A stretch of DNA of 64,000 nt from Balneola sp. EhC07 (GTDB lineage Bacteria; Bacteroidota; Rhodothermia; Balneolales; Balneolaceae): the NCBI RefSeq assembly GCF_001650905.1, contig NZ_LXYG01000018.1:124001-188000 (forward strand), written 5' to 3'. The first letter of the stretch is position 1. Each line of letters begins with the position of its first letter. Shown here in pieces: positions 1 through 64,000 of this stretch. The translations under genes and the position numbers were made by a program. A model generated the notes under the pieces. The model was not told the DNA's origin. It worked only from the letters and a program-made list of their open reading frames with translations, and searched no databases.

Positions 1-721
1 CCTTGGTTTCTTTATCCAGTTTATCGGTATAAAGAATGGAATTAACATCCATATGTGAGCTGAAATGCTCAACTAACTCAGATCGTATTCCGGTAAGTAT
101 ATTCACAACACCGCCCGGAACATCAGAAGAGTTTAATACTTCAGCAAAACTTATTGAAGGAAGAGGGTATTGTTCCGAAGCGTGAACTATACAAGTATTT
201 CCTCCGGCTATAATTGGGGCAATTACTGACACTAAGCCTAATAAAGGACTGTTTTCCGGAGCCAAAACAGAGACAACTCCTGTTGGTTCCAGAATACTAA
301 AATTAAAATGAGCACTTGCTACCGGATTTACAGAACCGAAAACCTGTTGGTATTTATCAGTCCAGCCGGCATAATAGATCAGTCTATCGATCGATGCGTT
401 AATATCAGCATTCGCTTCTTCTTTTGTAAAACCGATTTGTCCCAGTTCTTTTACAAACTGATCTCTCCGGTTCTCCATCATTTCACCGATTCTGTAGAGA
501 ATCTGACCTTTGTTGTATGATGTTCTTGAACTCCATCCTTTAAAAGCAGCACGAGCAGCTAAAACGGCATCTCTGAAATCTTTTCGAGTGCATCGGCATG
601 CATTAGCTAAAAAGTCACCTTCGCTGTCAAATACTTTATAATAATGCCCTGATTCGCTACGTGGAAAAGATCCACCCACATAGGTTTTGTATGTTTTTTG
701 AACTTCTATTCTATCACTCAT
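1..721 (-). CDS. Degenerate aldehyde dehydrogenase family protein (3' end beyond the window)
   Basis: About 240 N-terminal residues are present and the gene runs off the left edge. The fold is recognisably ALDH: the YVGGSF start, the AGWTDK segment and the PGGVVNILTG loop all match the neighbouring ALDH. Key residues are altered. The cofactor-binding lysine of the VLKPAE motif is replaced (IVHASE), PWNFP reads APENSP, and the FTGSTxxG nucleotide motif reads ILYTDKLDKE. This copy is therefore probably non-catalytic or structural. It starts 9 bp after the canonical ALDH stop, in the same operon, a layout that resembles a split ALDH16 (catalytic plus pseudo-domain). Whether the catalytic cysteine is present cannot be seen, because that part lies outside the window. 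Confidence 0.8.
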   Translation of the reverse strand, partial: MSDRIEVQKTYKTYVGGSFPRSESGHYYKVFDSEGDFLANACRCTRKDFRDAVLAARAAFKGWSSRTSYNKGQILYRIGEMMENRRDQFVKELGQIGFTKEEANADINASIDRLIYYAGWTDKYQQVFGSVNPVASAHFNFSILEPTGVVSVLAPENSPLLGLVSVIAPIIAGGNTCIVHASEQYPLPSISFAEVLNSSDVPGGVVNILTGIRSELVEHFSSHMDVNSILYTDKLDKETK

Positions 722-730
722 AATAATTCC

Positions 731-2236
731 TTATTTCAAATTCAGGTAAGCAGATAATCCATGTAATCCACCTTCGCGACCAACACCACTTTCTTTATAA
801 CCACCAAAAGGAGAGGTAGGATCAAATTTGTTGTATGTATTTGCCCAAACAACTCCGGATCTTAAAGCACTACCCACTTTAAAGATTTTTGAACCCTTGT
901 CAGTCCATACTCCGCCGGCTAAACCAAAAGGTGTATTATTTGCTTTCTCAATGGCTTCATCAGCAGTACGGAACGATTGAACAGTGAGAACCGGACCGAA
1001 TATTTCTTCCTGAACCACTCGGTTTGATTGAGACACATTGGTAAATAAAGTAGGGCGGATAAAATAACCGTTTTCAGGAACAGAACATTTACTCTGATAA
1101 ACTTCAGCACCTTCTTCCACACCTAGCTCCAGATAACTGTTTACTCGGTCAAATTGCTCTTTGGAGTTGATAGCGCCAATGTCTGTGTTTTTATCCAGAG
1201 GATCACCAACTATTAAAGTTTCCAATCTGTCTTTCAATTTCATGATCACTTTATCAGCTATGTTTTCCTGAACTAATAATCGTGAACCGGCACAGCAAAC
1301 ATGTCCCTGATTAAAATAGATGGCATTAATAATTCCTTCCACAGCCTGATCGATCGGGGCATCTTCAAATAAAATTAAAGCTCCTTTACCACCAAGTTCC
1401 AACGTGTATTTCTTGTCGGTTCCTGCAAGTGATTTTTGAATGATCTTTCCAACATTAGTAGATCCTGTAAACGCTATTTTATCAATATCTTTGTGGTTTA
1501 CAATTTCAGCACCGGTTTGACCTGCTCCCGTTACTATATTAACCACTCCGTCAGGTAAGCCCGCATCTTTAACGAGTTCAGCAAACATCATAGCAGTGAG
1601 TGAAGTGGTTTCAGCAGGTTTAAGCACTACTGTATTTCCACAAGCAAGGGCAGGGGCTATTTTCCATGATAACATCAACAAAGGGAAATTCCATGGAATG
1701 ATCTGTCCGCAAACGCCAAGTGCCTCAGGTTTTTTTCCGGGGAAAGCATATTCAAGTTTATCCGCCCATCCTGCATAGTAGAAGAAATAAGCAGCGGCTA
1801 GAGGAATATCCACATCTCTGGATTCACGAATTGGTTTACCGCCATCAATCGATTCAGCTATCGCAAATTCTCTGGCTCTTTCCTGCAGCATTCGGGCAAT
1901 TCTGTAGATGTATTTTCCACGAGAACTCGGGTTCAAGTCAGACCATTCGCCTTTGAAAGCTTTTCGTGCTGCTTTAACAGCTTTGTCTACATCTTTTTGA
2001 GTAGCTTCCGCAAATTGGGTTACTTCTTCGTTACTAGATGGATTAACACTTTTGAAATATCGATCCTTCGATGGTTTTACAAACTTTCCTCCAATGAAAA
2101 GATCATATTTCTTTTTGATCTCCAGATTAGCAGAACTTTCAGGAGCTGCAGAATACTCCCACAATGAAGCAAAGTCTAACTTTGAATTAGGAGAAGTTGG
2201 TTTGTAAGTGGTCTCTTTTGTTTTTGTTTCAGACAT
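731..2236 (-). CDS. Aldehyde dehydrogenase (NAD(P)+-dependent)
   Basis: A 501-residue protein of usual ALDH length, oxidising an aldehyde to the carboxylate with NAD(P)+. All canonical motifs are visible: PWNFP near residues 181-185, cofactor lysine in VLKPAE near 206, FTGSTNVGK near 257-265, general base E280 in LELGGK, and catalytic cysteine C314 in GHVCCAGSR. It lies in a minus-strand operon with deoC, so the likely substrate is acetaldehyde released by deoxyribose-5-phosphate cleavage (inference from context). A weak Shine-Dalgarno site (AAGGTC on the minus strand) overlaps the stop of the upstream transposase gene. The downstream gene encodes a degenerate ALDH that may pair with this one. 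Confidence 0.93.
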   Translation of the reverse strand: MSETKTKETTYKPTSPNSKLDFASLWEYSAAPESSANLEIKKKYDLFIGGKFVKPSKDRYFKSVNPSSNEEVTQFAEATQKDVDKAVKAARKAFKGEWSDLNPSSRGKYIYRIARMLQERAREFAIAESIDGGKPIRESRDVDIPLAAAYFFYYAGWADKLEYAFPGKKPEALGVCGQIIPWNFPLLMLSWKIAPALACGNTVVLKPAETTSLTAMMFAELVKDAGLPDGVVNIVTGAGQTGAEIVNHKDIDKIAFTGSTNVGKIIQKSLAGTDKKYTLELGGKGALILFEDAPIDQAVEGIINAIYFNQGHVCCAGSRLLVQENIADKVIMKLKDRLETLIVGDPLDKNTDIGAINSKEQFDRVNSYLELGVEEGAEVYQSKCSVPENGYFIRPTLFTNVSQSNRVVQEEIFGPVLTVQSFRTADEAIEKANNTPFGLAGGVWTDKGSKIFKVGSALRSGVVWANTYNKFDPTSPFGGYKESGVGREGGLHGLSAYLNLK

Positions 2237-2247
2237 AATAATTGACC

Positions 2248-2820
2248 TTAGGTATTCGAAAATTGTTGAACATACCTGGCTGGATTTGAAATAATATAGT
2301 TTTCAATATTTATCAGTTCTTTTTGATTTCGTACAATCCTATCATGAAAACTTCTATGCCAGGCAAAGTTTGGGTTTACTTGAGAGCGTATTTTACTGGT
2401 ACATGTAGCTTTAAAACTTCTAACTAAAGCAGATAAATTTCTGGATTGAGGTCCAAATGTATTTTTATAAGCAATAGATTTTTTGCCCTGTAAAAGCGCA
2501 TGGCCATGCGCTTTTACAGAAGTGAGATTTCTATCTTGTTCTTCTTTTGATTTAAAAGCTATCAAAGCATGAAAATGCTCAGGCATTACAATCCAGTTGC
2601 CAAGAACAACTTCCTTTCTGATTTCTTCAGTTTTTCTCCATTCCATCTCTACGATCTTACCGGCATCAGAAAGGTTCATTTTTTTATTTACAACCTCACC
2701 AAAATGACAAATTCTGTTTTTAGTAAGGATTGTGATAAAGTAAACTCCTTCAGCAGAGTAATCATAACCCTTAAGCCTCAATGAGTTTTTAGATTGATAT
2801 GTGTTTTTACGTTTAATCAA
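2248..2820 (-). CDS. REP-associated Y1 tyrosine transposase (RAYT, IS200-like superfamily)
   Basis: A 190-residue single-strand DNA transposase. The HUH metal motif is H82-F-H84 (MPEHFHALI), and the probable nucleophile is Y175 in NIENYIISNP, a pattern typical of RAYT/TnpREP proteins that act on REP hairpins. The NTFGPQSRNL segment is also typical of the family. The only upstream start is a TTG abutting the deoC stop codon, so translation is probably coupled. The gene sits inside the deoC-ALDH operon and is probably an insertion. Residues 101-111 are encoded by a perfect 32-bp palindrome. RAYT genes are usually single-copy and domesticated; whether this one is active cannot be told from sequence. 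Confidence 0.9.
   Translation of the reverse strand: MIKRKNTYQSKNSLRLKGYDYSAEGVYFITILTKNRICHFGEVVNKKMNLSDAGKIVEMEWRKTEEIRKEVVLGNWIVMPEHFHALIAFKSKEEQDRNLTSVKAHGHALLQGKKSIAYKNTFGPQSRNLSALVRSFKATCTSKIRSQVNPNFAWHRSFHDRIVRNQKELINIENYIISNPARYVQQFSNT
2488..2519. repeat. Perfect 32-bp palindrome inside the RAYT gene
   Basis: The two 16-base arms are exact reverse complements with no spacer (left arm CTGTAAAAGCGCATGG). It codes for residues 101-111 of the transposase, in a segment that varies between family members. As single-stranded DNA it would fold into a long hairpin, which is the type of substrate these enzymes bind. Confidence 0.95.
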
Positions 2821-3720
2821 TTAATCAATGGAAAAATAATCAGGACCCTGATAGTGCCCCGTTTGTTGTTTTACAATTTGCATCAGCAGATCATTTGCTA
2901 GAGAACTAGCACCAAATCTGAAATACTCGTTGTTTAGCCAGGCAGCACCTAAAGTTTCTTTTACCAGCACCAAATATTGAATAGCTTGTTTAGCTGTTCT
3001 GATGCCGCCGGCAGGTTTCATTCCCACCATTTTATCTGTTTTGTAGTAAAAATCCCGGATCGCTTCTAGCATAACCAATGTAACAGGTTGAGTTGCAGCC
3101 GGAGAAATCTTTCCGGTAGAAGTTTTAATAAAATCAGCACCGGCCTCCATAGCTATATCACTAGCTAATCTTACATTCTCATACGTGTGAAGTTCCCCGG
3201 TTTCAAGAATTACTTTTAAATGAGCATCTCCACAAGCTTCTTTTATAGCCGCAATTTCATCAAACACAAAGTTATACTCACCTTCCAGGAAAGCTCCTCG
3301 GGTTATAACCATGTCCACTTCATCAGCGCCTTCTTCCACGGCATACTTAGTATCCTCGATTCGGATAGGAAGAGGAGCCATTCCACTTGGGAATGCACTA
3401 GCCACACTCGCTACATTGATCTTAGTACCACGTAAGCTTTCTTTAGCAATTCGTACCATATTCGGGTAGACACAAACTGCAGCAACACTTGGGATATCAG
3501 GTAAACTTGGATGTGGGCTTTTAGCCTTTTGACATAATTGGCGTACTTTGCCTTCGGAATCTTTGCCTTCTAAAGTGGTTAAGTCAACCATGCTAAGTGC
3601 AAGCTTTAGAGCCTGTACTTTCGATTCCTTTTTAATACTTCGTTTATTAAGTCTTCCAACACGTTCTTCAACCGCTACACGGTCTATTGGAACTACTTCG
3701 AATTTTTCTTTCAAAATCAT
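2821..3720 (-). CDS. deoC: Deoxyribose-phosphate aldolase
   Basis: Cleaves 2-deoxyribose-5-phosphate to acetaldehyde and glyceraldehyde-3-phosphate in deoxynucleoside catabolism. It is a 299-residue class I aldolase, longer than the ~259-residue E. coli enzyme because of an N-terminal extension of about 40 residues. Visible active-site motifs are the Schiff-base lysine K199 in DFIKTSTGK, the second lysine K235 in GMKPAGGIRT, and D136 in EVDMV. It is the first gene of a minus-strand operon with two ALDH-family genes that could dispose of the acetaldehyde. The RAYT gene starts directly at its stop codon. Confidence 0.95.
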   Translation of the reverse strand: MILKEKFEVVPIDRVAVEERVGRLNKRSIKKESKVQALKLALSMVDLTTLEGKDSEGKVRQLCQKAKSPHPSLPDIPSVAAVCVYPNMVRIAKESLRGTKINVASVASAFPSGMAPLPIRIEDTKYAVEEGADEVDMVITRGAFLEGEYNFVFDEIAAIKEACGDAHLKVILETGELHTYENVRLASDIAMEAGADFIKTSTGKISPAATQPVTLVMLEAIRDFYYKTDKMVGMKPAGGIRTAKQAIQYLVLVKETLGAAWLNNEYFRFGASSLANDLLMQIVKQQTGHYQGPDYFSID

Positions 3721-3910
3721 ATAATTTATTTAACTGAATATAAGATTTTATAGCGGGAATTAAATTCAAGAATTTAAATTAGAAGTCTCGTTTTTCAATT
3801 GTTTTATCTTTTGTCGGAAATGTGAAAATTGCTCCATTCACAATTATTCCGTTAATTCGTTGCTGTACACTGAGTAGTGTAGAGTTATTAAAATTAAAAA
3901 GGATACAATT

Positions 3911-4312
3911 ATGGAAGAAGTTATGATTAACTGGTTAGCAGTGGGTGCTGCTACTCTGGTAGGGTTTGCAATTGGATTTGTTTGGTATGGACCTCTTTTC
4001 GGTAAGGCGTGGATGAAAGAAGCCGGATTATCCGAAGAAGATGTTGAAAACGGCAACATGGCTAAGATCTTTGGATTAACTGCTGTATTTCAGTTTATAA
4101 TGGCTTATTGTTTAGCTATGTTTTTTGGAAACGAAGTTGATGCTGCTTCGGGAGCTATGTACGGCTTTTTAACCGGTTTTGCATGGGTGGCATTAGCTAT
4201 GGGTGTTTCCGGATTGTATGAACAGAAATCATTTAAATATATGCTCATTAATGGTGGATTCTGGACAGTTGTATTTACGCTGATGGGATTGATCATCGGA
4301 GCCTGGAGGTAA
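3911..4312 (+). CDS. DUF1761 family membrane protein
   Basis: A 133-residue integral membrane protein with four hydrophobic segments (roughly residues 6-27, 54-73, 80-98 and 110-130). The FVWYGPLFGKAWMKE motif after the first segment is characteristic of DUF1761. Function is unknown. The first ATG is used here; a second in-frame ATG lies four codons later. A strong GGAGGT near its 3' end appears to serve the next gene, so the two are probably co-transcribed. Confidence 0.8.
   Translation: MEEVMINWLAVGAATLVGFAIGFVWYGPLFGKAWMKEAGLSEEDVENGNMAKIFGLTAVFQFIMAYCLAMFFGNEVDAASGAMYGFLTGFAWVALAMGVSGLYEQKSFKYMLINGGFWTVVFTLMGLIIGAWR
4305..4310 (+). promoter_or_regulatory. Strong Shine-Dalgarno supporting an ATT start
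   Basis: A perfect GGAGGT lies inside the last codons of the DUF1761 gene, 4 bases before the ATT at 4315. No comparable site precedes the ATG at 4342. It therefore points to initiation at the ATT codon of the downstream lipoprotein gene. Confidence 0.65.
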
Positions 4313-4314
4313 AA

Positions 4315-5298
4315 ATTAAAAATTATTTACTGGTTTTAACTATGGGAGCAAGTCTTTTGGCTTGCTCTTCTTATGTTGAAAAGACGAACAATAAAAAAGA
4401 ACTCACACCACAACCTGAAGATTCAGCTGATTTCAAGATAGCCTACAATGTAGCTTACGATCTTGATGTTGATAATTACGAGATCTTTGTGATGAATGCA
4501 GATGGTTCTGAACAACGAAATATTTCAAACAGACCTGGAGTAGACTGGGTGTACTATGCCCATAAAGATCGTTTATATTTTGTATCAGACAGGGATTCTA
4601 CATCCCGAAAGTATTTTCTCTACGAAATGAAATGGGATGGAACTGAAGTCAAAAGAATTACCGATTTTTTAGTTCATGACTCATGGATGAGTTCCCGCAA
4701 AGATGGAACTGAGTTTGTGGTGGCCATAAATAAAGACGATGATTATGATACACGTGATTTGTATATCATAAATATAGAAGGGGAGATCATTACACAATTA
4801 ACTGATGATGACTTTCAAAATACAGATGCTCATTTTTCTCCGGATGGGTCACAAATTGTCTTCCGGTCTAATCGTTCAGAATACGATGAGTTGTATATCA
4901 TGAATGATGATGGCTCCGGAATCAGGCAGTTAACAGATTTTCCGGAAGATGATGAATCAGCACTTGAATGGGAATATCATGCAGGTCCTCCACAGTGGGT
5001 TGATTCTACCCGTATCAGTTATATATCCAAACAAAATTATAACTACAGTATTTTTTCTATTTCACCAAGAGGAACGAACGTTAAACAATTGACACCGGAT
5101 TCAACCTCAAATGGATATTATTCTAATGAGGGTTGGCATTCATGGTCAAGAGACAAAAAATATATAGCGTTCAACGCCACAAATATGGTCGGTAACTACG
5201 ACATTTATATTATGAAATCGGATGTTACGGAATTGAAGAGATTAACCCGTACTCAATGGTTTGACCAAGCTCCAGTTTTCGTATATCCGGAAGACTAA
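4315..5298 (+). CDS. TolB-like beta-propeller lipoprotein (PD40 repeats)
   Basis: I start this gene at ATT 4315, giving 327 residues. That start adds a lysine and the hydrophobic stretch KNYLLVLTMGASLLAC, completing a lipoprotein signal peptide with an LLAC lipobox. Starting at the ATG 4342 would leave a truncated signal and no ribosome-binding site. The mature protein carries repeated PD40/TolB-type blades (IFVMNADGSEQRNIS, LYIINIEGEIITQLT, FSPDGSQIVFRSNR, LYIMNDDGSGIRQLT, IYIMKSDVTELKRLT), so a periplasm-facing or surface beta-propeller is likely. The ligand is unknown. It converges with the next gene, overlapping by 4 bp. Confidence 0.8.
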   Translation: MKNYLLVLTMGASLLACSSYVEKTNNKKELTPQPEDSADFKIAYNVAYDLDVDNYEIFVMNADGSEQRNISNRPGVDWVYYAHKDRLYFVSDRDSTSRKYFLYEMKWDGTEVKRITDFLVHDSWMSSRKDGTEFVVAINKDDDYDTRDLYIINIEGEIITQLTDDDFQNTDAHFSPDGSQIVFRSNRSEYDELYIMNDDGSGIRQLTDFPEDDESALEWEYHAGPPQWVDSTRISYISKQNYNYSIFSISPRGTNVKQLTPDSTSNGYYSNEGWHSWSRDKKYIAFNATNMVGNYDIYIMKSDVTELKRLTRTQWFDQAPVFVYPED

Positions 5299-5906
5299 AG
5301 CTTCAGGTCAAGATCGACATATTTTGTTCGTTGACTTTTAAATAGCGGTAATAGAATGCCTGTAAGCAAGATCAGAAAGCCAATGGAGAACATAACCCAA
5401 GCTACTGTCATATAATGATTTAATATATTCAGATCAGATAGAATGTTAAGAAAATCATGTGAGGATTTTGGTAAATTTCCGATCAATGGAAGATCCTGGG
5501 TGTAAGCGTCAGCGCAGTAAGCAGCACTATCAAGCCAAGCGAAGCCAAGCCAGTATAATGAGGCCTGAGACACAAATATCTTTCGGCCTCTCCAGCTGAC
5601 AATGAATAGCACAAAAGGGATCAGAATCTGTAAAATGGTGCCTCCCAATACCGTCAGAAATCGCCATCCGAATATTCCAAAAATGGTATGACCGGCTTCA
5701 TGAATGATCAAGGTCAGGTTATCCATCACAAAGTAGATCATCGAAAATCCGAAAACGTGCTTATAGCTTACAGCAAGCAGGATGTTATATTCGATAGTCA
5801 TGTAAAACTGTTTAACTATGAACCAGCTCCAGAAAATCAAAATAATGGAAAACCAATACGTTTTAAGAAAGGGGAGAGCTTTTTCCTTTAACGTGTTCAT
5901 ATCCAT
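5295..5906 (-). CDS. M50-like membrane metalloprotease family protein
   Basis: A 203-residue polytopic membrane protein with about five hydrophobic segments. An HEAGH zinc-binding motif (H69-H73) lies within a membrane segment, as in site-2 proteases and related M50-like families. The third metal ligand cannot be assigned by eye and the protein is short, so proteolytic activity is not certain. It is likely co-transcribed with the upstream glycosyltransferase, since only one base separates them. Confidence 0.65.
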   Translation of the reverse strand: MDMNTLKEKALPFLKTYWFSIILIFWSWFIVKQFYMTIEYNILLAVSYKHVFGFSMIYFVMDNLTLIIHEAGHTIFGIFGWRFLTVLGGTILQILIPFVLFIVSWRGRKIFVSQASLYWLGFAWLDSAAYCADAYTQDLPLIGNLPKSSHDFLNILSDLNILNHYMTVAWVMFSIGFLILLTGILLPLFKSQRTKYVDLDLKL

Positions 5907-5907
5907 T

Positions 5908-6921
5908 TCAGAGAAGTTGATCGAATTTCTTTTTTCCTTTCAGAAAGTAATTCCAGATTATGGAAATGGGCATTTTTCCCAATAATGATTTTACCTTTGG
6001 GCTGGTATTAGCTTTTCTTTTTCTTTGAACTTTAATCCAATTCAGAAAAAAGTGAAAGTGTGCTTTCGCTATAGCTACAAATTCTTTAGGCTTTCCACCT
6101 AATAATGATTTATAAGCTGCTACCACATCCAAAAATAATCTTATAGGGAATCCGAGAATCAATTCGGAAGTAGAATAATTCTTCCAGATCATAAACAGAT
6201 TGTTACGGAAATTATAGTACACTTTTCGTGGAGAGCCCATAGCTAAAGATCCTCCACCTAAGTGGTAAACCGTGCTTTCAGGAGTATACATTACTTTTTG
6301 TCCGGATCGTTTAACTCTCCAACAAAGATCAATTTCTTCCATATGGAATTCGAAATCTTCGTCGAAGCCACCTAGTTCTTCAAACAGATCCTTTTTGATA
6401 GCTAATGCCGCACCACTTGCCCAGAAGATCTCTGAAATCTCATCATATTGACCTTCATCTTTTTCAACCGTTTCAAAAATTCTTCCTTTGCAAAAAGGAT
6501 AACCGTATTTGTCAATAAATCCACCGGCAGCTCCCGCATACTCAAAGTACTCAGGCTCTTTATAAGACAATAACTTGGGTTGAACAGCTCCAATCGCTTC
6601 ATCAGACTTGAAGCATTCATTAAGACCATGAAGCCATTTAGAATCTACTTTAACATCATTATTCAGGAATAGAAGGATTTCTTTGGATGCCGTTGCAACC
6701 GCTCTGTTGTTTCCGCCACAATACCCGTAATTGTCATCAAAAGTGGAGATAATAACTTCAGGAAAGTGTTCACTGACCCATTCAACGGTTCCGTCGTCAG
6801 AGGCGTTATCAGCAAGTATGATCTCGAAATCAGGATAATCCGTAGCACAAACCGAAGGGAGGAAGGTTTTCAGGTGATGAAGTCCGTTCCAGGTGACGAT
6901 AATGATGCTGAATCCTTTCAA
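5908..6921 (-). CDS. Family 2 glycosyltransferase (rhamnosyltransferase-like)
   Basis: A 337-residue GT-A enzyme that probably adds a sugar to a surface polysaccharide or glycolipid. The N-terminal fold is clear: FSIIIVTWNGL, the ADNASDDGT nucleotide-binding loop near residues 37-45, and the LNNDVKVD metal-binding segment near 86-93. The downstream EEIDLCWRVKRSG stretch is the conserved acceptor-side motif of WbbL/RfbF-like enzymes. No sugar-nucleotide or polysaccharide cluster surrounds it. The M50-like gene directly follows. Confidence 0.87.
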   Translation of the reverse strand: MKGFSIIIVTWNGLHHLKTFLPSVCATDYPDFEIILADNASDDGTVEWVSEHFPEVIISTFDDNYGYCGGNNRAVATASKEILLFLNNDVKVDSKWLHGLNECFKSDEAIGAVQPKLLSYKEPEYFEYAGAAGGFIDKYGYPFCKGRIFETVEKDEGQYDEISEIFWASGAALAIKKDLFEELGGFDEDFEFHMEEIDLCWRVKRSGQKVMYTPESTVYHLGGGSLAMGSPRKVYYNFRNNLFMIWKNYSTSELILGFPIRLFLDVVAAYKSLLGGKPKEFVAIAKAHFHFFLNWIKVQRKRKANTSPKVKSLLGKMPISIIWNYFLKGKKKFDQLL

Positions 6922-7025
6922 AGAATGAAGTTTGTTTAGAAAGTGTTGAGTATATATAGGAGAATTTAAGAAAAAGTGGTTTCTTTGATTCCATTGTTTT
7001 TGAATAAAGATGATAGCAAAAAAGA

Positions 7026-7529
7026 ATGATGAAAATCGGGCTTATTTCGGATACACATAATTATCTGGATCCACAAACACTGGATTATTTCGCAGATTGT
7101 GATGAGATCTGGCACGCTGGTGATTTCGGGACTATTAAAATAGCTGATCAGCTTAAAGAAGTAGCTCCGCTTGTTGGAGTATATGGAAATATTGATGGAC
7201 AGGATATACGGGCTGAATATCCGCTTCACCAACGGTTTGATTGTGAAGGTGTGGATGTTTGGATGACGCACATTGGAGGTATTCCGGGTAGATATTGTAT
7301 TCCTATTCGGCAGGAGATGGAGAGCAACACGCCTGAACTCTTTATCTGTGGACATTCTCATATTCTGAAAGTTGCCCGGGATCAGCAAATGGATAAAATG
7401 TTGTATATGAATCCGGGTGCAGCAGGTCGTCACGGCTTTCAAACGGAACGAACCATCATGCGTTTTACTATTCATGCCGGTAAGATCGAAAACGTTGAAG
7501 TTATCAACTTAGGATCCAGAGCGGGGTGA
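7026..7529 (+). CDS. YfcE/MJ0936-type metallophosphoesterase
   Basis: A 167-residue single-domain calcineurin-like phosphodiesterase. All metal-binding motifs are present in order: SDTHNY near the N-terminus, WHAGDFG, YGNIDG and GHSH. Length and motif spacing match the YfcE/MJ0936 family, which hydrolyses phosphodiesters in vitro and has no settled physiological substrate. Two ATGs are adjacent; the second (7029) is equally possible. Confidence 0.9.
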   Translation: MMKIGLISDTHNYLDPQTLDYFADCDEIWHAGDFGTIKIADQLKEVAPLVGVYGNIDGQDIRAEYPLHQRFDCEGVDVWMTHIGGIPGRYCIPIRQEMESNTPELFICGHSHILKVARDQQMDKMLYMNPGAAGRHGFQTERTIMRFTIHAGKIENVEVINLGSRAG

Positions 7530-7653
7530 ACTAGACTCGATTTTTAAAATAGTTCCATTGATCAAAAACGTTCACCTGTTGGCCTAATAAATTATAAACG
7601 GTGAGTTTTGTAAGAAAAATGCTAACAAGCCTAACTTTTTTAGCTACTAATGG

Positions 7654-8895
7654 TCAATACAATATTCTGGTCTTTATGGTATGCTTTACATTCTGCATTC
7701 TTTCAATGAGTTCATCATCATACTCTTTATCTACATCAAGTACTACATAACCAATATGTTCATTCGTTTTCAAATACTGCCCCAGTATGTTGATATCAGA
7801 ACCGGATATGCATTGATTGATCTCAGATAAAACACCGGGTTTATTCTCATGGATATGCAAAATACGATGAGCATTTTTCTGAACCGGTAAATTCAATGGA
7901 GGAACCGTATGTGAACCAACAGTAGTACCGTTATCGATCAACCCAATAAGTTTTGATGACACATCAACACCAATGTTATACTGAGCTTCAATAGTAGAGC
8001 CGCCAATATGTGGAGTCAGAATCACATTCGGTATATTCTGTAATGTTGTTTTGAAGGAGTCACCTTTTGATTCAGGTTCTTCAGGAAATACATCAATACC
8101 GGCTCCGGATAGATGCCCGGATTCAAGAGCTTCCTTTAATGCGTTAACTACAACTACAGAACCTCTTGATAGATTAAGAAGAACACTCCCTTTTTTCATT
8201 TGGGAAATGCGTTCTGCATCCATCATCATTTTAGTAGTAGGGTTACCGGGGACATGTAAAGTCACTATATCTGATCGATTTAAAAGCTCCTCAAGTGAAT
8301 TAATGCGAGTAGCATTTCCCATGGGTAACTTTGGCTCTGTATCATAGTATAGAACATTAAAACCCATGTTTTCAGCCAATACAGATACTTGAGAACCAAT
8401 ATGACCATAACCTACAATGCCCATATTCTTTCCTCGTACTTCATAACTTTCAGTTGCGTCTTTGAGCCACATTCCTTCATGTGCTTTTCTGTCTCTTAGT
8501 GGGATCATACGTTTAAGCATGATCGCTTCAGCAATAACCAACTCAGCCACGGATCTCGTGTTTGAATACGGAGAATTAAATACGGTGACTCCGGATTTCA
8601 TAGCAGCTTCAAGATCTACCTGATTGGTGCCTATACAAAAACAACCTATAGCTTTTAATTTCGAAGCTTTTTCTATGACTTTCTTGGTTAATTGGGTTTT
8701 AGAGCGAATACCAATGATCTGTACGTCTTCGATCTTTTCGAGTAATTCTTCTTCTGTAAAGGCAACATCATACGTTTCAATATTTAGAAAATGATGCTTT
8801 TTAAAGTTCTCTACTGCGGTTTCGTGAATACCTTCAAGTAATAATACTTTAATATTGTCTTTTGGATAGGAAAGTTGATCTCCTGATGTGGTCAT
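7654..8895 (-). CDS. serA: D-3-phosphoglycerate dehydrogenase
   Basis: First step of serine biosynthesis, oxidising 3-phosphoglycerate with NAD+. The 413-residue length and domain order (catalytic, NAD-binding, C-terminal ACT) match the E. coli type. Visible are the Rossmann motif GYGHIG near residue 162, catalytic Arg in NLSRGSVV, Glu in PEEPES, His in TPHIGG, and a C-terminal ACT regulatory domain beginning near HIHENKPGVLSEIN. The ACT domain suggests serine feedback inhibition, as in the E. coli enzyme. Confidence 0.95.
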   Translation of the reverse strand: MTTSGDQLSYPKDNIKVLLLEGIHETAVENFKKHHFLNIETYDVAFTEEELLEKIEDVQIIGIRSKTQLTKKVIEKASKLKAIGCFCIGTNQVDLEAAMKSGVTVFNSPYSNTRSVAELVIAEAIMLKRMIPLRDRKAHEGMWLKDATESYEVRGKNMGIVGYGHIGSQVSVLAENMGFNVLYYDTEPKLPMGNATRINSLEELLNRSDIVTLHVPGNPTTKMMMDAERISQMKKGSVLLNLSRGSVVVVNALKEALESGHLSGAGIDVFPEEPESKGDSFKTTLQNIPNVILTPHIGGSTIEAQYNIGVDVSSKLIGLIDNGTTVGSHTVPPLNLPVQKNAHRILHIHENKPGVLSEINQCISGSDINILGQYLKTNEHIGYVVLDVDKEYDDELIERMQNVKHTIKTRILY

Positions 8896-9042
8896 GTATA
8901 TCTGTATTTGAGTGAGTGAACCAAAAGGTAAAAAAGTTTTGATACAGATAAGAACTTCGTTTTAAAAATTAAGCATGTGGAAATTATCAGACCTTAACTT
9001 TTTATGTAACGAATACTTTTTTAAATCGTAGCCAGTTTTTTG

Positions 9043-9050
9043 TATCCTTG
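9043..9050 (+). promoter_or_regulatory. Possible -7 promoter box (TATCCTTG)
   Basis: Resembles the Bacteroidota -7 consensus TAnnTTTG and lies about 55 bases upstream of the serine hydrolase start. No convincing -33 box was seen. Confidence 0.25.
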
Positions 9051-9104
9051 CCAAGGATTTTTAAACAAAACTGAAACTGTATTTATGCCAAAACCAACCA
9101 GCCA

Positions 9105-10304
9105 GTGATCCGATTCTTTTTGTTAATTCTTTTATCCGTGGTCACTATTTCAACTTTTCAGGCTTGTACGGAGATCAAATCAGAACCTAAAACTGTTTTG
9201 TCCGAACCTGAAGAATGGGCGCTAGATGATTCCACCGCTTTCTATCTGGATGAATTCAAATCTGAATTCGAAGAAGGTCTCAAGAATCAACGAATTCCCG
9301 GTGGGGCAGTTGTAATTGTAAAAGAAGGTCGGGTAATTTTTCAACAAGGTTTTGGGGTGAAAGAAAGTGGGAAAACAGAACAAGTAGATGAACATACTGT
9401 ATTCCGACTAGGAAGTGTTTCCAAAGGCTTTGCTTCGGTTTTGACTGGAGTAATGGTAGATGAAGGCCTGTTAAGTTGGGAAAAACCGGTTTCCGATTAC
9501 CTTGAGACATTCAAACTACATGATCCAATACAAACCAACCGTGTACAGATCAAGCATATTTTATCCCATACTTCAGGATTACCCCGACACGCCTATACAA
9601 ATTTAGTTGAAGACGGACTTTCTTTAGACCGAATAATTCCGAGATTAGAACGAGTTCCTTTGATCGCTAAAGAAGGAGAGCAGCTGGCCTATCAAAATGC
9701 GACGTATTCTGTGATCGAAAAAGTTCTGGAAGCACAAGCAGAGCTGGATTTCGACTCATTGCTCCAACAGAAATTATTTGAACCGTTGGGAATGGTAAAT
9801 TCTTCTGCAAGCTACGACAGTATCAGGCATTCAGAAAACAAAGCCTCTCCGCATGTTTGGTATTCGCGTTCAAAAGGTCGAGTTCCTGTTAAAATTTCCA
9901 AAAAGTATTACAATGCAATTTCTTCCGGTGGAATCAACGCTTCTGCTTCTGATATGGGACAATGGTTGCGTTTGTTGACCGGTTATTACCCCGAAATTAT
10001 TTCTGAAGAGACTCTTAATGTGATATTCGAACCAGTCGCTACTATTAATAATAAGAGATTCAGTCGGTATTGGGATGGAGTAAATAAATCACATTACGGA
10101 ATGGGGTGGAGAGTGCTGGATAACGAAGGGCAAAAGATTGTTTATCACGGCGGATATGTGAACGGATACAGAAGTGAAATAGCTTTTGACCCTGCTAATG
10201 GAATCGGGATATGTGTTTTGATCAACGCTAATTCAAGCTATCCACTTCAAGTGATTCCGGGGTTGTTTGAGCATTTCAGGAATGATTCTACATCAATTAA
10301 ATAG
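9105..10304 (+). CDS. Class C beta-lactamase family serine hydrolase, lipoprotein
   Basis: A 399-residue protein with an N-terminal lipoprotein signal (a hydrophobic stretch ending in FQAC). The beta-lactamase/DD-peptidase fold is supported by the SxxK motif SVSK within LGSVSKGFA, the Tyr motif YQNATYS, and HGG in VYHGGYVNGY. It is probably an esterase or D-aminopeptidase-like hydrolase rather than a resistance enzyme. The start is GTG 9105. A 7-codon reading frame beginning at ATG 9085 ends with a TGA that overlaps this GTG, which could couple translation. Confidence 0.85.
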   Translation: MIRFFLLILLSVVTISTFQACTEIKSEPKTVLSEPEEWALDDSTAFYLDEFKSEFEEGLKNQRIPGGAVVIVKEGRVIFQQGFGVKESGKTEQVDEHTVFRLGSVSKGFASVLTGVMVDEGLLSWEKPVSDYLETFKLHDPIQTNRVQIKHILSHTSGLPRHAYTNLVEDGLSLDRIIPRLERVPLIAKEGEQLAYQNATYSVIEKVLEAQAELDFDSLLQQKLFEPLGMVNSSASYDSIRHSENKASPHVWYSRSKGRVPVKISKKYYNAISSGGINASASDMGQWLRLLTGYYPEIISEETLNVIFEPVATINNKRFSRYWDGVNKSHYGMGWRVLDNEGQKIVYHGGYVNGYRSEIAFDPANGIGICVLINANSSYPLQVIPGLFEHFRNDSTSIK

Positions 10305-10321
10305 AAAGAGATAAAACTCTG

Positions 10322-11101
10322 TTACTTTAGAATTTTAAAAGACACCATAAACACTATTCTGGTGACCAACTGGCGTAGTAATTGTAAGAAATCTTGTCCT
10401 TTTTCTATATACCGAATAGTATACTCTCGTGGTTCAATATTAACTTTACGGGCAATCGCCCAGTCTTCATTGGGATGTAAATAAAATTCAGAATAATTAG
10501 GATGTTGTTTAACCAGCAGTTCAAATATCTCTTGAACATGAGGCAGATTCATTTCATCTTCAGAAAGTGAACGGTGTGCTACTCCATCAGTTTTATCTCG
10601 TTTGTTATCAGCTAATGCATACGTCCAGAAGTAGTCATCAAAGATAATCCAACCGTTTGGTTTTAAAAGTTTGTCTGACAGGAAAAAAGCTAGTCCATCA
10701 ATTGTCCAGTTTTTTGGACCGTCTATAATGATAAGATCATATTTGGGTTCACATATATCATTAGTGGTATTATTTTTTATGTCATCATGCAGAAACCAAC
10801 TATAACCGGTCTTTGTTCGGATAATATCAACGTAATTAGATAAACCGTTTTGTTCGAGTAAATCTTCAGGCGTAGGTTGATAGTGATCCTTTGCCTCTAA
10901 GAGATCAACTGATGTAATTTTACCTTTGCCCAACTCATCAAGAGCAGCTGCCATATAGCAAGTAGCAGTTCCATGAGCTATACCTAGTTCTAATATATTT
11001 TCAAGTTTATGTTCTAAAATAAGGTTGTAAATATATTTTGCATTAACCACATTGATAAATGGAACACCTATAATATTATCTCTAATATCTTCAAATTGCA
11101 T
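10322..11101 (-). CDS. Class I SAM-dependent methyltransferase (Methyltransf_24-like)
   Basis: A 259-residue Rossmann-fold enzyme. Motif I is LELGIAHGTATCYMAAAL near residues 37-54, followed by the acidic residue in KITSVDL. The YDLIIIDGPKNWTIDGLAFFLSDKLLKPNGWIIFDDYFW block is typical of Methyltransf_24 proteins, which methylate small molecules or sugars. No cluster context identifies the acceptor. The C-terminal end contains a hydrophobic helix. Confidence 0.8.
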   Translation of the reverse strand: MQFEDIRDNIIGVPFINVVNAKYIYNLILEHKLENILELGIAHGTATCYMAAALDELGKGKITSVDLLEAKDHYQPTPEDLLEQNGLSNYVDIIRTKTGYSWFLHDDIKNNTTNDICEPKYDLIIIDGPKNWTIDGLAFFLSDKLLKPNGWIIFDDYFWTYALADNKRDKTDGVAHRSLSEDEMNLPHVQEIFELLVKQHPNYSEFYLHPNEDWAIARKVNIEPREYTIRYIEKGQDFLQLLRQLVTRIVFMVSFKILK

Positions 11102-11459
11102 TGCTTAAGGAATATTGATGTGAGTTGTAAAATTGAAGCGTGATGATAACAATTTAATAGTTACAGGAGTAATTATTTATTTCTTAACAATGGGCGAATC
11201 TTTTATATGATCTAGATTTAGGATACTCTAACTTGAAAATAGGCATTGTTTAGCTCGAAGTATAAACTTAAAATTTTTATACACTAAAACTGTTTGCATA
11301 GAACGTTAGGCAGCTTGTTAGTAAATAACATAAACAGTTTTTACTCTGTGATTAATAACCAATTGAATAGAAAGGGATTTAAATCCGTAACTAATTAAAT
11401 AATGGTTATAAAAGCGGCTTTATGTACTAACTAACAAGCAAACTATTTCAATCTGTATC
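11102..11459. other. Intergenic region, 358 bp
   Basis: AT-rich, with no convincing gene. It contains a 10-base inverted repeat with arms GCTTGTTAGT near 11312 and its complement near 11432, too long and unstructured between the arms to call an element. Probably holds the promoter of the methyltransferase gene. Confidence 0.5.
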
Positions 11460-13106
11460 TTAGTTAGAATCTTCATCTGTAAGGAATGTTTTGAATCCAA
11501 GATATCCGGCTCCCAAAATGGCAATCAGAAAGAAGGTCATGGCCAATCCGGGGTAACCGAATAAGGTGAACTCGGTTTCAACCTGCATTAATAAGGCTGA
11601 GCCAACTATTAACGCGGCTAAAATAAGCCCTGCAGTAATACGATTGGCAATTTTTTGAAACCCCTCCATTAAATGTTTTTCATCCAATGCATCGACTTCG
11701 ATCTTAATTTTATTCTCAGCAAGATTTGAGGTGAATTTATTGACACGCTCAGGCAGCTTTTCTACTAGCTTTTTACTTTCTAGTAATGCTGACATCAAAT
11801 GAGGGGAAGTAAGGTCTTTGATCATATGCTGATTCATTAAGTCCATAGAATGACGTTGAATAGAATCATTTGGATCAAAATCAGGAGCTAAAGAACGGCC
11901 AACCTGATCTAAATTGAGTAATGCTTTCCCAATCAAACTCATTTCGACGGGAAGCAAAAAGCCTGTTTCCCCCGCTACCTGGATCATAAACATAAACACC
12001 TTTCCGGTTTGTAGTTCATTCATGGTAGCATGCTGATTTTCCATGATCAAAGTACTAAGCTCTGATCGGAATTTGTCTTCATCAGAGTCTTCAAGTTCTT
12101 CACTTAATTCAATGAGGATATTAGCCACTTCACTTGCTTCACCATTTCCTAAATTCAAAAGAAGTTTAAGATAATTGTCTTTGATATCCTGAGAGATATG
12201 AGCAACCATTCCGAAATCAAGGAGCGCAATTTTATCATTATCCATTAAATGAACATTGCCCGGATGAGGATCTGCATGGAGGAAGCCATCGATCACAATT
12301 TGCTTTAAATATGCTTTGAAGAGTTCATCAGCTAATGCATGTCCGTCAAACTCTAATTTCTTCAATGAAGAAACCTTAGTGATCTTTTTACCTTTTAAGT
12401 ACTTCATGGTAAGCACTTTGTCGGTGGTGTAATCATCAATTGGGGCAGGCATTACAATGTTTTTAAATTCCGCCAAATTTTTGTCAAGCAATTTGATATG
12501 TTCTGCCTCTTTTAAATAATTTAGCTCTCTGACAAGAGTTCTTCTAAACTGATTAAAAAGCTTGTTTATCCCATAACGTTTTCCAAAATCAGTGTTTTCC
12601 TCTAAAAAACTCGTGCTCTTTTCAAGAACTTCAAGTTCCTTTAATACTTGTTTTCTGATATTAGGACGCTGCACTTTAACCACTACAGCTTCTCCATTTC
12701 TAAGTTCAGCCAAATGAGCCTGACCTAACGAAGCAGACGCTAACGGTTCTTTATTGAACCAATTAAAAGCTTTCGAAATACGAATTCCCAGTTCATCCTG
12801 TATGATCTGTTCAACTTCCTCATAAGGGAATGGATCAACTTCATCTTGCAGGCTTGTCAGTGCTTCAATGTATTTGGGAGGAAGGAGATCAGGGCGAGTG
12901 GAAAGCATTTGCCCCAGCTTGATATAAGCCGGCCCCATATCTTGCAAATCTTTGACCATATCTTGAGGAGTTACTTCATCTTGTTGGTCCTCATTAGAAA
13001 GTTCATTGGCCAATGAATCATTCAGACCTGCATTTTTAACCAGATCACTGTTACCGTACTTCCATAAAAAAAGAGCAAGCTCTTTATATTTTTTTAAATT
13101 CCCCAA
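11460..13106 (-). CDS. ABC1/UbiB-family atypical protein kinase
   Basis: A 548-residue UbiB/AarF homologue. The family signatures are all visible: the KxGQ motif KLGQ (63-66), the alanine-rich loop ASASLGQAHLA (123-133), ATP-site lysine K144 in VVKVQRP, HADPHPGN (277-284) and DFG (297-299). Two hydrophobic segments at the C-terminus anchor it to the membrane, as in UbiB. Family members support ubiquinone or menaquinone biosynthesis and lipid homeostasis as ATPases. No quinone genes are nearby. Confidence 0.92.
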   Translation of the reverse strand: MGNLKKYKELALFLWKYGNSDLVKNAGLNDSLANELSNEDQQDEVTPQDMVKDLQDMGPAYIKLGQMLSTRPDLLPPKYIEALTSLQDEVDPFPYEEVEQIIQDELGIRISKAFNWFNKEPLASASLGQAHLAELRNGEAVVVKVQRPNIRKQVLKELEVLEKSTSFLEENTDFGKRYGINKLFNQFRRTLVRELNYLKEAEHIKLLDKNLAEFKNIVMPAPIDDYTTDKVLTMKYLKGKKITKVSSLKKLEFDGHALADELFKAYLKQIVIDGFLHADPHPGNVHLMDNDKIALLDFGMVAHISQDIKDNYLKLLLNLGNGEASEVANILIELSEELEDSDEDKFRSELSTLIMENQHATMNELQTGKVFMFMIQVAGETGFLLPVEMSLIGKALLNLDQVGRSLAPDFDPNDSIQRHSMDLMNQHMIKDLTSPHLMSALLESKKLVEKLPERVNKFTSNLAENKIKIEVDALDEKHLMEGFQKIANRITAGLILAALIVGSALLMQVETEFTLFGYPGLAMTFFLIAILGAGYLGFKTFLTDEDSN

Positions 13107-13706
13107 AATCTATTCCTTTTCTAAATTTATGCAGCATAGAAGTTTACTGTCTTTAGTTCTAACCAAAAAAACAGACATTTTGTTTCCAAGAAAAATTAGA
13201 AGGTAATTTTAGGATCAAAAACTGGGTCTCAGTTTCTAAATCTTTCAGCCAAGAAGTAGAGAGGCAAGTAAATTAGGCAAACACATAAAATCCATCTGAA
13301 ACAGTGCAGATTGAATTGTAAGGGGCTATACATAAGTATAAGCTTTGATTGCTCTTCTTTCGATTAGATTGCAGAAGGAAGTTATGAAGAGTAACGTTAA
13401 AAGTATTTCTTATCCAGTTCAAAAAAGAAACATTCTATTCTCCGTTAAGGGTTGAGGTTTATTAGTTCTGTAAGAATCGCACAGCGACTAAACCATGCGA
13501 CACGAAGGACAACTCTTATAAGGAACCGTATGGCTTCTACACCATACGTCCCGGAAGGCAATGAAGGAGGTTAGTTTCCCTCATTTCTCTTTTCGCTCCC
13601 AAATCGATCATCTATTTGATAATCAAACTCTCAGAATCTTGCTATTATTACTGAGGCTACAACATTTAACTCTGGCTTTAAAGTGCGGCAATAAACCTTC
13701 ATTAAC

Positions 13707-13747
13707 ATCACTAAAAAGTATACTAATGAATACCACTTTTTAGTGAT
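13707..13747. promoter_or_regulatory. Inverted repeat 1, candidate operator
   Basis: Perfect 13-bp arms (ATCACTAAAAAGT and its complement) separated by 15 bases. The core CTAAAAAGT closely resembles that of the second inverted repeat about 100 bp downstream. It lies 217 bases before the small-protein/histidine-kinase/response-regulator operon, so it may bind that regulator. Confidence 0.5.
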
Positions 13748-13815
13748 TCCTAACTGCAGGAAGTACACGTAATGTTGTTTTATATTTGTTTGTCTATAAA
13801 TGTATATTATACAAT

Positions 13816-13860
13816 TACCTAAAAGTATAACGTATATCTTAAGTAAATCACTTTTAGGTA
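13816..13860. promoter_or_regulatory. Inverted repeat 2, candidate operator
   Basis: Perfect 11-bp arms (TACCTAAAAGT and its complement) separated by 23 bases. It ends 10 bases before a possible -33 box, a position suited to an activator site. It shares the CTAAAAGT core with inverted repeat 1. Confidence 0.5.
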
Positions 13861-13870
13861 TATTATCTGG

Positions 13871-13899
13871 TTGCAATTCAGAGGATTTTGTTACTTTAG
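13871..13899 (+). promoter_or_regulatory. Candidate promoter of the regulatory operon
   Basis: TTG at 13871-13873 and TACTTTAG at 13892-13899, spaced 18 bases, approximate the Bacteroidota -33/-7 arrangement. About 65 bases of leader precede the ATG at 13964. Confidence 0.4.
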
Positions 13900-13963
13900 T
13901 TTTATAATGGAACCTTTCTTATTAATTTGATCTAGGACCAAACTTTAAAACTCTATCATAACC

Positions 13964-14359
13964 ATGAGCGAAAATAATTCTTTTGAAATAGCCGAAGAAG
14001 GTACAACCCCGAATGAAATTGTACCATACTTAAGATTAACTGTTAGTGGCACTACTTACACTTTGAATATTTTGGTGACTGTTCCGTACAATTATTCAGT
14101 AGGGGATTGCAGCGTAAGTCATACTGATTCAGCAGTAACGGTAGATATACCTGTAACCGGTTCCGGTTCTTCAGGCCCTTGGAAGGCAGTTTCTACTTCT
14201 TGTGCATTACCTGATGTAAGTGATACAATTACTGAAAACTCTATAATAACTGTAAATATAACTAATGATCCTTCAGTAACTGATGAAGATGGCGGTGGAG
14301 ATCCTCCGGTAGAGAATGGTAGTTCAAAAGTTACTTATGAAGATGCTGAAGAGGAATAA
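13964..14359 (+). CDS. Small acidic protein of unknown function
   Basis: 131 residues, strongly acidic, rich in Ser/Thr/Val, with no signal peptide or membrane segment. The central part (LRLTVSGTTYTLNILVTVPY) looks like beta-strands, and the C-terminus is a Gly/Asp/Glu tail. No known domain is recognised. Its stop overlaps the ATG of the histidine kinase gene (TAATG), so it is translationally coupled to the signalling pair. It may be a signal or target of that system (inference only). Confidence 0.7.
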   Translation: MSENNSFEIAEEGTTPNEIVPYLRLTVSGTTYTLNILVTVPYNYSVGDCSVSHTDSAVTVDIPVTGSGSSGPWKAVSTSCALPDVSDTITENSIITVNITNDPSVTDEDGGGDPPVENGSSKVTYEDAEEE

Positions 14360-16728
14360 TGAGAAGATATAATCCTCAAATTAAGTATGTATTGGGGGTA
14401 AGAAAAGCTATTCGATGGATCGTAGCAGGGTTGGTTTTTTTTGTAGCCTTGATGCAATCAGGATATGCACAGGAAAAACAGGGTGAAATTGAGTATTTGG
14501 CTACCAAAGCCGAAGACTTCTATCCTGCAAACATGGATTCAAGTATCTACTATGCGGAATTTCTGTATTCTCTGATTAAATCCGAAGGCCTGAATTCCCC
14601 GTTTGAAGAACAAATGCTGGATTTACAAGGCAGGATTTACAGAAGACTGGGAGAACCTAAAAAGTCGGAAGATTTCTTTAAACAGAGCATTGTGCTAAGT
14701 CAACAAAAAAATAATGTTAAGCAGCTTGGGGACTCATACAATCGTATTGGTTTGCTATACCGGGGAACAGGTCGATATGATGAAGCACTAGAAAGCTACC
14801 AAAAAAGTATAGCCTTTAAAGAAGAGGATGAGAATATACTAAGTGCCGCCGGGACTCTAAATAACTTGGGGAGCCTATACCGTATTATGGGCGAGAAAGA
14901 AAAGGCTTATGAGAGTTATTTAAAAAGTATTGAAATAAAGGAAGAATTAGGAGATGAACTTAGTGTTGGTGGTGCTTATCTGAATTTAGGTAATTGGCTT
15001 TCAGAAGAAGCTGAGTATGAAAATGCCATGATATATTATCAAAAGTTTAGTGATTTGATGAAGTCGGTAAAAGATACTGTAGGTTTATCTATGGTTATTT
15101 CTAACATAGGAAATATTCATTTTAGCCAAGGTGCATACGCATCAGCCCTGGAAAATTATTTGGAAAGCCTTTCTTTATTTCAGCAGGCTGAAATAAACGA
15201 CGATAGATTAATGGCATCTAAACTGGAAGATATCGGATTAGTTTATGATAAACAGGGCTATTCTCGTCAGGCGATAAGTTATTTTAATAGAGCTTTATTG
15301 GTATATGAGAAGTACGAAGATCCTGAGAGAAAGGGAAGTATATTTCAAAATATCGGGACAATTTATGAGAACTTAAATTTACCGGACTCTGCTCTCTATT
15401 TTTATAACCTTGCTATTTCTGAATATGATGCATTGAATAACAAGGAACTAGGAGCGTTTGTATATAATAATATTGGAGTAATTTACAATGTGCAGAAAGA
15501 GTATGACACTGCTCTTCAGTATTTTGAAAAAGCGTTGGATACGTATGAGAAATCAAGCAATGAAAGAGAGCTCGCTGAAGTCTATCTGAATCTTGGTTCC
15601 AACTATTACTTTCGCTCTGATTTTGATCAAGCTCTTTCCTTTTTCCAAAAAAGCCTGGAGAATGCTCTTCGTACAGATAACCTGAGTGTTGAAACTAAAG
15701 CATTATCTGCTATTTCAGATGTGTATAAGATCAAAAATGACTTTCCGAAAGCGTATGAGTACTTAGCCAGGCATAACACGATGAAAGATAGTTTGTTGAA
15801 TTCTGAAAAAACCAAAGTAATCGAAGAGCTCATCACTAAATATGAAACCGAAAAGAAAGATGCTGAGATTAAAGTCCTATCTGCTGAACAAGCTCAAAAC
15901 GAAGCACTTATTCAACAAAGGAACGCTGAAAATAAGCTGTTAGTGATTGGTTTAATAGCTCTTTTCGGGGCTATTATTGGCATTGTTTCCTGGTTTATTT
16001 ACCATACCAGAAAGAAACGAATTATTGCTTCCCAGAAAGAAGATATTTACCAAAAAGAGATTGACGCGATACTCGATAATCAACAGTTGAAAACTATTGG
16101 TGCAATGCTTGAAGGTCAAGATAAAGAACGGAAACGATTAGCATCGGAACTGCATGACCGCCTGGGGAGTATTCTTTCATTGGTTAAGCTATATTTCAGT
16201 TCCTTAAATGAAGACATCAAAGACAAACAACCGGAACTTTACAATCATTTTGAAGAAGGTAATAAGTTTTTAGATGATGCTTTCCTGGAAGTTCGCGCCA
16301 TTATTAAAGAAATGCATGAAGGAAAAATTTCCGGAGATGGCTTGAAAAATGATGTTAATGAGTTGTTATCCAAAGTCTCTAAAATAGGAGTGGACGTACA
16401 AAGTAATATCAACTTAAGTATGGATCTAGAAACTCATGTTGAAATTAATGTTTTCAGAATAATTCAGGAAGCACTGAGTAATGCACTTAAGTATTCTAAG
16501 GCAAATGTAATTGAATTATTGTTAAGTGATGGAGAAACGTTGACATTAAAAATCAAAGACAATGGTATAGGTTTCGATCCTAAACAGATTGAAATTTCTG
16601 ACACAGATAAGGAAAGTTATGGTGTCGGAAATATGGAAAACAGAGTTAAATTACTTGATGGAAAGTTTCAGTTACAAACAGCAAAAGGGAAGGGTGTGGA
16701 TATAGAAATTCAGATTCCACTAAATTAA
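14359..16728 (+). CDS. TPR-repeat sensor histidine kinase (HisKA_3, NarL type)
   Basis: 789 residues. An N-terminal signal peptide or signal anchor (hydrophobic near residues 18-36, ending QSGYAQ) is followed by about ten tetratricopeptide repeats (GDSYNRIGLLYRGTGRYDEAL and similar). Then come a coiled-coil linker, one membrane helix near residues 527-548, a HisKA_3 dimerisation domain with phosphoacceptor His599 in ASELHDRLGS, and an HATPase domain (EALSNALKYSKA, DNGIGFD). The periplasmic TPR array probably senses a protein or peptide. It is coupled upstream to a small acidic protein and downstream (1 base) to its LuxR-type regulator. Confidence 0.93.
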   Translation: MRRYNPQIKYVLGVRKAIRWIVAGLVFFVALMQSGYAQEKQGEIEYLATKAEDFYPANMDSSIYYAEFLYSLIKSEGLNSPFEEQMLDLQGRIYRRLGEPKKSEDFFKQSIVLSQQKNNVKQLGDSYNRIGLLYRGTGRYDEALESYQKSIAFKEEDENILSAAGTLNNLGSLYRIMGEKEKAYESYLKSIEIKEELGDELSVGGAYLNLGNWLSEEAEYENAMIYYQKFSDLMKSVKDTVGLSMVISNIGNIHFSQGAYASALENYLESLSLFQQAEINDDRLMASKLEDIGLVYDKQGYSRQAISYFNRALLVYEKYEDPERKGSIFQNIGTIYENLNLPDSALYFYNLAISEYDALNNKELGAFVYNNIGVIYNVQKEYDTALQYFEKALDTYEKSSNERELAEVYLNLGSNYYFRSDFDQALSFFQKSLENALRTDNLSVETKALSAISDVYKIKNDFPKAYEYLARHNTMKDSLLNSEKTKVIEELITKYETEKKDAEIKVLSAEQAQNEALIQQRNAENKLLVIGLIALFGAIIGIVSWFIYHTRKKRIIASQKEDIYQKEIDAILDNQQLKTIGAMLEGQDKERKRLASELHDRLGSILSLVKLYFSSLNEDIKDKQPELYNHFEEGNKFLDDAFLEVRAIIKEMHEGKISGDGLKNDVNELLSKVSKIGVDVQSNINLSMDLETHVEINVFRIIQEALSNALKYSKANVIELLLSDGETLTLKIKDNGIGFDPKQIEISDTDKESYGVGNMENRVKLLDGKFQLQTAKGKGVDIEIQIPLN

Positions 16729-16729
16729 T

Positions 16730-17386
16730 ATGCTTAAAATTATTCTCGTTGACGATCATCAAGTATTTGTACAGGGATTGGAAGCCTTGCTTTCAAGATC
16801 GAATGATATTGAGGTGATGAAAACCTTCAATAGCGGGTTAGACTTAATGCGTTTTTTAGCAGATGGTGATCTACCGGATGTGTTGTTTCTTGATATTGAA
16901 ATGGGAGCCACAAACGGGGTAGAGGTTGCTGAAAATGTACTACTTCAATACCCTTCGGTTAAGGTGATCATGTTGAGTACCTACTTTAGTGAAGATTTTG
17001 TAAGCCGGTTAATGGAAAGTGGAATTTCCGGTTACCTTTTAAAAAGCACAGGATTTACCGAACTGAAAGACTCCATCAAGAAAGTGGCTGAAGGGAGTTT
17101 TGCTTTTAGTCCGGAAGTGATGGAAGTAATTGTGGGAGGATATAAAGATTCTTCAGAATCTAAGGATTCTCAGAAACGGGATACGATTTCGGGTCAACTT
17201 ACCGACAGAGAAGTTGAGTTGATAAAGCTAATTGGTGAAGAGCTGACAATGAAAGAAATTGCTGATAAGATCTTCCTAAGCGAGCATACTGTCAAAACTC
17301 ACCGTAAAAACATCATGGCTAAACTGGATGTAAAAAACACTGCCGGAATGATCAAGAAAGCCTTTATTCTAGGTCTTATTGAGTAA
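16730..17386 (+). CDS. LuxR/NarL-family response regulator
   Basis: 218 residues: a receiver domain with phosphoacceptor D55 in VLFLDIEM and switch lysine in YLLKSTGF, then a LuxR-type helix-turn-helix near residues 153-207 (LTDREVELIKLI, KEIADKIFLSEHTVKTHR). It is the cognate regulator of the adjacent kinase. The two related inverted repeats 0.1-0.25 kb upstream of the operon are plausible autoregulatory targets. Confidence 0.94.
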   Translation: MLKIILVDDHQVFVQGLEALLSRSNDIEVMKTFNSGLDLMRFLADGDLPDVLFLDIEMGATNGVEVAENVLLQYPSVKVIMLSTYFSEDFVSRLMESGISGYLLKSTGFTELKDSIKKVAEGSFAFSPEVMEVIVGGYKDSSESKDSQKRDTISGQLTDREVELIKLIGEELTMKEIADKIFLSEHTVKTHRKNIMAKLDVKNTAGMIKKAFILGLIE

Positions 17387-18087
17387 ATCAATAATAGTTT
17401 GCTCAGTTTTTTAATACTGAAACCCAGGGTCAACCCGGAACAAGCTTGGGATTGTAGATGTTAGATAATTCGATGACAGTTTAATAGTGATAATCCTAGA
17501 ATACTTCGGTTTGATCTTTTGTCCCAATTTTATGCGTTGGAAACGGACCTCCCCGGCTAAGAAATAGATTCTTTGGTTCTGAGTAGCCCGCCCCTCCTTG
17601 GATAAGGAGGGGAATTCTAAATTTGATTCTAATTTTATCAACGAGTCCTCCTCCTGTTGCAGGAGGAGACAGAGGAGGTCTTTCTTAAGGATCGTGTGTA
17701 CATTTACTTGGTAATGTACTTTTGTTCCAATAAAAAGTACCAAAAGCTCCCGACAAGAATAATTGGCGTTAACTCCTAAGTCTTGTTCCTTTTTCAGCAA
17801 CCAAAATCCGTCAGCCGTGCAATGCCCGACAGACGGAGAATTAACTATCCATCATTTCGCTGAAAGCGGGGTGATGGAGTTAGTGGAAATAATTCTAAAG
17901 GTCGGTGTAGTTGGAATCTTTTTCTGAAATCGTCAGGATTATAAACAAGACAATTTTTGTAAGTGAATTACCTGACATCTACAGGGATGACCTACTTACA
18001 ATGTTGAGTTTGAGTAAAGAAATTTTGTCAACGAATTTTAAAACATCTACATCCTGAAAAGCCAGAAGCTATGTGAGTTACTAGAAA
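17387..18087. other. Intergenic region, ~700 bp, filled by a MITE-like element
   Basis: No convincing gene; the reading frames here are fragmentary and low-complexity. It is occupied by the repeat element at 17453-18051, which shares blocks with 61.3-61.7 kb. It also has a pyrimidine-rich hairpin (CCCCTCCTT/AAGGAGGGG) near 17592-17613 and a TCCTCCTCCTG/CAGGAGGA hairpin near 17646-17668. Confidence 0.6.
17453..18051. mobile_element. MITE-like element, copy 1
   Basis: The left terminal inverted repeat is at 17453-17478 (begins TGTAGATGTTAG). Matching right ends are at 17958-17983 and again at 18026-18051. Internally there is a GTACTTTTGT.../...AAAAGTAC hairpin at 17716-17740 and a conserved block at 17890-17983, both repeated near 61.4-61.7 kb. 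No transposase is encoded. Similar termini occur at 33.4, 55.2 and 61.7 kb. Confidence 0.65.
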
Positions 18088-18501
18088 TTACTCATATTGA
18101 GTCTCTTTCCAGCTCCAAGCGTACCAAATGATAAACAACAAGGCGCTCACTTCAACAACCACAAAGAAAATATAGAATATCATAGGAGTGCCTACGAAAA
18201 CAGACGCTATCAAACCTAGAGTATGTAACGAGGCGACGATTATATTAGCCCAGCGATTCATACCGTATTTTAATAAACGTGAAAGGATAACCATTACCAT
18301 CGCAAGTTCTAAAAAAATGGCAGTACTCAGTAACATTTCAGGGGAGAGTAGTGTATTGATTAATTCCTCAGCTTCTGATGTTGTAGCAACAGCCTCACTC
18401 ATTAAATTTAGTACATCTGCGTACAGAATATTTAGTACATAAAATATCCATAGCGTAGATAGAATAACCTTTGGGTCATTTACAGCTTTATTTTTTTCCA
18501 T
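18088..18501 (-). CDS. DUF6326-like membrane protein
   Basis: 137 residues with four hydrophobic segments. The LSTLWIFYVLNILYADVLNLM start, the LSRLLKYGMNRWANII loop and the overall length match, from memory, a family annotated DUF6326; function is unknown. It lies with other small membrane proteins on the minus strand but is not overlapped by them. Confidence 0.65.
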   Translation of the reverse strand: MEKNKAVNDPKVILSTLWIFYVLNILYADVLNLMSEAVATTSEAEELINTLLSPEMLLSTAIFLELAMVMVILSRLLKYGMNRWANIIVASLHTLGLIASVFVGTPMIFYIFFVVVEVSALLFIIWYAWSWKETQYE

Positions 18502-18548
18502 GATTTTACCTCAGATCTTAAAGTTTCTAATTTTATTTTGTTTCAGAG

Positions 18549-18953
18549 TTATTCCTGCAAAATTATTTTTCTGTTCTTTAACATATAGAAGCTGAAAATT
18601 AAAAAGGTCATGCTAAGCAAAACGCTCATCAAACCAAGTTGACCATCAATATGTCCTTCGGGGATATGTTTTACAAATTTGTTAATGATGCTAAGGAAAA
18701 GTCGTGTGGCAGACCAAAGAATTAGTAAAACCGACCACATTGTAAGAGTCCTTTTAAAAGCGCCAGGTGACTTAGTTATGCTAAATAAGAATAAGCATAG
18801 AATCGTAATTATAAATAGCAGTGGTACAAAACTCCCGATCAATGCATAGAGTATCCCTTTACAAATGAAGAATATCAGCGTTATGCTTAAGCAAATGCTA
18901 AAAACCCGGTTCTTAATGATAGCTTTGAAAAGTGGAATCGTTAGGCTTTTCAT
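18549..18953 (-). CDS. Hypothetical membrane protein
   Basis: 134 residues, very hydrophobic, with four likely membrane helices. No domain recognised. Its start overlaps the stop of the M28 peptidase gene by 4 bp, so the two are probably translated together. That peptidase and a beta-lactamase-like gene form the upstream part of the same operon. Confidence 0.7.
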   Translation of the reverse strand: MKSLTIPLFKAIIKNRVFSICLSITLIFFICKGILYALIGSFVPLLFIITILCLFLFSITKSPGAFKRTLTMWSVLLILWSATRLFLSIINKFVKHIPEGHIDGQLGLMSVLLSMTFLIFSFYMLKNRKIILQE

Positions 18954-19897
18954 TTTATCACCAGTTTTTTAATTATATCTGAAATCAGATTAGAAGTCGA
19001 CAACAAGTAGTTGAAATCTACCGTCTCAAAGGTGTCATCTGGTGAGTCTTTATACGGTGTTGAATCGCGATGGTAGAAAAGTTCTCCTGCTCCGATCACA
19101 TTGTAGCCACTTGGTACAAAAGCGTCAAAATCTGTTGAACTTCTATCGTAACCGATTGGGTCAATGACAATTTCATAAATTGGGATATTGTGGGCTAAAG
19201 CTGTTTCTTTATAGATCGATCTTAGTGATTCAGTGGGGGAGAATATTTCAATTGCTTTGTCCTTGTTTTCGTCCCAGCCGACCATATCAAAACAATGCAC
19301 CGAATGGACATTCCAGCCTTTGTCTTTGATTAGATTCAGGAAAGCCTGACTCCCGATCAATTCTTCTTCTTCCTGATCAAAAAATGCGACCACAATATTC
19401 TTGTCTCTGGATTTCATTTCAGCGACTTCTTTAACGACACTGTAAATGAGAGCTATTCCCGTAGCATTATCAATTGCGCCCGGGGCATTTCTTTTGCCTG
19501 TATCGTAATGTGCTCCAAGAATAATATATTCATCACTCGGATTGGTAGCAGGAAGAATACCGTACACATTGGTGCCTCTATATGGACCAAAAAGTAGATC
19601 AATAGCCGGATTCAGATTGGCAGAGATGTAGGTTTGTTTCTTAGGTTCGATATTTAATTGTAGCAGTAACTCTTTTAAATATTTTGCTGCTAACTCCCGC
19701 TCTTCTTCAGACCATCTGCTACCTATGATCGTATTGTTGTTCAATGCTGAAGCTCCCGATAAATGACCAATAATTTGACGTTGATACTCCGCTTTTTCAT
19801 CTGAAAGTTCAGTAGCTATAAGTGTTTGATTGGCTTCATTAAGTTGACAAGAGATCAATGTCATTGCAAAATAAATCAGTATAAAAATGATTCGCAT
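18950..19897 (-). CDS. M28-family zinc peptidase, lipoprotein
   Basis: 315 residues with a lipoprotein signal (MRIIFILIYFAMTLISC). Zinc-ligand motifs of M28 aminopeptidases are present: GAHYDT, GAIDNATG and DQEEEELIGS, then the later aspartate in CFDMVGWD. It probably trims peptides or cyclises N-terminal Gln at the cell envelope. It lies 2 bases after the stop of the beta-lactamase-like gene and overlaps the membrane protein gene that follows. Confidence 0.88.
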   Translation of the reverse strand: MRIIFILIYFAMTLISCQLNEANQTLIATELSDEKAEYQRQIIGHLSGASALNNNTIIGSRWSEEERELAAKYLKELLLQLNIEPKKQTYISANLNPAIDLLFGPYRGTNVYGILPATNPSDEYIILGAHYDTGKRNAPGAIDNATGIALIYSVVKEVAEMKSRDKNIVVAFFDQEEEELIGSQAFLNLIKDKGWNVHSVHCFDMVGWDENKDKAIEIFSPTESLRSIYKETALAHNIPIYEIVIDPIGYDRSSTDFDAFVPSGYNVIGAGELFYHRDSTPYKDSPDDTFETVDFNYLLSTSNLISDIIKKLVIK

Positions 19898-19899
19898 GG

Positions 19900-21015
19900 T
19901 TATTTCTCCTTTTCACGCTTCAATATCAAAGAAGCCCATTGCCTCAGAATAGTTACCATAAGATCTTTTCCATTGGAACTGTTTGTCAACATGATCAGGG
20001 CACTATTTGTAGGCTGATGGATCAGTAAAGCCGATTCCCAGCCATCATTCGAACCTGTATGTCCGCTTACGGTAAAACCTCCCATGTTCATAATTCGAAA
20101 CCCCGATCCGAATTGACCTTTTGAAAGTTTGGTAGGTGTCATAATAAAAGACATGCTTTCATCTGTTATGACCTGCTTTTCTTTGAGTATTGCTTCTGTA
20201 AACAGTACAAGATCATCGACGGTAGCGTGTAAACCCGCGGCCGCTTTTGCAGTAAATCGTTCCAGATAGATCTCTTTTTCATTTTCATCATAAGGTTTAG
20301 CCGATGATCTCAGTATGTCCGTGGAAAGATTAAAACTGGTGTTCTCCATCGAAAGAGGGGCAAAAACTGCTTTCTCCATATACTCTTCAAATGATAAACC
20401 GGTCACTTCCTCTATAAGCAGTTGAAGAATGGTGTATCCACCTCCTGAATACTTAAAATCGGTATTAGGTTCATAGATCAACTCAACAGGTTCATCGGCT
20501 CTTACAGGACCGTTATCTCCGTTCAAAGAAGCTTCAAGAGAAGGCAATTCGGCGTCAGGAGAGAAGCCCGGATAACCATGAACCGAAAATCCTGCAGTAT
20601 GAGACAAGAGATTTCGAACCGTCACTTTAGACTCATTAAATTCTGATTCCGGAATCTTCCAGCGTGTCAGATAGTGCTCAACCGGTTTATCCAGATTTAA
20701 TTTACCGGATTCAACCAGCGTCATTATTCCCCATGCAGTAAATAGTTTGGAAACAGATCCAATATTAAATCCGGTTTCCGAAGTAGTAGAAACTTCATTG
20801 CTCACATCAGCATATCCGTAGCCTCTTTTTAAAACGACTCGTTTATCATCAATAATAGCAACTGCCATTCCCGGAACGCGATGTTCCTTCATTAGGTCAG
20901 GGATAATTTCATTAATTCTATGTTGTATGGATTGCGCGTTTATGCTAGTTGGATTATTGATGATTCCCTGTAAAGCAATTAGAAGCAGCATAATTGCAGG
21001 ACTTAATAAGTTCAT
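19900..21015 (-). CDS. Class C beta-lactamase family serine hydrolase
   Basis: 371 residues with an N-terminal signal peptide (hydrophobic near residues 3-18, NINAQS before the mature start). The catalytic SxxK is SVSK within IGSVSKLFT, the YSG motif is in FKYSGGGYT, and HTGSNDGW gives the KTG-like box. It is probably a periplasmic esterase or peptidase-like hydrolase. First gene of an operon with an M28 peptidase and a small membrane protein, which suggests joint peptide processing. Confidence 0.87.
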   Translation of the reverse strand: MNLLSPAIMLLLIALQGIINNPTSINAQSIQHRINEIIPDLMKEHRVPGMAVAIIDDKRVVLKRGYGYADVSNEVSTTSETGFNIGSVSKLFTAWGIMTLVESGKLNLDKPVEHYLTRWKIPESEFNESKVTVRNLLSHTAGFSVHGYPGFSPDAELPSLEASLNGDNGPVRADEPVELIYEPNTDFKYSGGGYTILQLLIEEVTGLSFEEYMEKAVFAPLSMENTSFNLSTDILRSSAKPYDENEKEIYLERFTAKAAAGLHATVDDLVLFTEAILKEKQVITDESMSFIMTPTKLSKGQFGSGFRIMNMGGFTVSGHTGSNDGWESALLIHQPTNSALIMLTNSSNGKDLMVTILRQWASLILKREKEK

Positions 21016-21226
21016 TTTGATCGGTTTGATTCATGTTTTCGCCAAATGATAAATGCTTCGAATCACAGCAAAAATTATTATGGACAGACATGCTTTACAG
21101 CAGGGTGGAAAGCATCCGCTACCTTTTAAATATGGTTAAACACGATGGATGAGTGGTTCGTCAACTTACAGAGTGGATTCGTCCATAATGTTTGCCCCGA
21201 TAGGATTTCAGAAGTAACTTAGTGAG

Positions 21227-22027
21227 ATGAAATTTTGGTCTAAATACCGTCGAACAATTCTTACGATTGTATTCCTGCTTATTTCAATTATTGGGATGGC
21301 TGAGTACAAGCAGCAGCTGGAACAGGAAAAGCTGATACAGTATGAATTTTATTTCTGGGCTTTTGCGATTCTTTTCTGGGGAACGCTTGCCGGCGTAATT
21401 ATTACGCAAACATACGATCGATGGGAATCATATCAGCAGCTAAAGAATGAACATGCTAAGGCTGAGCTAGCGTTATTGAAAAGTAAAGTCGACCCGCATT
21501 TTTTCTTTAATACATTGAATAACTTGTATGGGTTGACGGTCGAAAAATCAGATCAAGCTCCGGATGTAATTTTAAAGCTCTCAGAAATTATGCGATACGT
21601 GATCTACGATGGGAGTGATGACCGCGTTTCTTTAAAAAAGGAAGTAGAGTACCTGAAAAAATATATTGAACTGTTTAAAATTCGTTTTCATAAGAATGTT
21701 GATATTTCATTTTCAAAGAACATCGATAATGAGAATGAAGAAGTAGCTCCTTTAATACTCAGTATTCTAGTTGAAAATGCATTCAAACATGGAGCCGAAA
21801 AGCTAATTGAAAATGCTTTTATAGACATCAAGCTTACTGTTGAGAATGGAATACTCCATTTTGTAGTAAAGAATGATTTCAAAAAGAATACAGAATCTAT
21901 TAAAAAGGGGATTGGTTTAACTAATCTAATGAAAAGATTGAAACTCATTTATCCTGAAAAGCATCAACTGAGACTTCAAAAAGACGACCAACTGTTTACT
22001 GCTAATCTCATGATAGACTTGAAATGA
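21227..22027 (+). CDS. LytS-type sensor histidine kinase (His_kinase family)
   Basis: 266 residues with two membrane helices (about 10-24 and 41-61), a short cytoplasmic linker, then a His_kinase domain with His91 in KVDPHFFFNTLNNLYGL and a C-terminal HATPase (LVENAFKHGAEK, GIGLTNLMKRL). No separate sensory domain exists, so signals are probably sensed in the membrane. ATGA overlap with the LytTR regulator shows a coupled pair. Confidence 0.92.
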   Translation: MKFWSKYRRTILTIVFLLISIIGMAEYKQQLEQEKLIQYEFYFWAFAILFWGTLAGVIITQTYDRWESYQQLKNEHAKAELALLKSKVDPHFFFNTLNNLYGLTVEKSDQAPDVILKLSEIMRYVIYDGSDDRVSLKKEVEYLKKYIELFKIRFHKNVDISFSKNIDNENEEVAPLILSILVENAFKHGAEKLIENAFIDIKLTVENGILHFVVKNDFKKNTESIKKGIGLTNLMKRLKLIYPEKHQLRLQKDDQLFTANLMIDLK

Positions 22028-22737
22028 TTTCTTACCTGATCATAGATGATGAACCCATTGCTCATGGGATCATTGATAAGTATTGCGAGAACCTGCCGCA
22101 TCTGACCAAAAGAGGAAGTTGTTACAATGCTAAAGAGGCGTTTAGTTTGCTTTATAAGGAAAAAGTGGATCTCATCTTTCTGGATATTAATATGCCGGAG
22201 ATCTCCGGTTTTGAATTTTTGCGTTCATTGTCTGATCCTCCACAAATAATCGTGACTTCCGCTCATCAGGAATACGCTATCGAGGGATTTGATCTGAATG
22301 TAAGCGACTATTTGTTGAAGCCGTTCTCGTTCGAGCGGTTTATGAAAGCGGTGAATAAAGTATTGGAAGCGTTGGATGATAAAAAGCGGGTACGTGTAGG
22401 CTCAAACCCATCCGAGACTACAAAAGCCAGACTTTTTGTGAAAGAGAAAGGGGAGAACAGACAATATCAGATATTAGAAGATGAGATTCTTTTTGTGGAA
22501 GCATCCGGAAATTATTCCAAAATAGTGTTGGCAGATAAAGAGATCGTAACGCTGCAAAAGCTGTCAGACATTGAGGAGAGGTTATCGAAAGAAAACTTCA
22601 TGAGAATTCATCGTTCATTTATTGTTTCCAGATACAAAATTAACAGCATCGAAGGAAATCAGATCCATATTTCAGGTCACGCGTTGCCCATCGGACAAAC
22701 GTACAGGGAAGAGGTTAAGAAGTTGCTGAATGTGTAG
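22024..22737 (+). CDS. LytTR-family response regulator
   Basis: 237 residues: receiver domain with D54 in LIFLDINMPE and lysine in YLLKPFS, then a LytTR DNA-binding domain from about residue 138 (ILFVEASGNYSKIVL, FMRIHRSFIVS). Pairs with the preceding kinase. Its target genes are not evident here. Confidence 0.93.
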   Translation: MISYLIIDDEPIAHGIIDKYCENLPHLTKRGSCYNAKEAFSLLYKEKVDLIFLDINMPEISGFEFLRSLSDPPQIIVTSAHQEYAIEGFDLNVSDYLLKPFSFERFMKAVNKVLEALDDKKRVRVGSNPSETTKARLFVKEKGENRQYQILEDEILFVEASGNYSKIVLADKEIVTLQKLSDIEERLSKENFMRIHRSFIVSRYKINSIEGNQIHISGHALPIGQTYREEVKKLLNV

Positions 22738-22750
22738 TTGAGTTAAAGAC

Positions 22751-22972
22751 TTTTTCTTTGATCATGATCTCTTAACTTTTGTCATTTCGACCGGAGGGAG
22801 AAATCTGAAGTTCGTTAACAAAGCCGCGAGCATTTAAACTGCAGTAGAGTTTTGATACAATCTTCAAGTAAACATGCAAGGGCTTCAGTCCACAGTGCCT
22901 GAAGTTAGTTAGGTAAGCTATAAGGAGCAGGAGTTCCTATTTTGCCTTCCCAAACAGAAATTTGGGAAGGTG
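22751..22972. repeat. ~220-bp intergenic repeat, copy 1
   Basis: Imperfect copy of the sequence at 23850-24076. Shared landmarks are the ATTTCGACCGGAGGGAGAAA box at the left, a CTTCAG/CTGAAG hairpin, GTTAGGTAAGCTAT, and a CTTCCCAAA/TTTGGGAAG hairpin at the right. It lies just 3' of the lipoprotein gene at 23019-23669, and the final hairpin may end its transcript. Confidence 0.75.
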
Positions 22973-23018
22973 ATTGGATTTCAAAAAAAATATGTCTCAG
23001 AAATCTAAAAAACTATAA

Positions 23019-23669
23019 TTAATTACCTGTCACGCTCATCTCGGCATTATAATCATCAATTGCATTAACGATAGCTACAACTGTATTATAAGCTGAGTTT
23101 GATGAACAAGCCGGATAGTTTCCACTGCCTTCACCATTTGCAATAACCGGACATTTTAAAGCGAATGAAAAATCATACAGTGAATGTGCTTCCGCTATAT
23201 CTTCTTTAAATTTAAGCTGACAACTAGTTTCACTATCACTATGAAGATCGAATAAAAATTCTTGTGAAAATCTTCTGTTGTAAAGGAACTCGAACAACCT
23301 TTTTACTTCTTCTTCTGATCGTTCGTCAAGCATAAATTTATCGTTTATATAGCGAGCTTTATCGACAATATCTTTTTCTATGTTTTCCCAATAACCTTCA
23401 TTCAGGCCTAACTGGTCAAAGATTTCTTTCTTGGATAAGCTTTTAGTCTGTTCAGAATTCTTCTCAAGTTCTATCATAGTCGCCATTTTACTGAACTCAG
23501 AATTAGACTGATTATGAAGAGCAACAAAAACCGGGTCATCATAAAGTGCATCTGATAATTCAACCACCGTCATACGACTGTAATCAATTTTTCCTGTATC
23601 GAGAACAACTTCCTGACATCCAACAAAGAGCAGGACAAAACACACTGTAAGAGATAGTAATGATTTCAT
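23019..23669 (-). CDS. Hypothetical lipoprotein
   Basis: 216 residues with a lipoprotein signal ending LLFVGC. The body is helical and acidic, with several cysteines near the C-terminus (SCQLKF, LKCPVIANG, YPACSS). No domain recognised. It is flanked on both sides by the ~220-bp repeat, so gene plus repeat may form one duplicated or mobile unit. Confidence 0.7.
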   Translation of the reverse strand: MKSLLSLTVCFVLLFVGCQEVVLDTGKIDYSRMTVVELSDALYDDPVFVALHNQSNSEFSKMATMIELEKNSEQTKSLSKKEIFDQLGLNEGYWENIEKDIVDKARYINDKFMLDERSEEEVKRLFEFLYNRRFSQEFLFDLHSDSETSCQLKFKEDIAEAHSLYDFSFALKCPVIANGEGSGNYPACSSNSAYNTVVAIVNAIDDYNAEMSVTGN

Positions 23670-24111
23670 AATAAAAGCATTTGTAGTTCAAATTTTAAAT
23701 AGAAAAGCTCCGGAAAACCAATCTAATAACCCGTAGAAGAAACTTATCACTTGTATACGAGACCAATACAGGGATTACCTATTAATTAACAATGATTTGT
23801 AAAAAAATGCAAGGAGTTTAAATGAAAGGAATACCCGGGATTCAGTTTATTTTTCTTTGATCATTATCTCTTAACCTTTTGTCATTTCGACGGGAGGGAG
23901 AAATCTAAAAATATATTACAAAGACAAGGGTGTTTAAAACTGGATAAAGTTTGATACAAATTCTTTTAAAGTAAACAAGCAAAGACTTCAGTCCGCAGTG
24001 CCTGAAGTAAGTTAGGTAAGCTATTGGGAGCAGGAGCTCCTCCTATGCCTTCCCAAGAAAGAACTTGGGAAGGAGGTTAAATTCTTCAACAGCGTTCTAG
24101 AAATTTACAAG
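23670..24111. other. Intergenic region holding repeat copy 2
   Basis: 442 bp with no gene. The left part is plain AT-rich sequence; the right half is the second copy of the ~220-bp repeat. Confidence 0.6.
23850..24076. repeat. ~220-bp intergenic repeat, copy 2
   Basis: Matches 22751-22972 with scattered differences. Hairpins CTTCAG/CTGAAG, GGAG/CTCC and CTTCCCAAG/CTTGGGAAG are preserved despite base changes, which suggests the folded structure matters. It lies just 3' of the lipoprotein gene at 24112-24732. Confidence 0.75.
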
Positions 24112-24732
24112 CTATCCTCCGTTTCCTGAAATATGGTGCTCTAGCATCTGGTTACCGTCATCCCAAGCGGGACCATCCCAAAAACGTATATCATTTACAT
24201 TATATTTATATCTGCTTTCTCCTGCTCTATTTTTAAGAGTTTTCAAATCATAAAAATATAAATCTTTCATTTTATCAGAAATTTCCCCGTAGGATGAATA
24301 GTAATTTAGATTGATAATTATGAACCAATCTATACTCCAAGGTGAGTTCAAAGAATCTCTATTTCCTAAAAATGCTCTAGCATTATAGTGAATCCCTTCT
24401 GGATTTTCGGTTAAGTGCACTGACTGATTCGTGTTCTCAGTTACTACGATTAAGAATGATTGTAACAACTCCGGGCTATACAGAATCGTGTCTATAGAAA
24501 CTTTCTGTGTTTGTTGAAATCTTTGTGGAAAGAAAGGCCCCTCTTTTTTGACAATTAACGAATCTACTAAATCAGTCAATGATTCTAAATCACTTTGATA
24601 TAAAGAATCTTGAACAGACGACTTGTATTTAAATTCTTTTGGTGTTGCTCTTTCACCATTACACCCTGATAAGGTAATAGCTGAAATAGATATCGCAACG
24701 ATTAAATATATTACTCTGGTAAAATTTTGCAT
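24112..24732 (-). CDS. Hypothetical lipoprotein
   Basis: 206 residues with a lipoprotein signal (hydrophobic near residues 7-21, ITLSGC). No domain recognised. Its start lies 72 bases beyond the outermost attC site of the cassette array, in the same orientation as the cassettes. It could therefore be the terminal cassette, but no attC follows it; a ~220-bp repeat does instead. Confidence 0.7.
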   Translation of the reverse strand: MQNFTRVIYLIVAISISAITLSGCNGERATPKEFKYKSSVQDSLYQSDLESLTDLVDSLIVKKEGPFFPQRFQQTQKVSIDTILYSPELLQSFLIVVTENTNQSVHLTENPEGIHYNARAFLGNRDSLNSPWSIDWFIIINLNYYSSYGEISDKMKDLYFYDLKTLKNRAGESRYKYNVNDIRFWDGPAWDDGNQMLEHHISGNGG

Positions 24733-24804
24733 GGAATGTATTTCAGGAGAAACAGGGCCTATATATATTCTGTAAACTAAGTTTTACATATAAAGGGTGA
24801 TGAC

Positions 24805-24917
24805 GTTTAACGACCCGGCGGTTAAGCGGCACGTTACAATTTAAGGTTTTAGTTAAAAGCTACAAACGAGCATGCGCTGAACTTGATTCAGTGTCCGACT
24901 TGAAACGCTTGTTATAC
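24805..24917 (-). repeat. attC site A
   Basis: 113 bp. Minus-strand R'' GTATAAC at 24911-24917, L'' AAGCGTTTCAAG, L' GCCGCTTAACC, and R' GTTAAAC (24805-24811), a perfect GTTRRRY. The best-preserved site. Its middle is nearly identical to site C. Confidence 0.85.
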
Positions 24918-24919
24918 GT

Positions 24920-25159
24920 TTAGTTCCAAAGGTCATTTTCAGGATCAAAGTCATTAAGACAAATATCTTTTTCATCTATATCAAAAGAAACAGCTTGATT
25001 TAACATCGTATTTATAATACTTGTATAAGCAGCTAAATAGCCTTCTCTATATTCCTTGCCGTCTGCCTCAGGATTTTGATACTCATTTTTGGCTTCAAGG
25101 GCTCTTTCTTTAATGAGAAAACCCAAGTCTCTTAAATACAAACGATGTTTATCACTCAT
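24920..25159 (-). CDS. Cassette 1: small cytosolic protein of unknown function
   Basis: 79 residues, acidic C-terminus (DIDEKDICLNDFDPENDLW), no signal or membrane segment. It resembles a widespread uncharacterised family of ~80-residue proteins (LGFLLKERALEAK...GYLxAY) that I recall from proteobacteria. The stop codon lies 2 bases from the R'' box of attC A, which is typical of a cassette gene. Confidence 0.75.
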   Translation of the reverse strand: MSDKHRLYLRDLGFLIKERALEAKNEYQNPEADGKEYREGYLAAYTSIINTMLNQAVSFDIDEKDICLNDFDPENDLWN

Positions 25160-25176
25160 GAGGTAATTTGTTAAAC

Positions 25177-25303
25177 GTATAACGACCCTGCGTTTAAGCG
25201 GTGAGGGTTTTCGGTTTTTCTGAAAGTAACCAAATTAATTACTTAGCTGAAAGTTAAATTATGCGAAGCCAATACCCGAGTCCGATTTAAAACGCTTGTG
25301 AGT
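25177..25303 (-). repeat. attC site B (R'' degenerate)
   Basis: About 127 bp. R' is GTTATAC (25177-25183) on the minus strand, and L' is CCGCTTAAACGC. L'' AAGCGTTTTAAA is recognisable, but R'' reads AACTCAC rather than xxxTAAC. The stop codon of cassette 2 lies inside the site. Confidence 0.75.
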
Positions 25304-25889
25304 TGGCTGATGGCCTTCGCAAAGTGATAAAGTGTATTGCATAAATCAAACGCTCTCGTTCTTTTTCAATATCTAATTTCTCTGGAAATAGAAGCATGTT
25401 GGCATTCATACTTGGAGTAATTAATCCACCATGCTCTAATGTATCATAGTATTCAAATAGAAAATCATTCTTTTTAGAAGCTGTTTTCAAAAAAGCTGCA
25501 TAATTTCCCGAAGATCGAAGGTCTCTAAAAAAAGTTGAATCAGCAGTTCTGGAATCATGAGCATAACCTGTATACCAAAGCTTTTGTTGAAATGAATCGG
25601 GCAGTGTTGAAAAGAGCCTTTGATATTTTTTTTGATCAAGCTCTATTGCAATCACAGGACCGGATTTTACAGAATCCTTAACAACTTGAAAGAGCTCTTT
25701 ATAGCTGGGAATAATTTCAATGTCGGGTGTCTGATTAATTACTTCATTATCAAAGAACGTTAAAATTGAATCGAGATAAGCTATTTCAGATTCCGAAAAA
25801 TGCTTCTGAACAATAGGATCTTCTTCCAGAGAAATTGGCCCACAAGAGTAGAGCAATAGGAATAGAGATATTGAAAGAAGTTTTCTCAT
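25287..25889 (-). CDS. Cassette 2: hypothetical lipoprotein
   Basis: Start set at 25889 (200 residues), because MRKLLSISLFLLLYSC forms a lipoprotein signal. The longer frame upstream runs into attC C and lacks signal features. No domain recognised; the mature part is acidic. The last residues (ANSQAF) are encoded by attC B itself, so the site's left arm doubles as coding sequence. Confidence 0.75.
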   Translation of the reverse strand: MRKLLSISLFLLLYSCGPISLEEDPIVQKHFSESEIAYLDSILTFFDNEVINQTPDIEIIPSYKELFQVVKDSVKSGPVIAIELDQKKYQRLFSTLPDSFQQKLWYTGYAHDSRTADSTFFRDLRSSGNYAAFLKTASKKNDFLFEYYDTLEHGGLITPSMNANMLLFPEKLDIEKERERLIYAIHFITLRRPSANSQAF

Positions 25890-25900
25890 GTGGTTAAGCC

Positions 25901-26012
25901 CACTAACGACCCGGCGGTTAAGCGACACGTTACAATTTAAGGTTTTAATTAAAAGCCACAAACGAGCATGCGATGAACTTGATTCAGTATTTGCATAAAA
26001 ATCTAGTTAGTA
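25901..26012 (-). repeat. attC site C (L'' lost)
   Basis: R' GTTAGTG at 25901-25907, L' and the palindromic middle are nearly identical to site A. The L'' arm, however, is replaced by unrelated AT-rich sequence. A TAAC-type R'' remains at 26006-26012. Probably no longer recombination-proficient. Confidence 0.7.
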
Positions 26013-26019
26013 TCACGAT

Positions 26020-26851
26020 TTAGTGTTTAAAGTAAGTGTGCTTTTTATGCCATTGCAATTCTTCTTTATGGTTAAAAAGTTCTATCACACTTATCCTCCC
26101 CAGATTGTCATATTCAATTTTACGTTTATTATTGTTCACATTGAAAGCAACATTATCAGCTAATTCCTCAGGGCCTGATTCGAGAATTTTGCTAATAAGT
26201 TTTCCATCCTCATTATAGCGATATGTAATAAACCTATATTGTTTATCATTCCAATATTCAATTTTTCTAAGTAAGTCATTCGAGTTATAGAAGTATAAAC
26301 CTGTCCATTCTGTATCAGAATTTATTTTTTGGAACTCCTTTTTGATCAAGTCATCTTCATATTCATAGAAACTCCATTTTTCAAATTTTTCTTTAGTGTG
26401 GTAATTCATACCTCTATCTGTCAGTTCATGAGTGAGTTGGTTATCTGAATTATAGAACTTAGTCTGTATAAAATCGGCAGTATCTACATTTACTAAACTA
26501 TCAGTGGTAGTGTAAGACCCAATATTGTTGCCTGAGTTGTCATAAATCAATAATTCTCTTATTCCAAACTCACAATTATACATTCTACATCGGAAAACTT
26601 CTTTTAAAACACCAAGGGAATCGTATTTGAACTTATTCCTAGATTCATAACCTACAGACTCTACTAACTTTTCATTAGCATTATAATATTTGTAAGAATC
26701 TCCAGAGTGACCGTTCTCGAAAGTAGTCACAATTTTTAGGCCATAATCGTATTCAATCATTTGGCTAGAATCTGGAGTGGAATAATCAGGCTCACAAGAA
26801 GTACAGACAAAAAAAAAGTGTTATGAATAGAACTGGAATAATATATTTCAT
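26020..26851 (-). pseudogene. Cassette 3: YD-repeat-like lipoprotein, frameshifted at a T9 tract
   Basis: The intact downstream frame (26020-26760, 246 residues) has repeated KYY-, EYDNLGR-, YRYNEDGK-like units similar to YD/RHS-type repeats. It lacks any signal sequence. Directly upstream in another frame, an ATG at 26851 with an AAAGGAAA ribosome-binding site opens a lipoprotein signal that stops after 19 codons. Removing one T from the nine-T run at 26809-26817 (plus-strand As) joins the two and creates the lipobox VCTSC just before the mature part. It may be phase-variable, a recent null mutation or a sequencing error. Confidence 0.75.
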
Positions 26852-26870
26852 TTTCCTTTGTAAGTTAGAA

Positions 26871-26927
26871 CAACTATCGACCCCGCTGTTAAGCGGCGAG
26901 TATGGTTATAATTGATGAAATGTTATT
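26871..26927 (-). repeat. attC site D remnant
   Basis: Only the L' arm is clear (minus-strand CGCCGCTTAACAGCGGGGTCG). The R' box is mutated (ATAGTT instead of GTTAxxx) and no L'' or R'' arm is found before cassette 4. Decayed site. Confidence 0.55.
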
Positions 26928-26977
26928 ATAGCAGTCACTAAAATAGTTAAGAAAATTAATTTTAACTATTTATCTAT

Positions 26978-27430
26978 TTACCTAATTGGTTTTGGCATTG
27001 AATCTTTTCTTGCTAGAATTGAATCTATTAAAAACATAGATTCAAATCCTAAAGGTCCTTCAAGGGTGCCCAAAAACCACAACGAATCATCTGGCATTGC
27101 ATTATTGTAAGAAAAATCAAATCGGCCAAGCGAGTCAGTAACTCCTAATATTTGATAAGGTCTTTTCGGAGAATTTGTTATGTAAACAGTAACTCCTTGA
27201 ACAGTTCTATTGCAATACAGGTCAAATGCATAGCCTTTTATCCGAAGAGAATCTGAATACACGGTAGATGTCTGATCTTCAAAAATTATTTGTTCATTCC
27301 AGTTGCTATCAAACTGATCATAACCGATACCGTAATAATTTGAGCATATTTGTGATTTAAATATAGAACAGGATGCTGTTAAACATACAGTTGTGAGAAT
27401 AAAAATGAAGGGTGATAATCTATGTTTCAA
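26978..27430 (-). CDS. Cassette 4: lipoprotein with a carboxypeptidase-regulatory-like domain
   Basis: 150 residues with a lipoprotein signal (TTVCLTASC). The segment RIKGYAFDLYCNRTVQGVTV ... GVTDSLGRFDFSY resembles the small beta-sandwich CarboxypepD-reg-like fold, common in surface proteins of this phylum. Function unknown. Bounded by decayed attC sites D and E. Confidence 0.7.
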   Translation of the reverse strand: MKHRLSPFIFILTTVCLTASCSIFKSQICSNYYGIGYDQFDSNWNEQIIFEDQTSTVYSDSLRIKGYAFDLYCNRTVQGVTVYITNSPKRPYQILGVTDSLGRFDFSYNNAMPDDSLWFLGTLEGPLGFESMFLIDSILARKDSMPKPIR

Positions 27431-27465
27431 ACTCTACTAAATAAATATTGATAAAAAATTTAAAC

Positions 27466-27500
27466 TGAACGAACGACTCCGCTTGAAACGCTTGTTATGT
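27466..27500 (-). repeat. attC site E, half site
   Basis: The R'' (ACATAAC, 27494-27500) and L'' (AAGCGTTTCAAGCGGAGTCG on the minus strand) arms are intact. The L'-R' half is missing, replaced by AT-rich sequence up to the start of cassette 4. Confidence 0.65.
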
Positions 27501-27506
27501 TTGACT

Positions 27507-27785
27507 TTAAAAACCAAAGATATTTTTTTTGTGTTTTTTACTGTAACTATACAGCCATTTTTTAATTTCTAAAACACGTTCAACTTCTTCGTTTGTAATG
27601 AAGTTTAAACCAATGTCATTAAAACTGCCCATTCCACCATAAGCTCCGAGAACTTTTTTATAAGATTTATTTTTCTCTCCAGAATTGTACAAATAAAGAG
27701 CTTCGGTAAAATAATTTGCCCAGTGGTTTTCACTTGATTGTAAAAGTAAGGAAATCAATTCTTCAAGTTGTTGATCGTATTTCAT
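27507..27785 (-). CDS. Cassette 5: small cytosolic protein with GGMGSFND motif
   Basis: 92 residues, no signal. The YGGMGSFNDIGL motif and helical N-terminus suggest, from memory, the family annotated DUF6966, which is uncharacterised. The basic tail ends SKKHKKNIFGF. The stop lies 7 bases from the R'' of attC E, and the start 13 bases from R' of attC F. Confidence 0.75.
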   Translation of the reverse strand: MKYDQQLEELISLLLQSSENHWANYFTEALYLYNSGEKNKSYKKVLGAYGGMGSFNDIGLNFITNEEVERVLEIKKWLYSYSKKHKKNIFGF

Positions 27786-27797
27786 TACTAGAGTTGA

Positions 27798-27903
27798 ACA
27801 TAACGACCCTGCGTTTAAACGGCGAGTCGAGTTTTAGTTATTAAAGTTTCGAACCAGCCTGCCCCGAGCATTCGGGGAGTCCGAATTGAAACGCTTGTTA
27901 GTT
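27798..27903 (-). repeat. attC site F
   Basis: 106 bp and complete. R'' at 27897-27903, R' GTTATGT at 27798-27804, and an internal CCCGA/TCGGG hairpin. The middle is nearly identical to site G. Confidence 0.85.
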
Positions 27904-27929
27904 TGCCGGTTGCGAAATTTACATGGATT

Positions 27930-28397
27930 TTATGTATGATTCTCTAAGAATTTTTTTACTAATTCAGCAAGTTTGTCTTCAGGATCTTCAATACAATCTT
28001 TAAGATCAATCTCAGCATTGTATTCTCGCTTTAGATTACTTTGTCTTTGTTTCCATGTTAACTCGAGCTCCTTTAAAGCTAAATTTCCAATAGTTTTTAC
28101 GCTTTGTAGCTCGTTCTTTTTTGTTTCCCAATATTCTTTTGGGAGTGAAATAACACTGAAAAGTAGAAACTCTGGATAAACATAACTTTTAGCTAAAGGA
28201 GAATCTTTAAGTCGATCTAAAGTGATCGGTAATAAAATGTCAGTTCCTTCATTTTCACCAATCATGAACCTTAAGTCTTCAATTGTAAAATCATCAATAG
28301 GCTTTTTACGAAGCTCATGAGTTTTTAAGACAAAACTTGCTGGATAAGTTGGGTCATCCCAAAAATCGTTTTCTAAAGCTTCTATAGTTTTACTCAT
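27930..28397 (-). CDS. Cassette 6: CdiI_2-like contact-dependent inhibition immunity protein
   Basis: Start set at 28397 (155 residues, MSKTIEALENDFW); the upstream ATG would place the start against the recombination box. The block TIEALENDFWDDP...LKTHELRKKPIDDFTIEDLRFMIG...LPITLDRLKDSPLAKSYVYPEFLL matches the CDI immunity family I know as CdiI_2. Such proteins bind and neutralise the toxin domain of a CdiA effector from neighbouring cells. No CdiA, RHS or other toxin gene is in the window, so it is an orphan immunity gene carried as a cassette. It is cytosolic. Confidence 0.82.
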   Translation of the reverse strand: MSKTIEALENDFWDDPTYPASFVLKTHELRKKPIDDFTIEDLRFMIGENEGTDILLPITLDRLKDSPLAKSYVYPEFLLFSVISLPKEYWETKKNELQSVKTIGNLALKELELTWKQRQSNLKREYNAEIDLKDCIEDPEDKLAELVKKFLENHT

Positions 28398-28407
28398 AAT
28401 GAAGGCA

Positions 28408-28512
28408 AACAAACGGGCCAGCGTTTAAGCGGCGAGTCGAGTTTTAGTTATTAAAGTTCCGAACCAGCCTGCCCCGAGCATTAGGGGAGTCCACTTGAAA
28501 CGCTTGTTATAT
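28408..28512 (-). repeat. attC site G
   Basis: 105 bp. R'' ATATAAC at 28506-28512 and L'' AAGCGTTTCAAG are intact. R' reads GTTTGTT, and the box ACGAC next to it has diverged. The middle matches site F. Confidence 0.8.
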
Positions 28513-28519
28513 GGATGTT

Positions 28520-29188
28520 TTAATTTAATATGAATTTGACGCGAACACTTCTGCGAATTGTAACTTTACCAAAATCATTTTCTTCTTTTGAATTTTCTGT
28601 CGTCACAGAATTAAATGGAATAGAGTATGATGACCAAGAAGAGTTTTCTTCAATTTCGAGTACTTCTCCAAGGCTCATTTCATAAACTTTAGCCATGTAA
28701 GAGGCTTTGGTCTTAGCTAATTGAAGAGCTTTTTCATAGGCTAATTGATGTTGGTGTTCATAATCAGAGATTTTATAGCTCGATTGAATTTTTTCGATTG
28801 AATTATTTAAAACAAAAGCATCAGTTAGTTCTGTATAAAGATTCAAATCCTGTAAAAGAACCGATAGATTGACTTGAACATAAAATCCTTCTTGTTGCCT
28901 TTGGTTATTAACGTATGTGTAATTCTTCCCAATAGTGATAGGAGACACATTAATATCTGTTTGAGATATTCCAATATCAGTTAATTGCTTAAGGAGATTA
29001 TCCAGTTTTTGAGTGTTCACATTTTTAGCTTCCTCAACAGTTTCCAGAACTGTTTTTAATTGAATAGAAAAGCTAACCCGATCAGCAGGGAGAACAGACT
29101 CATATGTACCATTTACTTCGATATATCTTACTTGACTGTATGTGGTTACAGAAAAGGTTAACAGGAAGCATAAAAAAAGATATTTCAT
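28520..29188 (-). CDS. Cassette 7: SIMPL-domain (DUF541) secreted protein
   Basis: Start set at 29188 (222 residues, MKYLFLCFLLTFSVTTYSQ), preceded by GAGAGA. It has a signal peptide, then a SIMPL/DUF541 domain. Characteristic parts are IEVNGTYESVLPADRVSFSIQLKT, the DIGISQTDINVSPI strand and the RRSVRVKFIL end. The family forms periplasmic ring-like oligomers of uncertain role (BP26-like). The stop lies 7 bases from the attC G R'' box. Confidence 0.85.
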   Translation of the reverse strand: MKYLFLCFLLTFSVTTYSQVRYIEVNGTYESVLPADRVSFSIQLKTVLETVEEAKNVNTQKLDNLLKQLTDIGISQTDINVSPITIGKNYTYVNNQRQQEGFYVQVNLSVLLQDLNLYTELTDAFVLNNSIEKIQSSYKISDYEHQHQLAYEKALQLAKTKASYMAKVYEMSLGEVLEIEENSSWSSYSIPFNSVTTENSKEENDFGKVTIRRSVRVKFILN

Positions 29189-29211
29189 TAATTCTCTCAT
29201 TAAGGTGAATA

Positions 29212-29231
29212 CACATAACGCTTGTTATGTG
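29212..29231. repeat. attC site H, collapsed to a 20-bp palindrome
   Basis: Only CACATAAC, GCTT and GTTATGTG remain, so the outer R boxes flank a 4-base loop. The junction fits deletion between the two AACG repeats that border the middle of normal sites (TAACGACC and AAACGCTTG). Confidence 0.8.
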
Positions 29232-29244
29232 CAAATAGGTATTT

Positions 29245-29796
29245 TTATTCTTTGATTTTATAGTGAACTGATATTTCATTTAAAATCTTTTGCTCCTTTC
29301 CTTTGAGACTAAAACTTATTCCAGAGCTATATAGATTATAAGTTAAGCTGTCTTCAGATACATAATCATACTTAGAAACCTCAGGAAAGAATGAATCTAT
29401 CTTTGGATTGAACTGCCCAAGAAATAAAGTTTCTGAGAATTTTGCGAAATAGCTATCTGAAACTGAAATTCGAATCCATTTTAGTTTTAAATCTTTTTCT
29501 GTTTCTCCTTCGTAGTCAAAATTGATACCCAAAAACTTCAACTCTCTCGTAACAAAAGCTTCGCAAAAAAATTCACCTGTATCTAAATTTACTCCGCTTA
29601 CCGTGGCATAGCCTAACGGAGGAAGTTCATTAATTTCCAAAAGATTCATTGTTTCTTCAATGGTTGTCTTATTAATGAATATTGTATCTGATTTGATAAC
29701 CAAACCTCTCCCTGGTAAAACAGAAAGACTATCAATTTGAGCAAAAGCCGAAACAGGAACTAAAAAAACAAAAGCAATAAATTTGAATCTCAACAT
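29245..29796 (-). CDS. Cassette 8: hypothetical secreted protein
   Basis: Start set at 29796 (183 residues), because MLRFKFIAFVFLVPVSAFAQ is a clean signal peptide with an AFAQ cleavage site. An upstream ATG would overlap the recombination box. The mature protein is acidic and beta-rich; no domain recognised. The end lies 13 bases from the collapsed attC H. Confidence 0.75.
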   Translation of the reverse strand: MLRFKFIAFVFLVPVSAFAQIDSLSVLPGRGLVIKSDTIFINKTTIEETMNLLEINELPPLGYATVSGVNLDTGEFFCEAFVTRELKFLGINFDYEGETEKDLKLKWIRISVSDSYFAKFSETLFLGQFNPKIDSFFPEVSKYDYVSEDSLTYNLYSSGISFSLKGKEQKILNEISVHYKIKE

Positions 29797-29813
29797 CTGA
29801 AGTATGACTTTGC

Positions 29814-29903
29814 ACATAACGACCCCGCGTTTAAGCGGCGAGTCTGGGGTTTAAAATTAAAGACCCGAACCGCGTTCGAGTCCGCTTGAAACGCTTGTTA
29901 TAT
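29814..29903 (-). repeat. attC site I
   Basis: 90 bp, the shortest complete site. R'' ATATAAC at 29897-29903, L'' AAGCGTTTCAAGCGGACTCG, L' GACTCGCCGCTTAAACGC, R' GTTATGT (29814-29820). L'' and L' pair over about 9 bases with a bulged base, as in functional attC folds. Confidence 0.87.
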
Positions 29904-29904
29904 G

Positions 29905-30360
29905 TTACCAGAATTTCCACCAAGGTTTTTCAGCTTTTCTTTGGGTCTTAGTTAAAATCCCAGTTTGGTATCGATCTTCAAGTACAGCAGAATATTCTTT
30001 AAAATCATGTTCACTTTCCGGTGCTACGTAAATTAAATGTCCAAAGTGTTTTACATAATCATCAAAATATAATCCATCATCACCGTAATATTGACTAGCG
30101 AAGTCATTACCAAATTCATCGAAGTCCTCATCAGTTAGCTTTCCGTCACAGTACTTTAAGAAAAATTCAGTTGCTGAAAGCTTATCATTTAATAAAAGTT
30201 CTAGATCTTCAGATTGTCTTTCATCTTTATGTAGTTCTCCAATCCATCCTTTAAGAAAGCACCATTTTAAGAATAGAGCTATATGAGTTGCTCCATATTC
30301 AGAGGGTGAATCTTTTGGAAATTCTCCTCCAGAATGCCATTCTGCATCATCATATTTCAT
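29905..30360 (-). CDS. Cassette 9: small acidic protein, immunity-like family
   Basis: Start set at 30360 (MKYDDAEWHSGGEFP, 151 residues), 9 bases after the R' box; the upstream frame would read through that box. The pattern KYDDAEWHSGG...P...GATHIALFLKW...LLNDKLSATEFFLKYCDGKLTDEDF resembles, from memory, a family of cytosolic proteins (annotated DUF7832) seen in polymorphic-toxin immunity loci. Function unproven. The C-terminus ends WWKFW. It is the cassette furthest upstream in the array. Confidence 0.78.
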   Translation of the reverse strand: MKYDDAEWHSGGEFPKDSPSEYGATHIALFLKWCFLKGWIGELHKDERQSEDLELLLNDKLSATEFFLKYCDGKLTDEDFDEFGNDFASQYYGDDGLYFDDYVKHFGHLIYVAPESEHDFKEYSAVLEDRYQTGILTKTQRKAEKPWWKFW

Positions 30361-30369
30361 AGTTGTAAC

Positions 30370-30376
30370 ATATAAC
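30370..30376 (-). other. Outermost recombination box, proximal end of the array
   Basis: Minus-strand GTTATAT, like the R' boxes of the attC sites, but with no L' arm beside it. It could be the scar of an attI or attC site. Beyond it, a 124-bp spacer leads to the carotenoid desaturase gene instead of an integrase. Confidence 0.5.
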
Positions 30377-30514
30377 ATGATATTATCCAAACAAGGATTT
30401 TCCTTGCTTGTCCCGATAAAATCTAAAAATTGACTCTAAAATACTAGTAAACAATGAAGTCAGGATTTTATCATGATGAAAATGGTTTCTAAAATTCCTG
30501 AATAAGTCCCAAAC

Positions 30515-31981
30515 TCACTCGAATCTTTCTATCAACTCCACCGCATTAACCGCACTTTGTATCACCAATGGAATGCCGCCACCGGGATGAGTGGAGCCGC
30601 CTGTAAAGTACAAACCTTCAATTTCACGGGATTTGTTTCTGGGTCGAAGAAAAGCAGAGAATTTATCGTTGGATGAAGTTCCATAAATACTGCCTTTGTT
30701 GGAAAGGTATTTTTCATAAAAATTCTTTGGGGTGATCTCTGAACGGAATTTAATATGCTGCGAAAGATCGGCCAAACCTCGGTTTTCTAATTCCCTTATC
30801 ACCTTATCTCCATAATTAATATCACTCCAATCATAAGAATCACTCAAATAAGGAGCATTCACCAATACAAATAAATTGGAGCCATCTTCGGGAGCGTGAT
30901 CTTTATCAGTGAAAGAAGTATTAGCGATGTAAATGGTCGGATCGTCGGGCATGATCTTATTTTCAAAGATCTGTTTGAATTCCAGTTCATAATCAGCGGA
31001 AAAGAAAATGTTGTGATGAATGAGCTGCTCGTATTTTTTGTCGATACCCAATAGCATCACAAAACCGGAACAGGAGGGTTCTAATTCTTTTTGTTTCTCT
31101 TTTCGTTTCGCTGAAATACTGAACTCGTCAATTAAATTCAGAATGGTTTCTGAAGCATCACTGTTGGCAACCACAAGATCACATTCCATCAACTCTCCGG
31201 ATTCGGTTTCCACTCCTTTAATTTTGCCTTCCAAAACATGAATACGGTCTACTTTTGCATTGTATTCAATAGAAGCACCCAAAGAGATCGCCAGATCACG
31301 TAAACATTCTGCAACTCTGTATAATCCGCCTTTGATGTAATAGCCGCCTTCATTCAGTTCGATATGGGGAATCACATTCAGCGTAGCCGGAGCCTGATAA
31401 GGAGAAGAGCCGTTGTAGGTAGTAAAGCGTTTAAAGAACTGTTGCAGGTATGGAGATTCGAAATAGGAGTCGACACGTTTACTGACCGTTGTAAAGGCGT
31501 CGATCCCTAAAAAAGAAAACAGATTGAGGTTTTTCAGATCCGAAAAGTTGTATAGTGGATTCAATACAAAGGCATTCCGAGTCTTTTTGTCCAGGGACTC
31601 AGCATATTCCAAAAATTTGATGTAGGACTTCTCATCAGCAGGAGCCATTCTGCGGATCTCTCTCAACATCTGCGCACGGTCGCTGTAATTATCGAACTGC
31701 ATTCCATCCTGAAAGAAATACCGGCAGTTTATATCCAGTGGAACCATTTTAAGCTCTTTTGAGAGGGAAGTGCCACAATCCTGCAGCAATCCGTCCAGAA
31801 TATAAGGCATGGTAAACAGGGAAGGACCGGTATCAAATCGAAATCCATTTGCCGTGATCTCATTCATCTTGCCGCCCACGCTGTCGTTCTTTTCCAGAAT
31901 GGTTACTGAATGACCTTGTTTGGCAAGCAAACAACCTGCGGATAATCCTCCGATTCCTGCTCCGATTATGATTATATTCAT
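30515..31981 (-). CDS. CrtI-family carotenoid desaturase
   Basis: 488 residues. The N-terminal FAD-binding motif is GAGIGGLSAGCLLAKQGHSVTILEKNDSVGG, and the C-terminal signature GGSTHPGGGIPLVIQSA is the CrtI/CrtN/CrtD hallmark. FRFDTGPSLFTMP near residues 48-60 resembles 1-hydroxycarotenoid 3,4-desaturases (CrtD) of Bacteroidota as much as phytoene desaturases, so I do not assign a symbol. It implies pigmented cells. No other carotenoid gene is nearby. It is the gene directly upstream of the cassette array. Confidence 0.85.
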   Translation of the reverse strand: MNIIIIGAGIGGLSAGCLLAKQGHSVTILEKNDSVGGKMNEITANGFRFDTGPSLFTMPYILDGLLQDCGTSLSKELKMVPLDINCRYFFQDGMQFDNYSDRAQMLREIRRMAPADEKSYIKFLEYAESLDKKTRNAFVLNPLYNFSDLKNLNLFSFLGIDAFTTVSKRVDSYFESPYLQQFFKRFTTYNGSSPYQAPATLNVIPHIELNEGGYYIKGGLYRVAECLRDLAISLGASIEYNAKVDRIHVLEGKIKGVETESGELMECDLVVANSDASETILNLIDEFSISAKRKEKQKELEPSCSGFVMLLGIDKKYEQLIHHNIFFSADYELEFKQIFENKIMPDDPTIYIANTSFTDKDHAPEDGSNLFVLVNAPYLSDSYDWSDINYGDKVIRELENRGLADLSQHIKFRSEITPKNFYEKYLSNKGSIYGTSSNDKFSAFLRPRNKSREIEGLYFTGGSTHPGGGIPLVIQSAVNAVELIERFE

Positions 31982-32062
31982 GCGATTAAAATTTTATTTG
32001 GCGTATTTCAATTTGCCCGTACAAATGGTGTTGTGGATATTTCTGCCGTACGAAAAAACGTA

Positions 32063-32165
32063 GGCGAATAGCCATCCGCCCTATACAAAACAGTCGACGG
32101 TAGGGGCGGATCATGATCCGTCCGTACAAAATTGCCGACTATGTAGCGGCGGATTGCCATCCGCC
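32063..32165. repeat. Three REP-like hairpins in tandem
   Basis: Hairpins at 32063-32080 (GGCGAAT/ATCCGCC), 32103-32123 (GGGGCGGAT/ATCCGTCC) and 32148-32165 (GGCGGAT/ATCCGCC), each with a 4-base loop. They occupy the divergent gap between the desaturase and methyltransferase genes. Repeats of this look are usual substrates of RAYT transposases. Confidence 0.75.
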
Positions 32166-32203
32166 CAAATATATAAGCTGTTTACCTATTTAATAAGATA
32201 GCG

Positions 32204-33385
32204 ATGAAAAATAAATTCTCTGAAGAAAGTATTGATTTCATAAAAGATCATATTAATGATGATCCTGCTGAGATTATGCTTCAATCCCGGAAGTTTCCGG
32301 AGCTGCCGATGAGAGATATTGTAGTTCAGATCGCATCACGACAAAAAGCGAAGAATAAATTACCGGAATGGTTTGGTAATTATGAACTGATATTACCTCC
32401 TAAACAAAATCTGGAACAGGCTTCTTCGGAGATCACGGCAAAGTTTAAAGCTCGTTTTGTGGAAGGGGATTCGCTTGTTGATCTGACCGGAGGAACCGGA
32501 GTCGATACTTGTTATCTGTCACGGAAAATGGGATCGACGGTTTATGTAGAACCGAGCGAGGAGCTTTGCGCAGTATCAAAACACAATTTCGAAGTTCTTG
32601 GGGCAAATATAGAAGTTCAAAACTCTACAGCTGAAGAGATACTGAATCATAATCTTGTTCAGTCTGATTGGATATTTATAGATCCTTCCAGACGCGATAA
32701 TGCGGAAAACAGAGTGTATGCACTGGAAGATTGTGTGCCAAATGTGATTGTGTTGGAAGAACGGTTGTTGAATTCAGCGAAGAATGTGTTGATCAAAGCG
32801 TCGCCAATGCTGGACATCAAGAAGACATTACAACAGTTTAGTTCCTGCTATAAAGTACAGATAGTTGCCGTAGACAATGAAGTGAGGGAGTTATTACTGT
32901 ATCTCCGCAAAGACAATGATGAAGAAGCTGACATTGAAGCCTGGAATATTTCAGATAAAAGGGAAGAGGAACTATTCTCTTTCAAATATTCATATGAAGA
33001 ATCTTGTGGTTTTGATATAGAAGAACCTCAAAAATATCTCTATGAACCAAATGCTGCACTAATGAAAGCCGGAGCTTATAAATTGATCGCTTCAAAATTC
33101 GGAATTCAGAAACTTCATCCGAATACACATTTATATACTTCTGATGAACTTATAGAAAGCTTTCCCGGAAAGAAATTAGTGATCAAAGAAGTGTTAAGTC
33201 CTGCGAAAAAGGAAATCAAGAAAAGAGTTAAGAACGGAACTGCAAATGTGATCGTTAGAAATTTCCCCATGGGCGCAAATGAGATCAAAAAGAAAATCGG
33301 TTTAAAAGACGGTGGAGAAGAATTTATGATCTTTTGTGAGACCGAAGCAGTTGGTTTAAGAGCAATTTGGTGTGAAAGGGTTTAG
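32204..33385 (+). CDS. SAM-dependent methyltransferase with THUMP-like domain
   Basis: 393 residues. Helical N-terminal part, Rossmann methyltransferase core with VDLTGGTGVD near residues 92-101, WIFIDPSRRDN near 155 as the catalytic-loop motif, and a C-terminal THUMP-like region. The arrangement is typical of an uncharacterised Bacteroidota family thought to act on RNA (inference from the THUMP-like domain). It is monocistronic. Confidence 0.85.
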   Translation: MKNKFSEESIDFIKDHINDDPAEIMLQSRKFPELPMRDIVVQIASRQKAKNKLPEWFGNYELILPPKQNLEQASSEITAKFKARFVEGDSLVDLTGGTGVDTCYLSRKMGSTVYVEPSEELCAVSKHNFEVLGANIEVQNSTAEEILNHNLVQSDWIFIDPSRRDNAENRVYALEDCVPNVIVLEERLLNSAKNVLIKASPMLDIKKTLQQFSSCYKVQIVAVDNEVRELLLYLRKDNDEEADIEAWNISDKREEELFSFKYSYEESCGFDIEEPQKYLYEPNAALMKAGAYKLIASKFGIQKLHPNTHLYTSDELIESFPGKKLVIKEVLSPAKKEIKKRVKNGTANVIVRNFPMGANEIKKKIGLKDGGEEFMIFCETEAVGLRAIWCERV

Positions 33386-33739
33386 GTCGTCCATGCGAAA
33401 CGCTTGAAGTAGAATGGGTTTCTATTTAACGTCATCCTTTCAGATGTTAGATAATTCGTTGACAAAATTTCTTTATACCAACCTCAATTTTGCAAGCAGG
33501 TCATCCCGATCCGCCAGCTGGCGGACGGGATGACCCTATATATTTTACTGTTCAAAAACTGTCAACGAATTACATGACATCTACAATTCTGATCCCGAAG
33601 TTTCGGGACGAAGGATCTTCAAAGTCTGAAAAGAAGTAGATACTTATTTCCGGGAAAGCGCTCGTCCAAACTATACTTTTGAACTAGAAAGGTACTGGTC
33701 CAAGCGAGACGGTAGAACTAGAATGGTTCTCAGCAATGA
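33386..33739. other. Intergenic region, 354 bp, with MITE-like copy 2
   Basis: No gene seen. The central part is the element at 33442-33585. A further TCCCGAA/TTCGGGA hairpin lies at about 33594-33609. Confidence 0.6.
33442..33585. mobile_element. MITE-like element, copy 2 (compact, intact)
   Basis: 144 bp with inverted termini at 33442-33464 and 33560-33585 (complement of TGTAGATGT...). A strong central hairpin lies at 33499-33535: GGTCATCCCG / CGGGATGACC around the palindrome CCGCCAGCTGGCGG. No coding capacity. This is the simplest copy of the family. Confidence 0.7.
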
Positions 33740-34342
33740 TCACTCATAGTTACGAATGATCTCGCCGTTTCCTTGTCCTTTTACGCTGCGTTCGTACGCT
33801 TTAACTACCTTGGTCATAGGAACGGGATTATGTCCGGGGAAATAACCTTTATACTTTTCATAGGCGTCTTCGACCATGCCTAAAGATACTGCGTTTACTC
33901 TGGGAAAGCCTTTCAATTCTAAAGCAACGGCTTGTACAAAACTATGTATTGCTCCATTAACCATTGCAGCACTTGTTGTTTTGATGACAGGATCATCTGC
34001 TAAAATACCTGTTGAAAGTGTTATAGAGCCATTATCGTTAATATAATCTTGGCCGATCCGGACCAGGTTTACCTGTCCCATTAACTTACTTTTAATACCG
34101 ATATAGTAATCCTGTTCTGATAAGTTTTGGAAATCGTCCCATTTAGCTTCACCGGCAATACAAACGATCGCATCTACTTTTCCGGTTTGTTCTAAAGCTT
34201 CTTTAATGGAGCTAGTATCTGCGATATCAAGCTTAATATCACCACTATTACGTCCGGCTATGATCACATCATCAGTTTCCATAAAATGACTTACTACCGG
34301 TTTACCAATAGTTCCGTTTCCACCTATAACTAAGATCTTCAT
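33740..34342 (-). CDS. Short-chain dehydrogenase-like protein lacking the catalytic tyrosine
   Basis: 200 residues with an NAD(P)-binding start (VIGGNGTIGKPV near residues 5-16, LDIADTSS). The serine strand reads SITLSTGILAD, but the expected YxxxK is absent; the equivalent segment is TTSAAMVNGAIHSF. This resembles a small subfamily of short SDRs that keep the fold without the classical Tyr-Lys pair. Activity and substrate are uncertain. No operon partner. Confidence 0.8.
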   Translation of the reverse strand: MKILVIGGNGTIGKPVVSHFMETDDVIIAGRNSGDIKLDIADTSSIKEALEQTGKVDAIVCIAGEAKWDDFQNLSEQDYYIGIKSKLMGQVNLVRIGQDYINDNGSITLSTGILADDPVIKTTSAAMVNGAIHSFVQAVALELKGFPRVNAVSLGMVEDAYEKYKGYFPGHNPVPMTKVVKAYERSVKGQGNGEIIRNYE

Positions 34343-34368
34343 CTTTTAATTACTCTAAAATTCTAGGA

Positions 34369-35775
34369 TTATTTTAACCGAAGCTTTGCCACGGCTTCTA
34401 CATGGTACGTTTGAGGAAACATATCCACAGGTTGTACTTCCTGTACATCATATACCTCCGCGAGCTCTTTCAGATCTCTTGCCATGGTAGAACTGTCGCA
34501 ACTCACATAAACCAATTTTGGGACTTTCAGCTCTTTTAATCTTTTAACTACATCAGGATGCATTCCCGCTCTTGGAGGATCGGTGATCAACACATCAGGA
34601 GCGCCAAATTTATCAACCATTTCTTGCGTAAATACATCTTTCATATCGCCTTTGATAAAGGAAACATTTCCGATATTATTTTCTTTTGCATTGAACTTGG
34701 CATTTTGAACGGCTACATCCACAAGTTCAATTCCCAACACCTTTTCAGCTTTTTGGCTCATGAATAAACTCAAAGTTCCTACTCCACAATACAGATCATA
34801 AACGATTTCTCCATCTTTCAGATCAGCAAATTCTCTCGCAGTTTCATATAGTCGTTCTGCCTGAGCCGTGTTGGTTTGGAAGAAGGCATTGGGATGAATT
34901 TTGAACGTATGATCCCCGATTTTATCGACTATATAGCCCGGACCGTGAATCACTTTTTCAATTCTACCTATAGAAGTAGGGCTTTTTGTATCGTTGATGT
35001 TATTGACAATAGTTGTGATGATCGGAAATTTCTCAAGTAACTCATCGGATAGTTTCTTAATTAGTTCCTGATCATCCTGATAAGTAACTAAATTAACCAT
35101 AAAGTCATCGGTATGGAATGAATTCCGGATCATCAGATGCCGCATAAAACCCTCGTGTTTCATAGCATCAAAAGGAGGGATGTCATGTTGAATGCAGTAG
35201 TTTCTTACAAAGTCCAGGATTTCAAAAGACTCTTTCCGTTGAAGATGGCATTCGTTCAAATTCAGGATCTTATCAAATCTACCGGGTGCATGCATTCCAG
35301 CTGCAAAACCTGAATCGTCAACAAATTCATCTCTGTTGATCTCCTCACGTGTAAGCCATCTTCGGTTACTGAAACTGTATTCCATTTTATTTCGATAATA
35401 GAATTCAGATTCACTACCCATTGCAGGGTGGATGATGGTATCTGATAAACCGCCAAGTCTTGTAATATGATCAGCTACTTGTTGCCCTTTATACTCAAGT
35501 TGTTTGGCATAGGGAACATGCTGCCAGCTACATCCGCCACATACATTTGCATGCTGGCATTTTGGTTCGATACGATCTTTACTGGGTTCTAAAACTTCTA
35601 AAAGTTTAGCCTCTCTGTAATTCTTCTTCTTTTTGATGATGCGGGCTTTTACGACATCGCCGGGTGCTGTTCCATAAACGAAAACTGCTAGCCCATCAAC
35701 TTTGGCCACACCTTTTCCTCTAAAAGCCGCACTTTCAATTTCTAAGGTGACTTCTTCGCCTTTCTTTAATGCCAT
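34369..35775 (-). CDS. rlmD: 23S rRNA (uracil-5-)-methyltransferase, RlmD/RumA family
   Basis: 468 residues with an N-terminal TRAM domain (GEEVTLEIESAAFRGKGVAKV), an iron-sulfur cluster site (C73, C79, C82 in CQHANVCGGC plus a later Cys in NECHLQ) and a SAM-binding core (VYDLYCGVGTLSLF). The catalytic cysteine is in YVSCDSSTMA near residue 424. It methylates C5 of a uridine in 23S rRNA. The exact target (RlmD, RlmC or RlmCD type) cannot be fixed by eye. It lies 2 bases after the cyclic-nucleotide-binding gene. Confidence 0.9.
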   Translation of the reverse strand: MALKKGEEVTLEIESAAFRGKGVAKVDGLAVFVYGTAPGDVVKARIIKKKKNYREAKLLEVLEPSKDRIEPKCQHANVCGGCSWQHVPYAKQLEYKGQQVADHITRLGGLSDTIIHPAMGSESEFYYRNKMEYSFSNRRWLTREEINRDEFVDDSGFAAGMHAPGRFDKILNLNECHLQRKESFEILDFVRNYCIQHDIPPFDAMKHEGFMRHLMIRNSFHTDDFMVNLVTYQDDQELIKKLSDELLEKFPIITTIVNNINDTKSPTSIGRIEKVIHGPGYIVDKIGDHTFKIHPNAFFQTNTAQAERLYETAREFADLKDGEIVYDLYCGVGTLSLFMSQKAEKVLGIELVDVAVQNAKFNAKENNIGNVSFIKGDMKDVFTQEMVDKFGAPDVLITDPPRAGMHPDVVKRLKELKVPKLVYVSCDSSTMARDLKELAEVYDVQEVQPVDMFPQTYHVEAVAKLRLK

Positions 35776-35777
35776 TA

Positions 35778-36317
35778 TTAATCTTCAGAATTTTCGTAGT
35801 AAGTATCAAATTGTATTTGAAGAGCTTTTTCCTGTCCGGCAACCTCTTCAATTATATAAGTCGCTCGTTCCAGTTGCCGCAGAGCAATGTTGGTCAGTGA
35901 CTGAAGAAATTTAACAGCTATTTGTGGGTGACGATCTCTTAAAACTTCAAAGTCGGGTTGAAAAAAACCAAGAAGCTGGCAATCAGTAACACATTGTGCA
36001 GTTGCTTTTCTTCGTAGATTGTATCCTATGGAAAGTGCTCCAAAGCTGTCAGGAGCGTCTAGAATAAACTTATTTGTGTCGTCAGGATGTTCAGTTTCTT
36101 CATTATTTGCATTCAGCATAAGCTCAATTTTTCCATCCTGAATAAAATACATTCCTGTACCTGGATCATTTCTGTAAAACACATACTCGCCCTCTTTATA
36201 GTTGCGCTTATGGCAAAGTTGCAGAAACTCATAACGTTCAGAAGTCGAGAGATTCTTTAAGAATTTGGAGCCGAATACAATGCTCAATTGCTGTTTTATA
36301 TTTGTGAATTTTCCCAT
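35778..36317 (-). CDS. Cyclic nucleotide-binding domain protein without DNA-binding domain
   Basis: 179 residues. A Crp-type beta-roll (YKEGEYVFYRNDPGTGMYFIQDGKIEL...DAPDSFGALSIGYNLRRKATAQCVTDC) and a C-helix, but no helix-turn-helix. The phosphate-binding cassette is divergent, so the ligand is uncertain. It sits between the BamA/TamA-like gene and rlmD in a tight minus-strand run, suggesting co-transcription. Confidence 0.85.
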   Translation of the reverse strand: MGKFTNIKQQLSIVFGSKFLKNLSTSERYEFLQLCHKRNYKEGEYVFYRNDPGTGMYFIQDGKIELMLNANNEETEHPDDTNKFILDAPDSFGALSIGYNLRRKATAQCVTDCQLLGFFQPDFEVLRDRHPQIAVKFLQSLTNIALRQLERATYIIEEVAGQEKALQIQFDTYYENSED

Positions 36318-36329
36318 GACTAAATAACG

Positions 36330-38732
36330 TTAAAAAGAATGACCTATACCAAAACTAAAGTATAATTTTTTATTGTTGAACCAGCCTGTTTCCAAATCGT
36401 GAGCTCTGAAAGTAAAATCAAAACGAGCAACTATATATTCCCAATCCAACCGTAATCCCAATCCGGTACCAACTGCGATCTGATTATAGAAATCATCGAT
36501 ATAAAAACGTCCTTTTTCAAGCTCTGAGTCACGAGCAGCATCATTTTTAGGGCCATACCAAACGTTTCCTGCATCAGTATACCAGGCTGCATGCCAATTG
36601 GCGCCTAATAGATCTCGAATAAAGATCTGACGAGCTTCAGTAAAAGCTGCTAATTTTATTTCTCCACCGTTAATTCTTACGTCATCTGGTTTTATGGAAC
36701 CCGGACCTAATTGAAATGGGCCCCAACCTCGTATATCATTACTTCCTCCTGCAAAAAAACGTCGGTTCAATGGGATTGTGGTACTGTTTCCATAAGGCTG
36801 TGCAATCCCTGCATACAATCTCCAGGCAAATACAGCTGAATTTGAAATGGGAATGTACTTCCGATAATCTGCAGTAGCTTTAATATATCTGCTGTAGCTC
36901 AATTCATTTTCACTAACTCTGAATAACGATGGAAGACTTTGTTCTAATGTATCAGGGGTAATTACAAATTTATCCAATACATAGGGAATATTACCACCGG
37001 CTGACAATGAATATTCACTGAAATAACCTCTGTTTCTCTTTATAAGGTCGGTATTCTGACTTCGAAATGTATATCTGATCACCGATGATATCTGAGGTCT
37101 GAAATCTTCTAATATTCTGGTAAGTTCAATTGGATCAACAATGGTTCCATCGTTTAAAGTATCTGATCCAAAGTCATTTCTTAGGTTATTAATAAACTCA
37201 TCAGTAGGGGAAGGGTCAACTATATCAAATTCAATAAGGTCAAGGAAACTTGAAAATCTTGGGTTATGCTGCACTTCATATCTGAGGTTGAACTGCACAT
37301 CACTATTAATGTCAAAAAACAGCTGATCTGATCTGCTGTAAGAAAGAGAGTATCGTGTTAAACCACTTGTAAAGAAGCGCGTGTTATCAAGGAAAGCGAA
37401 TGGGAAATTCAAACGAGGAACGGTGTAATCACCTCTTAATTCATAACTTCTGAAAATAGAAGATTGAGTAGAGGTGTCAGCTATTTCTTCAAGTACACTT
37501 TCGCTTACAAATTCGAAACTTACATTGGCAGAAAGTGAGAAATTTTCAGCTTTTCCGAACGCGTTATTATTGGTGTAATCAACTCCTAAACCGGTACCAA
37601 ATCCATATCTCTTCATTCCAAAGATCTCTGCTCCAACACTATGCTTAGTAATGGATTGCAGGTCTAAGTATGTTGGAATATAATCATTGGAAAAGTCCGG
37701 AAGGGTACCGCTTTGATTTTGCCCAAATCTGCGAATAAAAAGCATTCCAAGGTTTTGGTATTCACGGATGGTATTCAGATACAGTTCATGATTATAGATG
37801 TCACCGGGCTTAAAAAGGATCTGATCAGTAAGTAATGAGAACTTTGTCTGAGTAGCAGGTTCTTTTTTGAGATAGATCTTAGATGAATCTAAAACGGATT
37901 CATTATTAGCCAGAGTGTCCTGTTCAGTATAGTCATCAGGTGGAGTACCGTCTGCAAGATCTACATGAACATCTCCAAAGCGATATATTTTTCCTGATTT
38001 TATTCTGAATTGAATATCCAGTTTAGTTGGATCAGGTTTCTGGGTTTTTACTAATGCAATAACAGAATCTTTTTGAATAGCTGCATACCCGTTATTTTTC
38101 AAAAAAGTAATGATCCTTTGCTGTTCTGTACCAAGTTCCTGGGTATTGTATTGTCGGTTTACAGTATATGTTGAATCGTCGATCCTGTTTTTTGTTAAAG
38201 GACTACTTCTCAAAAAGTCGATTCGCTTTTCCTGATCTGCAAAAAAGGGAAGCCCACGGTAGGAAATTGTTTCAACTCTTGATGGGGTACCTTCATTTAC
38301 GATAAAAGACACTTCAACTTTGTCAGACTTATATTCAACGATAGTAGTGTCTACTTGGACTCTTAAATATCCCAGAGACTCGTAGTAGAGCCGTATTCGC
38401 TCCATATCATTGGCAACAACTGCACGGTCAAGATAGATAGGATCTTCCCCAAAGCGCCCGTTACTCAGCTCCCAGAAATAATACCAGGGTGTAAATCGGG
38501 GAATTCCTAAAAATTCCCGGTTAGTTTTAGTTCTGATAAGAGTTTCGAGTGTTCTGTCTTTGACGTTTCTATTCCCTGAAAACCTGATTCTTCTAACAAC
38601 ATTTTCAGAAGTACTGTCGGTTAATACAGCAGAATTCTGAGCCAGTACCTTATCCTGTGTGACGCCCATTAAAAGCATCACGAATAGGAAAGATGTTATA
38701 ATAAATGATATTGTGGATAAGGTATTTCTCAA
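36330..38732 (-). CDS. BamA/TamA-family outer membrane protein
   Basis: 800 residues. Signal peptide (FLFVMLLMGVTQDKVLAQN), then several POTRA domains (VVRRIRFSGNRNVKDRTLETLIRTK, VSFIVNEGTPSRVETISYRG, FRIKSGKIYRFGDVHV), and a C-terminal 16-strand beta-barrel with the NRRFFAGGSNDIRGWGP motif and terminal aromatic residue (SFGIGHSF). It probably inserts or exports outer membrane proteins. The POTRA number and the lack of neighbouring bam genes favour a TamA-like role over the essential BamA. Confidence 0.88.
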   Translation of the reverse strand: MRNTLSTISFIITSFLFVMLLMGVTQDKVLAQNSAVLTDSTSENVVRRIRFSGNRNVKDRTLETLIRTKTNREFLGIPRFTPWYYFWELSNGRFGEDPIYLDRAVVANDMERIRLYYESLGYLRVQVDTTIVEYKSDKVEVSFIVNEGTPSRVETISYRGLPFFADQEKRIDFLRSSPLTKNRIDDSTYTVNRQYNTQELGTEQQRIITFLKNNGYAAIQKDSVIALVKTQKPDPTKLDIQFRIKSGKIYRFGDVHVDLADGTPPDDYTEQDTLANNESVLDSSKIYLKKEPATQTKFSLLTDQILFKPGDIYNHELYLNTIREYQNLGMLFIRRFGQNQSGTLPDFSNDYIPTYLDLQSITKHSVGAEIFGMKRYGFGTGLGVDYTNNNAFGKAENFSLSANVSFEFVSESVLEEIADTSTQSSIFRSYELRGDYTVPRLNFPFAFLDNTRFFTSGLTRYSLSYSRSDQLFFDINSDVQFNLRYEVQHNPRFSSFLDLIEFDIVDPSPTDEFINNLRNDFGSDTLNDGTIVDPIELTRILEDFRPQISSVIRYTFRSQNTDLIKRNRGYFSEYSLSAGGNIPYVLDKFVITPDTLEQSLPSLFRVSENELSYSRYIKATADYRKYIPISNSAVFAWRLYAGIAQPYGNSTTIPLNRRFFAGGSNDIRGWGPFQLGPGSIKPDDVRINGGEIKLAAFTEARQIFIRDLLGANWHAAWYTDAGNVWYGPKNDAARDSELEKGRFYIDDFYNQIAVGTGLGLRLDWEYIVARFDFTFRAHDLETGWFNNKKLYFSFGIGHSF

Positions 38733-38775
38733 TGGGGGAGGTTACGACCAAGTGCGTAACCAATCTTTTTTTAGA

Positions 38776-39030
38776 CTAAACGTCGTCGTAATCAAAACCT
38801 TCATCTTCTTCATTATGGAAGAAGTCTTCTTTCTGGATGTAATCAGGCCAAATATCTTCTATGCTTTCATAGATAGTATTTTCCCCTTCGTCCAGTTCTT
38901 CCAACTCTTCAAGATTAGTGATAACCTGAGTTGGTAGTCCATTTCTTTCTGCCCATTCTATGAGTTCTTCTCTATTTGCAGGAAATGGTGCTTCATCTAA
39001 TGCCGCGGCTAACTCTACTGTCCAAATCAT
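38776..39030 (-). CDS. DUF2795 domain protein
   Basis: 84 residues, very acidic. The core VELAAALDEAPFPANREELIEWAERNGLPTQVITNLEEL matches the small helical DUF2795 fold, followed by an Asp/Glu-rich tail. Function unknown. Close to, but separated by 43 bp from, the outer membrane protein gene in the same direction. Confidence 0.85.
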   Translation of the reverse strand: MIWTVELAAALDEAPFPANREELIEWAERNGLPTQVITNLEELEELDEGENTIYESIEDIWPDYIQKEDFFHNEEDEGFDYDDV

Positions 39031-39137
39031 ATATAATTTTTTGTGTTAATTAAGTGAGTGAATGATACAATTCTACTTGAATTTTCCAAGTATCGTTCCA
39101 AATAATTTTTGATCTTAAATCGTGCCGAAAATATTGT

Positions 39138-39145
39138 TATCTTAG
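39138..39145 (+). promoter_or_regulatory. Possible -7 box upstream of tatA (TATCTTAG)
   Basis: Resembles the -7 boxes seen before the sigma factor gene and the regulatory operon (TAnnTTnG). It lies 40 bases before the ATG. Confidence 0.3.
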
Positions 39146-39184
39146 CACAATTACATCAACTAAATCCAAAGAGGATTATTTTTT

Positions 39185-39400
39185 ATGGGAAGTTTTGGAA
39201 CAACCGAAATTATTATCATCGCTATTCTTGTTTTAGTGCTTTTTGGGGCTAAAAGAATTCCCGAGTTAGCTAAAGGATTAGGTCAGGGAATTAAAGAATT
39301 CAGAAAAGCATCCAGTGATATCAAAAAAGAAATTGAAGACAGTTCTCGTGATATTGATGATGCTGTAAATTCAAAAGAAACAAAGTCTAACTCAAAATAA
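39185..39400 (+). CDS. tatA: Sec-independent translocase TatA/TatE component
   Basis: 71 residues: a single N-terminal membrane helix (TTEIIIIAILVLVLFG), the FGAKRIPELAKGLGQGIKEFRKA hinge and amphipathic helix, then a charged tail. This is the classical TatA architecture, forming the pore of the twin-arginine exporter. The start is supported by the GGATTATTTTT leader. The gatA gene begins 7 bases after the stop; no tatC is nearby. Confidence 0.9.
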   Translation: MGSFGTTEIIIIAILVLVLFGAKRIPELAKGLGQGIKEFRKASSDIKKEIEDSSRDIDDAVNSKETKSNSK

Positions 39401-39407
39401 TAGAAGA

Positions 39408-40931
39408 TTGTCTACAAACAGCATCGCTGAGATAAGAGAACAAATTCTCAACGAAAACCTCTCCCTGAAAGACATTGTTACTGACTATATTGCCACGATT
39501 GAAGATCAAGATTCGGAGATCAATGCATTTGTCTCAACTTATTTCGAAGAGGCTCTTTCTGAAGCAGAAAAAATTGAAAAAAAGATAAAAAACGGAACCG
39601 CGGGCTCTCTCGCGGGTGCTGTTCTGGGTATAAAAGATCTGATTTGTGAGCGAGGACGCCAAGCTACTTGTGCGTCTGAAATTCTTGGTGATTTTGAGAG
39701 TGTATATGATGCTACTGTCATCGAGCGCTTGAAAGCCGAAGATGCAATTTTAATCGGAAGAACCAATATGGATGAATTTGCCATGGGTTCAGCAAACCAG
39801 TTCAGTAGATATGGAGCTGTAAAAAATCCGGTTGATACATCTAAAGTATCCGGAGGTTCATCAGGTGGTAGTGCTGCTGCAGTGGCATCAAACATGGTGA
39901 GTGCATCTCTGGGGTCAGATACCGGTGGTTCAATTCGTCAACCGGCAGCATTTTGCGGGGTTGTTGGAGTAAAACCTACCTACGGTCGTGTTTCCCGCTG
40001 GGGACTAATCGCATTTGCATCTTCATTTGACTGTATTGGGCCTTTTGCTAATAATGTAGAAGATGCTGCAAGAGTACTTCAAGCCATTTCCGGGTTTGAT
40101 GAAAAAGATAATACCTCTGCAAATATACCGGTTCAGAATTATACAGAAGAGCTTAAGCAGCCAAATAGAAATATTAGAATTGGTGTTCCGGAAGAGTATT
40201 TTGGCGAAGGACTGGATTCAGAGATTTCTTCTAATATTAATGAAACTCTTAAAAAATTAGAATCAGAAGGTGCTGAGTTAGTACCGATCAGTTTACCACA
40301 TACTAAATATGGAATTGCTACTTATTACATACTTGCTACAGCAGAAGCTTCCAGTAATTTAGCGCGGTTTGATGGGATTAGATACGGACACAGGGCTGAA
40401 AAATCTTCCGTTGTTGAGGAGTTAAAAGAAGAAGAAGGTCGCTTAAGGGAAGAATTTAAAGACGATCAGGTTCAATTAGATCTGGCATTGTCTAAAATGG
40501 ATAGTGCGTTGATAAAACTGTACAAAAAATCCCGAACAGAAGGTTTTGGCACTGAGGTAAAGCGGAGAATCATGCTAGGAACTTATGTGCTCAGTTCAGG
40601 TTATTACGACGCTTATTATGCAAAAGCGCAAAAAGTTAGACGCCTTATTCAGGAAGATTTCAAAAAAGCGTTCGAAAAAGTTGATGTAATAGCCGGTCCT
40701 ACCACTCCAACTACAGCTTTTGATCAGGGAGCGAAGCTGGACGATCCTGTGCAAATGTATCTTAATGATATTTATACTACCTCAGCGAATCTAGCAGGTA
40801 TTTGCGGAATAAGTGTTCCATCGGGTTCTCATTCGAACGGTTTGCCAATTGGAATTCAATTTTTGGCGGATTCATTTCAGGAATCTAAAATTCTTAACGC
40901 CGGAAGATTAGTTGAACTTCTGGATAAATAG
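39408..40931 (+). CDS. gatA: Asp-tRNA(Asn)/Glu-tRNA(Gln) amidotransferase subunit A
   Basis: 507 residues of the amidase signature family. The Ser-cisSer-Lys triad is K76 (GIKDL), S151 (SGGSSGGS) and S175 (DTGGSIRQPA), with the spacing of GatA enzymes. It releases ammonia from glutamine for GatB to amidate mischarged tRNA. The start is TTG; there is no ATG in reach. It is 7 bases from tatA, so probably co-transcribed. gatB and gatC are not in the window. Confidence 0.93.
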   Translation: MSTNSIAEIREQILNENLSLKDIVTDYIATIEDQDSEINAFVSTYFEEALSEAEKIEKKIKNGTAGSLAGAVLGIKDLICERGRQATCASEILGDFESVYDATVIERLKAEDAILIGRTNMDEFAMGSANQFSRYGAVKNPVDTSKVSGGSSGGSAAAVASNMVSASLGSDTGGSIRQPAAFCGVVGVKPTYGRVSRWGLIAFASSFDCIGPFANNVEDAARVLQAISGFDEKDNTSANIPVQNYTEELKQPNRNIRIGVPEEYFGEGLDSEISSNINETLKKLESEGAELVPISLPHTKYGIATYYILATAEASSNLARFDGIRYGHRAEKSSVVEELKEEEGRLREEFKDDQVQLDLALSKMDSALIKLYKKSRTEGFGTEVKRRIMLGTYVLSSGYYDAYYAKAQKVRRLIQEDFKKAFEKVDVIAGPTTPTTAFDQGAKLDDPVQMYLNDIYTTSANLAGICGISVPSGSHSNGLPIGIQFLADSFQESKILNAGRLVELLDK

Positions 40932-40958
40932 AAAAGTTAAGTTCTGAAAATCGGATAA

Positions 40959-41726
40959 ATGAATCGACTAAGTGGAAAAAATATCATCATAACAGGAGCT
41001 ACGTCAGGAATTGGAAGAGCGGCTGCTTATCAGTTTTGTGAACTGGGAGCTAATTTGTTTCTTACCGGTAGAAGGGCTGAACGACTAGATGAAATTAAAA
41101 GCGATCTGTTAAAAACAAATCCTGATTCAGAGATCAATACGTACACTTTTGACTTAGCAGATCGTAGTGCCTGTAACCATTTTGTCGAATCAATTAATTG
41201 TGATATTGATATCTTAATCAATAATGCGGGTTTGGCTTTAGGTAAAGATGCTGTTTATGAATTAGATCGATCTGATATTGATCAGATGTTTGCTGTAAAT
41301 GTTCAGGGTCTGTTGGAACTAACCAGACTTATTTCGCCGCAAATGAAAGCGAGAAATGTTGGGCATATTATAAACGTTGGTTCTACAGCAGGACACGAGG
41401 CTTATGCAGGCGGAGTGGTGTATTGTGCTACAAAGCATGCAGTTAAAGCGATCACCGAATCTACGAAGAAAGATCTTCACGGATCGGAAGTACGTGTAAG
41501 TATGGTGTCACCCGGAATGGTGGAAACAGAGTTTAGTAACGTTCGATTCAAAGGTGATAATGAAAAAGCGGAATCAGTTTACAAAGGATTTAAGCCTTTA
41601 ACAGCAGACGATATTGCCGAAATAATAGTATTTATTGCAAACAGACCGGAGCATGTAAATATTATGGATACTATTATCTATCCGGTTTCACAATCATCCC
41701 CAACAATGGTTTACAGAGATGAATAA
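40959..41726 (+). CDS. SDR-family NADP-dependent dehydrogenase (YdfG-like)
   Basis: 255 residues with a complete SDR active site: TGATSGIGR near 12-20, NNAG at 87-90, S141, Y154 and K158 (YCATKHA). It is closest to the YdfG group that oxidises serine and 3-hydroxy acids; the real substrate is unknown. It overlaps the following lipoprotein gene by 8 bp. Confidence 0.9.
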   Translation: MNRLSGKNIIITGATSGIGRAAAYQFCELGANLFLTGRRAERLDEIKSDLLKTNPDSEINTYTFDLADRSACNHFVESINCDIDILINNAGLALGKDAVYELDRSDIDQMFAVNVQGLLELTRLISPQMKARNVGHIINVGSTAGHEAYAGGVVYCATKHAVKAITESTKKDLHGSEVRVSMVSPGMVETEFSNVRFKGDNEKAESVYKGFKPLTADDIAEIIVFIANRPEHVNIMDTIIYPVSQSSPTMVYRDE

Positions 41727-42678
41727 AATTCTAGTTTTACTATTTGCTTTTATTACCGTCTTAGCTTGCAACAAAGGAGCAGGACTTCAATTTTCTGAAA
41801 AAGGAAGAGAGGTTCCTGAATTTTCTTCGGATTCAGCTTTTAAATATATAGAGACACAGGTTAATTACGGTCCTAGAGTTCCAAACACATACGGACATGT
41901 TAAGACCAGAGAGTTTTTAGAAGGAAAACTTAAAGAGTACGCAGGAGCAAACGCAGTATTCTCTCAGGAATTTACTGAAGAAGGATATGGTGAGACTCTT
42001 GAAATGGCGAATATAATTGCGGCTTTTAATACTTCTTCCAGCGACAGAATAATGTTATGTGCTCATTGGGATACACGCCCGAGGGCGGATCAGGATACTA
42101 GCAGAACCGGTGAATACATTGCCGGAGCCGATGATGGCGGCAGTGGAGTAGGAGTGCTGATTGAACTGGCAAGGATCTTTTCTGAAAATCCACCGCCAAT
42201 TGGTGTTGATATTGTTCTATTTGATGGTGAAGATTATGGTACGTCAGGAGATCTCGCAAAGTATTTTTTAGGATCACGTCATTGGTCAAATAATCCTCCG
42301 GTTCCCGGGTACAATCCAAGATTTGGAATTTTATTGGATATGGTTGGTGCTGAACGAGCTGTTTTCCCAAAAGAAACTTACTCTTTAAGTTACGCTCCGA
42401 ATCTTGTGGACGAAATTTGGGAAATAGCTGATGATAAAGGGTATTCCGATATCTTTCCTAATCAGAGGGGAGCCGGTGTTTTGGATGATCATTATATCAT
42501 TTATGAAAACACTGAAATCCCGGTTATTGATATAATAAATCATTCTGTAGGTGCGGATGGAAATATAAAATTTGCTCCACATTGGCATACCCATCGGGAT
42601 GATCTGCCAATTATAGACAAGAATACTCTTCAAGCAGTTGGAAACGTACTTCTTGAATTAATCTATAATCGTATTTGA
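41719..42678 (+). CDS. M28-family peptidase / glutaminyl-peptide cyclotransferase-like lipoprotein
   Basis: 319 residues with a lipoprotein signal (FAFITVLAC). Zinc motifs are CAHWDTRPRA, AGADDGGSG, VLFDGEDYG and a C-terminal PHWHTHRDD. The WDTRPRAD form is shared with glutaminyl cyclases, so N-terminal Gln cyclisation is at least as likely as aminopeptidase activity. It sits in a run of overlapping genes from SDR to Ppx/GppA. Confidence 0.87.
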   Translation: MNKILVLLFAFITVLACNKGAGLQFSEKGREVPEFSSDSAFKYIETQVNYGPRVPNTYGHVKTREFLEGKLKEYAGANAVFSQEFTEEGYGETLEMANIIAAFNTSSSDRIMLCAHWDTRPRADQDTSRTGEYIAGADDGGSGVGVLIELARIFSENPPPIGVDIVLFDGEDYGTSGDLAKYFLGSRHWSNNPPVPGYNPRFGILLDMVGAERAVFPKETYSLSYAPNLVDEIWEIADDKGYSDIFPNQRGAGVLDDHYIIYENTEIPVIDIINHSVGADGNIKFAPHWHTHRDDLPIIDKNTLQAVGNVLLELIYNRI

Positions 42679-43511
42679 TGGATTATATCCGACTACATAT
42701 TGAGTTAGCTGATGATCTGCATGAGTTATTGATCGCTGAACTTTTTGAGATGGATTTTGAAGGATTCGAACAAGAAAGTGATCTTTTAATTGCTTCGGTT
42801 CCATCATCAAGATTCGATGATGTTAAAAGAGAAGAGATCACAAAAATTTTATATTCATTTGAAAATTCAGAGTTAATAAAAGAAGAGTTAGTATCTCCCC
42901 AGAACTGGAATGAAAAGTGGGAGAATTCTATTGAACCTCAGACTATTGGCAGTTTTTACGTGAGGCCAACATGGGCAAAAGAGTTAACTTCAGATTCGGA
43001 TTTGACCGAATTACTCATCGACCCGAAGATGGCATTTGGTACAGGTTACCATGCAACAACACGTTTGATATTAGGTTGGCTTTCGGAAATCATCAGCAAA
43101 GAAGACAAAGTTCTTGACGCAGGAACCGGAACCGGAATTTTAGGAATCGCAGCTTTAAAACTAGGCGCTGAATCAGTTTTTGGCTTTGATATAGATGAAT
43201 GGAGCGAAGACAATTCAAAAGAGAATATTGCCTTAAATGATGTTGAAGGATTTGAGGTTAAACTCGGATCTACAGAAGTTATTCCTGCAGACAGTGTTTT
43301 TGATGTAATTCTGGCAAATATAAATAGAAACGCATTGATAGAATTAATTCCTGAATTACTTTCTTATTTAAAGAAAGAAGGTACTTTATTACTTTCAGGC
43401 TTACTGGAAGGTGATGAACAAACCATCATGAATTTAGAATCAGTTAAGAGATTAACGCACCTTGAAACCAGACAAAACGGAGAGTGGATCGCAATTCTAC
43501 TAAAAAAATGA
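42678..43511 (+). CDS. prmA: Ribosomal protein L11 methyltransferase
   Basis: 277 residues. An N-terminal substrate domain, then the class I core with VLDAGTGTGILGIAALKLGA, FGFDIDEWSE and ILANINRNAL, the PrmA version of the NPPY motif. It trimethylates ribosomal protein L11. I use the ATG at 42678, which overlaps the preceding TGA (TGATG), rather than the TTG one codon earlier. Confidence 0.92.
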   Translation: MDYIRLHIELADDLHELLIAELFEMDFEGFEQESDLLIASVPSSRFDDVKREEITKILYSFENSELIKEELVSPQNWNEKWENSIEPQTIGSFYVRPTWAKELTSDSDLTELLIDPKMAFGTGYHATTRLILGWLSEIISKEDKVLDAGTGTGILGIAALKLGAESVFGFDIDEWSEDNSKENIALNDVEGFEVKLGSTEVIPADSVFDVILANINRNALIELIPELLSYLKKEGTLLLSGLLEGDEQTIMNLESVKRLTHLETRQNGEWIAILLKK

Positions 43512-44431
43512 AAGCAGCTATAGATATAGGTACAAACACAGTTTTATTGCTTATTGCCGAAGAAAATGAAGACGGATTAAGGATGCTTCATGAAGAACAA
43601 AGGATGCCCCGACTTGGAAAAGGAGTGGACGTTAATAAAACTCTTTCAGAGGAAAGCATTGGAAGAGTAATTACTTCCATAAAAGAGTATAAAAATATTC
43701 TGAGTACTCAGTTTGCTAAAGTAACAGATGTAATTGTTACCGCAACAAGTGCAGTTCGGGATGCTTCAAACAGAAATGAACTAATCAATCTGGTAAAAAA
43801 AGAAACAGGTTTTGACGTTCAGTTACTTTCAGGAGAAGAGGAAGCAGAATATACTTACAAAGGTGCTTTAACTGTGTTTGATGAGCAAGTTGCCGGCGAT
43901 GTTTTTGTATTGGATATCGGAGGAGGAAGTACAGAAATAGCTCTTGGCAGAGATGGAAAACTTATAGACTCTCATTCTTTTGATATGGGTTGTGTTCGGT
44001 TTACTGAAAGATTTTTGGTGCAAGACCCGCCTTTTCAGGAACAAATAAGAGAATGCAGACAAGCTGTAAAAAGTATGCTGGAGACTAAGAAATTCAAACC
44101 CAAAAAGAACGTACAAGCAGTTGGTGTTGCAGGGACTCTTACTTCTTTGGCTGCTATAGATCTGCAGATTGATGAGTATGATCCGGAACATATGAACGGG
44201 CACTTGATAGTTCGGGATAAACTTAAAAAAGGAATCGAAATATTTAGTTTACATACCCATCAGCAACTACTTGAGTTAAGCCCGAAAGTTCTGAAAGGAA
44301 GGGAAGATATATTTCTGGCGGGTTTGCTTATTCTGGAAGGTTTTCTAAATTATTTCGATTTAGAAGAGATCAGAGTTTCTACCGGAGGAATTCGTCACGG
44401 AGCATTAATGAATCAACTAAATAAAACTTAG
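43508..44431 (+). CDS. Ppx/GppA-family phosphatase
   Basis: Start set at 43508, overlapping the prmA stop (ATGA), giving 307 residues. The longer upstream frame is prmA sequence. Actin-like fold with DIGTNTVLLLIAE, the GEEEAEYTYKG catalytic region and VLDIGGGSTE. It hydrolyses polyphosphate or pppGpp; at this short length it matches the exopolyphosphatase-like group lacking the C-terminal HD part. Confidence 0.9.
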   Translation: MKAAIDIGTNTVLLLIAEENEDGLRMLHEEQRMPRLGKGVDVNKTLSEESIGRVITSIKEYKNILSTQFAKVTDVIVTATSAVRDASNRNELINLVKKETGFDVQLLSGEEEAEYTYKGALTVFDEQVAGDVFVLDIGGGSTEIALGRDGKLIDSHSFDMGCVRFTERFLVQDPPFQEQIRECRQAVKSMLETKKFKPKKNVQAVGVAGTLTSLAAIDLQIDEYDPEHMNGHLIVRDKLKKGIEIFSLHTHQQLLELSPKVLKGREDIFLAGLLILEGFLNYFDLEEIRVSTGGIRHGALMNQLNKT

Positions 44432-44475
44432 ATCATTTTTTCAAAAAAACCGATTTTCATTTACGCTAAGCTTTG

Positions 44476-44483
44476 TATTTTAG
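44476..44483 (+). promoter_or_regulatory. Possible -7 box upstream of the sigma factor (TATTTTAG)
   Basis: Fits TAnnTTnG; 20 bases before the ATG, so the leader would be very short. No convincing -33 box. Confidence 0.3.
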
Positions 44484-44502
44484 CTTCGCACAAAATCAGA
44501 TA

Positions 44503-45132
44503 ATGTCAGATATCAGTACAGAAAAAAATTCATCACCCAGAGAAAATGCCTCAGCAAGTAGTATTGAGGATGACGGCTTTGTTATAAGAGCTCTAAAAGG
44601 AGATGAAAGTGCATATAAAGATCTGATGAACAAATACGATCGCCCGATTTATTTTCATATTCGGAAAATGATCAAAGAGAAAGAACTTGTTGAAGATCTT
44701 GTTCAGGAAGTATTTATGAAGGCTTTTAAGAACCTTTCTACTTACAGCAATGAGTACGCTTTTTCAACCTGGTTGTATCGTATTGCGACCAATCATACCA
44801 TTGATTACCTGAGAAAGAAGAAGCTACAGACATTGTCGATCAATGACCCGTACAAAACCAAAGACGGTGAACTTGAGATCCAGCTTCCTGATGAAACTTA
44901 CGCTACTGACAAAGCAGTGATCAAGAAGGAGAGAAAGCAAATTGTTCAAAACGCTATCGAAAATCTTCCTGAAAAGTACAGAGCAGTTATACAATTGCGT
45001 CATATGGACGAACTTTCATACGATGAAATAGCAGACGAACTTGATCTTCCATTAGGGACGGTCAAAGCACATATCTTCAGAGCCAGAGAGCTTTTATATA
45101 AAGCATTGATCGATAAGCGCGGAAGCTTTTAG
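44503..45132 (+). CDS. RNA polymerase sigma factor, ECF-like sigma-70 family
   Basis: Start set at 44503 (MSDISTEK, 209 residues). Region 2 is YKDLMNKYDRPIYFHIRKMIK...EDLVQEVFMKAFKNL...FSTWLYRIATNHTIDYLRKKK, and region 4 is LPEKYRAVIQLRHMDELSYDEIADELDLPLGTVKAHIFRARELL. No anti-sigma factor gene follows, so regulation may be transcriptional. Downstream is a frameshifted secreted protein gene. Confidence 0.92.
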   Translation: MSDISTEKNSSPRENASASSIEDDGFVIRALKGDESAYKDLMNKYDRPIYFHIRKMIKEKELVEDLVQEVFMKAFKNLSTYSNEYAFSTWLYRIATNHTIDYLRKKKLQTLSINDPYKTKDGELEIQLPDETYATDKAVIKKERKQIVQNAIENLPEKYRAVIQLRHMDELSYDEIADELDLPLGTVKAHIFRARELLYKALIDKRGSF

Positions 45133-45235
45133 ATCCCATTCACTCATTTAAGGCTTAGTTTTGCTAACTATCAGTGTTAAAATCTGTTCTTTTGGGTATT
45201 ATCTACTGAATAGTTAATTAACAAAAAACTTGATT

Positions 45236-46068
45236 ATGAAGCTCGTTAAATACTCAGCTGTTTTTACTTTCTTGCTAATTCTGCCTGTTGAAAGCTCAAA
45301 TGCTCAAATGCTCAAATCTGGAAGAAAATTAAAAATAAGACTAAGCAAAAGGTCGAAGATAGAGTCGCTGAAAAAGTATCTGAAAAATTAGCAGAAGCAA
45401 TTTTGGGTAAAATGACTGAGAAATTTGAATTAGATTCAAATCCGTATCGGGGCGGAACAAAAATATCGAAGCCGGAAAATTTACCTGAAGAATATTCCTT
45501 TGATTGGAAGTATCAAATGAAGATAACAAACGGGAATTATTCTGAGGATATGAATTTGAATTACTGGCTGTCATCAGAGAATTCTTATATAGCTTATTCA
45601 AATCCGGAGTCTCCTGAAATGTTTTCAGTTGTTGATGCAGAAAATCAGGCAATTGTATCTTATACCGAAGAAGAGGGAAAATCTTTTGCCATGTCGTATT
45701 CGTATCCCATCGACTCAATAGTTGAAAATAACGATGCTCTTGGTACAAATGATGCTGTTAATGTAACAGAGCTTCCTGATAAAGAGTTTTTAGGATATAC
45801 AGCAAAAGGTTATGAAATAGATACTTCTGAGTCTACAATGATCATCTATGTAACATCAGATTTTGATGTGAAATTTTCAGGAAATGCAGCTATACCGGGC
45901 CAGAATATTGCTTATATCTTTTCAAATACCTCGGAGATTAAGGATTCTTTAACTATGTATATGAAGTTCGTTGATAAGTCTGATCCCGATAATGCAATGG
46001 AAATGGAGTGTGTATCGATCCAAAAAGACAAGCTTGTGAAAAAGAACAGCGAATATAATTTCCTTTAG
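45236..46068 (+). pseudogene. Secreted protein gene frameshifted at an 8-bp tandem repeat
   Basis: An ATG at 45236 opens a signal peptide (KYSAVFTFLLILPVE, then SSNAQ). At that cleavage site, three tandem copies of GCTCAAAT put the rest out of frame, so translation ends 25 codons later. The downstream frame encodes IWKKIKNKTKQKVEDRVAEK and continues to 46068, resembling DUF4412-type proteins. Two or five repeat copies would restore one continuous protein of about 274 residues. The downstream part alone would need an internal TTG and would lack export. Either a phase-off state or a recent mutation. Confidence 0.8.
45294..45317 (+). repeat. (GCTCAAAT)3 tandem repeat at the signal-peptide junction
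   Basis: Three perfect 8-bp units. Because 8 is not a multiple of 3, gain or loss of a unit changes the reading frame of the gene. Two units give a continuous frame. Confidence 0.95.
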
Positions 46069-46076
46069 AAGGGATA

Positions 46077-47012
46077 TTACTTCAAGTTATTGTAAACGAT
46101 CCCTGCATTCATTTTAAATTTCTCAAATTTAGCCCTGCGAATCGCACTTCCTTCAAAAAGTGCATCGTATTGTGGATTATCTATTTCGTTCCAGAAATCT
46201 ATATTCTTGTTCAATAACTTTGTTCTGGGTTTCAGATCTGCCATTTGAGTTAAAGAAGGATCTTTATTCCATGGACAAACATCCTGACAGATATCACAGC
46301 CATACATCCATTCTCCCAAAGAGGATTGGAGTTCTTGCGGAATCTGCTCTTTAAGCTCGATCGTGAGGTAGGAGATGCACTTGTTCGAATCAATACGGTA
46401 AGGCTCGTAAATGGCATCTGTAGGGCAGGCATCGATGCATCTGGTACAAGTGCCGCAATGATCGGTAGTTCCGGATGAATAATTGAACTCCACATCCAAA
46501 ATCATTTCTCCAATAAAGAAGAAAGATCCGATATCCTTGTTCAAAATATTTGAATTCTTACCCATCCAACCTAGTCCTGAACGAACAGCCCATGCTTTGT
46601 CCAAAACAGGAGCTGAATCAACAAAAAACCTGCCTTCAATATTACCAACCAAAGACTCTGTATAGTTAAAGAGATCTTTCAGTTTTTTCTTAAAAACTTT
46701 ATGATAATCTCTACCCAATGCATATTTGGCGATTTTTGGATTCCCTGATGATTGATGATCATGCTCCGGGGAATAATAACTTCCAATAACTGAAACCACA
46801 GATTTTGCACCCGGAACAAGTTTTGTGGGGTCAACTCTTTTGTCAAAGTTGTTCTCCATCCAGCTCATTGTTCCATGACGCTGCTGAACTAACCATTCTT
46901 CCAAACGACGGGCTTCTGTTTCAAGGAATTCAGCTTTTGAAAATCCACAGGCATCGAATCCTAACTGTAAGGCGTAATTTTTAACAGCTTCAGTCAGATT
47001 CTTAGAATCCAT
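46077..47012 (-). CDS. queG: Epoxyqueuosine reductase
   Basis: Last step of queuosine synthesis, reducing epoxyqueuosine in tRNA with cobalamin and iron-sulfur clusters. 311 residues with the QueG N-terminal domain and two 4Fe-4S motifs (CGTCTRCIDACPTDAI and CDICQDVCPWN). Immediately follows ftsE on the minus strand. The predicted queuosine mannosyltransferase at 61792 belongs to the same pathway. Confidence 0.93.
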   Translation of the reverse strand: MDSKNLTEAVKNYALQLGFDACGFSKAEFLETEARRLEEWLVQQRHGTMSWMENNFDKRVDPTKLVPGAKSVVSVIGSYYSPEHDHQSSGNPKIAKYALGRDYHKVFKKKLKDLFNYTESLVGNIEGRFFVDSAPVLDKAWAVRSGLGWMGKNSNILNKDIGSFFFIGEMILDVEFNYSSGTTDHCGTCTRCIDACPTDAIYEPYRIDSNKCISYLTIELKEQIPQELQSSLGEWMYGCDICQDVCPWNKDPSLTQMADLKPRTKLLNKNIDFWNEIDNPQYDALFEGSAIRRAKFEKFKMNAGIVYNNLK

Positions 47013-47019
47013 AATGAGT

Positions 47020-47721
47020 TTATTTTACAGGAACCAATTTATCGCCTTTCCATTGAAGCTCTTGTAATGAGCCTTCGATCATGCGAACAGTGCGGAAAGG
47101 ATATTTTTTCACCAATGCATAATCGTGAGTGACCATAAGCACGGCCATTCCACGGTTATTGATTTGCTTTAGAAGGTCCATGATGCTTTTGCTTGCACCA
47201 GGATCAAGATTTCCCGTAGGTTCATCTGCAAGCAGTATTCTGGGTTCGTTTGCTAAAGCACGGGCAATAACCACTCTTTGTTGCTCCCCGCCTGAAAGAT
47301 CTTTTGGCATATGCTTTCGTCTATGACTTAAGCCGACCATAGTGAGAACTTCTAAAACTCTTTGCTTAACAAATTTGGGTTTTTCACCTGTTACCTGAAG
47401 TGCGAAAGCCACATTATCAAATACATTCCGGTCCTGAAGAAGTTGGAAATCCTGAAATACAATACCTAAACGGCGTCGAAGCATAGGAACTTCTTTCATG
47501 CTGATCTTATTTACAGGGTAATCTGTAACCCGAACAGTTCCGGTATCCGGCACAATATCTCTGTACAGAAGTTTTAAGAAAGAACTTTTACCAATTCCTG
47601 TAGCTCCGATAAGGTAGGTGAACTCACCATTGTGAAGCTTGAAATCGATATTGTTGAGAACTCTTCGGTTTTCAAAGCTTAAACTTACATTTCTTAATTC
47701 AATTACAGATGTTTCTGACAT
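47020..47721 (-). CDS. ftsE: Cell-division ABC transporter ATP-binding protein FtsE
   Basis: 233-residue ABC ATPase. Walker [11 protein letters not shown]-loop VFQDFQLL, signature LSGGEQQRV, Walker [14 protein letters not shown] and H-loop VTHD. Length and VFDNVAFAL segment match FtsE, which with FtsX regulates cell-wall hydrolysis at the septum. No ftsX neighbour is present. Its start overlaps the end of the upstream methyltransferase gene by 19 bp. Confidence 0.87.
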
Positions 47722-48479
47722 TTAAGTACTATTGTTATACGTGCGCTGTTTTCGTCGGCATCAATAAGATCAAAATCGCCATATTTTGCAACTAAATGAT
47801 AGGGCGTTTGTTTCAAAATTGATAACATTTCTTCTAAAGTATAAATACGTTGCTTGTGAACTTCTTTGAACGTAGATAATATTTCTTTTTTGTCTTCTGA
47901 TAATTGTTCAATCTCAAAAGTGTTGGTGTGTATTTTGTTGATGGCATCATACTCACTTGTTCTGAAAAATCTTAGATCTTTTACTTCAGCTTCTTCATTA
48001 TTCAGATATTCTACCGCTTGAAGAGAATTCAATGGTGTTGAGAAATCAAAAATAAATAACCCGTCCGGCTTTAGAACTTTTTCGCATTCTTCGAGCATTG
48101 CTATTATTTCTGAATCTGTTTGTAAGTAATTCACACTATCAAAAACTGAAAATATCACATCAAATTTTTCTTCAATGTTAATATTCAAAAAATTCAGAGT
48201 TTGGAACCTGACATCAGCATTTTGCTCAATCGCTTTTTGCTTAGCCACTTCGATCATTTGAGGGGAGAGGTCACTGGCAAGTATATCATAATAGCCTAAT
48301 TCATCGAGAGAAATAGCAACTGATCCTGTTCCGCAAGCTAACTCCAGTACTTTTTCACACTCCGGATGATGTACCTGTATAATTTCATCGATATAGTCAG
48401 CCCAGGATTCATAATCAACATTTTCCATCAACTTATCATACAGAGGAGCGAGATTGGAATAATTATCTGTTTCTTTCAT
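47703..48479 (-). CDS. Class I SAM-dependent methyltransferase
   Basis: Start set at 48479 (MKETDNYSNLAPLYDKLMENVDY, 258 residues); the longer frame upstream is pdxA sequence in another phase. Motif I is VLELACGTGSVAISL, then FQTLNFLNI and FDVIFSVFDSVNYL. Typical of small-molecule methyltransferases; acceptor unknown. It overlaps pdxA by 17 bp and ftsE by 19 bp, a very compressed arrangement. Confidence 0.87.
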   Translation of the reverse strand: MKETDNYSNLAPLYDKLMENVDYESWADYIDEIIQVHHPECEKVLELACGTGSVAISLDELGYYDILASDLSPQMIEVAKQKAIEQNADVRFQTLNFLNINIEEKFDVIFSVFDSVNYLQTDSEIIAMLEECEKVLKPDGLFIFDFSTPLNSLQAVEYLNNEEAEVKDLRFFRTSEYDAINKIHTNTFEIEQLSEDKKEILSTFKEVHKQRIYTLEEMLSILKQTPYHLVAKYGDFDLIDADENSARITIVLKCQKHL

Positions 48480-49464
48480 TCCTTGATTTCTTTTGTGCAA
48501 GTTCAACTGCAAGTTGGTATGCCTGGATAAAAGATGAAGGGTCTGCAATTCCTTTTCCTGCAATATCAAAGGCCGTTCCATGGTCAGGTGAAGTTCTGAT
48601 GATAGGAAGCCCTGCAGTAAAATTAACTCCTTTACCAAAGGATAAAAGCTTGAAAGGAGCGAGCCCCTGATCGTGATACATAGCCAGAATTGCATCGTAC
48701 TGCTGATGTTTTTTCTGTCCGAAAAATCCATCTGCAGGGAATGGACCGTCAACATTAATACCAGATTCTTTTAATTTACCGATAGCCGGAGTTATGATCT
48801 CATTTTCCTCAGATCCTAAAACCCCACCATCACCGGCATGTGGATTCAATCCAAAGACAGCAATTCTAGGGTTGGAAATCCCGAAATCCTGCTTCAGACT
48901 TTCACTCAGAATTGAGGCTTTAGTTATAATCAGTTCCTGATTTAGAGAAGATGCAACTTTACTGATAGGAATATGACCTGTTATAAGAGCTACTCTCAGA
49001 GCTCCGTTCACAAGCATCATCAAAACTTGATCGGTATTTGTTTGCTCAGCTAAAAATTCAGTATGTCCCGGAATATCATATCCAGCTAACTGTACAGACT
49101 CTTTCGAAATAGGAAGAGTCACCATAGCCTTGAGCTCTTTAGCTATACAAAGGCTTATTGCTGACTCTATAGATCTCATAGAAGCAAGTCCTGCTTGTTT
49201 AGTGATCTTACCCGTTTCAATCTCCGGAGAGGATTTGTTTGTATCAAGAATATTTAGAATTCCATCTTTTGCTTCAGATACAGAAGTGATCTTGTGAAAC
49301 GATTTATTCAGTCCAAGTTCAGAATTGTAGAAATCGATTACAGGGGCAGAAGAAATAAGAATAGGGACAGAAACAGAATAATCGATCTCTGAGATTGCTT
49401 TTAAAGCGATCTCAGGACCAATTCCGTTTATATCTCCAATCGTTATTCCAATTTTGGGTAGCAT
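48463..49464 (-). CDS. pdxA: 4-hydroxythreonine-4-phosphate dehydrogenase
   Basis: Pyridoxal-phosphate biosynthesis (DXP-dependent route). 333 residues with GITIGDINGIGPEI near the start, the metal-binding PGHTEFLAE, LNPHAGDGG, and the C-terminal YHDQGLAPFK plus RTSPDHGTAFDIAGKG motifs. It is separated by 39 bp from the GWxTD gene upstream. Confidence 0.94.
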   Translation of the reverse strand: MLPKIGITIGDINGIGPEIALKAISEIDYSVSVPILISSAPVIDFYNSELGLNKSFHKITSVSEAKDGILNILDTNKSSPEIETGKITKQAGLASMRSIESAISLCIAKELKAMVTLPISKESVQLAGYDIPGHTEFLAEQTNTDQVLMMLVNGALRVALITGHIPISKVASSLNQELIITKASILSESLKQDFGISNPRIAVFGLNPHAGDGGVLGSEENEIITPAIGKLKESGINVDGPFPADGFFGQKKHQQYDAILAMYHDQGLAPFKLLSFGKGVNFTAGLPIIRTSPDHGTAFDIAGKGIADPSSFIQAYQLAVELAQKKSRNERNR

Positions 49465-49503
49465 AAGCGAAAGTTAACACTTAGGCTATTGAAACGCAGA
49501 GGA

Positions 49504-50883
49504 TTATTTGCCCACAAGCAAGAATTCTGAGAAGCCCGATCCTTTTTCAAATACGAAAGTGCGGTTCTTATATTTCCAGGTTTCTATTACTTGACCCTTC
49601 TTTGGGAATGAACGGTCGCGGGAATTTGGTGGCCCGTATTTTATATATACTTCACCCCGATCTGTATCTTGTCCATTCGGTGTTTCAGGCGTTCTGTATT
49701 CAACAAAAGCATAATGAACCCTTCTAAAGTATTCTGTCATTAACTCATTGAATTCTGTATCCGGTGTAGGATCTCTTTTATCCCAAAATGCGCGGAATTT
49801 ACTTTCCTTTTCTTCAGGATTTCCTTTTTTCAGTTTATCGAGTTGGTCTTCAGGTACAATGTACTTCATCATATCGATAGCAATATCCAGATTTAAAAGT
49901 GCAGGAGGGATATCCGGCCAGTAAGAGCGAGCTATTTTTTTAGCTTGTACTTCTTTGCCTGAACTGCTCTTTAATTCAAGCGAGTAAATGGAGTTCTCAA
50001 ATTCTGAATTCGGAACTTGAACAAGAGCATATGTATAATTGCCATCACCCTTTACAATAGAAAAAGAAGTCTCTTTTCGGTCGAGCAGTTTTAAAGAAGA
50101 GTTCGTATAAATTTGTTCAGAGTTGATATCAATGGTTTTAACCAATTTTGTATTCGTAGTATCTTTTCTGTTAATTTTTGCTTCACTAATGTTTAATTGG
50201 TACGATTCTGAAGGGGAGAAGTCAGGAATTCGGATCAAAGCCTGATAATCTTCTCCATATAAAACGTTACTCCCCATGTTGATCAGCTCGAGATCAGATT
50301 CTGATCCATTGGCTTTTATCAGGTACATTTCTCCTTCTTTACTTGTGGCAAAGTTTTTGATCCTGATATTTCGTCTTTGAGAGTTCCGATCATTAGTTTC
50401 CTCCATCAAACTCAGCTGTAAAACATAGTTATACATTCCGGGATTTAGTTCTGTAACTAACCTACCCGAAGCGAACTTATTTCTTGATTTTGTGTCGTCA
50501 TAAGTTTCAACAAAAAGAGTGTCTTGCCACAGATCTCGCGACACCGGACTTATATTTTTAAGTTGTTTTTTGGAGACTTTTCCTTCAAAGATCTCAGTAT
50601 TCAGTCTTGCCATACTATAAAATTCAGCATTCTCCGGAGCTTGAATTTCATCATCTGTTGAAAGCTTTTTAAAAGGTAAAAAGCTATTGTCCATCCTGAA
50701 AATGAAAACGAGTTTTCCTTGTTCCGGATTATCACCGGGAATCACAATTGCGTCAAGGAAGAAATTGGGAGTAGCAGCTCTGTTAGCTAAATTCGTATAG
50801 GTAACATCTCCTCTTCTTTGAGCAAACATCAACGATGTAGAAGTGAGCACAACAAGGAGCGAAGAAAGAATAAATTTTTTCAT
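49504..50883 (-). CDS. GWxTD domain secreted protein
   Basis: Start set at 50883 (MKKFILSSLLVVLTSTSLMFAQ, 459 residues) for a clean signal peptide. A long beta-rich N-terminal part is followed by the C-terminal GWxTD domain (FRAFWDKRDPTPDTEFNELMTEYFRRV, RGEVYIKYGPP). The domain is typical of FCB-group and allied bacteria; its role is unknown. Confidence 0.85.
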   Translation of the reverse strand: MKKFILSSLLVVLTSTSLMFAQRRGDVTYTNLANRAATPNFFLDAIVIPGDNPEQGKLVFIFRMDNSFLPFKKLSTDDEIQAPENAEFYSMARLNTEIFEGKVSKKQLKNISPVSRDLWQDTLFVETYDDTKSRNKFASGRLVTELNPGMYNYVLQLSLMEETNDRNSQRRNIRIKNFATSKEGEMYLIKANGSESDLELINMGSNVLYGEDYQALIRIPDFSPSESYQLNISEAKINRKDTTNTKLVKTIDINSEQIYTNSSLKLLDRKETSFSIVKGDGNYTYALVQVPNSEFENSIYSLELKSSSGKEVQAKKIARSYWPDIPPALLNLDIAIDMMKYIVPEDQLDKLKKGNPEEKESKFRAFWDKRDPTPDTEFNELMTEYFRRVHYAFVEYRTPETPNGQDTDRGEVYIKYGPPNSRDRSFPKKGQVIETWKYKNRTFVFEKGSGFSEFLLVGK

Positions 50884-50994
50884 TACAAAGGTTTTTAAAT
50901 TCAATTACATCTAAATCACGTTATGAATCATTAAAATTCCTATAATCAACGCAATAGTAATCACTAGTATTATAATAAAAGATTTCTGACAAAC

Positions 50995-52626
50995 ATGGCG
51001 AATTCAAACGCATCTAATAAAGAAAATTGGTTAAACGAATTACTCGATAATTTAAGAGCCCAAGAACATGAGATAATGTTAGGGGGTGGGCAAAAAAGAA
51101 TAGATAAGGAACATGCAAAAGGTAAGTTAACTGCTCGGGAACGTATAGAGAAATTATTAGATGAAGATTCAGATTTTTATGAACTAGGTTTATGGGCTGG
51201 CTATGAAATGTACGATGATGTTGGTGGTTGCCCGGGTGGTGGAGTAGTTACAGGTGTAGGAAAAGTAGAAGGCAGAGATTGTATGATCGTTGCAAATGAT
51301 GCCACAGTTAAAGCCGGTGCCTGGTTTCCTATTACAGCAAAAAAGAATTTAAGAGCTCAGGAAATTGCTATCGAAAATCATATCCCTTTGATCTATTTAG
51401 TTGATTCTGCGGGTGTGTTTTTACCAATGCAGGACGAAATTTTCCCGGATAAAGATCATTTCGGGCGAATGTTCAGGAATAATGCTGTTATTTCAGCAAA
51501 AGGAATTCCTCAAATAGCAGCTATTATGGGAAGTTGTGTTGCCGGTGGCGCTTATTTACCTATCATGAGTGATGAAGCTTTGATCGTAGATGGAACCGGA
51601 AGCGTTTTCTTGGCAGGAAGTTATTTAGTTAAAGCTGCTATAGGCGAATCTGTTGATAATGAGACTTTAGGAGGTGCTACCACTCACACTGAAATAAGTG
51701 GTGTAACGGATTATAAAATGAAGGATGATGAAGAGTGTTTAGAAACCATTCGTGATCTTGTGGGTAAACTAGGGCCGCATAAAACTGCAGGATTTAACAG
51801 AAAAGAAGCAAAACTTCCTTCAAGATCGTCAGCTGAAATATTTGATATCCTGCCGGAATCACGTACCTCTCCATATGACATGAATGAGCTGCTGGAGTGT
51901 ATTATTGATGAAGATAGTTTTACGGAGTTCAAAAAGGGATATGGCCAATCTCTGATCACAGGATACGCAAGAATTGATGGATGGAGTGTTGGAATTGTGG
52001 CAAATCAAAGATCAATTTCCAGAACCAAAAAAGGAGAGATGCAGATTGGTGGAGTTATTTATTCTGATTCTGCTGATAAAGCCGCTCGTTTTATCATGAA
52101 CTGTAATCAAAAGAAAATTCCATTGATCTTTTTTCAGGATGTAACAGGATTTATGATCGGAAAGCGAAGCGAACATGGTGGGATAATAAAGGACGGAGCG
52201 AAAATGGTGAATGCTATGAGTAATTCCACCGTCCCAAAGATCACTGTGGTAGTAGGGAATAGCTACGGAGCAGGAAATTACGCCATGTGTGGAAGAGCAT
52301 ACGATCCGAGGTTTATGTTTGCATGGCCAACTGCAAATATTGCTGTAATGAGTGGTGCATCAGCAGCAAAAACACTTACTCAGATCAAAATTGCTACTAT
52401 GAAGAAAAAAGGGGAAGAAGTAAGCGAAGAAAAACAAAATGAGCTTATGGAAGAAATTACCGATCGTTACAACAAACAAACGGACGTTCGCTATGCCGCT
52501 TCAAGGCTTTGGGTTGATGCTATCATCCATCCCGCAGAAACCAGAGACAGAATTTCTAATGCGCTTGAATGTGCTAACCTGAACCCTGATATAGAGGAAT
52601 TTAAGACCGGAGTTATTCAAACGTAA
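50995..52626 (+). CDS. Acyl-CoA carboxylase carboxyltransferase (beta) subunit
   Basis: 543 residues with tandem crotonase-like carboxyltransferase domains. N-terminal half has GKLTARERIEKLLDEDSDFYELG and GSCVAGGAYLP; C-terminal half has FFQDVTGFMIG and VGNSYGAGNYAMCGRAYDPRF. Similar to methylcrotonyl-CoA or propionyl-CoA carboxylase beta subunits, transferring CO2 from biotin to an acyl-CoA. The alpha (biotin carboxylase) partner is not in the window, so the substrate is undecided. Confidence 0.92.
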   Translation: MANSNASNKENWLNELLDNLRAQEHEIMLGGGQKRIDKEHAKGKLTARERIEKLLDEDSDFYELGLWAGYEMYDDVGGCPGGGVVTGVGKVEGRDCMIVANDATVKAGAWFPITAKKNLRAQEIAIENHIPLIYLVDSAGVFLPMQDEIFPDKDHFGRMFRNNAVISAKGIPQIAAIMGSCVAGGAYLPIMSDEALIVDGTGSVFLAGSYLVKAAIGESVDNETLGGATTHTEISGVTDYKMKDDEECLETIRDLVGKLGPHKTAGFNRKEAKLPSRSSAEIFDILPESRTSPYDMNELLECIIDEDSFTEFKKGYGQSLITGYARIDGWSVGIVANQRSISRTKKGEMQIGGVIYSDSADKAARFIMNCNQKKIPLIFFQDVTGFMIGKRSEHGGIIKDGAKMVNAMSNSTVPKITVVVGNSYGAGNYAMCGRAYDPRFMFAWPTANIAVMSGASAAKTLTQIKIATMKKKGEEVSEEKQNELMEEITDRYNKQTDVRYAASRLWVDAIIHPAETRDRISNALECANLNPDIEEFKTGVIQT

Positions 52627-52656
52627 CTCATACGTACTTAAACAGTACGGAAACTT

Positions 52657-53175
52657 ATGAAATACAAACTGGATGAATATAGCGAAGAACTTAAGCTCAA
52701 TGTAGAAGCTACTTTTACACTTATAGATTTTACGGCGTTAATCGTATGTTTTATTCTTGGGTTTATATTCGCTGTGTTCTTTTGGATATTTTTTATAGCC
52801 GTTTTTATTAAGGTATTCGCAAGTCATGAGTTTATTTTTAACACGGATACTTATTCAGTAACTCAAAATATTCGCTGGTTTAGTTATTTAAAAATTAAAA
52901 GAAGAGAGTTCTCTTTTGGTGAAGTAAAATGCATTCGTTTTTCGAATGAAGAATCAGGTAATGTTCTTCAGGAGACCATGAAACTGAAAGAGTGGTTTAC
53001 TATTGATTTCATTCTTAAAAGTAATTTTTCTAGAATAGTTAAGGTGCCGGAAGACGAACTTCCTCAAGCAGATGAACTCTATTTAGTTCTTAAAGAAAGA
53101 GTAGGAGAGTTCTTTAAATTTGAAACAGATATAGTTTATATAGAAAAGCCCGAATCAGAAGAAACGGGCTTTTAA
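52657..53175 (+). CDS. Hypothetical membrane protein
   Basis: 172 residues with two adjacent hydrophobic segments (about 25-48 and 48-60) and a PH-like beta-rich cytosolic part (HEFIFNTDTYSVTQNIRWFSYLKIKRREFSFGEV). No named domain. Its final codons form a terminator hairpin, and a degenerate copy of its C-terminal 19 codons lies at 55.0 kb. It follows the carboxylase gene by 30 bp. Confidence 0.75.
   Translation: MKYKLDEYSEELKLNVEATFTLIDFTALIVCFILGFIFAVFFWIFFIAVFIKVFASHEFIFNTDTYSVTQNIRWFSYLKIKRREFSFGEVKCIRFSNEESGNVLQETMKLKEWFTIDFILKSNFSRIVKVPEDELPQADELYLVLKERVGEFFKFETDIVYIEKPESEETGF
53144..53173. terminator. Intrinsic terminator overlapping the stop codon
   Basis: AAAAGCCCG and CGGGCTTTT arms around a 12-base loop, with the T-run inside the last codons GGC TTT TAA. 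It can stop transcription from both converging genes. Confidence 0.8.
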
Positions 53176-53200
53176 GAATCTGTCTTATTTAGTTATAGGT

Positions 53201-54511
53201 TTAATCAGGGAGTAAGAGACTCCAGTTTGCACTTATACTAAAAACAGGACTTATTTCTCCAAAAACCGGAACACCAAGATTTAAGGAAATTTTATTAGTA
53301 GATGTAAACGGAACACTAAGTGAACTTCTTAACATCATATAATTAGTTTGAAAAACTTCATCCAGACCGTCGGGAATATCTCTTGCCAGACGGAGTTCAA
53401 GTCCGGTAGAAAATGATACAGTCTGATTTTCAACTGACTTAGAGAACTCTAAACCAAAGGCTGAATCTAAAGAGAAATTCGTTCTCCCCGAGACCATTGT
53501 AGTATCCATTACAGGCATATTCATAACAGTATCTGTTGAAATACTCTGATAATCTTCCTGATCAAAATAATCCACTCCAATTCTGAAATGGTATTTCATA
53601 GTCTGTTCTTTTTTATCTTCCAGTGTTCTTCCGCGTGCTAATCCACCAAATAGACGCGTTCCCGCTGCACCTGGTTTACTTCCCAATGTTGGATCGCCTG
53701 AATCAAAACGAAGATCAAGTCCAAAGTACTTTGAATCTGCTTTCATCCTTGCTTCTCGTAATTTTGATTCAAGTTCATCCTTTTGTTTTTGAGTGAAAAC
53801 CGGAAATTCAATGTTGCTGTAACAGGAATTAGTAGATTCGTCTTTGTTTTTAATTTGATCGTAGCAAGCTTGCTTATCAGTGGCGTCATTAAGTAATTTA
53901 TTAATGCTTAAAGCAACTTTGCTTTGATCTATAGTTAACCGGGTATAGATGCTTTGGACATTCTGAAGCAACTCATCTCCTGCAGATATACCGGTTATAT
54001 TTAACCGAGCCCGAACTCCAAAATATTCCAATTCCGAAGTATTTTCTTCAACAGCATTAGTTGGGAAAAAAACTGTGATATCCCCCAAGCGGCTTGATTT
54101 TGCAGTTTCGTTAGGATTAGAAATATCCGTATAGAATATCGATGGATTCAAAGTAAGAGCAAAAATGGTAGAAGCACCATCGTCGGTTCCACCGGTGGCA
54201 AAACTACCACCTGCAAGTGCAATAGGTTGAACAGAAGTAACTGCACCACTTTGATTTAATAACCCAGCTCCGGATGGCTCTGCATTTCTGTTTTGCAATA
54301 CCCTGGGCTTGAGATTCGGGTTTTGACTGCTTGTAATAAAATTATTATCAGTTAGTTCACTGGACAAATAAACAGAAAGAGACATACAATAATCTGCAGG
54401 TAAACTGCCGGGAATATTTAATGAGTCGTAAATCTCTTTACAAGCATCCTGAGCTAATAAAGCCGTAGAAAACATAGAAAACATAGAAAAGAAAATGATT
54501 CTGAATTTCAT
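53201..54511 (-). CDS. Predicted outer-membrane or surface protein
   Basis: 436 residues with a signal peptide (FFSMFSMFSTALLAQ) and a beta-rich, aromatic-ended C-terminus (NLGVPVFGEISPVFSISANWSLLLP) like a small beta-barrel. The middle is charged and helical (FTQKQKDELESKLREARMK). No named domain. It is downstream of a small acidic protein gene in the same orientation, 11 bp apart, so they are probably co-expressed. Confidence 0.75.
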   Translation of the reverse strand: MKFRIIFFSMFSMFSTALLAQDACKEIYDSLNIPGSLPADYCMSLSVYLSSELTDNNFITSSQNPNLKPRVLQNRNAEPSGAGLLNQSGAVTSVQPIALAGGSFATGGTDDGASTIFALTLNPSIFYTDISNPNETAKSSRLGDITVFFPTNAVEENTSELEYFGVRARLNITGISAGDELLQNVQSIYTRLTIDQSKVALSINKLLNDATDKQACYDQIKNKDESTNSCYSNIEFPVFTQKQKDELESKLREARMKADSKYFGLDLRFDSGDPTLGSKPGAAGTRLFGGLARGRTLEDKKEQTMKYHFRIGVDYFDQEDYQSISTDTVMNMPVMDTTMVSGRTNFSLDSAFGLEFSKSVENQTVSFSTGLELRLARDIPDGLDEVFQTNYMMLRSSLSVPFTSTNKISLNLGVPVFGEISPVFSISANWSLLLPD

Positions 54512-54522
54512 AATACTGAATG

Positions 54523-54834
54523 TTAATTAACTGAATAGCTCCATCTAAGATCGCCCTGTATATTCTCGGTGCTTCCGGGAATATTACTTCCGTTTTCCTT
54601 TACGGTAAGAACTCCGCTATCTGTATTTGAACCAAAATCTACTATAACATTTAGAATCCCGGATTCTGTAGGAGTAATGGATACAGAATCTGCTCCTCCG
54701 GGTGCCACTGCTTTCGAGTCACCATTTCCATCTGAACTTGTAATAAATAAAAGTGCAGATCCGCTATTAGAACTTGAACATGAAAGTTCAGCAGTAATTG
54801 TACTATTCTTGCTTACGTTTCCTTTATAAGGCAT
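54523..54834 (-). CDS. Small acidic beta-rich protein of unknown function
   Basis: 103 residues with no signal peptide, rich in Ser, Gly, Asp and Thr (TAELSCSSSNSGSALLFI, GGADSVSITPTESGILNVIV). It looks like one immunoglobulin- or lectin-like sandwich but matches no family I recognise. It resembles in size, composition and operon position the small protein at 13964, though I see no sequence identity. Confidence 0.7.
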   Translation of the reverse strand: MPYKGNVSKNSTITAELSCSSSNSGSALLFITSSDGNGDSKAVAPGGADSVSITPTESGILNVIVDFGSNTDSGVLTVKENGSNIPGSTENIQGDLRWSYSVN

Positions 54835-54958
54835 AATAATTGAATTAGTTCATGTTAGTACTTATCAATTAGCAAATTTTATTTCTAACTACATAATTAA
54901 TTGTCTGTTAAAGTTAAATTCTAATATTATTTCTTCATTTATACCTACCAGATGGCGT

Positions 54959-55105
54959 TTTTTAAGGATTCAAAAAAGGCAAAAAATTGGTTATTTAATG
55001 TAGATGAGATCTATCCGATGTAAAAATGTGGTGAAATAATTTAAATTTGAAACGGATATCGTTTATATAGAAAAGCCCGAATCAGAAGAAACGGGCTTTT
55101 AAGAT
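54959..55105 (+). pseudogene. Degenerate C-terminal fragment of a paralogue of the 52657 gene
   Basis: The last 19 codons (FKFETDIVYIEKPESEETGF minus one) are identical in protein to the 52657 gene but differ at synonymous sites, and they retain the terminator hairpin (55071-55100). Further upstream only DEIY and GE survive, with stops and a frame change. The synonymous drift suggests selection once acted on this copy before decay. Confidence 0.65.
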
Positions 55106-55151
55106 TTTTAAGAATCTGAAGTATTTACAGATCCTGAATCAAGTTTAGAAT

Positions 55152-55688
55152 TGTAGATGTTAGCTAATTCGTTTACAAAATTTCTTTATACCAACCTCAA
55201 TATTGCAAGCAGGTCATCCCGTCCGCCAGCTGGCGGATCGGGATCTTATGTAAAGGCTTTTAGTCTGTTCTTGTTTACCATCCTCTTAAGGTATCATACC
55301 AATCCTCCAACTTTGGATTGTTTTGCTTTACCAGATTCCATTTCCATTGTTTATGCCCATTCTTTAGTTGCTTCTCCCTTGCTATATAAGCATCACTTAT
55401 ATTATCGTATTTTTCCGCATATATTTGGAATGGTTAGTCTGTACTTTGAAGTACATAAAGAGCCTTCTCCCAGTTTATGTTTCCACACTCGTGAATGAAT
55501 GTTATTGGTAACTCCGATGTAAATCGTAGTTCTTCGATAGTTAGTAAGAAAGTACACATAGCCTTTGTTCATAGTAAGTAAAACTGTTTCAAGAGCAATT
55601 CCTTGCAAAAATCCCGATCCGCCAGCTGGCGGACGGGATGACCCTATATATTTTACCATTCAAAAACTGTTAGCGAATTACCTAACAT
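55152..55688. mobile_element. MITE-like element, copy 3, carrying a GIY-YIG gene
   Basis: Left terminus 55152-55177 (TGTAGATGTTAGCTAATTCG...) and right terminus 55668-55688. The flanking blocks match the compact copy at 33.4 kb. The central CCGCCAGCTGGCGG palindrome is duplicated here (55223-55236 and 55619-55632), and the ~380 bp between the two hold a nuclease pseudogene. Confidence 0.7.
55275..55572 (-). pseudogene. GIY-YIG nuclease, frameshifted
   Basis: N-terminal half from ATG 55572: NKGYVYFLTNYRRTTIYIGVTNNIHSRVWKHK, the classic GIY-YIG catalytic motif (YVY...YIG, Arg and later residues). The frame breaks near 55440. The other frame continues [20 protein letters not shown]...[15 protein letters not shown] to the stop at 55275, which is the expected C-terminus. 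One indel thus inactivates a ~99-residue UvrC-like small nuclease. It sits between duplicated hairpins inside the MITE-like element. Confidence 0.82.
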
Positions 55689-55707
55689 ATTCAAGAAGAC
55701 AATAAGT

Positions 55708-57951
<2,244 letters not shown>

Positions 57952-58139
57952 TTAAATTTAGTTTAGATCGTTTCCCGCCGGAAAGTCACCCGAAGTTAAA
58001 AATTAATAGGCTAGGAGTTTACGAAAAAAGGAATACAATTAAGAATTTCTCAATGAAGAATTAACATTTGATTTCATTGAAATTGATCATTTATTCATTC
58101 TTAATTCTGAATTGATATTCTTATATAAGCAATGCTTAC

Positions 58140-58859
58140 TTATCTTTTTGATGAAGGATCATCACCACCAAGACCATTACCGTCAATCCAATCAATTTGC
58201 ACCCATTTGTAGAAAAGCCAGATTAGTTTTTCTTCACGAAATAGCCAAACATCACTTCCTACTGCGATGACAAAAAGTTCTTGTTCTACATACCATGGAT
58301 ATAAATCTATTATTTCCTCATCAAATGAAATAACCCTATTACCAAAAACAATGCAGTGTACTTCTTTAGAGAATTCATAATACTCACAGTTACCTCCAAT
58401 CTTACCTCTAAATGGTAATGCTTCAATGGAATCCGATACAGAGTCTACAATTTGTTTAAAGTATTCATTTAAAAGCGTATAAGTATTTTCGGGACTTATT
58501 TTATTAATAGAGTCTAAATCTGTATTTAAAATCTTGTTTACAGCGCTGAGATCTAATGTAAACTTTTCTTGTTTTATTACTTCTGAGCTGTTAGTCTCAA
58601 AATCTCTTTTTCCATTCTTGTCTATAAATGTTTGAAAGACTGGATACTTTTTATTTTGAAACTTAAAAGTGGAGTCTAATTGTAGATCACTAACCAGTTG
58701 AAATTCTAATTTTAGATCGTATGGGTTTTCAAATTCAGTTTTCATCATCTCTGAAATATTCCGTTCTCTTAAACTTTTCTTTCCGATCAAAAAGTAGGTG
58801 ATCAGGTTTAACAGAAGTAAAGAGAGTAAAATTAAAAGAGTATATCGAATGACTTTCAT
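58140..58859 (-). CDS. Hypothetical membrane-anchored protein
   Basis: 239 residues with one N-terminal membrane helix (LLILLSLLLLNLITYFLIG) and a large, charged extracytoplasmic part with two cysteines in NCEYYEFSKEVHCIVFG that could form a disulfide. No domain recognised. It stands alone between icd and a divergent small membrane protein. Confidence 0.7.
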   Translation of the reverse strand: MKVIRYTLLILLSLLLLNLITYFLIGKKSLRERNISEMMKTEFENPYDLKLEFQLVSDLQLDSTFKFQNKKYPVFQTFIDKNGKRDFETNSSEVIKQEKFTLDLSAVNKILNTDLDSINKISPENTYTLLNEYFKQIVDSVSDSIEALPFRGKIGGNCEYYEFSKEVHCIVFGNRVISFDEEIIDLYPWYVEQELFVIAVGSDVWLFREEKLIWLFYKWVQIDWIDGNGLGGDDPSSKR

Positions 58860-59005
58860 ATCTCATTATAACAGATTTAGGATCAAAAACTCATATGAAA
58901 TCTCATTGATTCATTCCTAATTCTTTCATTCCTAATTATTATATTGGCAATGATTAGCGGAGGTACTCCGTTGGTTTCAAAAAGGTTAATTTAACTTCCA
59001 GAGCC

Positions 59006-59221
59006 ATGATCAGACCCATGTTCGGTTTCCGTCCGAAGCCAAAAAAATTCGATTTACCATTCAGATACCACGATCCTGAAAAGGAACAGCGTGAAGACGA
59101 AAGAAGAAAACGCCGTATCAAATTTCAAACACACAACAGAGTTAAGCCAAAGCAAAATGTTAAAGTTCTGGCCTTAGCTTTACTGCTTTCATTAGTGGTT
59201 TATATCATTACACTTTTATAG
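59006..59221 (+). CDS. Small basic tail-anchored protein upstream of mutL
   Basis: 71 residues. A very basic N-terminus (RPKPKKFDLPFRYHDPEKEQ, ERRKRRIKFQ) is followed by a single C-terminal helix (VLALALLLSLVVYIITLL). It is unrecognised but has the look of a real gene: tight spacing, 11 bp before mutL and same strand. The purpose of its co-expression with mutL is unknown. Confidence 0.6.
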   Translation: MIRPMFGFRPKPKKFDLPFRYHDPEKEQREDERRKRRIKFQTHNRVKPKQNVKVLALALLLSLVVYIITLL

Positions 59222-59232
59222 GATTTATTTAG

Positions 59233-61062
59233 TTGAACGAAACGAAGGAAAGCACTTCAGTTATACATCAGTTACCACCGGAAATCAGTAACAAGATTGC
59301 TGCAGGTGAAGTTATACAAAGACCGGCTTCCGTAGTTAAGGAGTTATTGGATAATGCCGTTGATGCCGGATCGGATGAGATTAAAATAATTATTGAACAA
59401 GCAGGCAGAACGCTCATTCAAGTGATTGATAACGGTTGTGGAATGAGTGAAGAAGATCTTCCGCTTTGTTTTGAACGTCATGCAACTTCAAAGATAAACA
59501 CGGTTGATGATCTTTTTAAGATCAGAACGCTGGGATTTCGGGGCGAGGCAATGGCTTCCATCGCTTCCGTTTCTCAAGTTACTGTCAGATCAAAAAGAGC
59601 AGAAGATGATAACGGCTGGGAGTTTGAAGTTGACGGTGGCGATGAAAAGGAGATCAAACCGGTAGCTACTCCCGATGGAACTTCTTTTTCGATAAGAAAT
59701 CTGTTTTTTAATGTCCCGGCCAGACGTCAGTTTTTGAAAACTGATGTAACAGAGCTTCGTCATATTCTCAGGACGGTTCAATATGCAGCTCTTGCAAATA
59801 CAAATGTGGCATTTCAGGTTGTAGCTGATGGTGAAGAGATCTACAATCTTCCGGTTCAATCACTCAAAGAAAGAGTGTCAGCTATATTCGGAGCTCCTTA
59901 TAAAGCAAGTTTGATCGAGTTTGGGGAAGAAACCAGCTATGTAAAGATCTTTGGATTTGCTTCTGATCCGAAACTGGCTAAAAAAAGCAGGGGAGAGCAA
60001 TTTCTTTTTGTAAACGGAAGACCATTTCAGCATCGCTATCTTACTCATGTGCTACTCAGTTTGTATGATGCCTGGACTAAGAATAATGAGTATCCGTTTT
60101 ATGCTTTATTCTTTGAAATAGATCCTTCTAAAGTTGATGTGAACGTTCATCCTTCTAAAATGGAAGTTAAATTTGAGGATGAAAGAAGTGTAATTCAGCT
60201 TGCACGTTCGGTAGTAAACCGTTCTCTGAACGAACATTTTATGGTTCCTAATATCCAAAGAGAAGAAAGCACCTTTCTCGGCGATAACGAAAGCAAAGGA
60301 TTTGATTCCGGCTTTAGTTTTAATCAGAAGAAGGATGTTCGTCAAAGTGAGTCCGGATTTCATATTCCATCCAGAATTAACCGAAATCCTGCAAAGGGCA
60401 GAGGAGACGAATTTGGCGAGATGTTGTATGGTCAATCTTCTTCATCAGAACAAACTTTCAGTTCCGGAGACTTCAGATCTGAAGATAGTAAACCAAGTGA
60501 TAATCATGGATTTTTCCAACTTCATAATGCATATATCATTACTCAGACGCGTACAGGAGTTTGTGTTATTGATCAGCATTTGGCCCATAAACGCATCATC
60601 TTTGAAAAAGCGATAACTGCTACTGAATCTGCTCTTCCAAGTACACAGCAGCTTTTATTTGCTCAAACGATGGAATTGTCAGCAAGTGATTACACTTTGT
60701 TGAAAGAATTACATCCGATCTTACAAAGAATGGGTTTTTCTGTTCAAATGTTGAGTGGAAATACGGCTATGATCAACGGTGTCCCGGCCGACATTGAGAT
60801 CGGAAATGAACAAGAAGTACTGATCTCTATGCTTCATCAGTATCAGGATCTTGGAAAGAAAATGAATCTGGAAGCCAGAGATAAATTAGCAATTTCATTT
60901 GCATCCAAAGCGGCAATTCCAAGAGGTAAAGAGCTGGATATCAAAGAAATGGAAGCATTGGTAGATCAATTGTTTGCATGCGATCAACCTTATCTGGATC
61001 CTTTGAAAAAGCCCACAATCGTTTATCTTTCGCTGGATGAAATACAGTCACGGTTTAGATGA
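59233..61062 (+). CDS. mutL: DNA mismatch repair protein MutL
   Basis: 609 residues. The N-terminal GHKL ATPase is complete (LPPEISNKIAAGEVIQRPASVVKELLDNA, DNGCGM, ATSKI, LGFRGEAMASI). The C-terminal dimerisation domain lacks usual endonuclease motifs: the DQHA-x2-E-x4-E motif reads DQHLAHKRIIFE and the CPHGRP motif reads CDQPYLDPLKKP. It is probably nicking-deficient, as I recall for several Bacteroidota MutLs. It starts at TTG 59233. Confidence 0.94.
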   Translation: MNETKESTSVIHQLPPEISNKIAAGEVIQRPASVVKELLDNAVDAGSDEIKIIIEQAGRTLIQVIDNGCGMSEEDLPLCFERHATSKINTVDDLFKIRTLGFRGEAMASIASVSQVTVRSKRAEDDNGWEFEVDGGDEKEIKPVATPDGTSFSIRNLFFNVPARRQFLKTDVTELRHILRTVQYAALANTNVAFQVVADGEEIYNLPVQSLKERVSAIFGAPYKASLIEFGEETSYVKIFGFASDPKLAKKSRGEQFLFVNGRPFQHRYLTHVLLSLYDAWTKNNEYPFYALFFEIDPSKVDVNVHPSKMEVKFEDERSVIQLARSVVNRSLNEHFMVPNIQREESTFLGDNESKGFDSGFSFNQKKDVRQSESGFHIPSRINRNPAKGRGDEFGEMLYGQSSSSEQTFSSGDFRSEDSKPSDNHGFFQLHNAYIITQTRTGVCVIDQHLAHKRIIFEKAITATESALPSTQQLLFAQTMELSASDYTLLKELHPILQRMGFSVQMLSGNTAMINGVPADIEIGNEQEVLISMLHQYQDLGKKMNLEARDKLAISFASKAAIPRGKELDIKEMEALVDQLFACDQPYLDPLKKPTIVYLSLDEIQSRFR

Positions 61063-61791
61063 TAATTTGTTCTAAGTTATCTTACGGCGAATGCATCAGA
61101 TACTAGCCATTAATTCTGTTTCTGTACTCTATCTGATATACTGATTCATTAACGGTATTAATATTTATTGCCTAAGTTAAAAATCGCCCTTAGTATTTAA
61201 GACGGAGAAGAGAGCATGATCCGGATGCGTCTGCGAAGCAGGAATAATCCTTTCTGGTGAAGAGTCTAATAATTATCTCAGCACGTACGAAAACCTTTAG
61301 GATTATTCAGCGTAGGATCAGTGAACCCGTCTTAAATACTTCGGCTTGATCTTTTCCTACTTTTGTATCAAGACAAAAGTAGGTAACCATGATCTAAACC
61401 AAACCAAAAATAAGGTTTCAATTCCTTCGTACTATGTACTTTTGTACCGACAAAAGTACCAAAAGCTCCCGACAAGAATTATTGGCGCGAACTCCATTGC
61501 ATCGACTAATCATTACAAAAGGTCTACGAACGTATGATATATATTCAATAATCAGCCAGAAGTGTAATGATTGCTCCTTTGGAGCCGTCGATTTCATTGC
61601 ATTCTTGGCTCGCCAATAATTCTAAAGGTCGGTGTGGTGGAGGCTTTATCTTGAAATCGTCAGGATTATTTACAGAACAATTTTTGTAAGTGAATTATCT
61701 AACTTCTACAGGAATGACTATTTGAAGACTAAGAAGACAGATAGGAATTTCTTATACTTGGCTTCTCTGGAATTTAGCTACTATTCTATAA
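61063..61791. other. Intergenic region, ~730 bp, with MITE-like copy 4
   Basis: No gene seen; the small reading frames here are repeat-derived. The left 270 bp show nothing clear. The remainder is the repeat element listed next, with hairpins. Confidence 0.6.
61337..61710. mobile_element. MITE-like element, copy 4
   Basis: Shares blocks with copy 1 at 17.5-18 kb: ATACTTCGG(C/T)TTGATCTTTT, a GTACTTTTGT/AAAAGTAC hairpin (61436-61459) followed by CAAAAGCTCCCGACAAGAAT, and a block ending in the right terminus at 61685-61710 (complement of TGTAGAAGTTAG). A left terminus was not found. An extra CCTACTTTTGT/ACAAAAGTAGG-like hairpin lies at 61356-61383. Confidence 0.65.
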
Positions 61792-62898
61792 ATGAATATT
61801 CTTGCAATTGAACCTTTTTACAGTGGATCTCACAAAGCCTTTTTAAAGGGACTGATTGAGCATTCAAGTCATACAATCATTCCCATCAAGCTGAATTATA
61901 AAGGGTGGAAATGGCGAATGCATGGAGATTCAGTTACACTTGCAGAGCTAACCAGACAGGTAGAGGAAGATATAGATCTGTTGATGGTGAGTAGCATGAC
62001 GAACCTGCCGGCTTTTATTGCGCTTACAAATCCCAGATTCTCTCATACTCCAAAGATCATGTATATGCATGATAATCAGTTTACCAGACCTATTCCGGAA
62101 GGAGAGAGCCGCGACCTTACCTTTTGCTATATAAACTATTTGAGTATGCTTGTAGCTGATAAATTGGTCTTTACTTCTCAGTTCCATATTGATGATCTGA
62201 TGGAGGCGTTACCGAAGTTTTTGGATAATTATCCTGATGACAAACATTACAATACCGTAGAGCAGATCAGAGAAAAAAGTATAGTTTTACAGCCCGGTTT
62301 AGACCTGAAGAGCTTTAACGAACAAGCTGATACCCGGTTGAAGAATGAAAATCCGGTTATTGTTTGGAATCAACGTTGGCAGTTTGATAGAAACCCGGCC
62401 ATGTTCTTCAGAGTGTTGAACAGGTTGAATGATATTGACTTAAAATTCGATCTGATATTAGCAGGAGATACCAAACACGAGAAGCCGGAAGAATTTGAAA
62501 AGGCCTGGCAGCGATATGGAACTCACATTACTCATTTCGGTTATGTAGACGACAAAGAAAACTACAGCAAGTTACTTCATTCGGGAGATATTGTAGTTTC
62601 AACAGCGAGTTATGAATTTTTTTGCACGCCGATTTTAGAAGCTATTTATTGTGGATGTCACCCATTTGTGCCTAATGCTCTTCATTATCCCGAATTGATA
62701 CCCGAATCGCTTCACAGTCCTCTTTTACATGCTCCGGTTCTTTATAACGATGAAGATGCTTTATTCAAACATATGAAGGATCTCTTGACCGGAAAGACCA
62801 AGCCACTTCCAAAATCTTCTCTTCAGAATATTAATAAACATTTGGACTGGAGCAGAAAGATCAAAGATTATGATAAGTTGTTTGAAGAAATGATCTGA
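61792..62898 (+). CDS. Probable tRNA-queuosine alpha-mannosyltransferase (DUF3524 family)
   Basis: 368 residues. The N-terminal domain (MNILAIEPFYSGSHKAFL, LNYKGWKWRMHGDS) matches the DUF3524/QTMAN family, followed by a GT-B glycosyltransferase C-terminal half (VIVWNQRWQFDRNPAMFFR, HFGYVDDKENYSKLL, STASYEFFCTPILEAIYCG). Homologues add mannose to queuosine in tRNA-Asp. The presence of queG 15 kb away in the same window is consistent with queuosine synthesis. Function is inferred from family membership. Confidence 0.85.
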   Translation: MNILAIEPFYSGSHKAFLKGLIEHSSHTIIPIKLNYKGWKWRMHGDSVTLAELTRQVEEDIDLLMVSSMTNLPAFIALTNPRFSHTPKIMYMHDNQFTRPIPEGESRDLTFCYINYLSMLVADKLVFTSQFHIDDLMEALPKFLDNYPDDKHYNTVEQIREKSIVLQPGLDLKSFNEQADTRLKNENPVIVWNQRWQFDRNPAMFFRVLNRLNDIDLKFDLILAGDTKHEKPEEFEKAWQRYGTHITHFGYVDDKENYSKLLHSGDIVVSTASYEFFCTPILEAIYCGCHPFVPNALHYPELIPESLHSPLLHAPVLYNDEDALFKHMKDLLTGKTKPLPKSSLQNINKHLDWSRKIKDYDKLFEEMI

Positions 62899-64000
62899 TC
62901 AAAGCTGATCAATGAACTCTACGATCAGCTTAAAATAATCTTCAAACTCAGTAAGTGGTAATGTTTCAGGTCTGTCATAAACATCATGATAGGCTTGAAT
63001 ACCACCCAATGTATAAATGTAGAATCCGGGAACATCTTGCTGGTCAAACATACAATGATCGCTGTTACAAGCCGCTCCTCTTATTTTGATGTTGGGAAGC
63101 AGATCCAACTCTTCATTAATCTGAACCAGTTCATCAAATTGTTTTCTGTATACAGAACCATTTACAACCTGTATACCTTCATCTCCGGTTCCGGCAAGAT
63201 CAAAATTCATGAGAAACTTTATTTCTGAAAGAGGGAAGAGAGGATTTTCAGTGAAATATTTAGAACCGATCAATCCCAGCTCTTCAGCTCCGAAAGCTAT
63301 AAATACTGTGTTATAATTCGGCTTGTTTTCTGAGTAGTGTTTAGCCAAACTTAGAAGCATAGCTGTTCCGCTTGCGTTGTCGTTTGCACCGTTAAAAGAA
63401 GCCTGAGGGCCTAACTTCCCCAAATGATCGTAATGAGCTATAAATACAATAGTGGAGTCCGTGTTTTTACCTTGCACATATCCGATCACATTCTGAGTTT
63501 GATACTTTTTGATAAAAGAACTCTTTATATCCAGCTTCAGAGACTTTAAAGAACCATTTAACGAATCGGAATGAATAATGATGGTAGGTTTAGGATGTTG
63601 TCTGACGGAGCCTGCCCATGTCAACTTATCGTTGGTGAGTATGATCGTTCCTTTGGATGGATTTTGTGGATGATACTTCAAAAAGTTGATCACTCCATTT
63701 AACTGCTCGTTTTGTTCTTTACTGAAATTAGATTTATCAAAAGGCAGAACAGCGATCAATTGTCCGGAAGAAACTCTGAGTTTGTTAACAAATTTAGCAT
63801 TATCCAGAATTTCATCTGCAGTCACAGTCATAACATCGAATGAACCCTTGAGAGAAGGAGAACCCGGATCCAATAAATAATCTTTTCCGGCTTCAAGCTC
63901 TTTTCCATTCACAATTACAGATTGTCGATCAGGAAAAGTATTTACAGAAGTTTCGAATTCCTGATAAAAACTACCATTGAATACCTGTAATCCAAACTTT
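62899..64000 (-). CDS. M28-family zinc peptidase (5' end beyond the window)
   Basis: The reading frame stays open to the right edge (it begins KFGLQVFNGSFYQEFE within the window), so the GTG at 63912 is not the true start. A PA-like domain precedes the peptidase core. Zinc motifs are IAHYDHLG, GANDNASGTAML, FGAEELGLIGS, FDLAG and CNSDHCMF. It is probably a secreted aminopeptidase, and convergent with the mannosyltransferase gene. Confidence 0.88.
   Translation of the reverse strand, partial: KFGLQVFNGSFYQEFETSVNTFPDRQSVIVNGKELEAGKDYLLDPGSPSLKGSFDVMTVTADEILDNAKFVNKLRVSSGQLIAVLPFDKSNFSKEQNEQLNGVINFLKYHPQNPSKGTIILTNDKLTWAGSVRQHPKPTIIIHSDSLNGSLKSLKLDIKSSFIKKYQTQNVIGYVQGKNTDSTIVFIAHYDHLGKLGPQASFNGANDNASGTAMLLSLAKHYSENKPNYNTVFIAFGAEELGLIGSKYFTENPLFPLSEIKFLMNFDLAGTGDEGIQVVNGSVYRKQFDELVQINEELDLLPNIKIRGAACNSDHCMFDQQDVPGFYIYTLGGIQAYHDVYDRPETLPLTEFEDYFKLIVEFIDQL

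Follow-up and report, generated by a model that had tools for sequence, protein, structure and literature searches.

The window analysed here, a stretch of 64,000 nucleotides from Balneola sp. EhC07, holds beside a crtI-like gene an array of small genes and attC sites, one of whose genes codes for a protein resembling the immunity protein CdiI (Table 1).

Table 1. Features of the cassette array and its edges (window coordinates), ordered from the crtI-like gene to the far end.
Feature	Coordinates	Strand	Details
crtI-like flanking gene	30515..31981	minus	
DUF7832 (PF25191) gene, first of array	29905..30390	minus	E 1.3e-33
attC after DUF7832 gene, intact	29813..29905	minus	94.1 bits
Cassette protein with signal peptide, no family	29245..29817	minus	signal peptide judged by eye
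Collapsed attC remnant, R'' and R' boxes only	29212..29232	minus	12.4 bits and sequence
SIMPL (DUF541) cassette protein	28520..29200	minus	E 5.4e-27
attC of upstream (SIMPL) cassette, intact	28407..28514	minus	86 bits, E 4.3e-20
cdiI cassette	27804..28413	minus	610 bp, from G^TT cut in upstream attC to G^TT cut in own attC
cdiI-like gene	27930..28397	minus	155 aa, intact ORF; CdiI_3 (PF18616) domain at residues ~8-99
attC of cdiI cassette, intact	27797..27905	minus	90.5 bits, E 2.8e-21
DUF6966 cassette protein	27507..27785	minus	E 7.9e-16
attC 5' half	27467..27502	minus	remnant
Lipoprotein-like cassette gene	26978..27430	minus	75% identical relative at crtI locus of congener G002
attC 3' half	26871..26900	minus	remnant
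YD-repeat-like cassette protein	26020..26760	minus	68% identical relative among the cassettes of the IntI-linked array of congener G003
attC with decayed 5' half	25900..26014	minus	31.9 bits
Lipoprotein-like cassette gene	25287..25889	minus	
attC, intact	25176..25306	minus	69.3 bits
79-aa cassette protein	24920..25159	minus	66% identical relative at end of IntI-linked array of congener G007
attC, intact	24804..24919	minus	79.2 bits
Lipoprotein-like gene, far end beyond last attC	24112..24732	minus	

The cdiI-like protein matches the Pfam family CdiI_3 (PF18616) with an E-value of 5.3e-19 and 68.4 bits (cut-off 28), over positions 2-94 of the 95 of the model, and continues for some 55 residues at its C-terminus beyond this domain. 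The significant match to a CDI immunity family that had been predicted is thus borne out, albeit under another name: the CdiI_2 identity first proposed is ruled out, as PF18593 has no match in the whole genome. A further match is to the CdiI of E. coli UPEC536, crystallised in its toxin-bound form (PDB 5j5v_C), which the protein recovers weakly as a single sequence (E 0.019) and clearly as a profile of four members, that is, itself and three Bacteroidota relatives (E 8.6e-9); the kinship with the UPEC536 protein is therefore real. In these searches the query protein (27930-28394) lacked the first methionine, which did not affect the results. Judged by its sequence, the protein is a member of the CdiI_3 immunity family, of the UPEC536 type. 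It is small, predicted to be mostly helical and devoid of a signal peptide; its AlphaFold model is of too low confidence (pLDDT 65, pTM 0.50) for a comparison with the 5j5v fold, and a fold search with it gave no PDB match. The gene has a GC content of 32%, lower than the 39-40% of its flanks.

The cassette that carries this gene has an ordinary structure, namely a promoterless gene with its attC site tightly behind it. The ATG lies 16 nt after the start of the cassette, and the gene is followed by a site with R and L boxes, a stem and an extrahelical base, as is expected of an integron gene cassette. The sites were scored with R1, a covariance model built on 26 attC sites from the window array and from IntI-linked arrays of congeners, in whose stem 98% of the cells are paired and covariation exceeds that of shuffles. 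By this model the window has five intact sites and a decayed one, all of them on the minus strand; three remnants score near background and were identified by their sequence. In the collapsed remnant, CACATAACAAGCGTTATGTG, which is a perfect short palindrome, both L boxes and the loop are gone. As originally described, the cdiI-like gene lies between two near-identical attC sites, about 89-93% alike. The closest relative of the cassette's own site is found in another species (90%), and because that site is equally close, a recent duplication was rejected as the source of the likeness between the flanking sites.

With regard to the integron to which these cassettes would have belonged, nothing in the genome (3.62 Mb, 98.6% complete) matches the integrase model TIGR02249 above the cut-off, and the two best matches are without the IntI-specific patch region. 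The nearest recombinase found, about 55 kb away on the contig, looks like XerC/D and likewise does not match the patch region. A true IntI is present in six of the seven congeners and in 47 of 98 relatives. Since IntI is missing from a genome with 22 attC sites, distributed over several clusters, the window array, with its five intact sites, is a CALIN; it sits deep within a contig of 309 kb, flanked left and right by ordinary genes, and is therefore not a complete integron broken by assembly. The place itself is shared within the genus: in four congeners (G001, G002, G003 and G007; loci L102-L105) the orthologue of crtI, a carotenoid gene, is likewise followed directly by attC sites, which are absent from this position in G004, G005 and G006. 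The cassette genes at the congeners' crtI sites vary from species to species. Two other window cassettes, those of the YD-repeat-like and 79-aa proteins, have relatives in IntI-linked arrays of G003 and G007, and hence cassettes move within the genus, although the cdiI cassette itself has no relative there. The simplest reading would be that the crtI site is an old, shared cassette place that exchanges with IntI-linked arrays. Such a site, distant from any integrase and conserved in the genus, should be useful for the study of cassette gain and loss in CALINs.

Some other features of these arrays deserve mention. The YD-repeat-like gene seems to begin within a longer lipoprotein-like frame (26020-26870, minus strand); a frameshift, located in nine consecutive T, parts it from the upstream methionine and signal-like stretch of that frame. 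Decay, phase variation or an error of sequencing could account for this. The far end of the array has two related repeat blocks (22776-22980 and 23876-24083; 63 and 118 nt, about 80% alike), which differ in kind from attC sites and resemble interspersed repeats. The congeners' arrays, IntI-linked and other (alignments A2, A3 and A4), carry a CAP12/Pycsar-like TIR effector domain, CoiA-like proteins, PIN domains, many ParE-type toxins and one Imm58.

An immunity gene raises the question of its toxin. In a cdiBAI locus the immunity gene stands directly downstream of cdiA, whereas the neighbours of the cdiI-like gene are integron cassettes and, in agreement with the original prediction, no CdiA or RHS gene occurs among the ORFs around the array. 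The toxin domain that pairs with UPEC536 CdiI is Ntox28; the UPEC536 toxin is a CysK-activated tRNase (PMC5562914, PMC9086364). Ntox28 was not detected in the genome, which is weak evidence of absence because control genomes gave nothing either. Nor was Ntox28 found above the cut-off in 394 genomes of the phylum. A different origin would be that the cdiI-like gene is the displaced immunity gene of an RHS toxin of the same genome, which does have three RHS-repeat frames (2160, 1754 and 1532 aa) on other contigs. Their C-termini carry neither Ntox28 nor any firm toxin domain (one has a sub-threshold likeness to Ntox44, E 0.021), and two of the three are directly trailed by a small gene of their own, so that this origin is barely credible. 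A cognate toxin in the own genome was accordingly rejected for lack of Ntox28 and of any recognisable partner domain in the RHS C-termini. Giant RHS-repeat genes with variable C-termini were observed at L081:1437-7919 and L082:3094-12937 (contigs C16 and C10 of the same genome). What had been proposed, a CdiI-type immunity gene carried as a cassette with no toxin beside it, therefore holds at the level of the whole genome, in which no cognate toxin is recognisable and there is no second CdiI_3 gene.

The solitary state of the gene is shared by its relatives. CdiI_3 proteins are present in five of 394 phylum genomes and three of 92 family genomes (two of these being broken fragments), as well as on plasmids of Streptomyces and Spirosoma, and transposases often adjoin them. 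In none of 11 contexts (four Bacteroidota loci, one a broken fragment, and seven plasmid loci, judged by annotation or by reading of the ORFs) was a recognised toxin found less than about 5 kb from the CdiI_3 gene; members of this branch in Bacteroidota and on plasmids thus usually stand alone. Scans of genome_contigs and viral_contigs with the window protein found no relative, and the relative from Neolewinella aquimaris, used as query, retrieved its own record as the sole match. Such isolation allows a function unrelated to toxins, although orphan immunity fits it as well. In the former case, the CdiI_3 branch outside Proteobacteria would have another cellular role and its name would have been transferred from the UPEC536 protein, in line with the solitary gene in all 11 contexts, the low identity of the other relatives to the window protein (25-40%) and the weak single-sequence match to the solved CdiI. 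The patchy spread of the family, its presence on plasmids and the nearby transposases fit a mobile accessory gene instead, and the profile match to a toxin-bound CdiI is significant, which makes a role other than immunity decidedly unlikely.

Another possibility, suggested initially, is that the entire array serves as a dedicated bank of orphan immunity genes; it would then be the integron equivalent of a polyimmunity or rAID locus. The family search of the array proteins proposed at the time places one of the ten, the cdiI-like protein, in a named immunity family; the remainder are DUF7832, DUF6966, SIMPL, YD-repeat-like, several lipoprotein-like and unmatched proteins. Cassettes 1, 5 and 9, which had been thought immunity-like, correspond to DUF7832, DUF6966 and a protein with no match, respectively, and no polymorphic-toxin neighbour was seen among the few plasmid relatives of DUF7832 examined. 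Among the 144 proteins of genus and family cassettes that were scanned with Pfam, named immunity families are represented by two proteins, CdiI_3 and an Imm58 (1.8e-6), while toxins of the ParE, YoeB, PemK and Gp49 types number about ten; type II toxin-antitoxin toxins are thus several times commoner there than named immunity families, and lipoproteins and enzymes are also commoner. SUKH, the commonest immunity family of polymorphic toxins, is present in only three of 92 family genomes and never near an attC site. The idea does gain something from the clear immunity family in the array and the Imm58 elsewhere, and from the fact that cassette proteins are mostly small and of no known family: the majority of the 144 are without any match, and undescribed immunities could therefore be among them. 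Nevertheless, a bank of immunities was rejected on the basis of the Pfam scan, PADLOC and the SUKH search, and is regarded as highly improbable.

Taken together, the best explanation of the locus is probably that an integron cassette here carries an orphan immunity gene. A cdiI homologue of the UPEC536 type would have been captured as a promoterless cassette with an attC site of the genus type, and would now reside in the integrase-less array behind crtI. Given its leader of 16 nt, the gene depends on transcription that starts upstream, which might be read-through from crtI or begin at a promoter before the DUF7832 gene; a sigma-70 scan was uninformative for the array, as it returned fewer promoter-like sites than shuffles did. 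If expressed, the mostly helical cytosolic protein would be expected to bind the C-terminal domain of an incoming polymorphic toxin and block it, the target being, by homology, an RNase or tRNase of the Ntox28 type or a relative. Protection would then be directed at the toxin of a competitor and not at an own one. Neutralisation of a toxin by the protein is in this way suggested by its homology.

Alternatively, the cassette may be silent, because the 16-nt leader leaves no room for a promoter. According to this explanation, it would have no function today and would be left over from an integron whose integrase has been lost, kept in store without being expressed and decaying slowly. The lack of IntI in the genome and the presence of three attC remnants and a decayed site in the array are consistent with such decay, and so is the presence of quite different cassettes at the congeners' crtI sites, which means that no cassette content is conserved there. 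On the other hand, the cdiI ORF and both adjoining attC sites are intact, and the array genes lie downstream of crtI and on the same strand, so that read-through is possible. A silent passenger is considered unlikely, and an orphan immunity gene that might be expressed from upstream is preferred. A much broader proposal, which we hold to be doubtful, is that integrons of this Bacteroidota lineage circulate orphan immunities to contact toxins as cassettes, and that a lineage devoid of CDI gains protection by cassette capture, as a counterpart of rAID. If this were true, a large number of the small cassette proteins without a match would be undescribed immunities.

Several known systems bear comparison with this locus. 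The closest at the protein level is UPEC536 CdiI (PDB 5j5v, Pfam CdiI_3), with which the window protein shares the profile family, the small size, the predicted mostly helical nature and the lack of a signal peptide; it differs in belonging to another phylum, in its 155 aa with an added C-terminal stretch, and in being encoded in an integron cassette without cdiB or cdiA. Orphan CdiI genes are known downstream of cdi loci and in an islet of S. Typhi, which has no cdi locus (PMC9086364). They are immunity genes without a toxin, as in the window, but located at cdi loci or in genomic islets and not between attC sites. As for arrays, the rAID arrays of Bacteroidales hold orphan immunity genes and are tied to a tyrosine recombinase (PMC12247911). 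Both they and the window array have co-oriented small genes, conserved intergenic motifs, a tie to tyrosine recombinases and an orphan immunity gene; however, rAID loci have their own adjacent recombinase and mostly immunity genes, whereas the window array has true integron-type attC sites, no recombinase next to it and one immunity gene in ten. In polyimmunity loci, too, immunity genes are separate from toxins (Zhang et al., 2012, PMC3482391), but such genes are concentrated there, which is not the case in the window array. Nothing essential distinguishes the array from CALINs and sedentary chromosomal integrons (PMC9024848, PMC12444791), equally integrase-less attC arrays in a conserved chromosomal place, apart from its position behind crtI in this genus. 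Immunity-type cassettes have been listed before, as MccF in ACID (PMC2674596) and as 'immunity proteins' among cassette-encoded predictions (PMC11089894); these are cassette-borne like the window gene, although they are annotations only and are not stated to be of the CDI type. No description of an integron cassette with a CDI-type immunity gene was found in the literature, of which our coverage is incomplete. The cdiI cassette is thus a real but modest addition to the known orphan immunity genes, in an uncommon vehicle, and it brings integron cassettes together with orphan immunity genes, two subjects usually treated apart. Should the protein be functional, immunity to contact toxins would have in integrons a second way, in addition to rAID loci and genomic islets, of spreading free of the toxin.
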